Virus record (IMG/VR): IMGVR_UViG_3300025910_000021 | Span: 1 to 37,021 of that record | Reading direction: 5' to 3' (one strand) | Source of the DNA: a virus | Length of the DNA stretch: 37,021 nucleotides | Shown here: positions 1-37,021 of the stretch, in pieces | Numbering within the stretch: position 1 is the first letter of the stretch | Layout of the letters: every line of letters begins with the position of its first letter | Notes under the pieces: generated by a model | Told to the model about the DNA's origin: nothing | Seen by the model: the letters and a program-made list of their open reading frames with translations, nothing else | The model's database searches: none | Position numbers and translations under genes: made by a program

Positions 1-1
1 C

Positions 2-262
2 CTCGCCGAACTGCAAGCGTCACGCGACCAGCAGGAACTGGAGTACGCGCGACTCGAAGAACGCATCAAGCAATTGCAGGATGAGCTGCTCCTCCGCCGC
101 CGCAGTCTCGACATGACGCACGGCCGCATCGCCGAACTGGAGGCGCTCCTAGCAGCAGATCCCCGCCAGGATGGCCACGAATACGCAGCCGAGCAGCAGC
201 ACGACGGCGTAGGCGATAACGAAGAGGGTCAGGAGACGATCGCGCATGGAGGTGTCTCATAG
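2..262 (+). CDS. coiled-coil protein, 3' part (gene crosses the contig junction)
   Basis: The frame is open from the first bases and stops at the TAG at 260-262. The reading is rich in Leu, Glu, Arg and Gln with heptad-like spacing, which suggests a coiled coil of about 50 residues followed by an acidic, Gln/Glu/His-rich tail. The same protein begins at 36839 at the other window end, so the full product would be about 95 residues. It follows the putative tail-fibre gene and may be a small structural or chaperone protein; no family is recognised. The first 34 bases differ at seven positions from the copy at the other end, so the N-terminal residues here come from a variant copy. Confidence 0.7.
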   Translation, partial: LAELQASRDQQELEYARLEERIKQLQDELLLRRRSLDMTHGRIAELEALLAADPRQDGHEYAAEQQHDGVGDNEEGQETIAHGGVS

Positions 263-663
263 TCGCGTATGGACGGTCGCTTATTCTAGCACTCCTCCTC
301 TTCGTCGGCGTGCAGCAGCAGCCCTCCTCTGCCACCGCCACGGTCGTCGTCGTCGTGCGCGGCGCTGGCCCGGCCTCCTTCGTCGCGACCATCCCGCATG
401 GCTGGGATGTGACGCATTCCTTCGCGTCGACCGGGGCGCTGACGGATGACGCCAATCCGATCGGCACACCGCCGACGGTCGTGCGCTGGAGCGGGGTCGT
501 GAGCGACACGGCGCCGGCGCTTGTCTGGATCCAGCTACTGGCGCTGCCGCACGCGAAGGATGGGGTGGTGGTGGTGGGGGATCGGAGCGTGTGGGTCAGG
601 GCGCCCTCTGGAAGCGCGCCGGCGCCCCGAAGGCGGCTGTGGATGCCTCTCCTCCGACGCTAG
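259..663 (+). CDS. secreted protein with C-terminal MPLLRR-type tail; start codon uncertain
   Basis: The frame is open after a stop at 217-219. It encodes a signal-peptide-like stretch (Arg, then SLILALLLFVGV), then a beta-rich domain (VVVVRGAGPASFVATIPHGW) and a basic end RRRLWMPLLRR. From memory, Chloroflexota surface proteins often end in similar short 'LPL' plus Arg tails; I infer a sorting or anchoring signal. No ATG precedes the signal peptide. A good ribosome site (GGAGGT, 248-253) lies 5 bases before an ATA codon at 259, and the first conventional start is GTG at 310, inside the hydrophobic core. A non-AUG start or a lost base near 270-280 is likely. The stop overlaps the stop of the convergent gene at 660 (CTAG). 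Confidence 0.55.
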   Translation: MVAYGRSLILALLLFVGVQQQPSSATATVVVVVRGAGPASFVATIPHGWDVTHSFASTGALTDDANPIGTPPTVVRWSGVVSDTAPALVWIQLLALPHAKDGVVVVGDRSVWVRAPSGSAPAPRRRLWMPLLRR

Positions 664-959
664 CGCAGCATCGCTGCCTTGCGCTGATTGAACTCCGCGA
701 TCGTGGCTCCGACGTTCCCTGAGCAACTCCACGCCGCTACTTCTCCGATCGGATACCCGCGCGCATCGCTCACGACCTCGTGCAGATACGGGGAGGAGGT
801 CTGTCGTGCGAGCTGTTCGGTGCATTCTTGCCGGATGCGTGGTGTTACGACCGTGCTCAGGACCGGGCGCGCGACGGTGGCCGGCAACAGGGCCGGCGGG
901 GCGGGCGCGAAGCTGGACAGCGCAAACCAGAGCAAAATAGTCACGAGCATGTTTCGCAT
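660..959 (-). CDS. small exported protein, last gene of the early operon
   Basis: 99 residues starting MRNMLVTILLWFALSS, a signal peptide or N-terminal anchor, followed by Pro/Ala and then a mature part with Cys residues (RIRQECTEQLARQ, EVAAWSCSGNVG) that could form a disulphide outside the cytoplasm. The ATG at 959 has AGAGGA five bases upstream and lies 8 bases after the stop of the preceding gene. It is the last gene of the leftward operon and ends stop-to-stop against the rightward gene at 259-663. Function unknown; an envelope or superinfection-exclusion role is only a guess from its location and signal. Confidence 0.65.
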   Translation of the reverse strand: MRNMLVTILLWFALSSFAPAPPALLPATVARPVLSTVVTPRIRQECTEQLARQTSSPYLHEVVSDARGYPIGEVAAWSCSGNVGATIAEFNQRKAAMLR

Positions 960-967
960 ATGTTCCT

Positions 968-1657
968 CTACTTGTAGCTCATCGGCGTCGGCGTCGTCAC
1001 GGTCACGACGCTCGCGCCGGATCGGGCGATCCATTCGGCGCGGGCGGCCACCTCCAGATTGTCGAGCGTATCATACCCGCATTTCTCGATCATATCACCG
1101 GCCGTGCCCACCCGCGCGCACACCGTCGGCGCTGGCGCAATCTCTGGCGCGGCGACTGGCGACGGGGCTACCGTCGGACGCGGCCTGAGATCCGGCAGCC
1201 CAGCAGTCACCAGGCCTGACACGTCGCCCGCATGCAGCCACACGAGGCCAGAGCCTAAGACGTCAAACTGGGTCCAGTCGTCGCCGTAGCGCCCGGTCGC
1301 GGTCATCTCCCTGCTGCTCTCGATCGCCCCGAGCACGAGCCCGCCCGGCGCCGCGAAGGCCACGAGGAGCCGCGCTACTGGCGTGGGCTGTGGAATGAGC
1401 GTGATGCGTGCCGTCGCAATTGCTGTAGCCCCTCCCAGCGGCCTTGCTGCCGGTGTTTCAACAGAACGCCCGAGCGAAAAGAGCGCAATGCCGATGAAAA
1501 GCAGACCGGCGACCGCGAAGGCGATCAGTCGGGCGCGCGGGGGTGCGGCCGCGTGCCGTGTAGGCGCTTCGTCGGGTGGCGTCGGGAGCAGGGTGGCGAT
1601 CGGGCGAACGAAGCCGGCTTCGTCGTAGTCAGCAGCGGTAAATTGCAGTGATGACAT
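968..1657 (-). CDS. single-pass membrane protein with SH3b-like domain
   Basis: 229 residues. A cytoplasmic N-terminus of about 43 residues is followed by a transmembrane helix (about 44-62), a bacterial SH3-like segment (around VARLLVAFAAPGGLVLG through TGRYGDDWTQFDV to GLVWLHAGDV), a Pro-rich linker and a C-terminal part with two Cys. SH3b domains usually bind cell-wall or other extracytoplasmic ligands. The ATG at 1657 overlaps the TAA of the upstream gene (TAATG), so the two are translationally coupled. A longer frame exists upstream but runs inside the neighbour. A role in altering the host envelope is inference. Confidence 0.7.
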   Translation of the reverse strand: MSSLQFTAADYDEAGFVRPIATLLPTPPDEAPTRHAAAPPRARLIAFAVAGLLFIGIALFSLGRSVETPAARPLGGATAIATARITLIPQPTPVARLLVAFAAPGGLVLGAIESSREMTATGRYGDDWTQFDVLGSGLVWLHAGDVSGLVTAGLPDLRPRPTVAPSPVAAPEIAPAPTVCARVGTAGDMIEKCGYDTLDNLEVAARAEWIARSGASVVTVTTPTPMSYK

Positions 1658-2727
1658 TACGCGCTCTCGCTTTCTGTCAAGCACCACCGGCCGAGTCGCG
1701 CTTCTTTGGCGATGCCACTCCGTAGCCATGTATCGCGCATCTCTTTTGCCGCCGTCTCGCCGATGTTTAGCGCATCGGCGAGGGCTCGGATCGTCCAGGG
1801 GGTGCGGCCAAAATGGTCACGTGCCGCGGTCACGTATCCGTCGTTGCCCGTCGTTGCCCGTCGTTGCCCGTCGTCAGGTGCGATCTGCTGAATGGACGGC
1901 TCTGGTCGTGTATCCACGTGCGCGGACTGCCTTTCGAGCGGCGCAATGTCCGGCACCACGTCGATCGCTTTCGCCACACGCTCCAGCTCATCGGCGATCT
2001 CATCGTCGCCCATGATGCTGCGCTCCAGGTCGGCGGAGAGTCCTAACGTCCGCACGACCGAGCGCATGCTATCAGCCGAGCCCATCAGCAGCCCGCGCAC
2101 CGTGCCGAACACCTCTTCCTGTTCCCTTGGCAGCAGATTCGCCCAGCCGAGCGCCGCGAGCGTTTCGGCACGGATGAGACTGGCCTTAATGATCGCCAGT
2201 TCGGAGCGCTGCTGCATTTCGAGCTTTCGGACCGCGTGCGCCTGCTCAACTGCGGCCATCCACATCTCAGGAGTCGTGGCCGTCCACGCTAATGCGGGGA
2301 TGAGCACGAAGCCGATCAGGCAGGCAATCGCCAGGTTCGTGGCCTCGCCCGTATCGGTCACGTTCGGCTGCGACATCCACCAGGAGAAGATCAGGTGCCA
2401 GCCGTGCCAGGTCAGGAAGACAGTCGCGACCAGCATGGCGACGAAGCCCCATGTGCGGGTCTGCGTGCGTTGCAGCATCATGCCGGCGGGGGTTGAGGGC
2501 GCCATTGCCGACCAGAGCAGCGGCGTCACGAGGCTGTAGATCAGGCCCATCACGATCGCGACGATGCTCTGCATGCTGAGGAGCGAGGCGGGATTGAGCC
2601 AGGCCCAGTGAAGTGTTATCCAAAAGAGGAGCGAGGCGCCCATGCAGACCAGGGCGATCCAATCGAAGACGCTGCGCGCGACGGTGGCGCGCTTGAATTG
2701 GCGTGTGTAGCGGTCAAACTGTCGCAT
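1657..2727 (-). CDS. four-TM membrane protein with C-terminal winged-helix-like domain
   Basis: 356 residues. Four hydrophobic segments lie at about 20-43, 50-74, 93-117 and 129-151, with a helical charged middle (155-260) and a C-terminal region (about 297-350, containing WTIRALADALNIGETAAKEM and then RLGRWCLTE) that reads as a winged helix-turn-helix. The ATG at 2727 follows GGGAG by 8 bases; an earlier in-frame Met has no such site. The linker before the HTH is encoded by a 10-bp tandem repeat (1841-1874), so a change in copy number would cut the DNA-binding part off. A membrane-tethered regulator or a tether of phage DNA to the membrane are both possible; no family was named with certainty. 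Confidence 0.75.
   Translation of the reverse strand: MRQFDRYTRQFKRATVARSVFDWIALVCMGASLLFWITLHWAWLNPASLLSMQSIVAIVMGLIYSLVTPLLWSAMAPSTPAGMMLQRTQTRTWGFVAMLVATVFLTWHGWHLIFSWWMSQPNVTDTGEATNLAIACLIGFVLIPALAWTATTPEMWMAAVEQAHAVRKLEMQQRSELAIIKASLIRAETLAALGWANLLPREQEEVFGTVRGLLMGSADSMRSVVRTLGLSADLERSIMGDDEIADELERVAKAIDVVPDIAPLERQSAHVDTRPEPSIQQIAPDDGQRRATTGNDGYVTAARDHFGRTPWTIRALADALNIGETAAKEMRDTWLRSGIAKEARLGRWCLTESESA
1841..1874. repeat. 10-bp tandem repeat, 3.4 copies, inside a coding region
   Basis: TCGTTGCCCG is repeated perfectly at 1841-1850, 1851-1860 and 1861-1870, followed by TCGT. It encodes the linker just before the winged-helix domain of the membrane protein at 1657-2727. Because 10 is not a multiple of 3, gain or loss of one unit changes the reading frame. 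Confidence 0.95.
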
Positions 2728-2744
2728 GGATGTTCTCCCTTCCT

Positions 2745-2766
2745 GGCATGCTATGCTTAGCATGCC
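2745..2766. promoter_or_regulatory. palindrome in the leader of the membrane/HTH gene
   Basis: GGCATGCT and AGCATGCC form perfect 8-bp arms around a 6-base spacer, just upstream of the ribosome site of the gene starting at 2727. It could be an operator or an mRNA hairpin. The interval 2728-2832 otherwise holds no gene. Confidence 0.55.
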
Positions 2767-2832
2767 CTGAACCTACTATCGGGGCAATGGCAGGCGGTGC
2801 TTGAGGGAGCGCCGCTTGCCGCTGGTGTGTCC

Positions 2833-3078
2833 CTAAAACCAGATCCATTCCACGCGGCACCAGTTCAAAGCCCCCGGATTCATCAGGTAGCGGGCATACT
2901 CTTGCGCCGCGACCAGGTGTGCGTTGAACAGCGCCGTGCCCTGTGGTGAATTGGTGTGGCCATCTTTGTCGTACCACTCGCTGCCGGTCAATACCCAGCG
3001 GCGGGTGTACTCTTGCATCGGCTGGCCGGGGATGATGCCGGCGGTGACTTCCCACGCGGCTCTGGCGCTCTCAGGCAT
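2833..3078 (-). CDS. hypothetical protein, 81 aa
   Basis: Starts MPESARAAW at 3078, overlapping the end of the upstream gene by 8 bases; the longer frame upstream lies inside that gene. The product has no TM segment and is rich in aromatic residues, ending LNWCRVEWIWF. Short phage proteins ending in a similar 'NW..(L/V)EWIW' tail occur in other genomes as far as I remember, but I know no function. It is part of the early operon, followed by the 105-base gap with the palindrome. Confidence 0.65.
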   Translation of the reverse strand: MPESARAAWEVTAGIIPGQPMQEYTRRWVLTGSEWYDKDGHTNSPQGTALFNAHLVAAQEYARYLMNPGALNWCRVEWIWF

Positions 3079-3337
3079 TGGGCGCTCCTTCCTGCTTCGC
3101 GGGACATTTCTGATTGTCGCACCATGTCCAGCCGCCATCCCCGCCGCACTGCGCACATGGCTCCGTGTCGCCCGGGTCGAACCACATGGGATCGTCCTCG
3201 TAGGCGTCGTATTCGCCCTCACCGCCGCATTGGTCGCAGTCGATCCACTCCAGGTCGTAGCCGCAGTGGGGACAGAGCGCGGGCGTGGGCTCCGCTTCGT
3301 CGTATTCCATCAGATCGGGGCCGATACGGTAGCTCAT
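3071..3337 (-). CDS. DnaJ-type zinc-finger protein, 88 aa
   Basis: Contains Cys pairs CPHCGYDL, CDQCGGEG, CAQCGGDG and CDNQKC. The two CxxCxGxG units match the zinc-binding repeats of the DnaJ central domain, so a small zinc-binding protein is well supported; the partner is unknown. The ATG at 3337 overlaps the TGA (3336-3334) of a leftover exonuclease 3' end, showing that this gene was once coupled by ATGA overlap to the exonuclease gene now separated from it by the homing endonuclease. Confidence 0.75.
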   Translation of the reverse strand: MSYRIGPDLMEYDEAEPTPALCPHCGYDLEWIDCDQCGGEGEYDAYEDDPMWFDPGDTEPCAQCGGDGGWTWCDNQKCPAKQEGAPNA

Positions 3338-3446
3338 ACGCTTTGTTCCTTTGCTTCGACGCCAGCCATCTTCCGAATAACTTGTAAGCAAGCAACAGCA
3401 TCCCCGAGCGCCGTATGGTCACCGCCCGGCAGGCGCTGCCAGCGAC
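3334..3446 (-). pseudogene. orphan 3' end of a DEDDh exonuclease gene
   Basis: Read on the minus strand just beyond the homing-endonuclease stop, the frame gives GRWQRLPGGDHTALGD, then about 11 residues, then VIRKMAGVEAKEQSV and a TGA. The intact exonuclease upstream ends FQKLPGGDHSALGD, spacer, VIRRMAG. The fragment is thus a diverged second copy of the ExoIII-motif region (H-x4-D), with no start of its own. Its TGA overlaps the ATG of the zinc-finger gene. It is most simply the original gene end, displaced when the endonuclease cassette entered with a replacement 3' end. Confidence 0.8.
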
Positions 3447-4232
3447 CTATAGTCCCCATTCCTTTTTCCATCGGTACACCGTCCTGATGCTTAACCCTGT
3501 CATTTCGACTACATCATCAGGATGTATTCCCTGACTCAGTAGATCGAACATACGTTGATATGCGGGATTATTATGCCGCTGTTGTTCGTTGTAGGCTCGC
3601 TGCGCGGCGCGGCGATTGGCTTCCCACTCAGCAGTACGATGAGAGGCGATCTCGCTTATTTTAGTCCTGGTTGCTTCTGAGCGCCTGCTGCCGGTAGTGG
3701 CTTCGATACCTTTCTGTCGGATCTCAGGAGTGATCCGACCTTTCGATGATTCTCTCAGTTTCGCACGGGTCTCATCAGAGGCGCTCTGTCCGATCTTTCG
3801 TTGCCGTATCTTTTCGCGTGTCTCTTCGCTTAGTACACGCCCGATATTCGCGAGTCGCTTTTTCATGCGCGAAAGCGGTGAATGTATACGATTGCGATTC
3901 GCTTCGGCCACAGCATGCCGTGCATGTTCGCTGACGATTAGTCCGCTTGTGCCGTCCCCTCCATCGGTAAGGTTTACAAGATTTTCGCGGCCATAGTGCC
4001 GAATAAGCGCGATCTCATAATCAAGCGCCGCTTGTTCATCTGATGTGCGATAGACGATCACTTTTTGTACTTCACCGCCATTTCGCCATATCTTGCGAAT
4101 AACATTGCACTTACGGCAACTACAGCCGCGTTGTGCCTCCCACTCATGCTGGCGAATGCGCTTACCGCTCCCTTTGCCGACGTAAAATACCGATTCGTCG
4201 GGCCGCGCCAGTGTGTAAACGTAGAACTCCAT
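3447..4232 (-). CDS. GIY-YIG homing endonuclease with NUMOD3-like repeats
   Basis: 261 residues. The GIY-YIG nuclease fold is visible as FYVYTL (3-8), VFYVGKG (15-21), a conserved Arg near 25, Glu near 73 and Asn near 88 (VNLTDGGDG). Residues 36-42 add CSCRKC. The middle holds several NUMOD3-like DNA-contact units (S..SRMKKRLANIGR, SEETREKIRQRKIGQ, SDETRAKLRESSKGR). The end has a resolvase-like HTH (DVVEMTGLSIRTVYRWKKEW). The family makes site-specific breaks that drive copying of its own gene. The ATG at 4232 has AGAGGAG 5 bases upstream and its own promoter. It sits inside an exonuclease gene whose 3' end was regenerated. Confidence 0.93.
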   Translation of the reverse strand: MEFYVYTLARPDESVFYVGKGSGKRIRQHEWEAQRGCSCRKCNVIRKIWRNGGEVQKVIVYRTSDEQAALDYEIALIRHYGRENLVNLTDGGDGTSGLIVSEHARHAVAEANRNRIHSPLSRMKKRLANIGRVLSEETREKIRQRKIGQSASDETRAKLRESSKGRITPEIRQKGIEATTGSRRSEATRTKISEIASHRTAEWEANRRAAQRAYNEQQRHNNPAYQRMFDLLSQGIHPDDVVEMTGLSIRTVYRWKKEWGL

Positions 4233-4257
4233 AGTGCGCTCCTCTGTGTTTCTGCCA

Positions 4258-4329
4258 CGCCACCATTATACCACCATAATGACGCCACTGCAATTGACCT
4301 AGTGGCGAAATGGCGGTACAATAGTGGCG
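4258..4329. promoter_or_regulatory. back-to-back promoters with six mirror-arranged operator motifs
   Basis: Rightward promoter: TTGACC (4294-4299), 17 bases, TACAAT (4317-4322). Leftward promoter: TTGCAG (4293-4288), 17 bases, TATAAT (4270-4265). The -35 boxes abut. Six copies of a CGCCAC(C/T)-like motif lie at 4258, 4269, 4283 (one orientation) and 4301, 4310, 4323 (the other), almost symmetric about the -35 junction. This is what an array bound by a ribbon-helix-helix repressor would look like, and such a repressor is encoded by the rightward gene. Confidence 0.8.
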
Positions 4330-4348
4330 TAGTAGCAAGGAGCTTCCT

Positions 4349-4513
4349 ATGGACGATGAGAAAAAGCTGACACTCCGACTTCCAAAAGACCTGCACGATC
4401 GACTGATTCGAGCGGCGAATGAGGACACGCGATCGCTGAATGGTGAAGTTATTGCGTTGCTTCGTGCGGCGCTTGCTCAGCGGGATCGACAATCCCCGCC
4501 ATCCTCCGAATAA
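4349..4513 (+). CDS. Arc-type ribbon-helix-helix DNA-binding protein, 54 aa
   Basis: ATG at 4349 with AAGGAG six bases upstream. The sequence begins with a short strand KLTLRLP followed by two helices (DLHDRLIRAANEDTR and LNGEVIALLRAALAQ), the classic Arc/MetJ ribbon-helix-helix pattern. The gene is transcribed away from the homing endonuclease from a near-consensus promoter studded with repeated motifs, so it probably represses itself and the endonuclease. Its last 65 bases overlap, antisense, the final codons of the exonuclease gene, which supplies that enzyme's last 21 or so codons. Family assignment is firm; the regulatory role is inference. Confidence 0.88.
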   Translation: MDDEKKLTLRLPKDLHDRLIRAANEDTRSLNGEVIALLRAALAQRDRQSPPSSE

Positions 4514-5072
4514 CCGCAAGTGTTGCGCGACAGTCTCCCAATGCAGAATGATCGCCGCCCGGTAATTTTTGGAATCTATAATTCCCGTGATATGAAGAGT
4601 AATCTCCCACCCATTGCGCGTACCATTCCATTGCGCATGTTGTCTTCATCTGGCGTATCTCCTGTTCAGCCGGGCTATAGCGGTCCCACCATGTTTTGAT
4701 GTCGGTGAGGTACGGGCCGCCCGCGCTGGCGCGGCTACTGATCAGCATGCTGACGTCGTAACTCGCGTTATAGATCACGATCTCGCGACCGGCGCATAGG
4801 TCGGCGATCTTCGGCCAAACGTGATCGAAGGTCGGCGCGTCTTTGACCATTTCGTCACTTATGTGATGAATGCTGCGCGCGGCTGGCGGGATCGGCTTCG
4901 ACGGCTTGACGAGCGTGTCGAGCAGCACGGCGCCAGTAAGATCGATAATAGCGATAGAACAAATTTCATCGGTCGTATCTAAGCCAGTGGTTTCTGTGTC
5001 CAGCACCACGGCTGTGCCTTCGTTCAGCAGCTGCCGTGCCCAGCCGGCCGCGGCCTTGCGATCGTCGTTCAT
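4449..5072 (-). CDS. DEDDh-family 3'-5' exonuclease (DNA polymerase III epsilon-like)
   Basis: 207 residues. ExoI is VVLDTETTGLD (Asp25, Glu27), ExoII is YNASYDVSML (Asp106) and ExoIII is HSALGDC (His175, Asp180), so all catalytic residues are present. The family removes nucleotides from 3' ends of DNA or RNA; in phages it may proofread, process ends or degrade host nucleic acid. The ATG at 5072 overlaps the upstream TGA (ATGA). The C-terminal tail after VIRRMAG is encoded by DNA antisense to the ribbon-helix-helix gene, and a diverged copy of the true tail lies at 3334-3446, so the present 3' end probably arrived with the homing cassette. Confidence 0.92.
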   Translation of the reverse strand: MNDDRKAAAGWARQLLNEGTAVVLDTETTGLDTTDEICSIAIIDLTGAVLLDTLVKPSKPIPPAARSIHHISDEMVKDAPTFDHVWPKIADLCAGREIVIYNASYDVSMLISSRASAGGPYLTDIKTWWDRYSPAEQEIRQMKTTCAMEWYAQWVGDYSSYHGNYRFQKLPGGDHSALGDCRATLAVIRRMAGIVDPAEQAPHEATQ

Positions 5073-5401
5073 GCTTCCCTCTTTTCTTCCAAGAGCGCGA
5101 GCGCGTCCGCGTACCCGCCGGTCCAGCGCGGATCGGCGGCGACGATGCGGGCCATTCTGCGCCGCTCGAACATCAGTTGCCCTTTGCCATAGCGGCTGGC
5201 GTCCTCAACCGAGCTGTTCAGAAAGTCGTTCCACGCCGTGAACAGATCCATGCGCTTCTGATACCAATCGGCGCGTTGTCGTTCGAGCTCGCCATCAATG
5301 TCTGACGCGAGTATCATCAGCTCGTGCGAAATATGCTGACCGTCCGAGAGCAACCGAGCCGCGTCTGCTAAACGCGCCAGCCGTTCGTTGAAATTGCTCA
5401 T
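5069..5401 (-). CDS. hypothetical protein, 110 aa
   Basis: Begins MSNFNERLARL at 5401, overlapping the preceding TGA by ATGA, and ends overlapping the exonuclease start. Mostly helical and charged, with many Arg, Glu and Trp (ERQRADWYQKRMDLFTAW). No TM segment, Cys motif or known domain seen. Its place between two coupled early genes supports reality but not function. Confidence 0.7.
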   Translation of the reverse strand: MSNFNERLARLADAARLLSDGQHISHELMILASDIDGELERQRADWYQKRMDLFTAWNDFLNSSVEDASRYGKGQLMFERRRMARIVAADPRWTGGYADALALLEEKREA

Positions 5402-5877
5402 CCTTCCCTCGCTTGTCGGCACGCCTGGTCGTAGGCCGCAAGGACGCAGCCGGTCCCGTGAAACGTATCACCGTTCAGGGTGTGCCCGAATCCGCAGGCC
5501 GGGCAAATCCCCGATACCCAGCGTGTACGGTCGCTGAAACGCGCAACCACCGCCCGCGCGGCCTCCAGCTCAGAGAGCAGCGCATCGGCCTGGCTCTGGC
5601 ACGCATTCACCGCCGCGCGTGCGTTCTTGCCGTACACGCGAAAGATGCCGTAGAACGTCGGCAGCGTCTGTGCCAGATTCGAGGACGGCGCGTAGCTCTC
5701 CACGAACGCCGCGACTGCCTCACACGCTTCGATCAGGGCGGCCATGCGGGCGTGCTCCAGGTCGCCGGCGCGCATCACGTCGGCGAGGCGGGCTTCGCAC
5801 TCATGGAGCGACACAAGCGTGTCCTGCGCCTGGATTCTCCAGTAGTCACGCTCCGCCATTGAAACTTCTTCGCTCAT
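5398..5877 (-). CDS. hypothetical helical protein with C-terminal Cys/His motif, 159 aa
   Basis: Start MSEEVSMAERDYW at 5877, coupled by ATGA to the upstream gene. The N-terminal two thirds are helical (ECEARLADVMRAGDLEH and ACQSQADALLSELEAARAVV). The C-terminus has CPACGFGHTL followed by HGTGCVLAAYDQAC, a possible zinc site. Proteins of this shape are frequent in phage early operons; function unknown. Confidence 0.7.
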   Translation of the reverse strand: MSEEVSMAERDYWRIQAQDTLVSLHECEARLADVMRAGDLEHARMAALIEACEAVAAFVESYAPSSNLAQTLPTFYGIFRVYGKNARAAVNACQSQADALLSELEAARAVVARFSDRTRWVSGICPACGFGHTLNGDTFHGTGCVLAAYDQACRQAREG

Positions 5878-6305
5878 CGCAGCCCCCACTCTACCGGCAT
5901 CTCCCACCAGTGAAAACAATTCGGATGTGGCGTCACGTAATCCGACCGGCGCGGCTTGATCATCGCCATGTCCAGGTCGGGGCCGGCGATTGCCTCAACC
6001 ACGGCAACCATCTCATCCCAGCTCGGATAGCGGTCGTCGCGACTGATCGAGATGTGCAGGAAGCGCGACTTGCTTTTGATGTGCAGGTGCGGCAGCGGGT
6101 CAAGCGACGCCGCGACCGCCAGCCCATCCGCGCTGTGCCACGCCGACAGGACCAGAGTCGCGCCGCCCCCCACGTCTTGCGGCGCACTCCGCCCGCGATA
6201 GAGCAGCACCCACCGATCACCCACGGTCAGATCGCATGCCGGCAATGTGACCTCACCTTTTCTGTTCACGCCCGGCCGGTAGGGCTGTACAGCGCGTCCT
6301 TTCAA
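5874..6305 (-). CDS. DUF7694-like protein, TTG start, 143 aa
   Basis: The C-terminal half contains LHISISRDDRYPSWDEM, then DMAM, then HPNCFHWWEMP, which matches the pattern I remember for the phage family DUF7694 (a serine-histidine-rich start, 'P.WDE', and a final 'NCFHLWE'). Function of the family is unknown. The likely start is TTG at 6305, overlapping the previous stop as TTGA; the open frame upstream of it is inside the neighbouring gene and has no ribosome site. Confidence 0.75.
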   Translation of the reverse strand: MKGRAVQPYRPGVNRKGEVTLPACDLTVGDRWVLLYRGRSAPQDVGGGATLVLSAWHSADGLAVAASLDPLPHLHIKSKSRFLHISISRDDRYPSWDEMVAVVEAIAGPDLDMAMIKPRRSDYVTPHPNCFHWWEMPVEWGLR

Positions 6306-6571
6306 CTCGTTCCCTCCATCGCTTTCCACTCTGCCGTGAGCTTCGCCAGCTTGGCCTGCCAGCGCGCCAGCCGGGTCGGATCGCGGTCGTCGGGCCAAGT
6401 CGCGTAGATCCTGACGCGCCGTTCGGCATCACGGACTTTCACCGCGTGGTAGTACCGCTTCGACTGGAGCTGATACGCGCGCATCAGCTCGGCAAGCTGC
6501 TCTTCGCTCAGGTACTTGGTAATCTCTGCAAGGAGCCACTTCTGTGGATTCTCCACGCCGATCGTGCTCAT
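6302..6571 (-). CDS. hypothetical protein, 89 aa
   Basis: Starts at 6571 (MSTIGVENPQKW) with ATGA coupling to the gene upstream and TTGA coupling to the gene downstream. Helical and basic (LSEEQLAELMRAYQLQSKRYY and RLARWQAKLAKLTAEWKAM); could bind DNA or act as an adaptor, but there is no recognised domain. Confidence 0.7.
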   Translation of the reverse strand: MSTIGVENPQKWLLAEITKYLSEEQLAELMRAYQLQSKRYYHAVKVRDAERRVRIYATWPDDRDPTRLARWQAKLAKLTAEWKAMEGTS

Positions 6572-7044
6572 GCCGCGTCCACATCTTTCCCGCGCATCGA
6601 TTCGCGATACCGCCGGAATTGGTCAAGGAGCTGTGCCGCCCGCACGTCGTCGAGTCCGATCGAGTCGCGCGCAAACGCCATGACCACGGCGTCGCCTTCG
6701 CTCGCATCTGCCACCTCAAATAAGAGCAGCGCGATCTCACGGGCCTTGGCCGGGGTGAGCTGCGCGGGCGACGCGTCGAGCGTTAGCTCCACATAGGGCT
6801 TGCCATTGGCTGTCGAGACGAGGCTGCCGACATGGACCTGCCCGTGCCCCTTGCCACGCTTGATGATCGCGTCCATGACCGCCTGGCCGATATGGCGGTA
6901 GCGCTCTCTGCGCGGCTCGTCTGCTTGCTCCCACGGCACTGGTATGTGGTCGAATGCGGCCTCGTATGCCACCTGCCCGAGCCGCTCGCGCAAGTTCGCC
7001 GCATGGTCGATCGGCGGCAGGCTCTTGATCCCGCGTCCCTTCAT
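6568..7044 (-). CDS. hypothetical early protein, 158 aa
   Basis: ATG at 7044 with GAAAGG upstream and ATGA overlap with the end of the broken gene before it. An N-terminal part with Pro/Trp (HIPVPWEQADEPRRERYRHIG) is followed by a strand-helix-rich part (VELTLDASPAQLTPAKAREI, then DAVVMAFARDSIGLDD and FRRYRESM). Nothing catalytic is obvious. No family recognised. Confidence 0.75.
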   Translation of the reverse strand: MKGRGIKSLPPIDHAANLRERLGQVAYEAAFDHIPVPWEQADEPRRERYRHIGQAVMDAIIKRGKGHGQVHVGSLVSTANGKPYVELTLDASPAQLTPAKAREIALLLFEVADASEGDAVVMAFARDSIGLDDVRAAQLLDQFRRYRESMRGKDVDAA

Positions 7045-7228
7045 CGATTTTCCTTTCTGGCGCTCTCCGCCCGCGTGGATGCCAACGTGATACCATCCGT
7101 AGTATCACCGCATGATCGACCTCCCGCCCAGCGAGCGTGTAGCGCGCGGCGCCATTCAGCAGGCTGCCGGGGATGTAGGACGCGCGGCCGTGCGGCGTGT
7201 CATAGGCTAAGGCGACGGTGGGGGTCAT
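7041..7228 (-). pseudogene. small early gene broken by a frameshift
   Basis: ATG at 7228 overlaps the upstream TGA (ATGA) and reads MTPTVALAYDTPHGRASY through YTLAGREVDHAV. It then fails to stop and runs over 300 bases into the next gene. In the -1 frame the DNA from about 7108 reads GDTTDGITLASTRAESARK and ends with a TGA at 7041-7043 that overlaps the next ATG (ATGA), exactly as all neighbouring genes do. A one-base indel near 7100-7115, real or from sequencing, is therefore the best explanation; the intact product would be about 62 residues. Confidence 0.65.
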
Positions 7229-7461
7229 TGTGCTGCTCCATTGTCCAGGTACGGCGGGCGCGTGCTTCGGTGGTAGTGCCGTCCGATCCGCGCCCTCCTT
7301 CGCGCTTCGTTCGTTGGGAACCACTGCTCACAGAGATCGTCGGATTGCGTTTGACCGCAGTTGACCGTTGCGGGCGTTGCGGGCATGCGACAGCCGACAG
7401 TCGGGTGCCAGAAAAAGCAGGTGCCGCAGCAGTAGATTACGCCATCGATCTCGACTGTCAT
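7225..7461 (-). CDS. cysteine-rich small protein, 78 aa
   Basis: ATG at 7461 coupled by ATGA. The N-terminal half carries six Cys (CCGTC, GC, NC, LC) with aromatic residues (CCGTCFFWHPTVGC and LCEQWFP), suggesting a zinc or iron-sulphur site; the end is basic. The metal and the role are unknown. An in-frame ATG-less extension upstream lies within the neighbour. Confidence 0.7.
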   Translation of the reverse strand: MTVEIDGVIYCCGTCFFWHPTVGCRMPATPATVNCGQTQSDDLCEQWFPTNEARRRARIGRHYHRSTRPPYLDNGAAQ

Positions 7462-7628
7462 CCGCCCCCTGCCTTCCGTGCCGCCATCTTCGCCCGCCGC
7501 TTCGCCAGCGTCCTTCGCCGCCAGGCCGGGTCGGCCCACTTCGCCGTCATCCGCGCGCTCTGTGCGCGGCGGTAGCGCTCGCTCGTGAGCTGGCGGAGGG
7601 CCTTTTCGCGCTGTGCGGGGGTCAGCAT
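7458..7628 (-). CDS. small basic helical protein, 56 aa
   Basis: ATG at 7628, one base after the upstream stop; TGA overlaps the next ATG. The sequence is almost all Arg, Lys and Ala with MTAKWADPAWRRRTLAKRR, a motif resembling the short basic helices ('W.DP..R...') found in many phage DNA-binding or modular endonuclease proteins. A DNA- or RNA-binding role is inferred from charge only. Confidence 0.65.
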   Translation of the reverse strand: MLTPAQREKALRQLTSERYRRAQSARMTAKWADPAWRRRTLAKRRAKMAARKAGGG

Positions 7629-7629
7629 G

Positions 7630-8001
7630 TCAGTCTGCTTCCATCAATTTCAGGAAGGCCAGCTTCCGAATTTCGAGCGCGGCCGCGATCTCGAAGGCCG
7701 CGCCGGCCTCGCGCACGCAGACGTGGACTTCCTTGTACTTGCCATTCATGCCGGTGTAGACGCACACACGGAAGCGGCGATGACCAGCCACGCCATAGCT
7801 CCGCCCGAGCGCGATACGACCCCACGGTCGGAGTTGTGAGCTCTCGTACATCAGCTCCGCATGGCCGGTGTGGACGGTGACATAGCGATCCTTCTTGGTC
7901 ACAATCGCGGGCAGGTCGCTGTACAGGCCTCCCGTAGCAGGCGTCTTGACAATATCGCCGACGCGAATAGCGCGGCGCGCATCAAGCTGCTGCTCAGTCA
8001 C
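7630..8001 (-). CDS. hypothetical protein, 123 aa
   Basis: ATG at 8001 overlaps the TGA of the sigma-like gene. The N-terminal part (IRVGDIVKTP, then LPAIVTKK and YVTVHTGH) resembles a small beta-barrel of KOW/SH3 type; the C-terminal part is helical. No motif allows a function. Confidence 0.65.
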   Translation of the reverse strand: MTEQQLDARRAIRVGDIVKTPATGGLYSDLPAIVTKKDRYVTVHTGHAELMYESSQLRPWGRIALGRSYGVAGHRRFRVCVYTGMNGKYKEVHVCVREAGAAFEIAAALEIRKLAFLKLMEAD

Positions 8002-8639
8002 GCTGCCTCCTGTTTCTGTGCCTTTCGTCGTGCCCAGCCCGCTCTGATAGCCGCTGCTCTCTTAGCGAGTATCTCGGGGTCGCTATTGATGCGGTCAAGA
8101 GAGCGCAAGCTGCTCGCGCGCACATTCCAGTGCATCTCTGGCGGCTTCTCCCCGCGTGCGATGCGCGTCAGGCGCGGCAGCAGCCGCTCGCGTATGGCGT
8201 AGACGTTGCGTCGTGTCAGGCCCATTTCGAGCGCGACGCCGTCAGTCGAATAGCCCCGCACCCTGAGGGAAAGGTAGCGTATGTCCTCTTCGGCCTTCTC
8301 AGCGCGCTGCGCTTCGAGCAGTGGCGCCAGACTCGCCAGATAATCGTGCGACCAGGGCGGCTCAGGGCCTTGTCCTTGCGTGTAGTCGCGCCACTCGAGC
8401 CATTCGCCCTCCCGCGGGTAGTGGTGGTACAGCCAGCGCCTGAGCCAGTCGATAATCGCGTGCTTGGCAGCGATAAAAGGCAGCCCGTCTCCATGCGGCT
8501 CCCGCGTCAGTCCACAGATCGCTGTCGCGCCCTCCTGGATCGCATCCTCCCAATCCTCTGCCGTGAAGATCGGCCGTCCCTTCAGCACGCACCGCGCGGC
8601 CTTGTCGGCGAGATCGAGGATGGAGGCTGGGTCGTTCAT
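7998..8639 (-). CDS. sigma-70/ECF-like transcription factor, 213 aa
   Basis: Residues 29-70 (EDWEDAIQEGATAI, then FIAAKHAIIDWLRRW) follow the sigma region 2 pattern (core-binding and -10 recognition helices). Residues about 125-160 (YSTDGVALEMGLTRRNVYAI) form a region 4-type HTH. The C-terminal 25 residues are basic (KRAAAIRAGWARRK). Length is close to ECF sigma factors. In an early operon such a protein could redirect host RNA polymerase to later phage genes; sequence similarity is moderate, so a sigma-like HTH regulator without true sigma activity is the alternative. ATG at 8639 is coupled (ATGA). Confidence 0.72.
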   Translation of the reverse strand: MNDPASILDLADKAARCVLKGRPIFTAEDWEDAIQEGATAICGLTREPHGDGLPFIAAKHAIIDWLRRWLYHHYPREGEWLEWRDYTQGQGPEPPWSHDYLASLAPLLEAQRAEKAEEDIRYLSLRVRGYSTDGVALEMGLTRRNVYAIRERLLPRLTRIARGEKPPEMHWNVRASSLRSLDRINSDPEILAKRAAAIRAGWARRKAQKQEAA

Positions 8640-8773
8640 CGCTCCGTCCTTCCTACATGCTCCCGTAGCACCCGCGCCACCGCCAGCGCCCACTGGCTGT
8701 CACTCAGCAGCCCGCGCCGCAGCAGCGCGTTGAGGTGCGCGAGCTGGCGTGCGAGGTCGGGTGGTATGTTCAA
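8636..8773 (-). CDS. small helical protein, TTG start, 45 aa
   Basis: TTG at 8773 overlaps the preceding stop (TTGA), and its own TGA overlaps the ATG of the sigma-like gene. The product (from NIPPDLARQLAHLNALLRR to ALAVARVLREHVGR) is a short amphipathic helical peptide that could dimerise; it might bind the sigma-like protein beside it, though this rests on position only. Confidence 0.6.
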   Translation of the reverse strand: MNIPPDLARQLAHLNALLRRGLLSDSQWALAVARVLREHVGRTER

Positions 8774-8988
8774 GGCCCCGTCCTCCCCACGGTCCCGATC
8801 ACCATCCCCACGCCCGGCGTCGCCACCTGCTCCAATTCCTCCGCGCTGTACGCCCGCGTTTCGTGGCCCGGCACCGCCACGAGGTAGCGGCTGCGCGAAA
8901 CAAGGGTCGAGACCGCGACCACCATGCCGAGCGGGATCGGTGGCAGCGCACGCACGCGCACGGTGTCGCCTTGCTGTAGTTCGTTCAT
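8770..8988 (-). CDS. hypothetical beta-rich protein, 72 aa
   Basis: ATG at 8988 (MNELQQGDTVRVRALPP) coupled by ATGA to the DnaA-like gene. The pattern of short strands (GDTVRVR, GMVVAV, RYLVAV) suggests an SH3/KOW-like barrel. The long open frame upstream is a shadow of the DnaA-like gene. Confidence 0.65.
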   Translation of the reverse strand: MNELQQGDTVRVRALPPIPLGMVVAVSTLVSRSRYLVAVPGHETRAYSAEELEQVATPGVGMVIGTVGRTGP

Positions 8989-9359
8989 GCTGTCACTGCC
9001 TTTCGCACACTCCAGAACCTGCGATCGTCGCCCGGCCGGAGCGCGGGCACCGTGGGCACCGCCGGCGCTTCGGATCGTCGGCGGCACTGGGCTACCAGCG
9101 CCAGCAGGTCCGACCGCAGATCGGGATCGGCGTCCATGCGGTCCTCGACTGCTCGCAAACCAAACATCACGGTCGTATGATCGCGGCCGAGCAGCGTGCC
9201 GATGTCGATGAGGCCGAGGCTCGGGTACGCGCACCGGAGCACCCAGCCGGCCGCCTGGCGCGCCTCGGCGACGTAGCGCGTGCGATTGCGTGACAACAGC
9301 GTCTCGACACGGAGGCCAAAGTACGCCGCGACGGCTGTGATGAGGGCTTGTGGTGTCAT
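8985..9359 (-). CDS. stand-alone DnaA domain IV (DNA-binding) protein, 124 aa
   Basis: Residues 1-90 match the C-terminal DNA-binding domain of DnaA: an N-terminal helix (LITAVAAYFGL), ARQAAGWVLR, and the signature GRDHTTVMFGLRAVEDRM (58-75), which in DnaA contacts the 9-mer box. The AAA+ ATPase and DnaB-binding parts are absent, so it can bind DNA but not open it by ATP-driven assembly. It is coupled (ATGA) to the initiator gene with internal iterons, so a role in origin recognition, or in competing with host DnaA, is the natural inference. Confidence 0.88.
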   Translation of the reverse strand: MTPQALITAVAAYFGLRVETLLSRNRTRYVAEARQAAGWVLRCAYPSLGLIDIGTLLGRDHTTVMFGLRAVEDRMDADPDLRSDLLALVAQCRRRSEAPAVPTVPALRPGDDRRFWSVRKAVTA

Positions 9360-10291
9360 CGCCGCACCGCCGATCGTCTGCTGGCCAGCTCGGCTAGCGC
9401 CGCTTCGTCACTTTTCCCCTCCGCCAGCAGTCGCAGCAGCAGCTGGAAATCGCGGCCGCTGAGACCGGGCGGCGCCAGACTCAGCGCGTAATCGCGGAGG
9501 GACACGCCGTCTGCAGGCTGCTGTTCTGCTGCGAGTTGCGCCCAGTCCACGGCAGTGTCCCGCCGAACTGGCGCGAGCTGCCCGGCCATGAGCGCCGCCC
9601 AGAAAACGCCCTCGGTCAAGCGGCCGTCGCTGTTCCTGATGCGCTCCTGGTCGTACTCCCACCGGGCGCGGATCTGCTCGGCAGTCCAGTCACGCGCCGC
9701 CAGCGCTTTGGGAATCACGCCCCGGCCGGCGCCCAGTTCGGCCAGCAGGGCAGCGGCCCCGTGATCGATGCGATCAGAGGGCTGATCGTTTGGGGTCGCA
9801 CATGGTAATCTATAGCTAACAGCAACAGAGTCATGACGAGAACCTGTTGTTGCTAAACATGAATCTACCATGGGCGCTTCAAAACGATCAGCCCTCTGAT
9901 CGTTCGTGCTATTCCGCACTGTGATCGGGTTTTCCGCACTGATCAGACCACTGATCGTTTCCGATCGATCAGTCGGCTGATCGATCTGATCAGCCGACTG
10001 ATCGGGATCGATCAGGAGCATGATCACCCGGCCGTCGTAGGCAATCCAGCCGTCGCGCGCGAGCTGGTGCAGGCATGGCGAGACCAGGCCGGGACTTACC
10101 CCGGCCCAGCGCGCGAGCGCACGAACGCCCGGCGTGATACACCCGCCGACAGCGCAGTGTCTAGCGATTGCATAGAGCAGCAGCGTAATCGCCGGCGTCC
10201 CGATAAACTCGTATGGTCGCAATGCGGCCGGTCCTGCCGATTCATCCGCTCCTATCGCGGGTGTTGCATTGGTGTGGTATACTGTATCCAC
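9356..10291 (-). CDS. replication initiator-like protein carrying the origin in its gene
   Basis: 311 residues. The N-terminal third is a winged helix (ALARWAGVSPGLVSPCLHQL, wing around DGWIAYDGRVIML). The middle (about 95-180) is low-complexity, Asp/Gln/Arg/Ser-rich and is encoded by palindromic iterons. The C-terminal third is helical (IPKALAARDWTAEQIRARWE, then GVFWAALMAGQLAP). HTH at the front, disordered linker over iterons and a separate C-terminal domain is the layout of lambda O-type initiators. GTG at 10291 is chosen; AGGAG lies 11 bases upstream next to a strong hairpin. Family is inferred from layout, not from a named domain. Confidence 0.72.
   Translation of the reverse strand: MDTVYHTNATPAIGADESAGPAALRPYEFIGTPAITLLLYAIARHCAVGGCITPGVRALARWAGVSPGLVSPCLHQLARDGWIAYDGRVIMLLIDPDQSADQIDQPTDRSETISGLISAENPITVRNSTNDQRADRFEAPMVDSCLATTGSRHDSVAVSYRLPCATPNDQPSDRIDHGAAALLAELGAGRGVIPKALAARDWTAEQIRARWEYDQERIRNSDGRLTEGVFWAALMAGQLAPVRRDTAVDWAQLAAEQQPADGVSLRDYALSLAPPGLSGRDFQLLLRLLAEGKSDEAALAELASRRSAVRR
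9771..10004. other. candidate replication origin: five palindromic iterons plus AT-rich block
   Basis: CGATCAG-N4-CTGATCG occurs at 9771-9788, 9885-9902 and 9966-9983, and with one end mismatch (first base T) at 9940-9957 and 9987-10004. Each is an 18-bp inverted repeat with a 4-base spacer. Between the first and second copies (about 9800-9880) the sequence is markedly AT-rich for this genome. Lambda ori has the same design: 18-bp imperfect palindromes and an AT-rich stretch inside the initiator gene. Confidence 0.75.
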
Positions 10292-10292
10292 A
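10284..10292 (+). promoter_or_regulatory. near-consensus DnaA box
   Basis: GTATCCACA differs at one position from the DnaA box TTATCCACA. It overlaps the start codon of the initiator gene, so DnaA or the phage DnaA-like protein could control that gene. One 9-mer can occur by chance. Confidence 0.35.
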
Positions 10293-10307
10293 AGCTTTGG
10301 TGCTCCT

Positions 10308-10347
10308 GAAGGGCGACGTGGGATTAACGGGCCACACGTCGCCCTTC
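10308..10347. promoter_or_regulatory. 13-bp hairpin in the initiator mRNA leader
   Basis: Arms GAAGGGCGACGTG (10308-10320) and CACGTCGCCCTTC (10335-10347) are perfectly complementary, with a 14-base loop. On the minus-strand mRNA the stem abuts AGGAG, the only ribosome-site candidate of the initiator gene. No U-run follows on either strand, so a translational control element or processing site is more likely than a simple terminator. Confidence 0.6.
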
Positions 10348-10375
10348 TTGCTAGTCAACGAATACAAAGAATCCC

Positions 10376-10615
10376 CTACTCCGCCAGCTCCTTCAACCAG
10401 GCCGGCGCCTCACCGATCGCGGCCACATGCTCCGCGGTATGTTCGAACAGCCATCGGCGCCTGGCCAGCAGCAGCAGCGCGACCGTGATAGACGACGCGA
10501 CCTCTGGTGGCGTGTCGCCTGTGGCGTCACTATAGCCGGCGCAGTAGGCCGCGTAGATCAGGTCGGCCAGGCCGCCGGAGGTGTGTTCCTGAATGAGTGT
10601 TTCGAGATCATTCAA
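10376..10615 (-). CDS. small hypothetical protein, TTG start, 79 aa
   Basis: TTG at 10615 follows AGAGGAG by 8 bases. The product is helical and acidic with an aromatic middle (GGLADLIYAAYCAGYSDATG) and a hydrophobic stretch (SSITVALLLLARRR) too short for a clear TM segment. Second gene of the leftward operon. The leader 'ATGGGCGTGCTCCTCTG' (plus-strand sense) at 10615-10631 is repeated exactly at 10863-10879 before the first gene. Confidence 0.65.
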   Translation of the reverse strand: MNDLETLIQEHTSGGLADLIYAAYCAGYSDATGDTPPEVASSITVALLLLARRRWLFEHTAEHVAAIGEAPAWLKELAE

Positions 10616-10636
10616 TGGGCGTGCTCCTCTGGTGTC

Positions 10637-10864
10637 TTACGGCCACTGCCGGCCGATCGCAGGTGGCACTTTGCGTATCCTGCCAAAGCAGACCACTTTC
10701 CATTTTGGCATGCCGGGCGTGGGATAACAGCCGCAGCGATAGCAGCGACGCGCCTCCAGCAGGCTCGGCAGGTAGGACGGTGTGTCACAATCAGCGCAAC
10801 GTCGCATGACGCGCCGCTCTGGTCGCTGATGTTCTTTCAAGAGATCGTCGGTGTGCGCGTGCAT
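10637..10864 (-). CDS. small zinc-ribbon protein, first gene of the early operon
   Basis: 75 residues from ATG 10864 with AGAGGAG upstream. CADCDTPSYLPSLLE followed by CYRCGCY gives two Cys pairs about 20 residues apart, a zinc ribbon; the ends are basic (HQRPERRVMRR, KWKVVCFGRIRKV). Probably nucleic-acid binding. It is the first gene after the integrase-side intergenic region. Confidence 0.68.
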   Translation of the reverse strand: MHAHTDDLLKEHQRPERRVMRRCADCDTPSYLPSLLEARRCYRCGCYPTPGMPKWKVVCFGRIRKVPPAIGRQWP

Positions 10865-10892
10865 GGGCGTGCTCCTCTGTGGTAGAATGATG

Positions 10893-10920
10893 AGGATGGG
10901 AGTGCGTACCGCTCCCATCC
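10893..10920. promoter_or_regulatory. 9-bp inverted repeat upstream of the early operon
   Basis: GGATGGGAG and CTCCCATCC flank a 9-base loop. It lies in the leader of the leftward operon, 30-55 bases before its first start codon. It has no U-run. It may be an operator or an attenuating hairpin. I could not identify a convincing -35/-10 pair for this operon. Confidence 0.5.
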
Positions 10921-11086
10921 CCCTTCGATTGTCCTACATCACCACTTCATACAACCTCCTAACCGCAAAGCGGAGCCGTCGCACCCCGCGCGATTGCGTA
11001 GCGCCATGTCAGCGCGCCCCAATCGCTCGAATTGCCGCGTTCCCTCAACGGGCGAATCTCTCGCCACGTTGCGATGGAGGATGACC

Positions 11087-12040
11087 ATGGAGTCCCTTGA
11101 CCGCCGGATTGACCTTGCCCACGCGCCGGCCGCGTTCGCCGTCGCACTCACCCCGCCGACGATCGCCGAGACCCTGCCGAACTTCGCCGCGGCCCTGGCC
11201 GGCCGCAAGCTCTCACCCCGCACGATCGACACCTACCGCCGCGCCGTCCGCTACTTCGGCACATGGCTCGGACCAGAGGCCACAATCGCCGACATCCAGC
11301 CCGGCACCCTGCTCGCATTCCAGAGTGACATGCGGAAACGGGAGAGCGCCACCATCCGCAAGTACTTCTGCGCGCTGCGCTGCTACTGCCGCTGGCTCAT
11401 CCGCGCCCGCCTCAGGGGGGACGACCCGACGATGGATCTGATCTGGCCGCAGCGGACGACCCCACTGCCGCGCGCGCTCTCGTCAGCAGATAAAGCGAAA
11501 CTCGAATGGCTGCTTGAGCGACCGCTACCCGTGCTGGACAAAGCCAAGCGCTGGGTGCTCATCCGCGACCGGCGGGCGATCGTCGTGATGTGGTATGCCG
11601 GGGTGCGGCTCAGTGAAGCGGTTAATCTGAAGTGGGCAGACATTGACCTGCAAGCGCGGTCGCTCACCGTGCAACACGGCAAGGGCAACAAGACCCGCGT
11701 GGTTGGGCTGCATAGCCGATTGGTCGCGTGCCTGGAAGCGGTTGGAGAAGCCGAGCGGGTCGGCTACGTCGTTGGCGGCCGGGGCGGTCGCAAGATTGCA
11801 GGGAAGACACTCGCCAAGATGTTTGAAGCGGGTGGCTGGGTGCGGGAGGCCGGGCTGGACATCTCGGCACACGAGCTGCGCCATACGTTCGCGGTGACGT
11901 TGCTTCGGAACGGCGCGGATCTCCGGGCGATCCAGCTGCTCTTAGGACATGCGAGCCTGGCGACGACTCAGATCTATTTGTCGCTGGATCTGAAAGACAA
12001 ACAGAAGGCGATCGACCTGCTGCCCGATAGGATGGGGTAG
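11087..12040 (+). CDS. int: tyrosine site-specific recombinase (integrase)
   Basis: 317 residues. The N-terminal SAM-like core-binding domain (about 25-110, including LSPRTIDTYRRAVRYF) is followed by the catalytic domain with Arg174 (AGVRLSEAVNLKW), Lys in HGKGNKTR (199-202), HELRHTF (His262, Arg265), GHASLATT (His288) and Tyr297 (QIYLSL). All catalytic residues are present. XerC/D-like in size with no long arm-binding domain. ATG 11087 is preferred over upstream Mets because GGAGG lies 6 bases before it. It is transcribed divergently from the early operon and directs integration into the host chromosome. Confidence 0.95.
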   Translation: MESLDRRIDLAHAPAAFAVALTPPTIAETLPNFAAALAGRKLSPRTIDTYRRAVRYFGTWLGPEATIADIQPGTLLAFQSDMRKRESATIRKYFCALRCYCRWLIRARLRGDDPTMDLIWPQRTTPLPRALSSADKAKLEWLLERPLPVLDKAKRWVLIRDRRAIVVMWYAGVRLSEAVNLKWADIDLQARSLTVQHGKGNKTRVVGLHSRLVACLEAVGEAERVGYVVGGRGGRKIAGKTLAKMFEAGGWVREAGLDISAHELRHTFAVTLLRNGADLRAIQLLLGHASLATTQIYLSLDLKDKQKAIDLLPDRMG

Positions 12041-12092
12041 CGGGGAGGCGATTACCCCGTCTCCCGCTCCATTTCTTCCTTCGAGGCCGATC

Positions 12093-12208
12093 GGGTGAGA
12101 ACCGCAGTTCTCGCCCTTCCGCTGCCGCATCCTGATGCGATCCACAATAATTCAGCGTTTTCGAGCCGCTTTTGGAGTGAGAATCGCCGTGGATTCGCTC
12201 TCACGGCG
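12093..12208. other. candidate attP region with four copies of a GTGAGAA-type repeat
   Basis: GTGAGAACCGC (12096-12106) and GTGAGAATCGC (12177-12187) are direct repeats; GTTCTCGCCC (12107-12116) and the region 12192-12208 (GATTC to TCTCACGGCG) are inverted copies. Together they make two hairpin-capable pairs (12093-12116 with a cgca loop, and 12177-12204). Between them lies an AT-richer stretch (TCCACAATAATTCAGCG). Direct and inverted repeats around a core next to int are typical of attP. The first hairpin could instead terminate int transcription. Confidence 0.45.
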
Positions 12209-12232
12209 GCTGTCTAGATCGTCCGAGGGCAC

Positions 12233-12679
12233 ATGGAACCTTCATCGCTCCCCACGCCACCCACCGATCGTGATGGTCTGCTGACCGCATGGGTTGTTAT
12301 CGCAAACAAGGGCACCACCGAGACTTCTGTGACGCTCCAAGTGGCCGGGCTCATTGTTACGGGCGATCTGATCGGTGTTGGTACCTACTACAAAGCGCTT
12401 GGCGAGCAGTTTGCTGCGGGCACGGCCGATGGCGAGGCACAGCAGGGATGGAAAGCGACATTTGACGAGCTGGCGCAATCATCCACCGCCGTCGCCGCAT
12501 CTAGCGCGGAAGATTTATCAACACTGCCGCAGTACATCCACCTCCGCAACGCCCGCATTTTACGTGCCGATGGCGAGCTTATCCCGCACAATAGCGGTGT
12601 GTTGTGGCGAGGTCGCCTCACTGCGGTTGACGCATGGTGGTTTGGGCTACTGTCTTTCGAGCGGCGAAAAGCGTCGTAG
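12233..12679 (+). CDS. GvpU-like protein, 148 aa
   Basis: Residues 25-65 (SVTLQVAGLIVTGDLIGVGT, then YKALGEQFAAG) and 100-145 (IHLRNARI, WRGRLTAVDAWWFGLL) resemble the gas-vesicle accessory protein GvpU pattern as I remember it: a strand-turn-strand 'G..V.G.L' and a final 'W.G.l..V..f..G'. GvpU-like proteins also occur outside gas-vesicle clusters with unknown roles. ATG 12233 has GAGGGCAC upstream. It is a single gene between int and the switch region and so probably a moron expressed in the lysogen; its last 33 bases overlap the convergent gene. Confidence 0.6.
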   Translation: MEPSSLPTPPTDRDGLLTAWVVIANKGTTETSVTLQVAGLIVTGDLIGVGTYYKALGEQFAAGTADGEAQQGWKATFDELAQSSTAVAASSAEDLSTLPQYIHLRNARILRADGELIPHNSGVLWRGRLTAVDAWWFGLLSFERRKAS

Positions 12680-12784
12680 CACAGCGATAAGCGCTTGGCT
12701 GATATGTTTCATCTCAGCGGGCGTTGGCGGATGACCGCCGATCGTTATCTTAGGCGGCAGTAGTACCGTTTTGTGTTTCGGCAT
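12647..12784 (-). CDS. small hypothetical protein, 45 aa
   Basis: ATG at 12784 follows AAGGAG by 4 bases, a strong ribosome site. The product begins MPKHKTVLLPPKITIGG and ends with an amphipathic helix (ISQALIAVLRRF). Convergent with the GvpU-like gene with a 33-base overlap. Unknown function. Confidence 0.55.
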   Translation of the reverse strand: MPKHKTVLLPPKITIGGHPPTPAEMKHISQALIAVLRRFSPLERQ

Positions 12785-13024
12785 AGCACTCCTTTTGGTA
12801 GGTTTTGGCAGCTTGGCACGATGCGTGCGGTGCGATCGCCAGCGCGCCCGCTCGATTGTGAAATCTGTGCGCGCCTGTGCGCCATTCTGCGTTCCGACCC
12901 TATGGCGAGTACGGCGATCGGCCGGGCTGAATCTGGCGGGCAAGTGGCACGGTGCGCTCGCTTTAGCCGCGCTTTACGTGCGCTTCAGGCAACCTTAAGG
13001 CGCACGCGCCATACTTACACCCCA
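12785..13024. other. intergenic stretch with no convincing gene
   Basis: Short open frames on both strands lack ribosome sites and read as Arg/Ala/Cys-rich noise. It must hold the promoter of the leftward gene at 12784 and perhaps that of the rightward gene at 13062, but no clear hexamer pair was found. Confidence 0.5.
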
Positions 13025-13056
13025 CCCCGTTCGTGGGCTTCTATCTACGAACGGGG
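13025..13056. promoter_or_regulatory. hairpin overlapping the ribosome site of the membrane SH3b gene
   Basis: CCCCGTTCGT (13025-13034) pairs perfectly with ACGAACGGGG (13047-13056). The right arm contains the only purine-rich ribosome-site candidate of the TTG-started gene at 13062, so the hairpin may hide it. No U-run follows. Confidence 0.6.
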
Positions 13057-13061
13057 GCACA

Positions 13062-13751
13062 TTGAAAATCGACGTTACGCCGCGCTGGGGACCGCATCGC
13101 CGGCTCATCATCGCACTCGCTGCCCTCGTCTTCCTGGCAGGCGGAGTGGTCCTGCTTCGGGTGGTGCTCGATCGCCTACTTGAGCCGGCCGCGCGAGAGG
13201 CAGCGGTCTACGGGACGATCGTCGGCTACGAAGAGGTGACAACCAATACCCATGTCACCGCTATCGATCTGAACGACGTTCCGGCCGGCGTCTTTCCGGC
13301 ACACCAGGTCGGCGTGGTCTACGAAGACGAGCGCGTCGCGATCCTGGAACAGCGTGCCGATGGTACGGTGCGGCTCCGCAACACCGCCGGCGTCGAAGGG
13401 TGGACACAAAGCGACTCGCTGAAAGACATTTCCGGCATCGCAGTACTCGCGCCAACCGCAGTGGTGGCAAGACAAGCGCGCCATGTGGTCTATCAGGTCG
13501 AGGGAACCGCGAACGTCGCGACTGTGACCTTTACCGGGCCAGGGGATCGGCATGCGGCCGATGTTACGGTCACTATTCCGTGGTCAACGGAATTCGACGC
13601 GCCGCAGAAGCAGTTCCTCTTCATCTCGGCACGCAATCCAGATCGGCCGTCAACCGTGACATGCACTATCCTGGTGGATGGGAAGGTCTGGAAAACGGAC
13701 AAGCACACCGGCAACAATTCGATGGCGGTGTGCGACGGCAGGGAACCGTAG
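13062..13751 (+). CDS. membrane-anchored SH3b / MmpS-like protein, 229 aa
   Basis: TTG start at 13062. One TM helix (about 14-36) leads to an extracytoplasmic part. Residues 80-120 (VGVVYEDERVAILEQRADGT and GVEGWTQ) fit a bacterial SH3 domain; residues 140-226 (VVYQVEGTANVATVTFTG, then VTIPWSTEF and CTILVDGK, Cys201 and Cys224) fit the small MmpS-type beta domain with one disulphide. It lies outside the main operons between int and the switch, so it may be expressed from the prophage and alter the host surface. SH3b fit is good; MmpS-like is moderate. Confidence 0.7.
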   Translation: MKIDVTPRWGPHRRLIIALAALVFLAGGVVLLRVVLDRLLEPAAREAAVYGTIVGYEEVTTNTHVTAIDLNDVPAGVFPAHQVGVVYEDERVAILEQRADGTVRLRNTAGVEGWTQSDSLKDISGIAVLAPTAVVARQARHVVYQVEGTANVATVTFTGPGDRHAADVTVTIPWSTEFDAPQKQFLFISARNPDRPSTVTCTILVDGKVWKTDKHTGNNSMAVCDGREP

Positions 13752-13818
13752 CGCCGGTGATTGCTACGATACGTCGAACGCCTGTGTTTATTACAGGCAT
13801 ACATAGATTACAATGGAG

Positions 13819-14181
13819 TCATTCATCGTCGAATGTGCGATATTTCCAGAACTCGCGATCGACGTTCGCGTGCCATGCCATGTGGGTCATTGCGCGATCG
13901 AGGTGACGGAGCGATGGATGATCGGGGATTATTCGTCGGAGAATCGCGCGAATGGTTTCATATGAACGAAACCATCCAAGAAGCAAAATATGATGATGCG
14001 CGCTGATCTGGTGAACACGACGCACACCCTCATCGAAGTAACCATCGCACAACCAATCGCCATTTCGACCAATCCGTGTGCGATCGAAGCGCATCTCAGG
14101 AAAAACACGGCAAAGCGTTCCCTGAAGACGTTCGATCGCGTCTTCGTCCGCACTTGAGAGGCGGATGTCAACAAAGTCCAT
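13819..14181 (-). CDS. hypothetical protein, 120 aa
   Basis: ATG at 14181 has GGGAG 6 bases upstream. The protein (starting MDFVDIRLSSADEDAIERL) is rich in His, Trp and Arg with no Cys motif or TM segment except HHHILLLGWF. Its AT content is somewhat higher than that of the structural genes, as in other accessory genes here. No family recognised; it could be an accessory lysogeny gene. Confidence 0.65.
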   Translation of the reverse strand: MDFVDIRLSSADEDAIERLQGTLCRVFPEMRFDRTRIGRNGDWLCDGYFDEGVRRVHQISAHHHILLLGWFRSYETIRAILRRIIPDHPSLRHLDRAMTHMAWHANVDREFWKYRTFDDE

Positions 14182-14398
14182 AACTGCTCCCGAATGCCGG
14201 CAAAGACACCCAAGCAGTGCTGATTACTTGGGAAACATGCCGCCGGCGCATTCTTCGCAACAGGGATAGCAGAACGCCTCTCGCAGGCGCGTGGCGGCTA
14301 TTAAGTTGTCAAAGTGCAATCTGAGCTACGATAGCGAGGAGGGCACTGGACATAGCGACTGGTGACACTCTTGGCGGGGTTGCACCAGTGGCAATACA
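14182..14398. other. intergenic region with a possible gene remnant
   Basis: No gene with a start was found. On the minus strand a frame ending at 14224 reads REAFCYPCCEECAGGMFPK before its stop, a Cys-rich tail that looks protein-like but has no start codon after the preceding stop. It may be the relic of a small zinc-binding gene. CCCAAG and CTTGGG (about 14208-14232) can pair. Confidence 0.4.
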
Positions 14399-14459
14399 AT
14401 AGGAATGCTCGGTCTCGTCGTTAGCTTGCAGAGGCGGCGACGGGGCCGAGCATTCCTAT
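14399..14459. repeat. 14-bp perfect inverted repeat at the 3' end of the HTH gene
   Basis: ATAGGAATGCTCGG (14399-14412) and CCGAGCATTCCTAT (14446-14459) flank 33 bases that hold the stop codon of the HTH gene; inner CGTCG/CGACG and outer ATACAAT (14394-14400)/ATTGTAT (14470-14476) extend the symmetry. It may be a minus-strand terminator (followed by TTGTATT), an operator, or a recombination site. Confidence 0.75.
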
Positions 14460-14675
14460 GTTGGTGTCCATTGTATCACCGTCTGCAATCTCCCCAGCAG
14501 CCGTGCTTGCTTTGATGAATTCGTCGATCGCGCTCTGGCGAATCCTCCGAGTCCCCCCGACGTTGATGTACGCCAGCTTGACCCCGCGCACCCCGCGATC
14601 CATGTACTTGTACATGGTCGGTCGGCGCACCTTCAGATAATCCGCTGCTTCCTGCACCGTGTAAAGTGTCTCCAC
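14421..14675 (-). CDS. excisionase/AlpA-type helix-turn-helix protein, 84 aa
   Basis: GTG at 14675 follows GAGGGGG by about 5 bases. Residues 1-52 (LYTVQEAADYLKVRRPTMYK, then GTRRIRQSAIDEFI) are the typical MerR-like HTH of excisionases and AlpA-type regulators ('T..EAA.yL.v...tvY...GTRRi....i..fi'). It is transcribed from a consensus promoter that faces the late promoter. It may control the lysis/lysogeny decision and assist excision; no other repressor with a dimerisation domain is seen near the integrase. Confidence 0.88.
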   Translation of the reverse strand: METLYTVQEAADYLKVRRPTMYKYMDRGVRGVKLAYINVGGTRRIRQSAIDEFIKASTAAGEIADGDTMDTNIGMLGPVAASAS

Positions 14676-14703
14676 TGTGTCCCCCTCGCTAAGTGATGAC
14701 ACT

Positions 14704-14732
14704 AGTATAACGCCGTGCCCAAAAGATGTCAA
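14704..14732 (-). promoter_or_regulatory. consensus promoter of the HTH gene
   Basis: On the minus strand TTGACA (14732-14727), a 17-base spacer and TATACT (14709-14704), 29 bases before the GTG start. A near-perfect sigma-70 promoter. Confidence 0.85.
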
Positions 14733-14739
14733 GTGTATT

Positions 14740-14755
14740 ATCGTCAAACGACGAT
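14740..14755. promoter_or_regulatory. operator-like palindrome between divergent promoters
   Basis: ATCGTC-AAAC-GACGAT, 6-bp arms with a 4-base spacer, lies between the leftward promoter (14704-14732) and the rightward one (14763-14791). TATAACGC is also repeated at 14706 and 14776. It is a likely regulator-binding site. Confidence 0.55.
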
Positions 14756-14762
14756 GTACCGC

Positions 14763-14791
14763 TTGACTACGTGCGTATAACGCTGTATAAT
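14763..14791 (+). promoter_or_regulatory. strong rightward promoter
   Basis: TTGACT (14763-14768), 17 bases, TATAAT (14786-14791), 42 bases before the first gene of the rightward operon. This is one of the best sigma-70 matches in the window. Confidence 0.88.
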
Positions 14792-14833
14792 GGTGTTAGT
14801 TCAGAAGCAGCCCACACCCGACAGGAGCCCGTA

Positions 14834-15472
14834 ATGACCGCCAACCGCACCCGCATCATCGACCAGCTCGCCGCTGACCGCTTCCTCGCCAGCCAGGCCA
14901 GCCGGGAGCAGAGCGAGGCCGCCTACGTGCAGAACGCAATCGACCGGATTGCCGAGCTCGAGCTCGAGGGATATGCTGAGGACGCGAGCCGGATGCGGGC
15001 GCGACTGGAGGCGGAGGGGTTCGAGCTGGGGGCGCTGGTCGAGCAGCTCGCCGAGACCGACCAGACGATCCCGCCGGCCGCCGACATCCTCGCACTCGCG
15101 ACGGAGCGGCGTGAGACGGCAGAAAGGCACGACGATCGGCCGGGCGTTCGGCAGCTCGATCGGCTGCGGATGAGCATCGCCAGCGGCGCGCGGCTGCACT
15201 GGGTGCTGGGTGACCTGATGGTGGGGAGTATCAACAATCCCGGCGCGGTGTACGCGGTAAGTAGAGCGGGCTGCTCGTGTCCGAACGGGCTGGCCGGCAA
15301 GGCGGCTTGTTGGCATTGCGCGCTCTATGACCTGCTGATCGATATGCAGGAAGAGCGGGCAGCGACGGCGGATATGGAGGCGGAGCGGGCGGAGACGGCA
15401 GCGACCGAGCGAGCGACGATGGGCCGGCGATTGTGCGCGGCCCGCAGGCAGTATCAAGAGGTGACGAATTGA
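14834..15472 (+). CDS. SWIM zinc-finger protein, 212 aa
   Basis: ATG 14834 with AGGAG 7 bases upstream. A long helical, coiled-coil N-terminus (1-115) precedes a SWIM-type site: Cys147-x-Cys149, Cys159-x-His161 in AGCSCPNGLAGKAACWHC. SWIM motifs bind DNA or proteins and occur in SWI2/SNF2 ATPases, transposases and recombination factors. The C-terminal 40 residues are Glu/Arg/Ala-rich helix. First gene under the strong rightward promoter; expressed on induction or constitutively. Zinc-site assignment is good, role unknown. Confidence 0.75.
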   Translation: MTANRTRIIDQLAADRFLASQASREQSEAAYVQNAIDRIAELELEGYAEDASRMRARLEAEGFELGALVEQLAETDQTIPPAADILALATERRETAERHDDRPGVRQLDRLRMSIASGARLHWVLGDLMVGSINNPGAVYAVSRAGCSCPNGLAGKAACWHCALYDLLIDMQEERAATADMEAERAETAATERATMGRRLCAARRQYQEVTN

Positions 15473-15645
15473 CCGATGACCAGGTGCGGACGGCGATCGC
15501 GGTGCTGAACGCCTACGCGCGCGGCGAACTGCTGCTCGACAATGACATCCTTGACGAGCTGGAGACGGCGATCGAGACCGCTTTCAACAGCAGCCTGCCG
15601 GACGAACAGGACGACTACGACGCGCCCGGCGAGGCCGGCTACTAG
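15469..15645 (+). CDS. small acidic protein, TTG start, 58 aa
   Basis: TTG at 15469 overlaps the preceding TGA (TTGA) and has AGAGGTG 7 bases upstream. The product is strongly acidic with an Asp/Glu tail (LPDEQDDYDAPGEAG). Could be a DNA mimic or an inhibitor, but only the charge supports that. Confidence 0.65.
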   Translation: MTDDQVRTAIAVLNAYARGELLLDNDILDELETAIETAFNSSLPDEQDDYDAPGEAGY

Positions 15646-15715
15646 AACAACCTTCGGGCCACGCCGGCGCGCTTCACACTTCGACGTGGCCCCTACACCC
15701 CATGGGAGGATGCAC

Positions 15716-16252
15716 TTGCTAGTATATCACGACGATCGGGACCAGCGCATCGCGGTCCTTGAAGCGGAGAATGCCAGGTTGCGCCACAACAGCTACTTGA
15801 AGATGCTGAATAGCGCCGGCCTGCTGCATGCGATCGACCACCTGCCCGTCGCCCGCTACGTGCTGGTCCTCTGCGACGTGGACCAGATGAAGCAGGTCAA
15901 CAGCGCGACGGGCAGCCACGATCAGACCGATCGGCACCTCGCACGCGGCCTGAAGGTGCGTGACAACGAGCTCGCCGGCCAATTGCGCGGCGATGAGATC
16001 GTGTTCATTCTGGAGGAAGCCACGAACGCGCCGGCCTTCATCGCCCGCATCGGGGCGCAGCTCAGGAGGCAGCGACTTGACCCTGCGGCCCGGCGGGCGC
16101 TGCTGCTCGCGACCGGCCGGGCGCACATCACCGTCACGGCGGCCTGGCGGGCGGGGGTGCTGCCCTGCGAGATGCGCGCGGTGCTCGACGAACTGTCGGT
16201 TGAGGTGCTCGCGCTGAAAGCGGCCAGGGACGCGGTGGGGCCGCGCTGTTGA
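15716..16252 (+). CDS. GGDEF-type (diguanylate-cyclase-like) protein, 178 aa
   Basis: After a short coiled coil (RIAVLEAENARLRHN) comes a GGDEF-like fold: VLVLCDVDQMKQVN (the 'DxDxFKxvN' metal site), a helix region, LRGDEIVFIL (variant of GGDE[FL]) and a late strand AHITVTAAW, ending with LDELSVEVLALKAARD. Active cyclases normally have G/S/A-G-D-E at this place; here the first residue is Arg. It may make cyclic dinucleotides, bind GTP, or be an inactive decoy. The TTG at 15716 is preferred because GGGAGG lies 6 bases upstream; ATG 15710 abuts the site. Confidence 0.78.
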   Translation: MLVYHDDRDQRIAVLEAENARLRHNSYLKMLNSAGLLHAIDHLPVARYVLVLCDVDQMKQVNSATGSHDQTDRHLARGLKVRDNELAGQLRGDEIVFILEEATNAPAFIARIGAQLRRQRLDPAARRALLLATGRAHITVTAAWRAGVLPCEMRAVLDELSVEVLALKAARDAVGPRC

Positions 16253-16272
16253 TGATGAGAAGGAGCAACACC

Positions 16273-16536
16273 GTGATACTGATAACCCGCACCTCCAGCG
16301 GCCTGCTCGTGCAAAAAGACGCGCTGGACATCGCAATCGACGCCGGCGCTGTGCCCCTCGCGCTTCCTTCGCTCATCCACGAGTTGACCGATAGCGGCCG
16401 GGCGACAATAGCGGCCTATGCGCGCGGTCACGCCGACGGGCTGCTTGACGGGCGGATGCAAGCCGAGCGCGAGCGGATGGTCAGGGAAGCGAAGATGGAC
16501 GACATCTGGGGGCTGGCCACGGTAACGGCGGCCTAG
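16273..16536 (+). CDS. hypothetical protein, 87 aa
   Basis: GTG 16273 follows AAGGAG by 7 bases, 20 bases after the GGDEF gene. The first part has strands (VILITRTSSGLLVQKDALDI), then helix (SGRATIAAYARGHADGLLDG and QAERERMVREAKM). No domain recognised. Confidence 0.65.
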   Translation: MILITRTSSGLLVQKDALDIAIDAGAVPLALPSLIHELTDSGRATIAAYARGHADGLLDGRMQAERERMVREAKMDDIWGLATVTAA

Positions 16537-16544
16537 CGACAATA

Positions 16545-16572
16545 GCGACAGAAGCCTGTCGCGATCTATAAT
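16545..16572 (+). promoter_or_regulatory. palindrome joined to a TATAAT box
   Basis: GCGACAG-AAGC-CTGTCGC (16545-16562) has perfect 7-bp arms and lies 4 bases before TATAAT (16567-16572). No good -35 box is present, so an activator site or a repressor operator at an internal promoter is possible; the palindrome could also be a weak terminator of the preceding genes. Confidence 0.5.
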
Positions 16573-16596
16573 ACGAATGAACGAAGGAGCTACCGT

Positions 16597-16962
16597 ATGC
16601 CAGTCGTCGAAGCGAAAGAGTCCACCCAGGTCGCGCACGCCGCGATCGAGGCCCGCCGCGCCGCTGCTGCTCGGCAAGCTCGCGAGGCCGCCAGAAACGA
16701 GCTGACCGCGCGCAACGCCGACACCACGACGCCGCTGCGCGGCATGCCCGAGGCGACGTTGCCCGATCCGCCGGCGCGCGAGGAAGTCGCGCCAGCTGCT
16801 GAGGTCAAGGCCCGGCCGCAGGCGACCTTTACGATCCACGCCAGTATGGACGGCTTCCCATTCGAGGTGCAGTTCAGCGGCTCCGCCGATAACCTTCAGG
16901 CGACGATTAAGCGGCTGCGCGACCTGGGCGCGACCCCGCCGGACGAATGGGTGCAATCATGA
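16597..16962 (+). CDS. hypothetical protein, 121 aa
   Basis: ATG 16597 with AAGGAG upstream. N-terminal Ala/Arg-rich helix (AAIEARRAAAARQAREAA), Pro-rich linker, and a small C-terminal domain (TFTIHASMDGFPFEVQFSG, then IKRLRDLGATPPDEW) with strands followed by a helix. That C-terminal pattern recurs in phage and plasmid proteins as far as I recall, but I cannot name it. Coupled by ATGA to the XRE gene. Confidence 0.68.
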   Translation: MPVVEAKESTQVAHAAIEARRAAAARQAREAARNELTARNADTTTPLRGMPEATLPDPPAREEVAPAAEVKARPQATFTIHASMDGFPFEVQFSGSADNLQATIKRLRDLGATPPDEWVQS

Positions 16963-17255
16963 GCGGCAAGAAGGGCGCGAACATCCGGCCGCCAAGCAGG
17001 CTCCTCGAGCGTGACCCGGCGGTCGTGTATCAGGACATTAACGAGACATGGGTGACGCTGGAGGAGCTCTATCAGGAGCTAGGGCGGGCGATGAGCGAGG
17101 CGCGGCGCAGTCAAGGGCTATCGCAGTCGGACGCAGGGAAGCGGCTTGGCATCTCGCGTGATATGGTCTGTTTGTACGAGCTGGGCCGGCGCTGGAAGCA
17201 CGATGGGCCGGGCATCGAACGGCTGGCGCTGTCGCTGAGTCAGGAGCGCGGATAG
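16959..17255 (+). CDS. XRE-family HTH regulator, 98 aa
   Basis: ATG 16959 overlaps the previous TGA. Residues 42-95 (AMSEARRSQGLSQSDAGKRL, GISRDMVCLYELGRR) form the Cro/CI-type HTH. The preceding 40 residues are an N-terminal extension. Last gene of the first rightward block, followed by a strong hairpin. It might be the lysogeny repressor or a late-gene regulator; position after a partner gene also recalls antitoxins, but no toxin fold is seen next to it. Confidence 0.85.
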   Translation: MSGKKGANIRPPSRLLERDPAVVYQDINETWVTLEELYQELGRAMSEARRSQGLSQSDAGKRLGISRDMVCLYELGRRWKHDGPGIERLALSLSQERG

Positions 17256-17297
17256 ACCATTCGTGCTATACTTCCCGCATGCTCTTTCTCCTTGCAA

Positions 17298-17328
17298 CAG
17301 CGCCGATCGCACACTCCGATCGGCGCTG
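17298..17328. terminator. bidirectional hairpin terminator
   Basis: CAGCGCCGATCG (17298-17309) and CGATCGGCGCTG (17317-17328) make a perfect 12-bp stem with a 7-base loop. It is followed by CTGTTTGCT on the plus strand and lies exactly between convergent genes (stops at 17255 and 17336), so it probably ends both transcripts. The U-run is poor. Confidence 0.7.
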
Positions 17329-17335
17329 CTGTTTG

Positions 17336-17749
17336 CTACTCCCCGCTTCTTCGCTCATCGGCCAGCATCTGCCCTTCGACGGCGCGCTCCAGATCGGTGA
17401 ACCCCGCGACCTGCTTGCGCGCCAATTCCCGCAGCTGCACCATCAGCGCCAAAATAGTCTCGTCTTGCACGCGCCCCTCACTCAGCAGCGTATCGACCAG
17501 CGTGACAAGGCTGGCCAGCTCATGATGCGTCTCGCGCATTTCGTCCCGCTGCGTGCCGTAGACCTCGCGCAGTTGCGTTATTTGACCGTAGGTCTCGAAC
17601 ACATCCTCGATCGCCCGCCGGATCTCCGTGGTGCTCACGTTTTTCGCCAGCATGACCTCGAACCGGTTCAACCGCCCCTCGATCGCAGTCAGACGCGCCG
17701 TGATGGCCTTCAGCTCGCGGTGGGTGGCGGTGGTGATGGTGCGCGGCAC
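17336..17749 (-). CDS. coiled-coil protein on the opposite strand, 137 aa
   Basis: GTG 17749 follows AGGAG by 7 bases. Nearly the whole protein is predicted coiled coil (HRELKAITARLTAIEGRLN, then LREVYGTQRDEMRETHHEL and LVTLVDTLLSEG). It is the only leftward gene in the right arm, closed by the bidirectional terminator, so it is an independent unit, possibly active in the lysogen. No function assigned. Confidence 0.68.
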   Translation of the reverse strand: MPRTITTATHRELKAITARLTAIEGRLNRFEVMLAKNVSTTEIRRAIEDVFETYGQITQLREVYGTQRDEMRETHHELASLVTLVDTLLSEGRVQDETILALMVQLRELARKQVAGFTDLERAVEGQMLADERRSGE

Positions 17750-17839
17750 TCTAGGGCTCCTGTCGCGATCGGCCTATCGCGCGTCGGTGCATGTAGCCAA
17801 GCGTGACATGGCCGATCGCGCGGGCATTGTACCATCCCC

Positions 17840-17868
17840 TATACAGGCGCGCTCAACTGTGCTATAGT
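17840..17868 (+). promoter_or_regulatory. candidate promoter of the lysis/structural operon
   Basis: TATACA (17840-17845), 17 bases, TATAGT (17863-17868), 60 bases before the gene at 17929. The -35 match is 4 of 6. It restarts rightward transcription after the terminator at 17298-17328 and the leftward gene. Confidence 0.5.
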
Positions 17869-17928
17869 TTTGGCGGTGCATGTACCGCGCGGGCGGACTT
17901 GCGCTTTTTTCGTGCTGAGAGAACGACC

Positions 17929-18135
17929 ATGACCGCCGAAGTCGTCTTGCACCTCGGGCGCTTTCATCTGGTCGTGCGCGGCGTCTATCTTGCCATGGAG
18001 ACCGACCTGTGCCGTGACCCGGCCTTCGCGTCGCTGTACTGGACCAAGACCATGCTCGATCAAGCGGCACAGCTCATCAACGACCAGCACTGGGCATCGG
18101 CTGCCGATCGGATGAAGCGCGGGGATGCGCCGTGA
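17929..18135 (+). CDS. hypothetical protein, 68 aa
   Basis: ATG 17929 (MTAEVVLHLGRFHLVVRG) with GAGAG upstream. Small, mixed strand/helix, no TM segment. First gene after the restart promoter; coupled to the next gene (GTGA). Confidence 0.6.
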   Translation: MTAEVVLHLGRFHLVVRGVYLAMETDLCRDPAFASLYWTKTMLDQAAQLINDQHWASAADRMKRGDAP

Positions 18136-18635
18136 CAGAAGAGGTCGGCGGTGTCGCGTGGGAGCAGGGCCGCGCGGTGTCACGCATGGTGGCGGCGATG
18201 CGCGCGGGCGATTACGCGGCCATGGCCTTAGCGATGGGGGACTACGCGAGCGCACTCGGCACGCGCGTCACGAGCAACCTTGCGAAGATCGCCGCGCCGG
18301 TCTTGGAAGCCCAGAGCCAGGCCATTGCCGATCGGGAGCACGACGCGCGCACCATGGAACAGCGGCTCCTCCTCCTGATCACCATGGCAGAGGACGAGCA
18401 GGGCAAGCAGGGCGAGCAGGACACGCGGCTGAGCCTGATCGAGGTCGCCGCGGCGACGGCGCTCGCCGCAGCGGCAGATGCGATGGCGGAGAACCTGATC
18501 CAGACCGCGCGGATTGACGCGATCGAACGGGCGCGCGATGCCGAGCTGGGGAGTAGGATCGCCGCAGCACAGACCGCGCGCGACACCGAAGCGGAGGACC
18601 AGGCGAAAGCAGCGAAGGATGCGGCAAGCGAGTAA
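18132..18635 (+). CDS. alanine-rich helical protein, 167 aa
   Basis: GTG 18132 overlaps the previous stop as GTGA. Long helical protein with heptad-like Ala/Glu/Arg runs (from about residue 60 to the end), probably a coiled-coil rod. No catalytic motif. It precedes the TM-anchored protein and amidase, so it may be part of a lysis or virion-associated module. Confidence 0.65.
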   Translation: MTEEVGGVAWEQGRAVSRMVAAMRAGDYAAMALAMGDYASALGTRVTSNLAKIAAPVLEAQSQAIADREHDARTMEQRLLLLITMAEDEQGKQGEQDTRLSLIEVAAATALAAAADAMAENLIQTARIDAIERARDAELGSRIAAAQTARDTEAEDQAKAAKDAASE

Positions 18636-18639
18636 CGGC

Positions 18640-19062
18640 GTGGACGAAGAGACTCAGCGCTACGCTGCTGTGCTGAAGATCAAGCAGGCCCGGCTGCACG
18701 AGCTGGACAAGCAGGCCGCCGCGTTTGGCGCGATCTACACCCCGCCACACATCGAAATGGAGCGGGTCAGCTTACGCGAAGAGCTGGGCATGGTCGAAAC
18801 GGCGATTCAGTCGCCCGCGCGCGCCGAAGTCACCGAGGAGCTCGGCCCAGCTGGGCGCTTCCTGGTCAACTACGAGCAGGGACGCGAGATCAAGCAGAGC
18901 ATCGCGGCGGTCCTGGTCAAACTGGAAACCTTTGTGCAATCGAGTGAGGGATGGCGCGCGCTGCACCGATCCTTCATCATCATCATCGGCATCGCGGTCA
19001 TCGTGGTCGCGCTGAGTGTCGTCGTGATGGCGACCTACCTGATCACCCGAGGCGGACAATGA
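18640..19062 (+). CDS. helical protein with C-terminal TM anchor, 140 aa
   Basis: GTG 18640 is used; ATG 18619 inside the previous gene is an alternative. The first half contains ARLHELDKQAAAFG and TPPHIEMERVSLREELG, a short helical hairpin which I recall in Chloroflexota and cyanobacterial signalling proteins next to NACHT, CHAT or TIR domains (effector-associated-type regions). The C-terminus is one TM helix (SFIIIIGIAVIVVALSVVV) with a short outside tail. It is coupled (ATGA) to the amidase gene, so a holin or spanin-like job is an alternative. Family assignment is from memory and weak. Confidence 0.6.
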   Translation: MDEETQRYAAVLKIKQARLHELDKQAAAFGAIYTPPHIEMERVSLREELGMVETAIQSPARAEVTEELGPAGRFLVNYEQGREIKQSIAAVLVKLETFVQSSEGWRALHRSFIIIIGIAVIVVALSVVVMATYLITRGGQ

Positions 19063-19796
19063 CCGACTTCTCAAAAGATCTCACCGTCGGCCCGATGCCC
19101 TTCGACCGCGACGCCGCGGCCGACACGCCGCAAAAGCCCGGCGAAGCCACGCTGGGCGAGCCGACCTTCAAGTACATCGGCCTGGGCCTGACCGTCGACC
19201 AGTTCGCGGCCTATGTCCAGGGCTACGACTTCGGCAGCGTGCCGCCCGATTACGTGGTGCTGCACCATACGGCCATTCCTTCGACGATCGCCGCGCACTA
19301 CCCCAGCGGCGCGGTGTGGGACGCGAACGAAGCGGGCATGAGCGCGGTGATGATTGCGAGCAAGCGCGGGCACCAGCTGGGCCAACTGCGCGACTACTAT
19401 CAATCGCTCGGCTGGAATGCCGGCCCGCACCTCTTCATCGACGACACGTACATCTGGCTCTTCACGCCGATGTACGACGTGGGCATTCACGCGGCACAGG
19501 GCAACAGCTACCACGACTCGGGCGGGAAGCTCCACTACTCCATTGGTATCGAGGTCATCGGCTATTTCGAGAAGGTGGGCTGGCCGGCTTCTGTCGCGCG
19601 CAATGTCAGTATGGCGATCGCGCTGATCAAGCGGCGGATCGGGACGTTCGATTACGTGGATAAGCCGTGGGCTGGCGGGATCGGGGCGCACCGGATGTAC
19701 AATAAGCCGGCCTGCCCTGGCGCGGCGATTGTGCCAGCGTATTACATGCCCATCCTGAAACGGGCGTGGGTCGAATTGCAGGCGACCCACGCATAG
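19059..19796 (+). CDS. N-acetylmuramoyl-L-alanine amidase (PGRP/Amidase_2), endolysin
   Basis: 245 residues. The zinc-amidase core is visible: VVLHHTAIP (His69/70), GPHLFID, GIHAAQGNSYH, SIGIEVIGYF, and GAHRMYNKPACPG (His211, Cys219). The N-terminal 55 residues are a separate lead. The family cuts the bond between MurNAc and the peptide. No signal peptide, so it needs a holin; a small membrane protein follows at once. The ATG at 19059 overlaps the upstream TGA. Confidence 0.9.
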   Translation: MTDFSKDLTVGPMPFDRDAAADTPQKPGEATLGEPTFKYIGLGLTVDQFAAYVQGYDFGSVPPDYVVLHHTAIPSTIAAHYPSGAVWDANEAGMSAVMIASKRGHQLGQLRDYYQSLGWNAGPHLFIDDTYIWLFTPMYDVGIHAAQGNSYHDSGGKLHYSIGIEVIGYFEKVGWPASVARNVSMAIALIKRRIGTFDYVDKPWAGGIGAHRMYNKPACPGAAIVPAYYMPILKRAWVELQATHA

Positions 19797-19807
19797 GGAG
19801 GTGACCG

Positions 19808-19936
19808 ATGCCTGAACTGACATGGGCGGTCGTACTGGCCGTGCTGGTCATCGCGCTCTGCGCTGGCTTCGCGTGGACGGTAGGGAGCTGGATTGCGTCG
19901 CGGATCCTGACGGCGCTGTTCGTGCGGGGCGCCTAG
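19808..19936 (+). CDS. 42-aa single-TM protein, holin candidate
   Basis: ATG 19808 has GGGAGGTGACC just upstream. One hydrophobic helix (AVVLAVLVIALCAGFAW) with a short N-terminus and a basic end. Small one-TM proteins directly after an amidase gene often act as holins or pinholins; this is inference from size and position. Confidence 0.7.
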   Translation: MPELTWAVVLAVLVIALCAGFAWTVGSWIASRILTALFVRGA

Positions 19937-19954
19937 GAACAGGGGTTAGCTGAG

Positions 19955-19973
19955 AGTTTAACTCAGTTAAACT
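19955..19973. promoter_or_regulatory. 19-bp AT-rich palindrome abutting the terminase small-subunit start
   Basis: AGTTTAACT-C-AGTTAAACT is perfectly symmetric and ends one base before the ATG at 19974. It is strikingly AT-rich for this genome. It may be the packaging (cos/pac) recognition site, an operator, or a leader hairpin; a purine-rich AGGGG lies 10 bases before it at 19941-19945. Confidence 0.75.
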
Positions 19974-20474
19974 ATGGCAGCACCAAAACTGACACATTCC
20001 CAGCGCGAGCAGCTGCTTGAGTGGGTCGCCGCTGAGTACAGCTCCGATCTCATCGCCGCATGGTTCGCGGAACGTGAATGGCCTTCTCTGACCCGGCCAG
20101 CAGTCACCTACTACCGACGACGCTTCAAGATGCAAATCGCGGCGCTGCGCGACGAACGCCGCGCCGCGGCACTTTCAAGCGGCCTCGCACTGAAAGCCGA
20201 GCGGATAGAGCGACTCAAAGAGCACGCCGACGCGCTGGACGCAATCAAGTGGGTGAGTAGCGAGAGCGGCCGGCTCTGGAATGAGAAGGCTTGGCGCGAG
20301 ACACTGGACGACATCGCCAGGGAGATGGGCCACCGCAGACAGGGCGTGGATCTGACGCTCGAAAAAGAGATCGAGGCGTTCCTTGACCGACTACGGGACA
20401 ATCTCCCGCCCGAAGAGTATGCCCGGATCGTTGCTCTCGCAGCTGGCGGCGCGACGCCTGGCGAACGATCCTGA
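19974..20474 (+). CDS. terminase small subunit (putative)
   Basis: 166 residues. The N-terminal HTH (THSQREQLLEWVAAEYSSDL, then RPAVTYYRRRF) is followed by helices, an arrangement seen in many small terminase subunits, and the gene directly precedes and overlaps the large subunit. It should bind the packaging site; the 19-bp palindrome just upstream is the obvious candidate. No ribosome site stands at normal distance because the palindrome occupies it. Confidence 0.75.
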   Translation: MAAPKLTHSQREQLLEWVAAEYSSDLIAAWFAEREWPSLTRPAVTYYRRRFKMQIAALRDERRAAALSSGLALKAERIERLKEHADALDAIKWVSSESGRLWNEKAWRETLDDIAREMGHRRQGVDLTLEKEIEAFLDRLRDNLPPEEYARIVALAAGGATPGERS

Positions 20475-21948
20475 ACTTGCGGAGCGCGCGCGCGCGACTG
20501 TCACCACCACCACCTTGACTGCTGTGGCAGGATCGAGCTGGACGCTGGACAGTGGGATCTATATCAATCGCGAGACCGGCAAGCCCTACATGCCGCACCA
20601 CGAGAGAGAACGCACGTTCGTGTACAGCGACACCCCACGGCGCGCGCTGGCAAAGGGCGGCGAGGGCGGGGGCAAGTCGGTCGCTGGTGTGATTAAGGAT
20701 CTGGAGCGACTCAGGCGCGGGATGCATGGCATGATGGGCTCGCCCGATTTCGAACATTTCAAAAAAAGTCTTTGGCCTGAGTTCCGGCGCTGGTGTCCCT
20801 GGCAGCATGTGACCATGCGGCACCAGTACAAGGCCGCGGCCGACTGGGAGCCGTCGAAGCCCTTTAGCCTGGTGTTTGAAAACGGCGCGCTGCTGCTGTG
20901 CGGCGGCTTCGATGAGCCGGGGGCGTGGGAGGGGCCGAATGTGCATTTCGCGCATTTCGATGAGGCCCGGCGGCACAAAACACCCGCGATGTTGAAGGTC
21001 ATGGACGGTCGCTGCCGATTGACCGGGCCGCATGGCGAGCCACCCCAAAACTTTTACACCACGACGCCGCGCAAGCATTGGCTTTTCGAGTATTTTGGGC
21101 CGTGGGAGATGCTTGATGCGCCTGACCCCTTTGCCGACTTCAAGAAGCAGACACTGGTCATCGATCTGCTCACCGCCGATAATGCCGCGAATTTGGCGAC
21201 GGGCTATGTCGAAGATCGGCGCCAGTCCCTGACAGAGGCCGAAGCGCGCGTGCTCTTAGACGCTTGCTGGGAAGACGTTGACGATGTGGATCGCTTCCTG
21301 TCCAGTATCGTGCTCTGGGACGCCTGCCTTGATCCGATGTTACCGCCACTGAGCGGGCATGAGCGTTGCGTGCTGGCGATGGACGCCGGCGAAAGTAGCG
21401 ACACCTTTGCGACGGTGCTGATCTCGGAACACCCCACGCGCACGGGCGTGCTGGCGGTGCGCTATGCACGCGCCTACGTGCCCAGAGGTGGCCCGCTGAA
21501 TTTCGACGCGATCGAGTTGGATATCCGCGATCTCATCGATCGCTATGCGGTGCAACAGATTGCCTACGATCCGTTCATGCTTGGCCAGATGATGCGGCGA
21601 CTCTCTGGTGGAGGACGCCCTATCGCGGCGCCACTTGTGCCGTTTCCACAGGGCGCGCAGCGACTGGCGGCAGACAAGCTATTGCTTGACCTGATTAGTC
21701 AGCGGAAGATCGCGCACGACGGCAACGTCGACCTGCGGCGGCACCTTGACCACGCCGATAAGAAGCTCGGACCAGAAGGCCGAACGCTGCGCATTGTGAA
21801 ACGCGCGCACAGCCTGAAGATCGATCTTGCGGTGGCCACGGCCATGGGCTGTGCGCGCGCTGGGGAGGTGCTCGGAACGGGCTATAGCAATGCCACCGCG
21901 CCGGCGCAGATCATTACATCGCAGCAACTATTCGGCACTCGCACATGA
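20419..21948 (+). CDS. terL: terminase large subunit
   Basis: About 509 residues from ATG 20419 (TTG 20383 with GAGG upstream is the alternative). Walker A is GGEGGGKS (80-87), Walker B is VHFAHFDEA. The nuclease domain follows: VLAMDAGESSDTF (first Asp), IAYDPFML and LKIDLAVATAMG (last Asp). It provides ATP-driven DNA packaging and head-full or cos cutting. The stop overlaps the next start. Clear assignment. Confidence 0.95.
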   Translation: MPGSLLSQLAARRLANDPELAERARATVTTTTLTAVAGSSWTLDSGIYINRETGKPYMPHHERERTFVYSDTPRRALAKGGEGGGKSVAGVIKDLERLRRGMHGMMGSPDFEHFKKSLWPEFRRWCPWQHVTMRHQYKAAADWEPSKPFSLVFENGALLLCGGFDEPGAWEGPNVHFAHFDEARRHKTPAMLKVMDGRCRLTGPHGEPPQNFYTTTPRKHWLFEYFGPWEMLDAPDPFADFKKQTLVIDLLTADNAANLATGYVEDRRQSLTEAEARVLLDACWEDVDDVDRFLSSIVLWDACLDPMLPPLSGHERCVLAMDAGESSDTFATVLISEHPTRTGVLAVRYARAYVPRGGPLNFDAIELDIRDLIDRYAVQQIAYDPFMLGQMMRRLSGGGRPIAAPLVPFPQGAQRLAADKLLLDLISQRKIAHDGNVDLRRHLDHADKKLGPEGRTLRIVKRAHSLKIDLAVATAMGCARAGEVLGTGYSNATAPAQIITSQQLFGTRT

Positions 21949-22112
21949 AAGCAAAGATCGTCAGCCTCCCCAGCCTCCGCCTCGATCTGAAGCGGGCCTT
22001 AGCGCAAGAGGCGTCCCCCGATCGCCGCAAGGAGATCGGCAGGGCACTGGCGGCAATTTGCCGCGCTGAACGGAAGGACATTGACAAAGAAGTGGTCAAG
22101 GTGTTAGGATAG
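21945..22112 (+). CDS. small basic protein, 55 aa
   Basis: ATG 21945 overlaps the terL stop (ATGA). Rich in Lys and Arg (LRLDLKRALAQEASPDRRKE), one long helix. Possibly a packaging accessory or DNA-binding protein; no family. Its last codons contain a promoter-like TTGACA. Confidence 0.65.
   Translation: MKAKIVSLPSLRLDLKRALAQEASPDRRKEIGRALAAICRAERKDIDKEVVKVLG
22081..22110 (+). promoter_or_regulatory. candidate promoter before the portal gene
   Basis: TTGACA (22081-22086), 18 bases, TAGGAT (22105-22110; 4 of 6). It would start RNA about 35 bases before an intrinsic terminator. Confidence 0.4.
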
Positions 22113-22151
22113 CGGCAGTCGAATACCTTCGTGCTCTCAGCAACAGCTCAC

Positions 22152-22186
22152 AGCACCTTCCCTCGATCGAGGGTTGGTGCTTTTTT
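22152..22186 (+). terminator. classic intrinsic terminator between terL and portal
   Basis: GCACC-TT-CCCTCGATCGAGGG-TT-GGTGC forms a long GC-rich stem and is followed directly by six T. It lies 10 bases before the portal ATG. Upstream GTGCT (22131-22135) could pair with AGCAC (22152-22156) instead, giving an antiterminator form. Confidence 0.9.
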
Positions 22187-22196
22187 GCGTGTTTCC

Positions 22197-23546
22197 ATGT
22201 CCCTGCTCTCTCGCTTCTTTACCATATTCCGCCCCGCCAGTCGCCCCGCCACGACGGCGGATATCCCTGCGCCCCCGCTTCCCACCAGGCAAGCGAGACT
22301 TTTTAGCGCCGAATCGGATAGGGCATCAATAGTACGTTTGGCCCGCCGCATGGCCAGGGACGATCCAAGAGCGGATTCCGCACTCCATGCCGTGGCGAGA
22401 GATGTCACACGGGGGGGATTCTCTGTAACTATTGCTCAACAGCCGAACGCGCAGCGCGCCCGCGATGTGGCGACCCAGCTCATCGACCGGCTGAACCTGA
22501 CGCAGATCGTGGACGACGTGGTGCGCGAGACTCTCAGAGATGGCGACGGCTTCTACGAGCTGGCGATCGACGGTGACGGCCTGATTCAGGATGTGAGCCG
22601 CAAGCCCACCCTGGAGATGCGGCGCCTCTCCGACCTGCAGGACCGCTTCACCGATCCCACCCGCGCGTTCTGCTGGAATGATGAGGTGTTCATGCTGTTG
22701 GGTCTGCCGCCCAGGGATGCCGTCTTCTTTGCCGCATTCCAGATCATCCACGCGCGCTATCATCACGACGCCGGCGAGCGCTACGGTCAGCCGATCTTCA
22801 CGAGCGGGCGCCAGCCATGGCTGTACGCGAGCGAGGGCGAGAAGGACATTGCCGTGCGCCGCAAAACCCGCGCCGGCATGCGCTATGTCCACAATTTGAA
22901 GGGCGCCAGCGAAGGGCAGCTCGCGGCCTACCAGGAGCGCAACCGGCAGGCGTTGACCGATCCGAACGTGGCGATCGCCGACTTCTTTGCGAACGCCGAC
23001 TCGACCTCGATCGACGCGGTCCAGGGCGACGCGCACCTATCCGAGATCGAGGATGTCAAGCACCACGTTCAGACAGCGTACTTTTCCAGTCCCATACCCC
23101 TCGAACTGATCGGGTACGGCGAGAACTTGAACCGCGATGTGCTCCAAGAGAAGCAGGACCACTACGACGACACCCTAGACGGTCTGGCGAGCTGGCTGGA
23201 TGACCAGTTCCTGATTCCGCTCATCGAGCGCCAGTGGCTACTGCAAGGCATCTGGCCCGCCAGTGTGCGCTACACGATTCAGCGGCCCAGTCGCACGCCA
23301 ATCACCGCGCTGCTGCTACAAAACGCCGGCACGGCGGCGCAGGGGCTGCGGACGGCCGGCATTCCCGATCGGATCGTCTACGAGCTGCTCGCGCAACTCA
23401 TCCCGGGCGTGGATGTCGATCGGATTATGGAGCTGAAAGCGGCGGAGCCGCCTCCTCCTCCCGTGGTGGCGCCCGTAGCCGCGTCGCGCACGAATGGACA
23501 CGGGACCGGCAGCCTGAAGGATCTGGGGGTGTACGCGCATGGGTGA
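22197..23546 (+). CDS. portal protein
   Basis: 449 residues from ATG 22197, directly after terL and before the protease/capsid gene. Portal features: N-terminal RLARRMARDDPRADSALHAV, internal DGDGFYELAIDGDG, ADFFANADSTSIDA, and the crown region with AYFSSPIPLELIGYG and a Pro-rich tail. It forms the dodecameric vertex through which DNA passes. No ribosome site precedes the ATG because the terminator's T-run is there; expression may be unusual. Confidence 0.85.
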   Translation: MSLLSRFFTIFRPASRPATTADIPAPPLPTRQARLFSAESDRASIVRLARRMARDDPRADSALHAVARDVTRGGFSVTIAQQPNAQRARDVATQLIDRLNLTQIVDDVVRETLRDGDGFYELAIDGDGLIQDVSRKPTLEMRRLSDLQDRFTDPTRAFCWNDEVFMLLGLPPRDAVFFAAFQIIHARYHHDAGERYGQPIFTSGRQPWLYASEGEKDIAVRRKTRAGMRYVHNLKGASEGQLAAYQERNRQALTDPNVAIADFFANADSTSIDAVQGDAHLSEIEDVKHHVQTAYFSSPIPLELIGYGENLNRDVLQEKQDHYDDTLDGLASWLDDQFLIPLIERQWLLQGIWPASVRYTIQRPSRTPITALLLQNAGTAAQGLRTAGIPDRIVYELLAQLIPGVDVDRIMELKAAEPPPPPVVAPVAASRTNGHGTGSLKDLGVYAHG

Positions 23547-23841
23547 GAACAAGAACCCGCAAACGCCCAAACCAAATATCCTGTCGCCAAGTCAAACGAC
23601 ACCGCCGCACGCACTCCCCAAACTCTCGAATGTTGAGTGCATGACCATCACGATCGTCGGCGTGCTGCCGCCGATTACGAAGGATAGCGAGGCCGCAGAG
23701 CAGGTCAATATGCAGGGCTTCATGGAGGCCATACGGCAAGCGCTGTTCGCGTTCTGGCCGAGTTTCGAGCCTGGGCATCCACCAGTCACGATCACCACAG
23801 TCACGCTACCCGAATTGAGGACGCCTGATGAGGAAAGTTAA
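23539..23841 (+). CDS. hypothetical head-module protein, 100 aa
   Basis: ATG 23539 overlaps the portal end by 8 bases and its own end overlaps the next gene by 14. A Pro/Ser/Thr-rich, probably disordered N-terminus precedes a short strand (MTITIVGVLPP) and helix (GFMEAIRQALFAF). Not recognised; could be a minor head protein. Confidence 0.65.
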   Translation: MGENKNPQTPKPNILSPSQTTPPHALPKLSNVECMTITIVGVLPPITKDSEAAEQVNMQGFMEAIRQALFAFWPSFEPGHPPVTITTVTLPELRTPDEES

Positions 23842-26491
23842 AAAGGGCAAGCCGCTTCAAGATGCCACAAAAGGCAGCTCGGAATATTTTATCTACGAAG
23901 TAGATAGATCTTTCCGCGCGCAGTTCGGCTACCAGGCCTGGAACTACTGCATTGTCGATACATTCGCCGACCATATCATTCTGCGTGACTTCGATCTGCC
24001 GCAAGATGAATATTGGCTCGTGACCTACACCCCCGATGCGGACGGCGATTACACCTTCGCGTTGCAGGACCAGTGGGAGAAGGTCGAGCTGGCCTACGCG
24101 CCCTCCAAGAACCCCATGCCGCCCGAACCCGAACCGCCCGACGACACCATGCTAGGGGGCATGATGGGCGATTCGACGCGTATCCGGCGCCGCTTACTCA
24201 TAGAGTCGGCCGGGCCGATCGCGCTGGTCGAATCGGCTGGCGATTCAGGCATCCGCCGGGTGCGCGGGATCGGCATGACCGCCGGCAGCATTAACGAGAA
24301 TATGCGCCGCTACCCCGCGCCGGTGATCGCCGATGCGGTGGAAAAGGTGCGGCAGCAGCTGGGCAACCCGGCCGGGCGGATCGGGCGCGGGCCACTCTTA
24401 GGTGAGGCCGAACACCCGAGCGATCGCGGGCAGGGCCGCGCGCTGTGGCTGAACACCGTGTTCGTGTGGGACAGTATCAGCTTCAACGATAACCAGGTCA
24501 TGCTAGATGGGCGGATTGTGCCGACCAGCCAGGGGCAGGACGCGCTCATTCTGCTTGAGGCCGGCGTGCTGCCGGGACTCTCTCTCCGTGGCCTCGGGCG
24601 CAGCGTGCTGCTGCAAGAGGCCGGAAGCACTATCGAAGAAGTCCAGGAATTAGAGCTGATTGGCTGGGATGCCACGATCGACCCGGCGGACGCGACCGCC
24701 GATCTTGTTTTACAGGAGACTGCTATGCTCAAGGGATTCTTGCGCGGCATGCGCGCACCAGACGACGGCAAGACTCCCGCGAGTGGCGCGGGAAAGGCGG
24801 ACGGCAAAGAGACGCTTAAAGGCGAAAGCGGAAAGACGAAAGACGAAAAGACCGCTGAGATTCAGCCACGCACCCTACTCGCGGGTGAAGTGCTGGAGTC
24901 GGCTGCCGTCGGCCTCTCCGCCGATGACAGAAAACGCCTCGATCGGCTGGCCGAGTCGGAGCGGAGAGCACACGTCGCTGAGGCGATCGACACCGCGCTT
25001 GCCGACGCGCCCTACAGCCAGCCTATCCGGCAGCAGATCGCCGACGCCGTGCGCGCGCTCGATCTGGGGAGCGCGGAGGCCGTACCCGGCGCAATCGAGC
25101 GCCAGCGCGCGGTGGCGGATGCGATGCTCGCTCAGGCGCAGCTGCAATTGATGGGCCGGCCTGGCCCGCGCGCGCCGGTCATTAGCGGTGGGGGCACACA
25201 ACTCGTCCCCGACTACGCCAAGCCACAGCAGGCGATTACGGATAGCCTCGTCCTGGCGACCGGGCGACCGTCCAAGCTCGCGCGGCTGGCCTCCCCACAG
25301 TCGGTCAACGAGCGCTTCGCGGTCGAGATGCTGCGCCGTTTCGACGCGGCCTACAAGCACCACCTGATCGCGGAGGCGCGGATGTTCCAGGATGCCGAGC
25401 AGGCCAGCGACCTGGCGCTGCCCTACACGATCATGCGGACGGTGATCGCGGAGATGGTGCCGGAATTGATCGCGGTCTCGGTCTTCGATACCCAATCGGT
25501 TGACCCGGCGCCGACGGTCAACATCCCGTATGAGACCTACGCCGGCGAAACCGGCCTCTCTGGCACGATCACCGATGAGGTGGTGGTGGCCAGCCTTGAC
25601 GTGTGGGTCAATCTCGCGCACCAGCATCTGACCGGCGGCAGCGACGTGCTCACGCACACCTCTGGCTCCCCCACCTACGTCAACGGCACCGACTATGTGA
25701 TCGACGTCCTGGGCGGGCGGCTGATGGCGCTGAGTGGCGGCGCGATTACGGCATCGCAGTCGCTCAAGCTCGACTACACCTACGCGGCGATCCGCCAGGG
25801 CGAGATGGTGCCGATCGAGCGCGGCAAGCTAACCCTGGCGTTCTACCCGATGGTCATGGCCGCCGATCGGCTCGCGACGCAGATCAGCAGCGAGGCGATG
25901 GTGTTCAGTCGCGCCGTGCTGGGGTACGACGCGGTGGGCCGCGCGCTCTCTCGCATCATGTTCGAGGTGCGGCGGAAAATCGACGGCGGGCTGTTCTACC
26001 TGGCCTTAGCAGAGGCGCTGCGCGTCGCGAGCAACTCGGGCGGCACCTGGACCGCCGCGACCGATACCTACGACGACTTAGCAGCCTTCGTCGGCGTCGC
26101 CAAAGTCAAGGTGGCCAATCGCTTCTTTGTGCCGACCGCGATCATCATGAGCGAGACCAACGCCGACCGGATTGCGAACTGGATCGGCTTCACGGCTGCT
26201 GGCGCGCGCCCCGACGCCGATCTGAACGCGAGCGGCTACGTGGGGCGGCTCAAGGCATTGCCGGTGTTCGCCACCACCGAATTTAGTGACAGCTACATCC
26301 TCGCGCTCAACCGCGAGGTGGTCTACTACCGCGTGGGCCAGCCGATGCAGCTCAAGGGACCGTATCCGAGCTACGACCCGGCCGGCACGGGCAAGCTGAT
26401 TGCGGCTGATCAGTACTTTGTTGAAGAGTACAATGGGTCGACGGGCGATCCTGGCCACTCAGGCAAGGCGGCGAGCGTTAAGATCGTTTAG
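23828..26491 (+). CDS. fused prohead protease, scaffold and major capsid protein, 887 aa
   Basis: A 110-residue N-terminal domain of unknown type is followed by an S80-like prohead protease (about 115-295): GIGMTAGSINENMRRYP, GEAEHPSD with catalytic His196, LSLRGLG with Ser252 and an Asp near 281-285. A charged scaffold/delta region (about 300-440) leads to an HK97-fold major capsid protein (about 455-887). Such protease-capsid fusions are rare but known; the protease would cut itself and the scaffold out. An internal start at 24725 may supply excess scaffold-capsid. Domain calls for protease and capsid are good; the triad Asp is a guess. Confidence 0.85.
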   Translation: MRKVKKGKPLQDATKGSSEYFIYEVDRSFRAQFGYQAWNYCIVDTFADHIILRDFDLPQDEYWLVTYTPDADGDYTFALQDQWEKVELAYAPSKNPMPPEPEPPDDTMLGGMMGDSTRIRRRLLIESAGPIALVESAGDSGIRRVRGIGMTAGSINENMRRYPAPVIADAVEKVRQQLGNPAGRIGRGPLLGEAEHPSDRGQGRALWLNTVFVWDSISFNDNQVMLDGRIVPTSQGQDALILLEAGVLPGLSLRGLGRSVLLQEAGSTIEEVQELELIGWDATIDPADATADLVLQETAMLKGFLRGMRAPDDGKTPASGAGKADGKETLKGESGKTKDEKTAEIQPRTLLAGEVLESAAVGLSADDRKRLDRLAESERRAHVAEAIDTALADAPYSQPIRQQIADAVRALDLGSAEAVPGAIERQRAVADAMLAQAQLQLMGRPGPRAPVISGGGTQLVPDYAKPQQAITDSLVLATGRPSKLARLASPQSVNERFAVEMLRRFDAAYKHHLIAEARMFQDAEQASDLALPYTIMRTVIAEMVPELIAVSVFDTQSVDPAPTVNIPYETYAGETGLSGTITDEVVVASLDVWVNLAHQHLTGGSDVLTHTSGSPTYVNGTDYVIDVLGGRLMALSGGAITASQSLKLDYTYAAIRQGEMVPIERGKLTLAFYPMVMAADRLATQISSEAMVFSRAVLGYDAVGRALSRIMFEVRRKIDGGLFYLALAEALRVASNSGGTWTAATDTYDDLAAFVGVAKVKVANRFFVPTAIIMSETNADRIANWIGFTAAGARPDADLNASGYVGRLKALPVFATTEFSDSYILALNREVVYYRVGQPMQLKGPYPSYDPAGTGKLIAADQYFVEEYNGSTGDPGHSGKAASVKIV
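24725..26491 (+). CDS. internal-start product: scaffold plus major capsid protein, 588 aa
   Basis: ATG 24725 (residue 300 of the fusion) has AGGAG six bases upstream (24714-24718), as good a ribosome site as any in the phage. It lies right at the protease/scaffold border. In-frame internal initiation is how lambda makes Nu3 inside C. It would give many capsid subunits per protease. Not proven by sequence alone. Confidence 0.6.
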   Translation: MLKGFLRGMRAPDDGKTPASGAGKADGKETLKGESGKTKDEKTAEIQPRTLLAGEVLESAAVGLSADDRKRLDRLAESERRAHVAEAIDTALADAPYSQPIRQQIADAVRALDLGSAEAVPGAIERQRAVADAMLAQAQLQLMGRPGPRAPVISGGGTQLVPDYAKPQQAITDSLVLATGRPSKLARLASPQSVNERFAVEMLRRFDAAYKHHLIAEARMFQDAEQASDLALPYTIMRTVIAEMVPELIAVSVFDTQSVDPAPTVNIPYETYAGETGLSGTITDEVVVASLDVWVNLAHQHLTGGSDVLTHTSGSPTYVNGTDYVIDVLGGRLMALSGGAITASQSLKLDYTYAAIRQGEMVPIERGKLTLAFYPMVMAADRLATQISSEAMVFSRAVLGYDAVGRALSRIMFEVRRKIDGGLFYLALAEALRVASNSGGTWTAATDTYDDLAAFVGVAKVKVANRFFVPTAIIMSETNADRIANWIGFTAAGARPDADLNASGYVGRLKALPVFATTEFSDSYILALNREVVYYRVGQPMQLKGPYPSYDPAGTGKLIAADQYFVEEYNGSTGDPGHSGKAASVKIV

Positions 26492-26599
26492 TCCGGCGAA
26501 ATGCAGTAACGACACAGCATATGCTGCCATTCGTCGCGAGAAAAGTCATTGGCGCGAACATGATGACATTGCGTCGAAATGCAATGAAAGGATAGCCAT
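26492..26599. other. gap after the capsid gene
   Basis: 108 bases without a gene. CATTGC-gtcgaaat-GCAATG can form a small hairpin just before the AAGGA ribosome site of the next gene. No clear promoter. Confidence 0.45.
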
Positions 26600-27259
26600 A
26601 TGTCTCCTGCACAGTCAAGCGTGAAGCTCGCCGGCGCGACCTTCAGCGTGACCGAACTGCTGCTGGCCAGCGGCAAGCTGGTCGACCTCAATGGAGAGCC
26701 GGACGCGCTGGTCTTGGACGCCTTACAGAACATACGGCTCGACGGCTCGACCGCCGGGCATCTCAAGATCAAGATCGCGGGCGCCTACGACTTCGATATT
26801 ACCGCTAATTTGCTCACCGCGCTCGCGGGCAGCGTGATCGCGACCGACACGATCGCCGAGACGACTGCCGACGCCGGCGTGACGATCGACGGCGTGCTGA
26901 TCAAGGACGGCGTGGTTGCGGGACACAACACGGTCGTGGCCGTCGCGGCCTCAGGCGCGATCGCAATCCCGCTGTACAGTGCGACCCACTTCATTACCAA
27001 GTCGAGCGCGGCCGCGGCACTCACGATTGTCGATCCGACCGCGACGACGCACGACGGCGTGCGGCTCACCTTCATCTCGACCACCGCGCGGGCGCACACG
27101 CTGGACAACTCCGCGGGGAGCGGCTTTTTCTCAAGCGGCGGCGCGTCGAAGGATGTCGCGACCTTCGGCGGCGCGATCGGCGACGGGCTGTCGATTATTG
27201 CATACCAAGGAAAATGGTATTTGGAGCCTGGTGCAAGCCTAAACATCACGCTGGGCTAG
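26600..27259 (+). CDS. capsid decoration or head-fibre-like protein, 219 aa
   Basis: ATG 26600 with AAGGA upstream. The middle contains TADAGVTIDGVLIKDG, and the C-terminus DGVRLTFIS, ATFGGAIGDGLSIIAYQGKW; similar segments occur in phage head-decoration and fibre proteins as far as I recall. Position after the capsid gene fits a decoration protein. Confidence 0.65.
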   Translation: MSPAQSSVKLAGATFSVTELLLASGKLVDLNGEPDALVLDALQNIRLDGSTAGHLKIKIAGAYDFDITANLLTALAGSVIATDTIAETTADAGVTIDGVLIKDGVVAGHNTVVAVAASGAIAIPLYSATHFITKSSAAAALTIVDPTATTHDGVRLTFISTTARAHTLDNSAGSGFFSSGGASKDVATFGGAIGDGLSIIAYQGKWYLEPGASLNITLG

Positions 27260-27263
27260 GACG

Positions 27264-27464
27264 ATGAGCATTCCGCGCTACACGGTGCTGATCGCTTCTG
27301 GCGATCGTGTGCCACACATGACGGTCAAGATCGCCAATGGCATCACGCCGGCGCAATGTACGTTGCGCGTTGCGGAGGCAGGCGAGCACCCTCAGCTGAC
27401 GGTGCGGATTGCGACGGGCGATCGCGTGCCGCAGATGACCGTCATCCTGGAGAATTATCCATGA
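27264..27464 (+). CDS. small protein with an internal repeat, 66 aa
   Basis: ATG 27264. The phrase ASGDRVPHMTVKIANG recurs as ATGDRVPQMTVILENY, so the protein is made of two (perhaps three) short beta repeats. Coupled by ATGA to the adaptor gene. Possibly a small decoration protein. Confidence 0.65.
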   Translation: MSIPRYTVLIASGDRVPHMTVKIANGITPAQCTLRVAEAGEHPQLTVRIATGDRVPQMTVILENYP

Positions 27465-28168
27465 CCATCCTGCTCGCCGATCTCGTCACGAGGGTGACCA
27501 CGGACGTGCCCAGCCAATCGGGCGTGCCGACAGCCGCGCAGTACGAGCAGGCGGTCAAAGACGCGGTGGCCGACCTATCGCGCCGTGCCAGTGTGACGCG
27601 GGTCGTAGCGCTTGCAATCGTGGCGGGCACAGCGGCGTACACGCTGCCCGCCGACTTCATCAGCCTGATTCGGCTGGCCCAGATCGGCGTGCCGTTTCCA
27701 CAGCGCGCTGACGTGGGTGGTTACGGTATGGGCGGCTATGGCCTTCCGGGCTACGCGGGCTACGCAGACCCGTACACGCTCGTGACGCCGGCGGGGTTGG
27801 TGCCGATGACCGACGCCTGGCGCGAGCAGATCACGGTGGCCGGATTGACGATGACCATCTACCCGACGCCGACGATCAGCGCCGAACGGAACCTGGTCTA
27901 CGCGGCGGGCGACGCGCTGGTCGTCGATAGTTATCCGACCTTATCCGATGAGCGCGCCAGTGTCGCGCTGCTGCTGGCGAAAGCGATCTGCCTCGATCGG
28001 ATCGCCACGTCGCCCGCTGGACAGGCAGTTAAGATCACGGCCGGGCAGGACACCGTTGACTTCGTGGGCACGGCAACTGCGCTCAGGACACAGGCGCAAG
28101 GGCTGCGCGAGCAATACGTGGCCGCAGTCCAGGCGCTGAACGCCGGCAGCGGCGGGCTTAGAGCATGA
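27461..28168 (+). CDS. head-tail connector (adaptor) protein, 235 aa
   Basis: ATG 27461 overlaps the previous TGA. Helical start (YEQAVKDAVADLSRRASV), strands (YTLPADFISLIRLAQIG, LTMTIYPTP) and a helical end (LLLAKAICLDRIA) match gp6/gp15-type adaptors in order and position. A Gly/Tyr-rich loop (GGYGMGGYGLPGYAGYADP) is inserted in the middle. Confidence 0.72.
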   Translation: MTILLADLVTRVTTDVPSQSGVPTAAQYEQAVKDAVADLSRRASVTRVVALAIVAGTAAYTLPADFISLIRLAQIGVPFPQRADVGGYGMGGYGLPGYAGYADPYTLVTPAGLVPMTDAWREQITVAGLTMTIYPTPTISAERNLVYAAGDALVVDSYPTLSDERASVALLLAKAICLDRIATSPAGQAVKITAGQDTVDFVGTATALRTQAQGLREQYVAAVQALNAGSGGLRA

Positions 28169-28521
28169 CCGCTATCGATGATGCCATAACACGCGCCAGA
28201 TCCGCACTCCTCCCGCTGCTCACAGATGCGTGCGTCGTCACGCACACGCCGCTGCAAAGTGATGGACGCGGCGGTGAGATCCCTGGCACGCCAGCGACGG
28301 TGACGACCGTGGCAAACGTCCAGCGCACGATTCGCGCGGAGGAGCTAGAGGTTGCGGCCAGGCTCGGTGTCGTCAGCCCGGCGATCATCCGATTGCCCGT
28401 CGGCACCGTCGTGACGAGCGCGGACACGATCGCGGTCGGCGGGCGCACGTTCGCCGTCGTGAGCCCGCTCGTGGATACCATCCAACTCACCCTGCCCGTT
28501 TTGTGCAAGGAACTAACCTGA
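28165..28521 (+). CDS. head-closure protein (putative), 118 aa
   Basis: ATG 28165 overlaps the adaptor stop. Beta-rich small protein (VVTHTPLQSDGRGGEIPG, then VQRTIRAEELEVAAR and TIAVGGRTFAVV) with the length and position of gp16/SPP1-type stoppers. Assignment mainly by synteny. Confidence 0.65.
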   Translation: MTAIDDAITRARSALLPLLTDACVVTHTPLQSDGRGGEIPGTPATVTTVANVQRTIRAEELEVAARLGVVSPAIIRLPVGTVVTSADTIAVGGRTFAVVSPLVDTIQLTLPVLCKELT

Positions 28522-28949
28522 TGGCGTATCAAAGCCGCACGACGGTCGTCTTCGATCGGAGTGCGGAGATTGTCGGACAGATCATCCGCGAGGCGAGCGA
28601 GTTGCGCCACGCCACCGCCCAGAAGATCCTGGAGGGCGCACAGGCAAATGCGCCCGAGCAGACCGGCGGGCTGAAGGCCAGCGGCTACATCGTGGATGAG
28701 ACCGGCAGCGGCTATAGTGAGGCGGCAGCCGCCGCCGCAAGCAGGAACCCAGCGATCGTGCTGCTACCCGCCGTGCCTGCGGAAGCGGACACGACGATCG
28801 TGGCCTTCGCGGCTGAGTATGCCGAGCTGAACGAATATTACACCGGGCCCACGAATCCCTCCTCACACCCGTTCCTGACACCGGCGACCGAGGCGGAGCG
28901 GAGTGCGTGGGAAGCGGCCGTAGCGCGGCTGGGCGGGGGCGCATCGTGA
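28521..28949 (+). CDS. neck / tail-completion protein (HK97 gp10-like), 142 aa
   Basis: ATG 28521 overlaps the previous TGA (TGATG). ANAPEQTGGLKASG, FAAEYAELNEYYTG and HPFLTPATEAER follow the HK97 gp10-like pattern ('AP..TG.L..S', 'YA...E.G', 'PFl.PA'). Joins head to tail. Confidence 0.8.
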   Translation: MAYQSRTTVVFDRSAEIVGQIIREASELRHATAQKILEGAQANAPEQTGGLKASGYIVDETGSGYSEAAAAAASRNPAIVLLPAVPAEADTTIVAFAAEYAELNEYYTGPTNPSSHPFLTPATEAERSAWEAAVARLGGGAS

Positions 28950-29380
28950 CACTCACCGAGACCGGCATCATCGCCACCTGGCTGGATAGCGTGCTACGCG
29001 GTGACACGGGCGCGGGCGGCGTGTTCACCTTAGCGACGGGCGGCATCTTTGAGGAGATCGACCCGAATGGCGGCTCGTATCCGAAGGTCATCTTCCGCTA
29101 CCAGGGCGGCAGCGACTATGCGGCGATCGGGGCCGCGCGACGGGTGTACGTGAACGCGCTGTACGCGGTCTACGCCGTGTGGCAGACGCCCTCCTTCGGC
29201 GGCGCGCTCGATCAGATCGCGGCACGGATCGACGTGCTGCTGAACGGCAAGCAGGCCGCGGCGGGTGGCGGGCTCATCCTCGCGTGCGTGCGGGTCAGCC
29301 CGTTGCAAATTCCAGGACTGATGAATGGCGTATCGACACGCATGTTGGGTGGCATTTTTCGCATTATGGCACAGCATTAG
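28946..29380 (+). CDS. tail terminator (putative), 144 aa
   Basis: GTG 28946 overlaps the preceding stop (GTGA). N-terminal helix (ETGIIATWLDSVLR), strands (KVIFRYQGGSDY, YVNALYAVYAVW) and a final strand fit gpU/DUF3168-type terminators, and the gene lies just before the tail tube gene. Confidence 0.7.
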   Translation: MTLTETGIIATWLDSVLRGDTGAGGVFTLATGGIFEEIDPNGGSYPKVIFRYQGGSDYAAIGAARRVYVNALYAVYAVWQTPSFGGALDQIAARIDVLLNGKQAAAGGGLILACVRVSPLQIPGLMNGVSTRMLGGIFRIMAQH

Positions 29381-29392
29381 GAGACCACCGCT

Positions 29393-31012
29393 ATGGCCGA
29401 TCAGGCATACGTTTTTCGTAAACCGCAACTTGGGCATGAGTCGCCGGCTGGCACGCAAGCCACGCCCACGAAGGTACTCGGCAGTCTTGAGATCACCGCC
29501 GCGTTCGATCCCCTCGTCGCCGCTGCCGGCCCGCTCGGCAATCTGCTGGCCACGATCGCAGCCACGAACTACGAGGACACCAAGATCGCGGTCAAGAGCG
29601 CGCCGCAGTGCGTCTACGATGAGATGCCCTACCTGCAATGTGCCCTGATTAACGATGTCAGTGCGACCACCCCCGGCGGCGCGACCCTGAGCAGGCTCTG
29701 GACGACCACGCTGAACGACACCAGCGCCAATCTGGCGGCCAGCTACACCTTCGAGGTCGGCGACACCGTGCGGGCGGCGCGCGGCGGCTACATGACCTTG
29801 ACCGACGGCACATGGGCGATCGACTTCGATAAGGGGCTGGTCTTCACGGGCGCGGGCTTCGGCCAGAAGATGCTTGACGACAAGCAGCGCTACCTGCGGA
29901 CGACCGGCACGCCCGCCGGCGGCACCATCACCATCACCGCAACCCTGGCCAGCGCGGTCACGAGCGCACAACTCTACAACGACACCGGCGCGACGCTCCA
30001 AACCAAACTCCGCGCATTGCCGACGATCGGCGCGGCGGGCGTGACGGTCACAGGTGCGGCGGGCGGGCCGTGGGTGGTCACGTTCGCCGGCGAGTTGGCC
30101 ACGAAGGCGGTGCCACTCATCACGCTGGAGACGAACAGTCTGACGGGCGGCACGAATCCGAGCGTGACGATCGTGGCCACCACACCCGGCGTGGACGGCA
30201 CCACCAGCGCCGTCCAGACCTTGACGCTGACGGGTGTGCCGACCGGCGGATCGGTGACGTTCGGCTTCAAAACGAACAGCACGACCACCCCGGCGATCGC
30301 CTACAACGCAGCCGCCAGCGCCGTGCAGACCGCGCTGCTGGCCATGCCGCTGTTCGCATCGGGCGACGTGGTCGCGTCAGGTGGCCCGTTGCCTGCGGTG
30401 GTGCCGCTCGCCTTCGCCGGCGCCTATGCGACCGCAGAGTTGCCCGTGCTGACCATCAGTAATGCCTTGACGGGCGGCACCGCGCCGACGGCGACGCTCG
30501 ATCGGCTGGCACCCGGCGCGACCACCGCGGCGCTCGTCCCGATCCTCGGCAGTCAGTTCGATTACTATCTGGCGACGACGATGGCGGGCCTGGCCACCGC
30601 GACGGTCAAGCAGACGCGGGTGTTCAATTTTCAAATCAAGGTCGGCAAGCGCTACGGGCCGATTAAGCCGATGAATACCTCCAGCAGCGGCACGTTCACC
30701 GCGATTGTCGAGCTGAAACCGACGTTCGATGTGTCATTTTCCGTCGGCGCGGATGCCGAGGGCTTCGCGTGGCTGAGCGCGCTCCGGGCGAACACGATGC
30801 TGTTTTTGCGTATCAAGGCCACCGGGCCGCTGATCGAGGTGGGCTTCAACTACTACACGCAAATAGACCTGGCGATCCTGCTCACGAAGACGAACCCGAT
30901 CAAAGACGGCAACGGCCTGGCCCAGATCGACTTCGACGGCGTGATCGGGCACGATAGCACGTCAGGAACCGGCATCGTTTGGGCCACGCAATGCGCCCTG
31001 ACCGCGCTGTAG
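29393..31012 (+). CDS. major tail tube protein with two inserted beta repeats, 539 aa
   Basis: Start ATG 29393 after GGAG. The first 170 and last 150 residues read as a tail-tube fold (SLEITAAFDPLVAAAG, FQIKVGKRYGPIKPMNTSSS, TFDVSFSVGADA). Between them are two copies of an about 95-residue beta domain with the motifs TLQTKLRALPTIGAAG, VTFAGELA, SLTGGTNPSVTI and VQTALLAMPLF, LAFAGAYA, ALTGGTAPTATL. Such domains decorate tails in other phages and could bind the host surface. Larger than most tube proteins because of them. Confidence 0.8.
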   Translation: MADQAYVFRKPQLGHESPAGTQATPTKVLGSLEITAAFDPLVAAAGPLGNLLATIAATNYEDTKIAVKSAPQCVYDEMPYLQCALINDVSATTPGGATLSRLWTTTLNDTSANLAASYTFEVGDTVRAARGGYMTLTDGTWAIDFDKGLVFTGAGFGQKMLDDKQRYLRTTGTPAGGTITITATLASAVTSAQLYNDTGATLQTKLRALPTIGAAGVTVTGAAGGPWVVTFAGELATKAVPLITLETNSLTGGTNPSVTIVATTPGVDGTTSAVQTLTLTGVPTGGSVTFGFKTNSTTTPAIAYNAAASAVQTALLAMPLFASGDVVASGGPLPAVVPLAFAGAYATAELPVLTISNALTGGTAPTATLDRLAPGATTAALVPILGSQFDYYLATTMAGLATATVKQTRVFNFQIKVGKRYGPIKPMNTSSSGTFTAIVELKPTFDVSFSVGADAEGFAWLSALRANTMLFLRIKATGPLIEVGFNYYTQIDLAILLTKTNPIKDGNGLAQIDFDGVIGHDSTSGTGIVWATQCALTAL

Positions 31013-31021
31013 AGGAAACGC

Positions 31022-31363
31022 ATGAAACTCTCGACACTGACCCAGGCGCGCCCGACTCCTACCACGGTCAACGTGCTGGGCGATCCCATTAAGATTATCT
31101 ACGACCGCGCGCGTATCGATCAGGAGTTCTGGAAGTTCAGCCGCTGGCGCGAGCAGCTCGCCTACGTCCTGATCGGCTGGGATGTGACGGACGACGACGG
31201 CAAGCCCTACGCGCCACAGGACAACGCGAACGGGAGTGGGCCAAAAGAGTGGCTCCGTCTGTTTGAGCCGATCCCCGATGTGGCGCTGCGTCCGATCTTC
31301 GATCACATCCTTGACGAATTCCAAGCCGGCCCAAAAGCCGGCGCCGGCTCTTCTACTACCTGA
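31022..31363 (+). CDS. tail assembly chaperone, short form (G-like), 113 aa
   Basis: ATG 31022 after GGAAACGC. It lies between tube and tape-measure genes, the invariant place of the G/GT chaperones. The reading stops at TGA 31361-31363, shortly after a slippery CCCAAAA. It helps the tape measure and tube assemble and is not in the virion. Confidence 0.85.
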   Translation: MKLSTLTQARPTPTTVNVLGDPIKIIYDRARIDQEFWKFSRWREQLAYVLIGWDVTDDDGKPYAPQDNANGSGPKEWLRLFEPIPDVALRPIFDHILDEFQAGPKAGAGSSTT

Positions 31364-31560
31364 TCGGCAAGGGTCAGAACCCGGCGTATCCGCACCCGCC
31401 GTTTTATTACACCTACACCGCACAGGACGTGCGCCGCATCATGGTGCGCGAGTTCGGCCACTACGACATTGGATGGTGGGAATCGCATCCTGAATGGTGG
31501 CAGCGCTTCTGGACAACCATAGATGCCGAGTCCGATGCCTTCGCGCAGATGAATAAGTAG
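31022..31560 (+). CDS. tail assembly chaperone, -1 frameshift form (GT-like), 179 aa
   Basis: Joined product of 31022-31336 and 31336-31560. The heptamer C CCA AAA (31330-31336) is in the zero frame (codons CCA AAA) and is followed by the self-complementary GCCGGCGCCGGC. In the -1 frame the DNA reads AGC CGG CGC, then LFYYLIGKGQNPAYPHPPFY and on to a TAG at 31558-31560, with no start of its own. This is the standard programmed -1 frameshift of long-tailed phages. Confidence 0.88.
31330..31348 (+). promoter_or_regulatory. programmed -1 frameshift site
   Basis: Slippery heptamer CCCAAAA at 31330-31336 (X XXY YYZ rule) with the palindrome GCCGGCGCCGGC directly after it, which can form a stimulatory structure. 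Confidence 0.88.
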
Positions 31561-31569
31561 CCCGCAATA

Positions 31570-34500
31570 ATGACCACTGCCTCCCAACTGATCTCCAAGG
31601 TGGGTCTCGACACCTCCGATCTGCTGCCGCAGACGCAGGCCGCGCAAGCTGCGATCGGGCAAGGGATCGCCGCGGCTGCGGAGCAGGGCCAGGCCGGCAT
31701 CAATCGGCTTGGCGGCTCCTTCGACGTTTTGAGCCAGGCGGAAAACCATGCCGAGCAGAACGCCATCCGCACCGCGCAAGCCCACGCGCGGGCGATGGTG
31801 GCCGAAGGCGACCGGGCCGGCGCGATCCGCGTGCTCAGTCAGGCCCAGAACGACGCGCGCGGCATCAGCGAACAGACCACCTACCAGATCCAGACCCAGA
31901 TCGCGAACTTAGAGAGCGGCGCGAGTGCGGCACAGCAGTACGGCGCTGCCTTTAGTCAGGGGCTGCTGAACATTGTCGGCCCGGCGGCAGTCGCGACCGC
32001 CGCGATCGGCGCGGTCGTCTCCGTAGCGAACAGCTTCAAGGAGGCGTTCACCTTCGGCGCGGAGCTCGATGCCAATACCAAGGCGATCGAAATTCAGCTC
32101 ACGGGCGTGCGCGAGAGTGGCGTTGCGTTTCAGCAGGCCCAGCACTACGCCGACGTGTATAAGCTGACGCAGCAGCAGACCACCGAGGCCATGATCGCGT
32201 CCATCCCGGTCATCCGGCAGTCCACGTCGTCCATGGAAGAGATTCTGGGCGTGTTCGATCGGCTGCAACTGCGGCAGCCCGGCAAGACGTTCCAGGATGC
32301 CGCGCGGGCGATCGGCGAGTTGCAGGCCGGCCAGTACACCAGCCTGAACAGGATTTTCAACGTGCCGCTGGAGGACGCCCATAAGCTCTCGCTCGAAATT
32401 AAGGCCGGCGGCGACGCGGTGCAGCTCGTCTCGCAGTATCTGAGCGAGAGCGGGCTGGGGATGGACGCGCTGAAAGCCAAGACCGAGGGCGCGGCCGGCG
32501 CGCTCAGGGATTACGCCAAGGCACAGGAAGCGCTGACGATCCAGCAGGGCGAGTTCGCCAAGGGGCCGGGCATCAATTTGCTGGGCGCGGCCACCGTCGC
32601 GCTGGGCGATGCCACGAAGGCGCTGGGCGGCGGGGGCGACATTCTCTCGAATAACCTGGCACTGCTTCAGGCAAACGTCGTTGCGGCCACAACCTACGGG
32701 CTCGAATTCGCGAAAACGGGCAACCTTGAGGCGAGTATCGCGGCAGCGGCAGCCGCGCGCGGTGAGGTGTACCGCAAGGCGACCGGGGCAACGCGCGACG
32801 ATACCGACGCGCGACGCGAGGCGATCCAGTCCTACCACGATGCCACCAACGGCATCATCGCCACAGGGAAGGCCGCCAAGGAGGTTTCCGAGCAGGACCT
32901 TGCCAAGCTGGAGACGGCAGCCACACGCGCCTCCGACGCCTACGCCAAGTTGACGCAGGCCGCGACCGACTACGCGACGAAGGGGCAGGAAGCGGCAGCC
33001 GCGCATAACGAGAAGCTCGCGAGTTTGGCCGAGGCGAACGTTTTAAGGCTGACCACGATCGATCGGACGGAGGCCGAGGGACGGGCGAAGGCGACCGACG
33101 ACTGGCGCGATCGCGTGACCCGTACCACCGCCGACGGCAACCGGCGGCTGCTGGAATTGGAGGACGCCTATAACGATGATCTCCTCAAGCGGCGGGCGCA
33201 AGCCTCCGATCGCTACTTCCAGATCGGCGCCGATCTCGCACTGAAAGTGCTTGACGATCGACGCAACAGCGCGCAGCGGATTGCCGAGATTGTCGCGACA
33301 GAGGAGGCCGACTCGGAGGCCCAGGCCCAGGCCGCAGCCGATCGGCAAGTCGCCCTCTCCGAGCAGCTCGCGACTGCCGAACAGGACAGCGCGAAGAAGC
33401 TGGCGGCCTTCGAGCAGACGACCTACGAGCAACGCAGCGCGGCCCAGGCGACCTATGAGCAAAAAGTCGTCGACCTGGCGCAGCGCGCTTCCGATCTCGT
33501 GAGTGCTGCCCAGGAGAGCGCGAGCAGACGCCAGACCGACGCCGCGCGCACGATGCAGAGGGGGATGGAGGACGCGGCCGATCGGGCGAGTGACCTGGCC
33601 GTCGATCGGCAGAACGCGGAGGCGGATCGGGCCCAGGCGCACGCCGATAAGCTCGCAGCTATTCAGGCGCAAGCAGCGGGCGGGGGTGCGGGTGGCGGGC
33701 GGATTACGACCCTGACGGGCGGGCGCTTCACGACGGAGGATGTGGCAGGGGCGAGTGGCTCTGGCGCGAGTGTCGCAGCTCAGATCGCGAGTGAGAACGC
33801 ACGCTACGCTGCCCAACTCGCCGCGACCGAGCGCAGTCAATTTCTGACCGACAGTCGCGCCGCGCGGGATGCGGAGAAGCAGCGCTCGCGGGCGGAAGAG
33901 GACAGAAATCGAGCCGAGCAGGACGCGGCCGAAAAGCTCGCTGACCAGCAGCGGCAGCTGGCGGTGGCAGCGGCCGTGCTCGATCGCGACTACGCCAGTC
34001 AGGTGGCGAAGGCGGAGGCAGCGGCCGACAAGCAGCGCGGCATCTTAGTGCAAGCGGAGGCCGATAAGCTGGCCGCAATCGAGCTTGCCGCGGCGAAGCA
34101 GGAAGCGGCTGCCGCAAAGGCGGATGCGGCGAGTGACGCACGCGCCAATGCGGCGATTGCGAAAGAGCGGCAAGCAGAGGCCATACGAGAGTCGGACGCA
34201 GTGGCTGCTGCCGATCGGGCGCGGCAAGCGCTGATCGCTTCGACCAATGCCGAACTCCAGGCGCGGCAGCAGGGCTACGACGACGCGCGGCTAAAACAAC
34301 AGGAGGCAATAGCACGGCAGATTCAGGACGAAAACACCGCCTACGGCAAGCGGGTGGTTGAGATTGCCAAGCAGGCCAGCGCAGCGCGAGCCGCACAAGA
34401 GGCGACCTACGCCGATCAGGTAGCACAGGAGCAAGCCGCCTACGCCAAGGCGGAGATCGCCAGAGGGGTAGCCTACGCCAAGCAAAAGACGCAGCTCGAA

Positions 34501-34878
34501 ACCGCGCTGGGCGAGCAGGAGACCGCCTACGTCAAGGCACAGGAGCAGATCGGGCTGATCACGCGCCAGGCCGCGGACGCTAGACTGCAGATTATCGCGG
34601 CGTCCTACGGGCGACAGGCGGACGCCCAGCGTGCGGCCTTTAACGCGGCGTTCGGCGACCTGACCAAGCCGAATCCGACGCAGACCATTACGGACTACCT
34701 GGGACCGTCCTCTGGGACGTTCGCGCCTGCTTCGTCGTCCATCACGATCGCCCCTGGCGCGATCAGTGTCGCGGGCGTGAGCGATCCCGCTGCCGCCGCT
34801 GCTGCCGTGCGCGACCAGTTCATCCGCCTTATCCGCGCGGCCGGCGGCAATGTCTCGCAATTCTTTGGGGGGCCCTGA
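31570..34878 (+). CDS. tape measure protein, 1102 aa
   Basis: The longest gene. N-terminus SQLISKVGLDTSDLLPQTQA is typical for tape measures; a hydrophobic part (about 130-170) and long Ala/Gln/Glu/Arg coiled-coil regions (repeated VDLAQRASDLVSAAQ, ADKLAAIQAQA, AQEATYADQVAQEQAAYAKA) follow. At about 1.5 angstrom per residue, the family's usual rule, the tail would be about 165 nm. Its end overlaps the next start. Confidence 0.93.
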   Translation: MTTASQLISKVGLDTSDLLPQTQAAQAAIGQGIAAAAEQGQAGINRLGGSFDVLSQAENHAEQNAIRTAQAHARAMVAEGDRAGAIRVLSQAQNDARGISEQTTYQIQTQIANLESGASAAQQYGAAFSQGLLNIVGPAAVATAAIGAVVSVANSFKEAFTFGAELDANTKAIEIQLTGVRESGVAFQQAQHYADVYKLTQQQTTEAMIASIPVIRQSTSSMEEILGVFDRLQLRQPGKTFQDAARAIGELQAGQYTSLNRIFNVPLEDAHKLSLEIKAGGDAVQLVSQYLSESGLGMDALKAKTEGAAGALRDYAKAQEALTIQQGEFAKGPGINLLGAATVALGDATKALGGGGDILSNNLALLQANVVAATTYGLEFAKTGNLEASIAAAAAARGEVYRKATGATRDDTDARREAIQSYHDATNGIIATGKAAKEVSEQDLAKLETAATRASDAYAKLTQAATDYATKGQEAAAAHNEKLASLAEANVLRLTTIDRTEAEGRAKATDDWRDRVTRTTADGNRRLLELEDAYNDDLLKRRAQASDRYFQIGADLALKVLDDRRNSAQRIAEIVATEEADSEAQAQAAADRQVALSEQLATAEQDSAKKLAAFEQTTYEQRSAAQATYEQKVVDLAQRASDLVSAAQESASRRQTDAARTMQRGMEDAADRASDLAVDRQNAEADRAQAHADKLAAIQAQAAGGGAGGGRITTLTGGRFTTEDVAGASGSGASVAAQIASENARYAAQLAATERSQFLTDSRAARDAEKQRSRAEEDRNRAEQDAAEKLADQQRQLAVAAAVLDRDYASQVAKAEAAADKQRGILVQAEADKLAAIELAAAKQEAAAAKADAASDARANAAIAKERQAEAIRESDAVAAADRARQALIASTNAELQARQQGYDDARLKQQEAIARQIQDENTAYGKRVVEIAKQASAARAAQEATYADQVAQEQAAYAKAEIARGVAYAKQKTQLETALGEQETAYVKAQEQIGLITRQAADARLQIIAASYGRQADAQRAAFNAAFGDLTKPNPTQTITDYLGPSSGTFAPASSSITIAPGAISVAGVSDPAAAAAAVRDQFIRLIRAAGGNVSQFFGGP

Positions 34879-36098
34879 TGACGCGGCCCGAGATTCAATG
34901 CCTCATGGCGTTTGGTCAGAACGCTTTTGCAGCCGATTCGTCGCTGACATGGACCGACGTGTCTGCCGATGTGCTGCTCGATCCCAGCCAGGGCGGCGGG
35001 CCGATCTCCATCACGCGCGGGCGGCAGGGCGAGTTGGGCCGGGTCGAAGCCGGGCGCTTTACGTTCACGCTGAACAACGCGGCGCGCGCGTATGACCCGA
35101 CCTACACCAGCTCACCCTACTACCCGAATATCCGGCCGATGACCCGCTGCCGGATTCGGGCGCGCTGGCCAGTCACGACGGGCACCTGGTACAACCGCAT
35201 CACGGGCTATGTGGAGGTGTGGACGCCCGCCTACCCCGGCCCACGCCAGGCGGTCGTGCATGTACGCGGGTCGGATGCGCTCACGACACTCGCCCGCGCG
35301 CAATCAAGTGTCACAAGTGGCGCGCCGGGGGAAACCAGCCACAACGCGATCCGCACGGCGCTGAATATCATCGGCTGGGCCTACGCGACCGACTATGTGT
35401 ACGCGAACGGCTCAACCACGATCGCGGCCGGCAGCTATTTGAATCTGAACGCCTTGCAATATATGCAGACCATCACGGATACGGAGAATGGACTATTCTT
35501 CGTCGGCCCGCAGGGGTTTCCGACGTTCCAGGATCGGCACTACCGCATCAATAATGCGAGTAGCGCGGGCATCTTCGGCAACGCCGGCGGCAGCGAGCTG
35601 CCCTACCTTGATGTGGCCTTCAGCTACGATGAGGCGCTGCTGTATAACGATATTCAGGTCACGCGGGCTGGCGGGGCATTGCAGGAGGCGGTCGATAGCG
35701 CCAGCCAGGCGACCTACGGCCCGCGCGTGCTGACCATCAGCGGGCTGTACATGGCGACGGATGATGAGGCGCTCGGCCTCGCACAGTGGCTGCTCGTGCG
35801 CTATGGCAACCCATCCTTGCGCGTCACGTCGATCGTGCTCAACGGTGATCTGAATGCGAGTGCGCTCTGGCCGATCATCCTGGCGCGCGAGCTGAGTGAC
35901 AAGATCGAGGTCAAGGTGCGGCCACCTGGTGGGGGCACGATCGACCAGCTCGCGCGGATCGAGGCGGTCGCGGACGCCATTAGCCTTGAGGCGTGGCTGA
36001 CAACCTGGCAGCTCAGTCTCGCCGGTGAGGATCAGTATTGGGTGCTGGGCAGCGCGACGCAGAGCTTCCTCGACTCAACCACACGCCTGTCATTCTAA
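34878..36098 (+). CDS. distal tail / baseplate hub protein, 406 aa
   Basis: ATG 34878 overlaps the tape-measure stop (TGATG). The sequence has the beta-rich start (SITRGRQGELGRVEAGRFTF TL-type strands) of tail-tip proteins, NNAARAYDP, and a middle domain (YVEVWTPAYPGPRQAVVHV, then LNIIGWAYATDYVY). Position after the tape measure fits Dit/Tal-type proteins. No enzymatic domain seen. Confidence 0.78.
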   Translation: MTRPEIQCLMAFGQNAFAADSSLTWTDVSADVLLDPSQGGGPISITRGRQGELGRVEAGRFTFTLNNAARAYDPTYTSSPYYPNIRPMTRCRIRARWPVTTGTWYNRITGYVEVWTPAYPGPRQAVVHVRGSDALTTLARAQSSVTSGAPGETSHNAIRTALNIIGWAYATDYVYANGSTTIAAGSYLNLNALQYMQTITDTENGLFFVGPQGFPTFQDRHYRINNASSAGIFGNAGGSELPYLDVAFSYDEALLYNDIQVTRAGGALQEAVDSASQATYGPRVLTISGLYMATDDEALGLAQWLLVRYGNPSLRVTSIVLNGDLNASALWPIILARELSDKIEVKVRPPGGGTIDQLARIEAVADAISLEAWLTTWQLSLAGEDQYWVLGSATQSFLDSTTRLSF

Positions 36099-36107
36099 GG
36101 AGACGCT

Positions 36108-36821
36108 ATGGGATGGACCGCCCCGGCGACCTACGCGACCAATCAGTTGATCAACGCCGCCGATCTTAATTTGATCCGCGATAACCTGAATTACCTCAAA
36201 GGCAACGCGGGCACCGTGGCATTCGCGGCGGCATTGACCGTTGCGGGCGGCGTGGTCGCCACGGCCGGCACGACCAACCAGGATATTCTGTCGGGCCTAT
36301 CGGGCGCGTCGGGCAACTTCGCCGGCATCTCGGTCGGTCGTACCGCCAGTGAGGCGCGCTTTGCCATTCCAGGAGCGGCAACGCAATTCTTTAGTGGCGC
36401 GGCGGCCGGCGATGCGGTGTTTCGGGTGGACGATGCGGCCAAGCGGGTGCTGCTGGGCGCCGGCAGCACGGAGACGCTTGTTATCCAGGCGAGTACGATC
36501 AATCAGCCGTTCACCGCCAAAGGGCCGGCGAGTATCAGTATGGCGCTCTTAGCGGCGACGGCGGTGGGGAATACGCTGCAAACGCTGGCGCCGGCCGGCA
36601 CGGTCTCCAGCTTCGCGCTGTTCTATTTGATGGACTATAACAACACGGGCGGCGCAATCGTGCCCATCAGCGGCAACGGACTCAAGCCCAGCCAGACCTT
36701 TACGGTGGTCAATACCGATACGATCACCGTCACACTCACGGCTGGCGGCGCGATCACGGTGCAGCGCACCGCTGGCGCGAATGCAACCCACGAAATGGCC
36801 ATTTTCGTTCTCTATAAGTAG
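36108..36821 (+). CDS. tail-fibre or receptor-binding-like protein, 237 aa
   Basis: ATG 36108 after AAGGAG. N-terminal helix (LINAADLNLIRDNLNYLKG) of the kind seen at the start of tail-fibre proteins, then Ala/Gly/Thr-rich beta repeats (FAAALTVAGGVVATAGTTNQ, GDAVFRVDDAAKRVLLGAG) and a C-terminal domain (ALFYLMDYNNTGGAIVPI, VNTDTITVTLTAGGAITV). Likely the host-binding tip; short, so part of a larger assembly. Confidence 0.72.
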   Translation: MGWTAPATYATNQLINAADLNLIRDNLNYLKGNAGTVAFAAALTVAGGVVATAGTTNQDILSGLSGASGNFAGISVGRTASEARFAIPGAATQFFSGAAAGDAVFRVDDAAKRVLLGAGSTETLVIQASTINQPFTAKGPASISMALLAATAVGNTLQTLAPAGTVSSFALFYLMDYNNTGGAIVPISGNGLKPSQTFTVVNTDTITVTLTAGGAITVQRTAGANATHEMAIFVLYK

Positions 36822-36838
36822 GGTTTGGTAGGGTTTGA

Positions 36839-37021
36839 ATGACTGACCGCATCCGCGCCCGCATGGCCGAACGGCAAGCGTCACGCGACCGCGAAGAACT
36901 GGAGTACGCGCGACTCGAAGAACGCATCAAGCAATTGCAGGATGAGCTGCTCCTCCGCCGCCGCAGTCTCGACATGACGCACGGCCGCATCGCCGAACTG
37001 GAGGCGCTCCTAGCAGCAGAT
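36839..37021 (+). CDS. coiled-coil protein, 5' part (runs off the window end)
   Basis: ATG 36839 (MTDRIRARMAERQASRDREE) opens the frame that continues at position 161 of the window. It codes for a coiled coil (LEYARLEERIKQLQDELLL). No strong ribosome site; the upstream GGGTTTGGTAGGGTTTGA has two direct repeats of GGTAGGGTTTG type (about 36820-36839). See the entry at 2-262 for the rest. Confidence 0.7.
   Translation, partial: MTDRIRARMAERQASRDREELEYARLEERIKQLQDELLLRRRSLDMTHGRIAELEALLAAD
36862..37021 (+). repeat. terminal repeat of the contig (copy of 1-160)
   Basis: Identical to 35-160 over 126 bases; the 34 bases before that differ at seven sites. It indicates a circular or terminally redundant molecule, or a contig broken inside a repeat or at a strain variant. 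Confidence 0.9.

Follow-up and report, generated by a model that had tools for sequence, protein, structure and literature searches.

The GIY-YIG endonuclease gene of this phage lies inside a DnaQ-type exonuclease gene, together with a divergent gene for a small ribbon-helix-helix (RHH) protein of the Arc type, and is flanked by a duplicated exonuclease 3′ end, a setting that a preliminary description of the locus had missed. On balance, we favor the view that the locus is a homing cassette, inserted into an exonuclease gene of a temperate tailed phage and composed of a foreign 3′ end, the RHH gene and the endonuclease gene, in which the RHH protein would repress both promoters. The window, by which we mean the whole stretch of DNA that was analyzed, is a 37,021-base virus record carrying genes for an integrase, a terminase, a portal-like protein, a prohead protease and a sheath-like protein, and the phage is therefore probably temperate and tailed. 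The features of the locus, and the integrase gene, are as follows.

3071-3337, minus strand: next gene of the native operon, encoding a zinc-ribbon-like protein, with its ATG at 3337-3335
3444-3334, minus strand: orphan exonuclease 3′ end, most likely the native one, reading RWQRLPGGDHTALGDAVACLQVIRKMAGVEAKEQSV and then stop, beside the endonuclease stop codon
3447-4232, minus strand: GIY-YIG homing endonuclease of 261 aa (GIY-YIG, NUMOD3 and C-terminal HTH; Pfam, PHROG)
4349-4513, plus strand: Arc-type RHH gene encoding 54 aa and diverging from the endonuclease gene (Pfam Arc)
4449-4513, both strands: RHH and exonuclease genes overlapping tail to tail, by 65 bases
4449 to about 4577, minus strand: exonuclease 3′ end, most likely imported, running from R166/F167 to the stop, with ExoIII-type His175 and Asp180
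4449-5072, minus strand: DnaQ-type (DEDDh, RNase_T) exonuclease, host gene of the cassette, with intact frame and the 3′ end that is most likely imported
10994-12040, plus strand: integrase (domain/family match)

Two further genes of the contig were noted in passing. One (15542-16252, plus strand) encodes a degenerate GGDEF domain with RGDEI replacing GGDEF (Pfam E=2.2e-6), possibly a c-di-GMP-related phage protein. The other (23828-26491, plus strand) encodes 887 aa with a prohead serine protease domain (residues 144-290) and, at 578-660, a match to an Ig-like tail protein, possibly a protease-structural fusion.

The exonuclease gene has two 3′ ends

Within the window, a 3′ end in frame with the resident exonuclease gene, apparently foreign, is followed by the endonuclease gene and then by a displaced 3′ end that is most likely native. 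The orphan (3444-3334) and the exonuclease C-terminus are identical in 23 of 36 aligned columns (RWQRLPGGDHTALGD vs. RFQKLPGGDHSALGD) and at 46 of 81 bases, and both copies have the same shortened loop, which the other phage relatives lack. The family typically ends in a segment, WQRLPGGDHTALGD, that includes two residues of the third exonuclease motif, His and Asp. The orphan's TGA and the ATG that starts the next gene overlap (ATGA, 3337-3334), while the intact exonuclease end has no such overlap. In five viral relatives the exonuclease is uninterrupted and the endonuclease absent, a presence/absence polymorphism at the insertion site, and in four of them the uninterrupted exonuclease stop overlaps the start of the following gene, which it abuts in the fifth. 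Because only the orphan stop overlaps the next gene, as in these relatives, the native end is most likely the orphan, and the intact gene most likely ends in imported sequence. The imported end looks functional, in that it restores the frame and the third-motif His and Asp, and exonuclease activity is predicted. That the RHH and exonuclease genes overlap by 65 bases suggests joint transfer of the tail and the RHH gene.

Base composition was compared across the same genes. Third-position GC (GC3) is 0.79 in resident genes vs. 0.50 in the endonuclease gene (Fisher p=9e-23) and 0.49 in the RHH gene; within the exonuclease gene it is 0.72 in codons 1-140 vs. 0.49 in codons 141-207 (p=0.002), and the import may reach farther upstream than the duplicated part, to about codon 141. 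Composition alone is weak evidence, because the second half of the orphan (8/22) and exonuclease codons 21-50 are also low in GC3. A second short low-GC3 stretch, away from the cassette, was located at exonuclease codons 25-46 (4935-5000, minus strand).

Several simpler origins of this anatomy were discarded. A group I intron was rejected since the exonuclease frame stays open as far as its own stop, which lies upstream of the cassette, and a recent tandem duplication of the exonuclease end was rejected since 35 of 81 bases differ between the copies. Identities of the orphan and imported ends over the 81-base block overlap, at 44-59 of 81, in a set of just five distant relatives; a "deliberate recoding" of the imported end is unsupported, its divergence from the orphan being near the range seen among relatives.

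One relative (IMGVR_UViG_3300043331_000999; L063) also shares the membrane-protein gene found at 1657-2763 of the window, and neither the endonuclease nor the Arc gene was detected in it. Its lowest GC3 (0.25, rank 1 of 330 16-codon windows) falls exactly at the insertion site, around the LPGGDH codons, and the DNA there is 83% identical to the imported end in our window vs. 55% overall. This patch may be a conversion (homing) scar or a resistant allele, a suggestive sign only, because few parts of the protein are as conserved as this site.

Two divergent promoters share a mirrored motif array

The endonuclease matches LEM-3_GIY-YIG (E=3.9e-12), with NUMOD3 and C-terminal HTH_23 above cut-off, and its best PHROG is "homing endonuclease" (E=7.7e-23). 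In an alignment of 11 sequences the catalytic-type residues Y6, Y17, G19, R25, E73 and N87 are invariant. Judged by these matches, the protein is a seg-like homing endonuclease, with cleavage and transfer predicted. Its gene ends in a stop codon at 3449-3447 and is co-directional with the exonuclease operon, and its transcription could also come by read-through from that operon, past a local repressor. The RHH protein matches Pfam Arc (PF03869, E=1.4e-7, above cut-off), and its nearest solved relatives, at weak E-values, are AmrZ and Arc. An AGGAG-type ribosome site precedes both genes. Between them we mapped the following elements.

4253-4329, both strands: shared control region with six GTGGCG-type copies and GGTGGT (motif count, shuffles)
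4265-4293, minus strand: endonuclease promoter, TTGCAG (4293-4288), 17 bases, TATAAT (4270-4265), with extended -10 TGGTATAAT (read from sequence)
4294-4322, plus strand: RHH promoter, TTGACC (4294-4299), 17 bases, TACAAT (4317-4322) (promoter scan)
4259-4276, minus strand: left copy of the mirrored 18-base element TGGYGGTAYAATRGTGGC, over the endonuclease -10 (exact repeat search)
4311-4328, plus strand: right copy of the same element, over the RHH -10 (exact repeat search)

The preliminary description had the endonuclease gene and the 54-residue RHH gene diverge from one control region, with abutting -35 boxes, 17-base spacers and six motif copies in near-mirror arrangement, and this picture was borne out in each respect: both reading frames and their domains were confirmed, the -35 boxes abut at 4293/4294, and the motif copies exceed those of shuffled sequence. 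The endonuclease promoter falls below the scan threshold, because its -35 box matches the consensus at only three of six positions. Exact GTGGCG copies stand at 4258(-), 4283(-), 4302(+) and 4324(+), copies with one mismatch at 4253(-) and 4310(+), and GGTGGT at 4271(-). None of 5000 dinucleotide shuffles held four exact copies, and six copies with at most one mismatch had p=0.0004; since GTGGCG was picked after inspection of the sequence, the fair figure is p=0.0014, obtained for any 6-mer that is found four times. Such four-fold 6-mers occur elsewhere in this GC-rich contig too, and a second GTGGCG cluster was absent from it, with at most two exact copies per 85 bases elsewhere. The 18-base element occurs exactly twice in the window (expected 0), the two copies being exact mirror images about 4293.5, the -35 junction. 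Its sole outside match among all viral contigs, within a structural gene of an unrelated phage, was set aside as chance.

The array thus spans both promoters, and the repeated operator-like sites extend over that of the RHH gene itself. It is plausible that the divergent Arc-like protein governs both genes through the array, because the array spans both promoters, no second cluster is present, and an RHH relative has an array of its own. Relatives of the RHH gene occupy divergent regions, where they face other genes: in Paracoccus phage Pkon1 and in the IMG/VR contig L067 the divergent partner is a second Arc gene. The divergent region of L067 carries GTGTCA four times (p=0.0035) with no endonuclease involved. 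Divergent regions of the Arc/Mnt type, among them immI of phage P22 and those of Pkon1 and L067, have in common with the locus studied here a small RHH protein, divergent promoters and repeated short sites; they differ in that the partner gene here is an endonuclease and the motif is GTGGCG rather than the GTGTCA found near RHH relatives, the operator role being putative for both motifs. Repeats of GTGTCA or TTGGTGTCA upstream of Arc relatives, at 2872-2988 in L067 and about 2480-2560 in L069, are probable RHH operator arrays in their own right. These comparisons lend indirect support to the operator role of the array, and the RHH protein is probably a dedicated repressor of the endonuclease gene and of its own gene. 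The predicted regulatory layout has precedent among RHH relatives, whereas an endonuclease as the partner appears to be without precedent in the collections searched.

The endonuclease-RHH pair in other genomes

Endonuclease homologues were collected from phage records, from IMG/VR (with a two-sequence profile) and from bacterial genomes, giving 47 in 44 loci, the best of which (L027) is 46% identical. The preliminary description had looked to co-occurrence of GIY-YIG and adjacent RHH genes elsewhere as a check on its proposal. This expectation failed: by sequence search, none of the 47 homologues, all at most 46% identical, has an adjacent RHH gene, and none of the 65 divergent neighbor ORFs carries an RHH domain, while the RHH protein of the window itself, serving as positive control, was found. 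An RHH gene 1.6 kb from the endonuclease of L056 was not counted as a pair, as it lies on the same strand with other genes between. The nearest homologue opposes the direction of its neighbors (L027, 57-230) and sits behind a strong hairpin. Like the endonuclease gene of the window, it has an extended -10 promoter of its own (GTGGTATAAT).

When viral contigs were scanned with the endonuclease, the exonuclease and the RHH protein one at a time, an approach that reaches close relatives only, no match was obtained. Records with the same terminase lacked matches to the exonuclease, the endonuclease and Arc alike. Among 291 genomes from the phylum of the terminase-bearing MAG, there were seven exonuclease matches (37-45% identical) and two weak endonuclease matches (E ~1e-6, 35-37% identity), the latter without RHH. 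A full-text literature search, with most subscription papers outside its coverage, yielded neither an endonuclease with an RHH repressor nor a phage case of a duplicated C-terminus. In the collections searched, therefore, the combination is seen at one locus only, while each part is known elsewhere.

Proposed mechanism and alternative explanations

Under the explanation we favor, the endonuclease would act on an exonuclease gene that is still uninterrupted in a related phage, cutting it near the RWQ/LPGGDH codons, and repair would copy the cassette into the cut gene. The exonuclease would keep working by way of the imported end, with the native end stranded behind the endonuclease gene, and the inserted allele, with a target now split and half replaced, would for that reason be immune. 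Dimers of the RHH protein, bound to the GTGGCG array over both promoters, would repress the endonuclease gene and their own; where a cell contains no RHH protein, the endonuclease promoter would briefly be free. In a lysogen, then, RHH may keep the endonuclease off, and entry into an RHH-free cell may release it. Given the integrase, such timing by zygotic induction is plausible, if speculative. The proposal of a selfish cassette, made in the preliminary description, comes out stronger, in that the block appears to bring a foreign 3′ end for its host gene and to leave the native end behind. Several observations count against our explanation: no donor allele for the imported end was found, the endonuclease -35 is weak, the pair has no second case, and the motif is unlike that of the RHH relatives.

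A first alternative is ordinary intergenic homing of the seg type, which we judge unlikely. Here a donor would have carried the endonuclease downstream of its exonuclease gene with an unrelated RHH gene between them, so that the exonuclease end and the RHH gene came along as passengers; repair would have used one-sided homology, the native end would have been stranded by an end-joining-like junction, and the RHH protein would control the gene that encodes it, perhaps along with something in the donor, but would not regulate the endonuclease as part of a unit. In T4 homing, flanking sequence is as a rule co-converted (PMC2988022), the endonuclease-RHH pair does not recur, and the GC3 drop from about codon 141 begins upstream of the duplicated part, as in a conversion tract. 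Passengers fit poorly, however, with a junction directly after the endonuclease stop codon, with an array that extends over the endonuclease promoter no less fully than over the RHH promoter and includes the mirrored 18-base element, and with a contig that has no other array.

The RHH protein could instead serve the phage in lysogeny or immunity, as a regulator of Arc/Mnt type, the endonuclease gene having landed beside its gene and using the gap as a promoter. The closest RHH relatives do form divergent Arc/Arc pairs, one of them beside a KilA-N gene, an arrangement also seen in immI of P22, and the phage has an integrase; yet the contig holds no second operator cluster, five phages with a related exonuclease have no Arc gene, and the composition of the RHH gene matches the endonuclease gene rather than the phage. 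We consider this reading improbable, and find least probable of all that the endonuclease represses itself as I-TevI does, with the GTGGCG array as its operator and the RHH gene incidental. The I-TevI operator over its own promoter resembles the homing site at 15 of 20 positions (PMC2988022), and the endonuclease here has a C-terminal HTH. Against this, the similarity of the control region to the presumed homing target (the orphan and the intact exonuclease end) is no better than in shuffles (p=0.22 and 0.72), and an operator of the I-TevI type was rejected since no promoter-overlapping site resembling that target was found. Multiple short repeats over two divergent promoters also fit a small RHH dimer, and such repeats accompany RHH relatives where no endonuclease is present.

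Discussion

The closest published anatomy to the cassette is that of mobile ORFs in fungal mitochondria, in which an inserted C-terminus, an endonuclease ORF and the displaced native C-terminus follow one another in atp6, atp9, cox2 and nad3; in atp6 the two ends share 63.5% nucleotide identity (PMC3630166). The Allomyces atp6 and Glomus atp6, atp9, cox2 and nad3 elements have the same in-frame foreign 3′ end with a diverged native end downstream. In contrast to these elements, the locus described here belongs to a phage, its endonuclease is GIY-YIG rather than the LAGLIDADG type of Glomus atp6, and it has a divergent RHH gene and an operator-like array, features not described there for mobile ORFs (PMC3630166).

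SegA-SegG of phage T4 are likewise phage GIY-YIG endonucleases whose probable target is a conserved neighbor gene, and as with seg genes the endonuclease gene is co-directional with the operon (PMC2988022). The T4 seg genes are intergenic, and several have no promoter of their own; neither a separate repressor nor a duplicated target-gene end is described there for them (PMC2988022). The preliminary description had said that free-standing homing endonucleases are not usually known to carry a transcriptional repressor of their own. The wider idea that such repression is unknown for homing endonucleases calls for caution, for intron-encoded I-TevI represses its own promoter (PMC2988022); a separate, dedicated repressor of a free-standing endonuclease was not found described. 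The likeness to I-TevI lies in transcriptional repression, here predicted, over the endonuclease's own promoter; unlike I-TevI, which is itself the repressor and whose operator resembles the homing site (PMC2988022), the present locus has a separate RHH gene and no such resemblance. Taken together, the endonuclease is best described as seg-like, with a C-terminal rescue segment and, probably, a dedicated repressor.

In its layout the locus also resembles an engineered system, the CRISPR-based, synthetic home-and-rescue (HomeR) drive of Drosophila, where a nuclease element is placed toward the 3′ end of its target's coding sequence and a re-coded 3′ end rescues the gene (PMC7968924). The difference is that the element here is natural and that its homing and rescue are predicted. 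Whether it amounts to a natural, regulated home-and-rescue element, one that would carry the repair for the gene it breaks along with its own repressor, stay silent in its carrier and be released in a repressor-free cell, is a tentative and rather doubtful proposition.

How homing endonucleases persist without harm to their carriers is a general question, which introns and inteins answer by splicing. This locus would represent another solution in a phage: a replacement gene end, as known from fungal mitochondria, with the addition of a candidate dedicated off-switch. It thereby offers a prediction on how the dose of a selfish nuclease may be controlled, and may provide a natural counterpart to engineered rescue drives.
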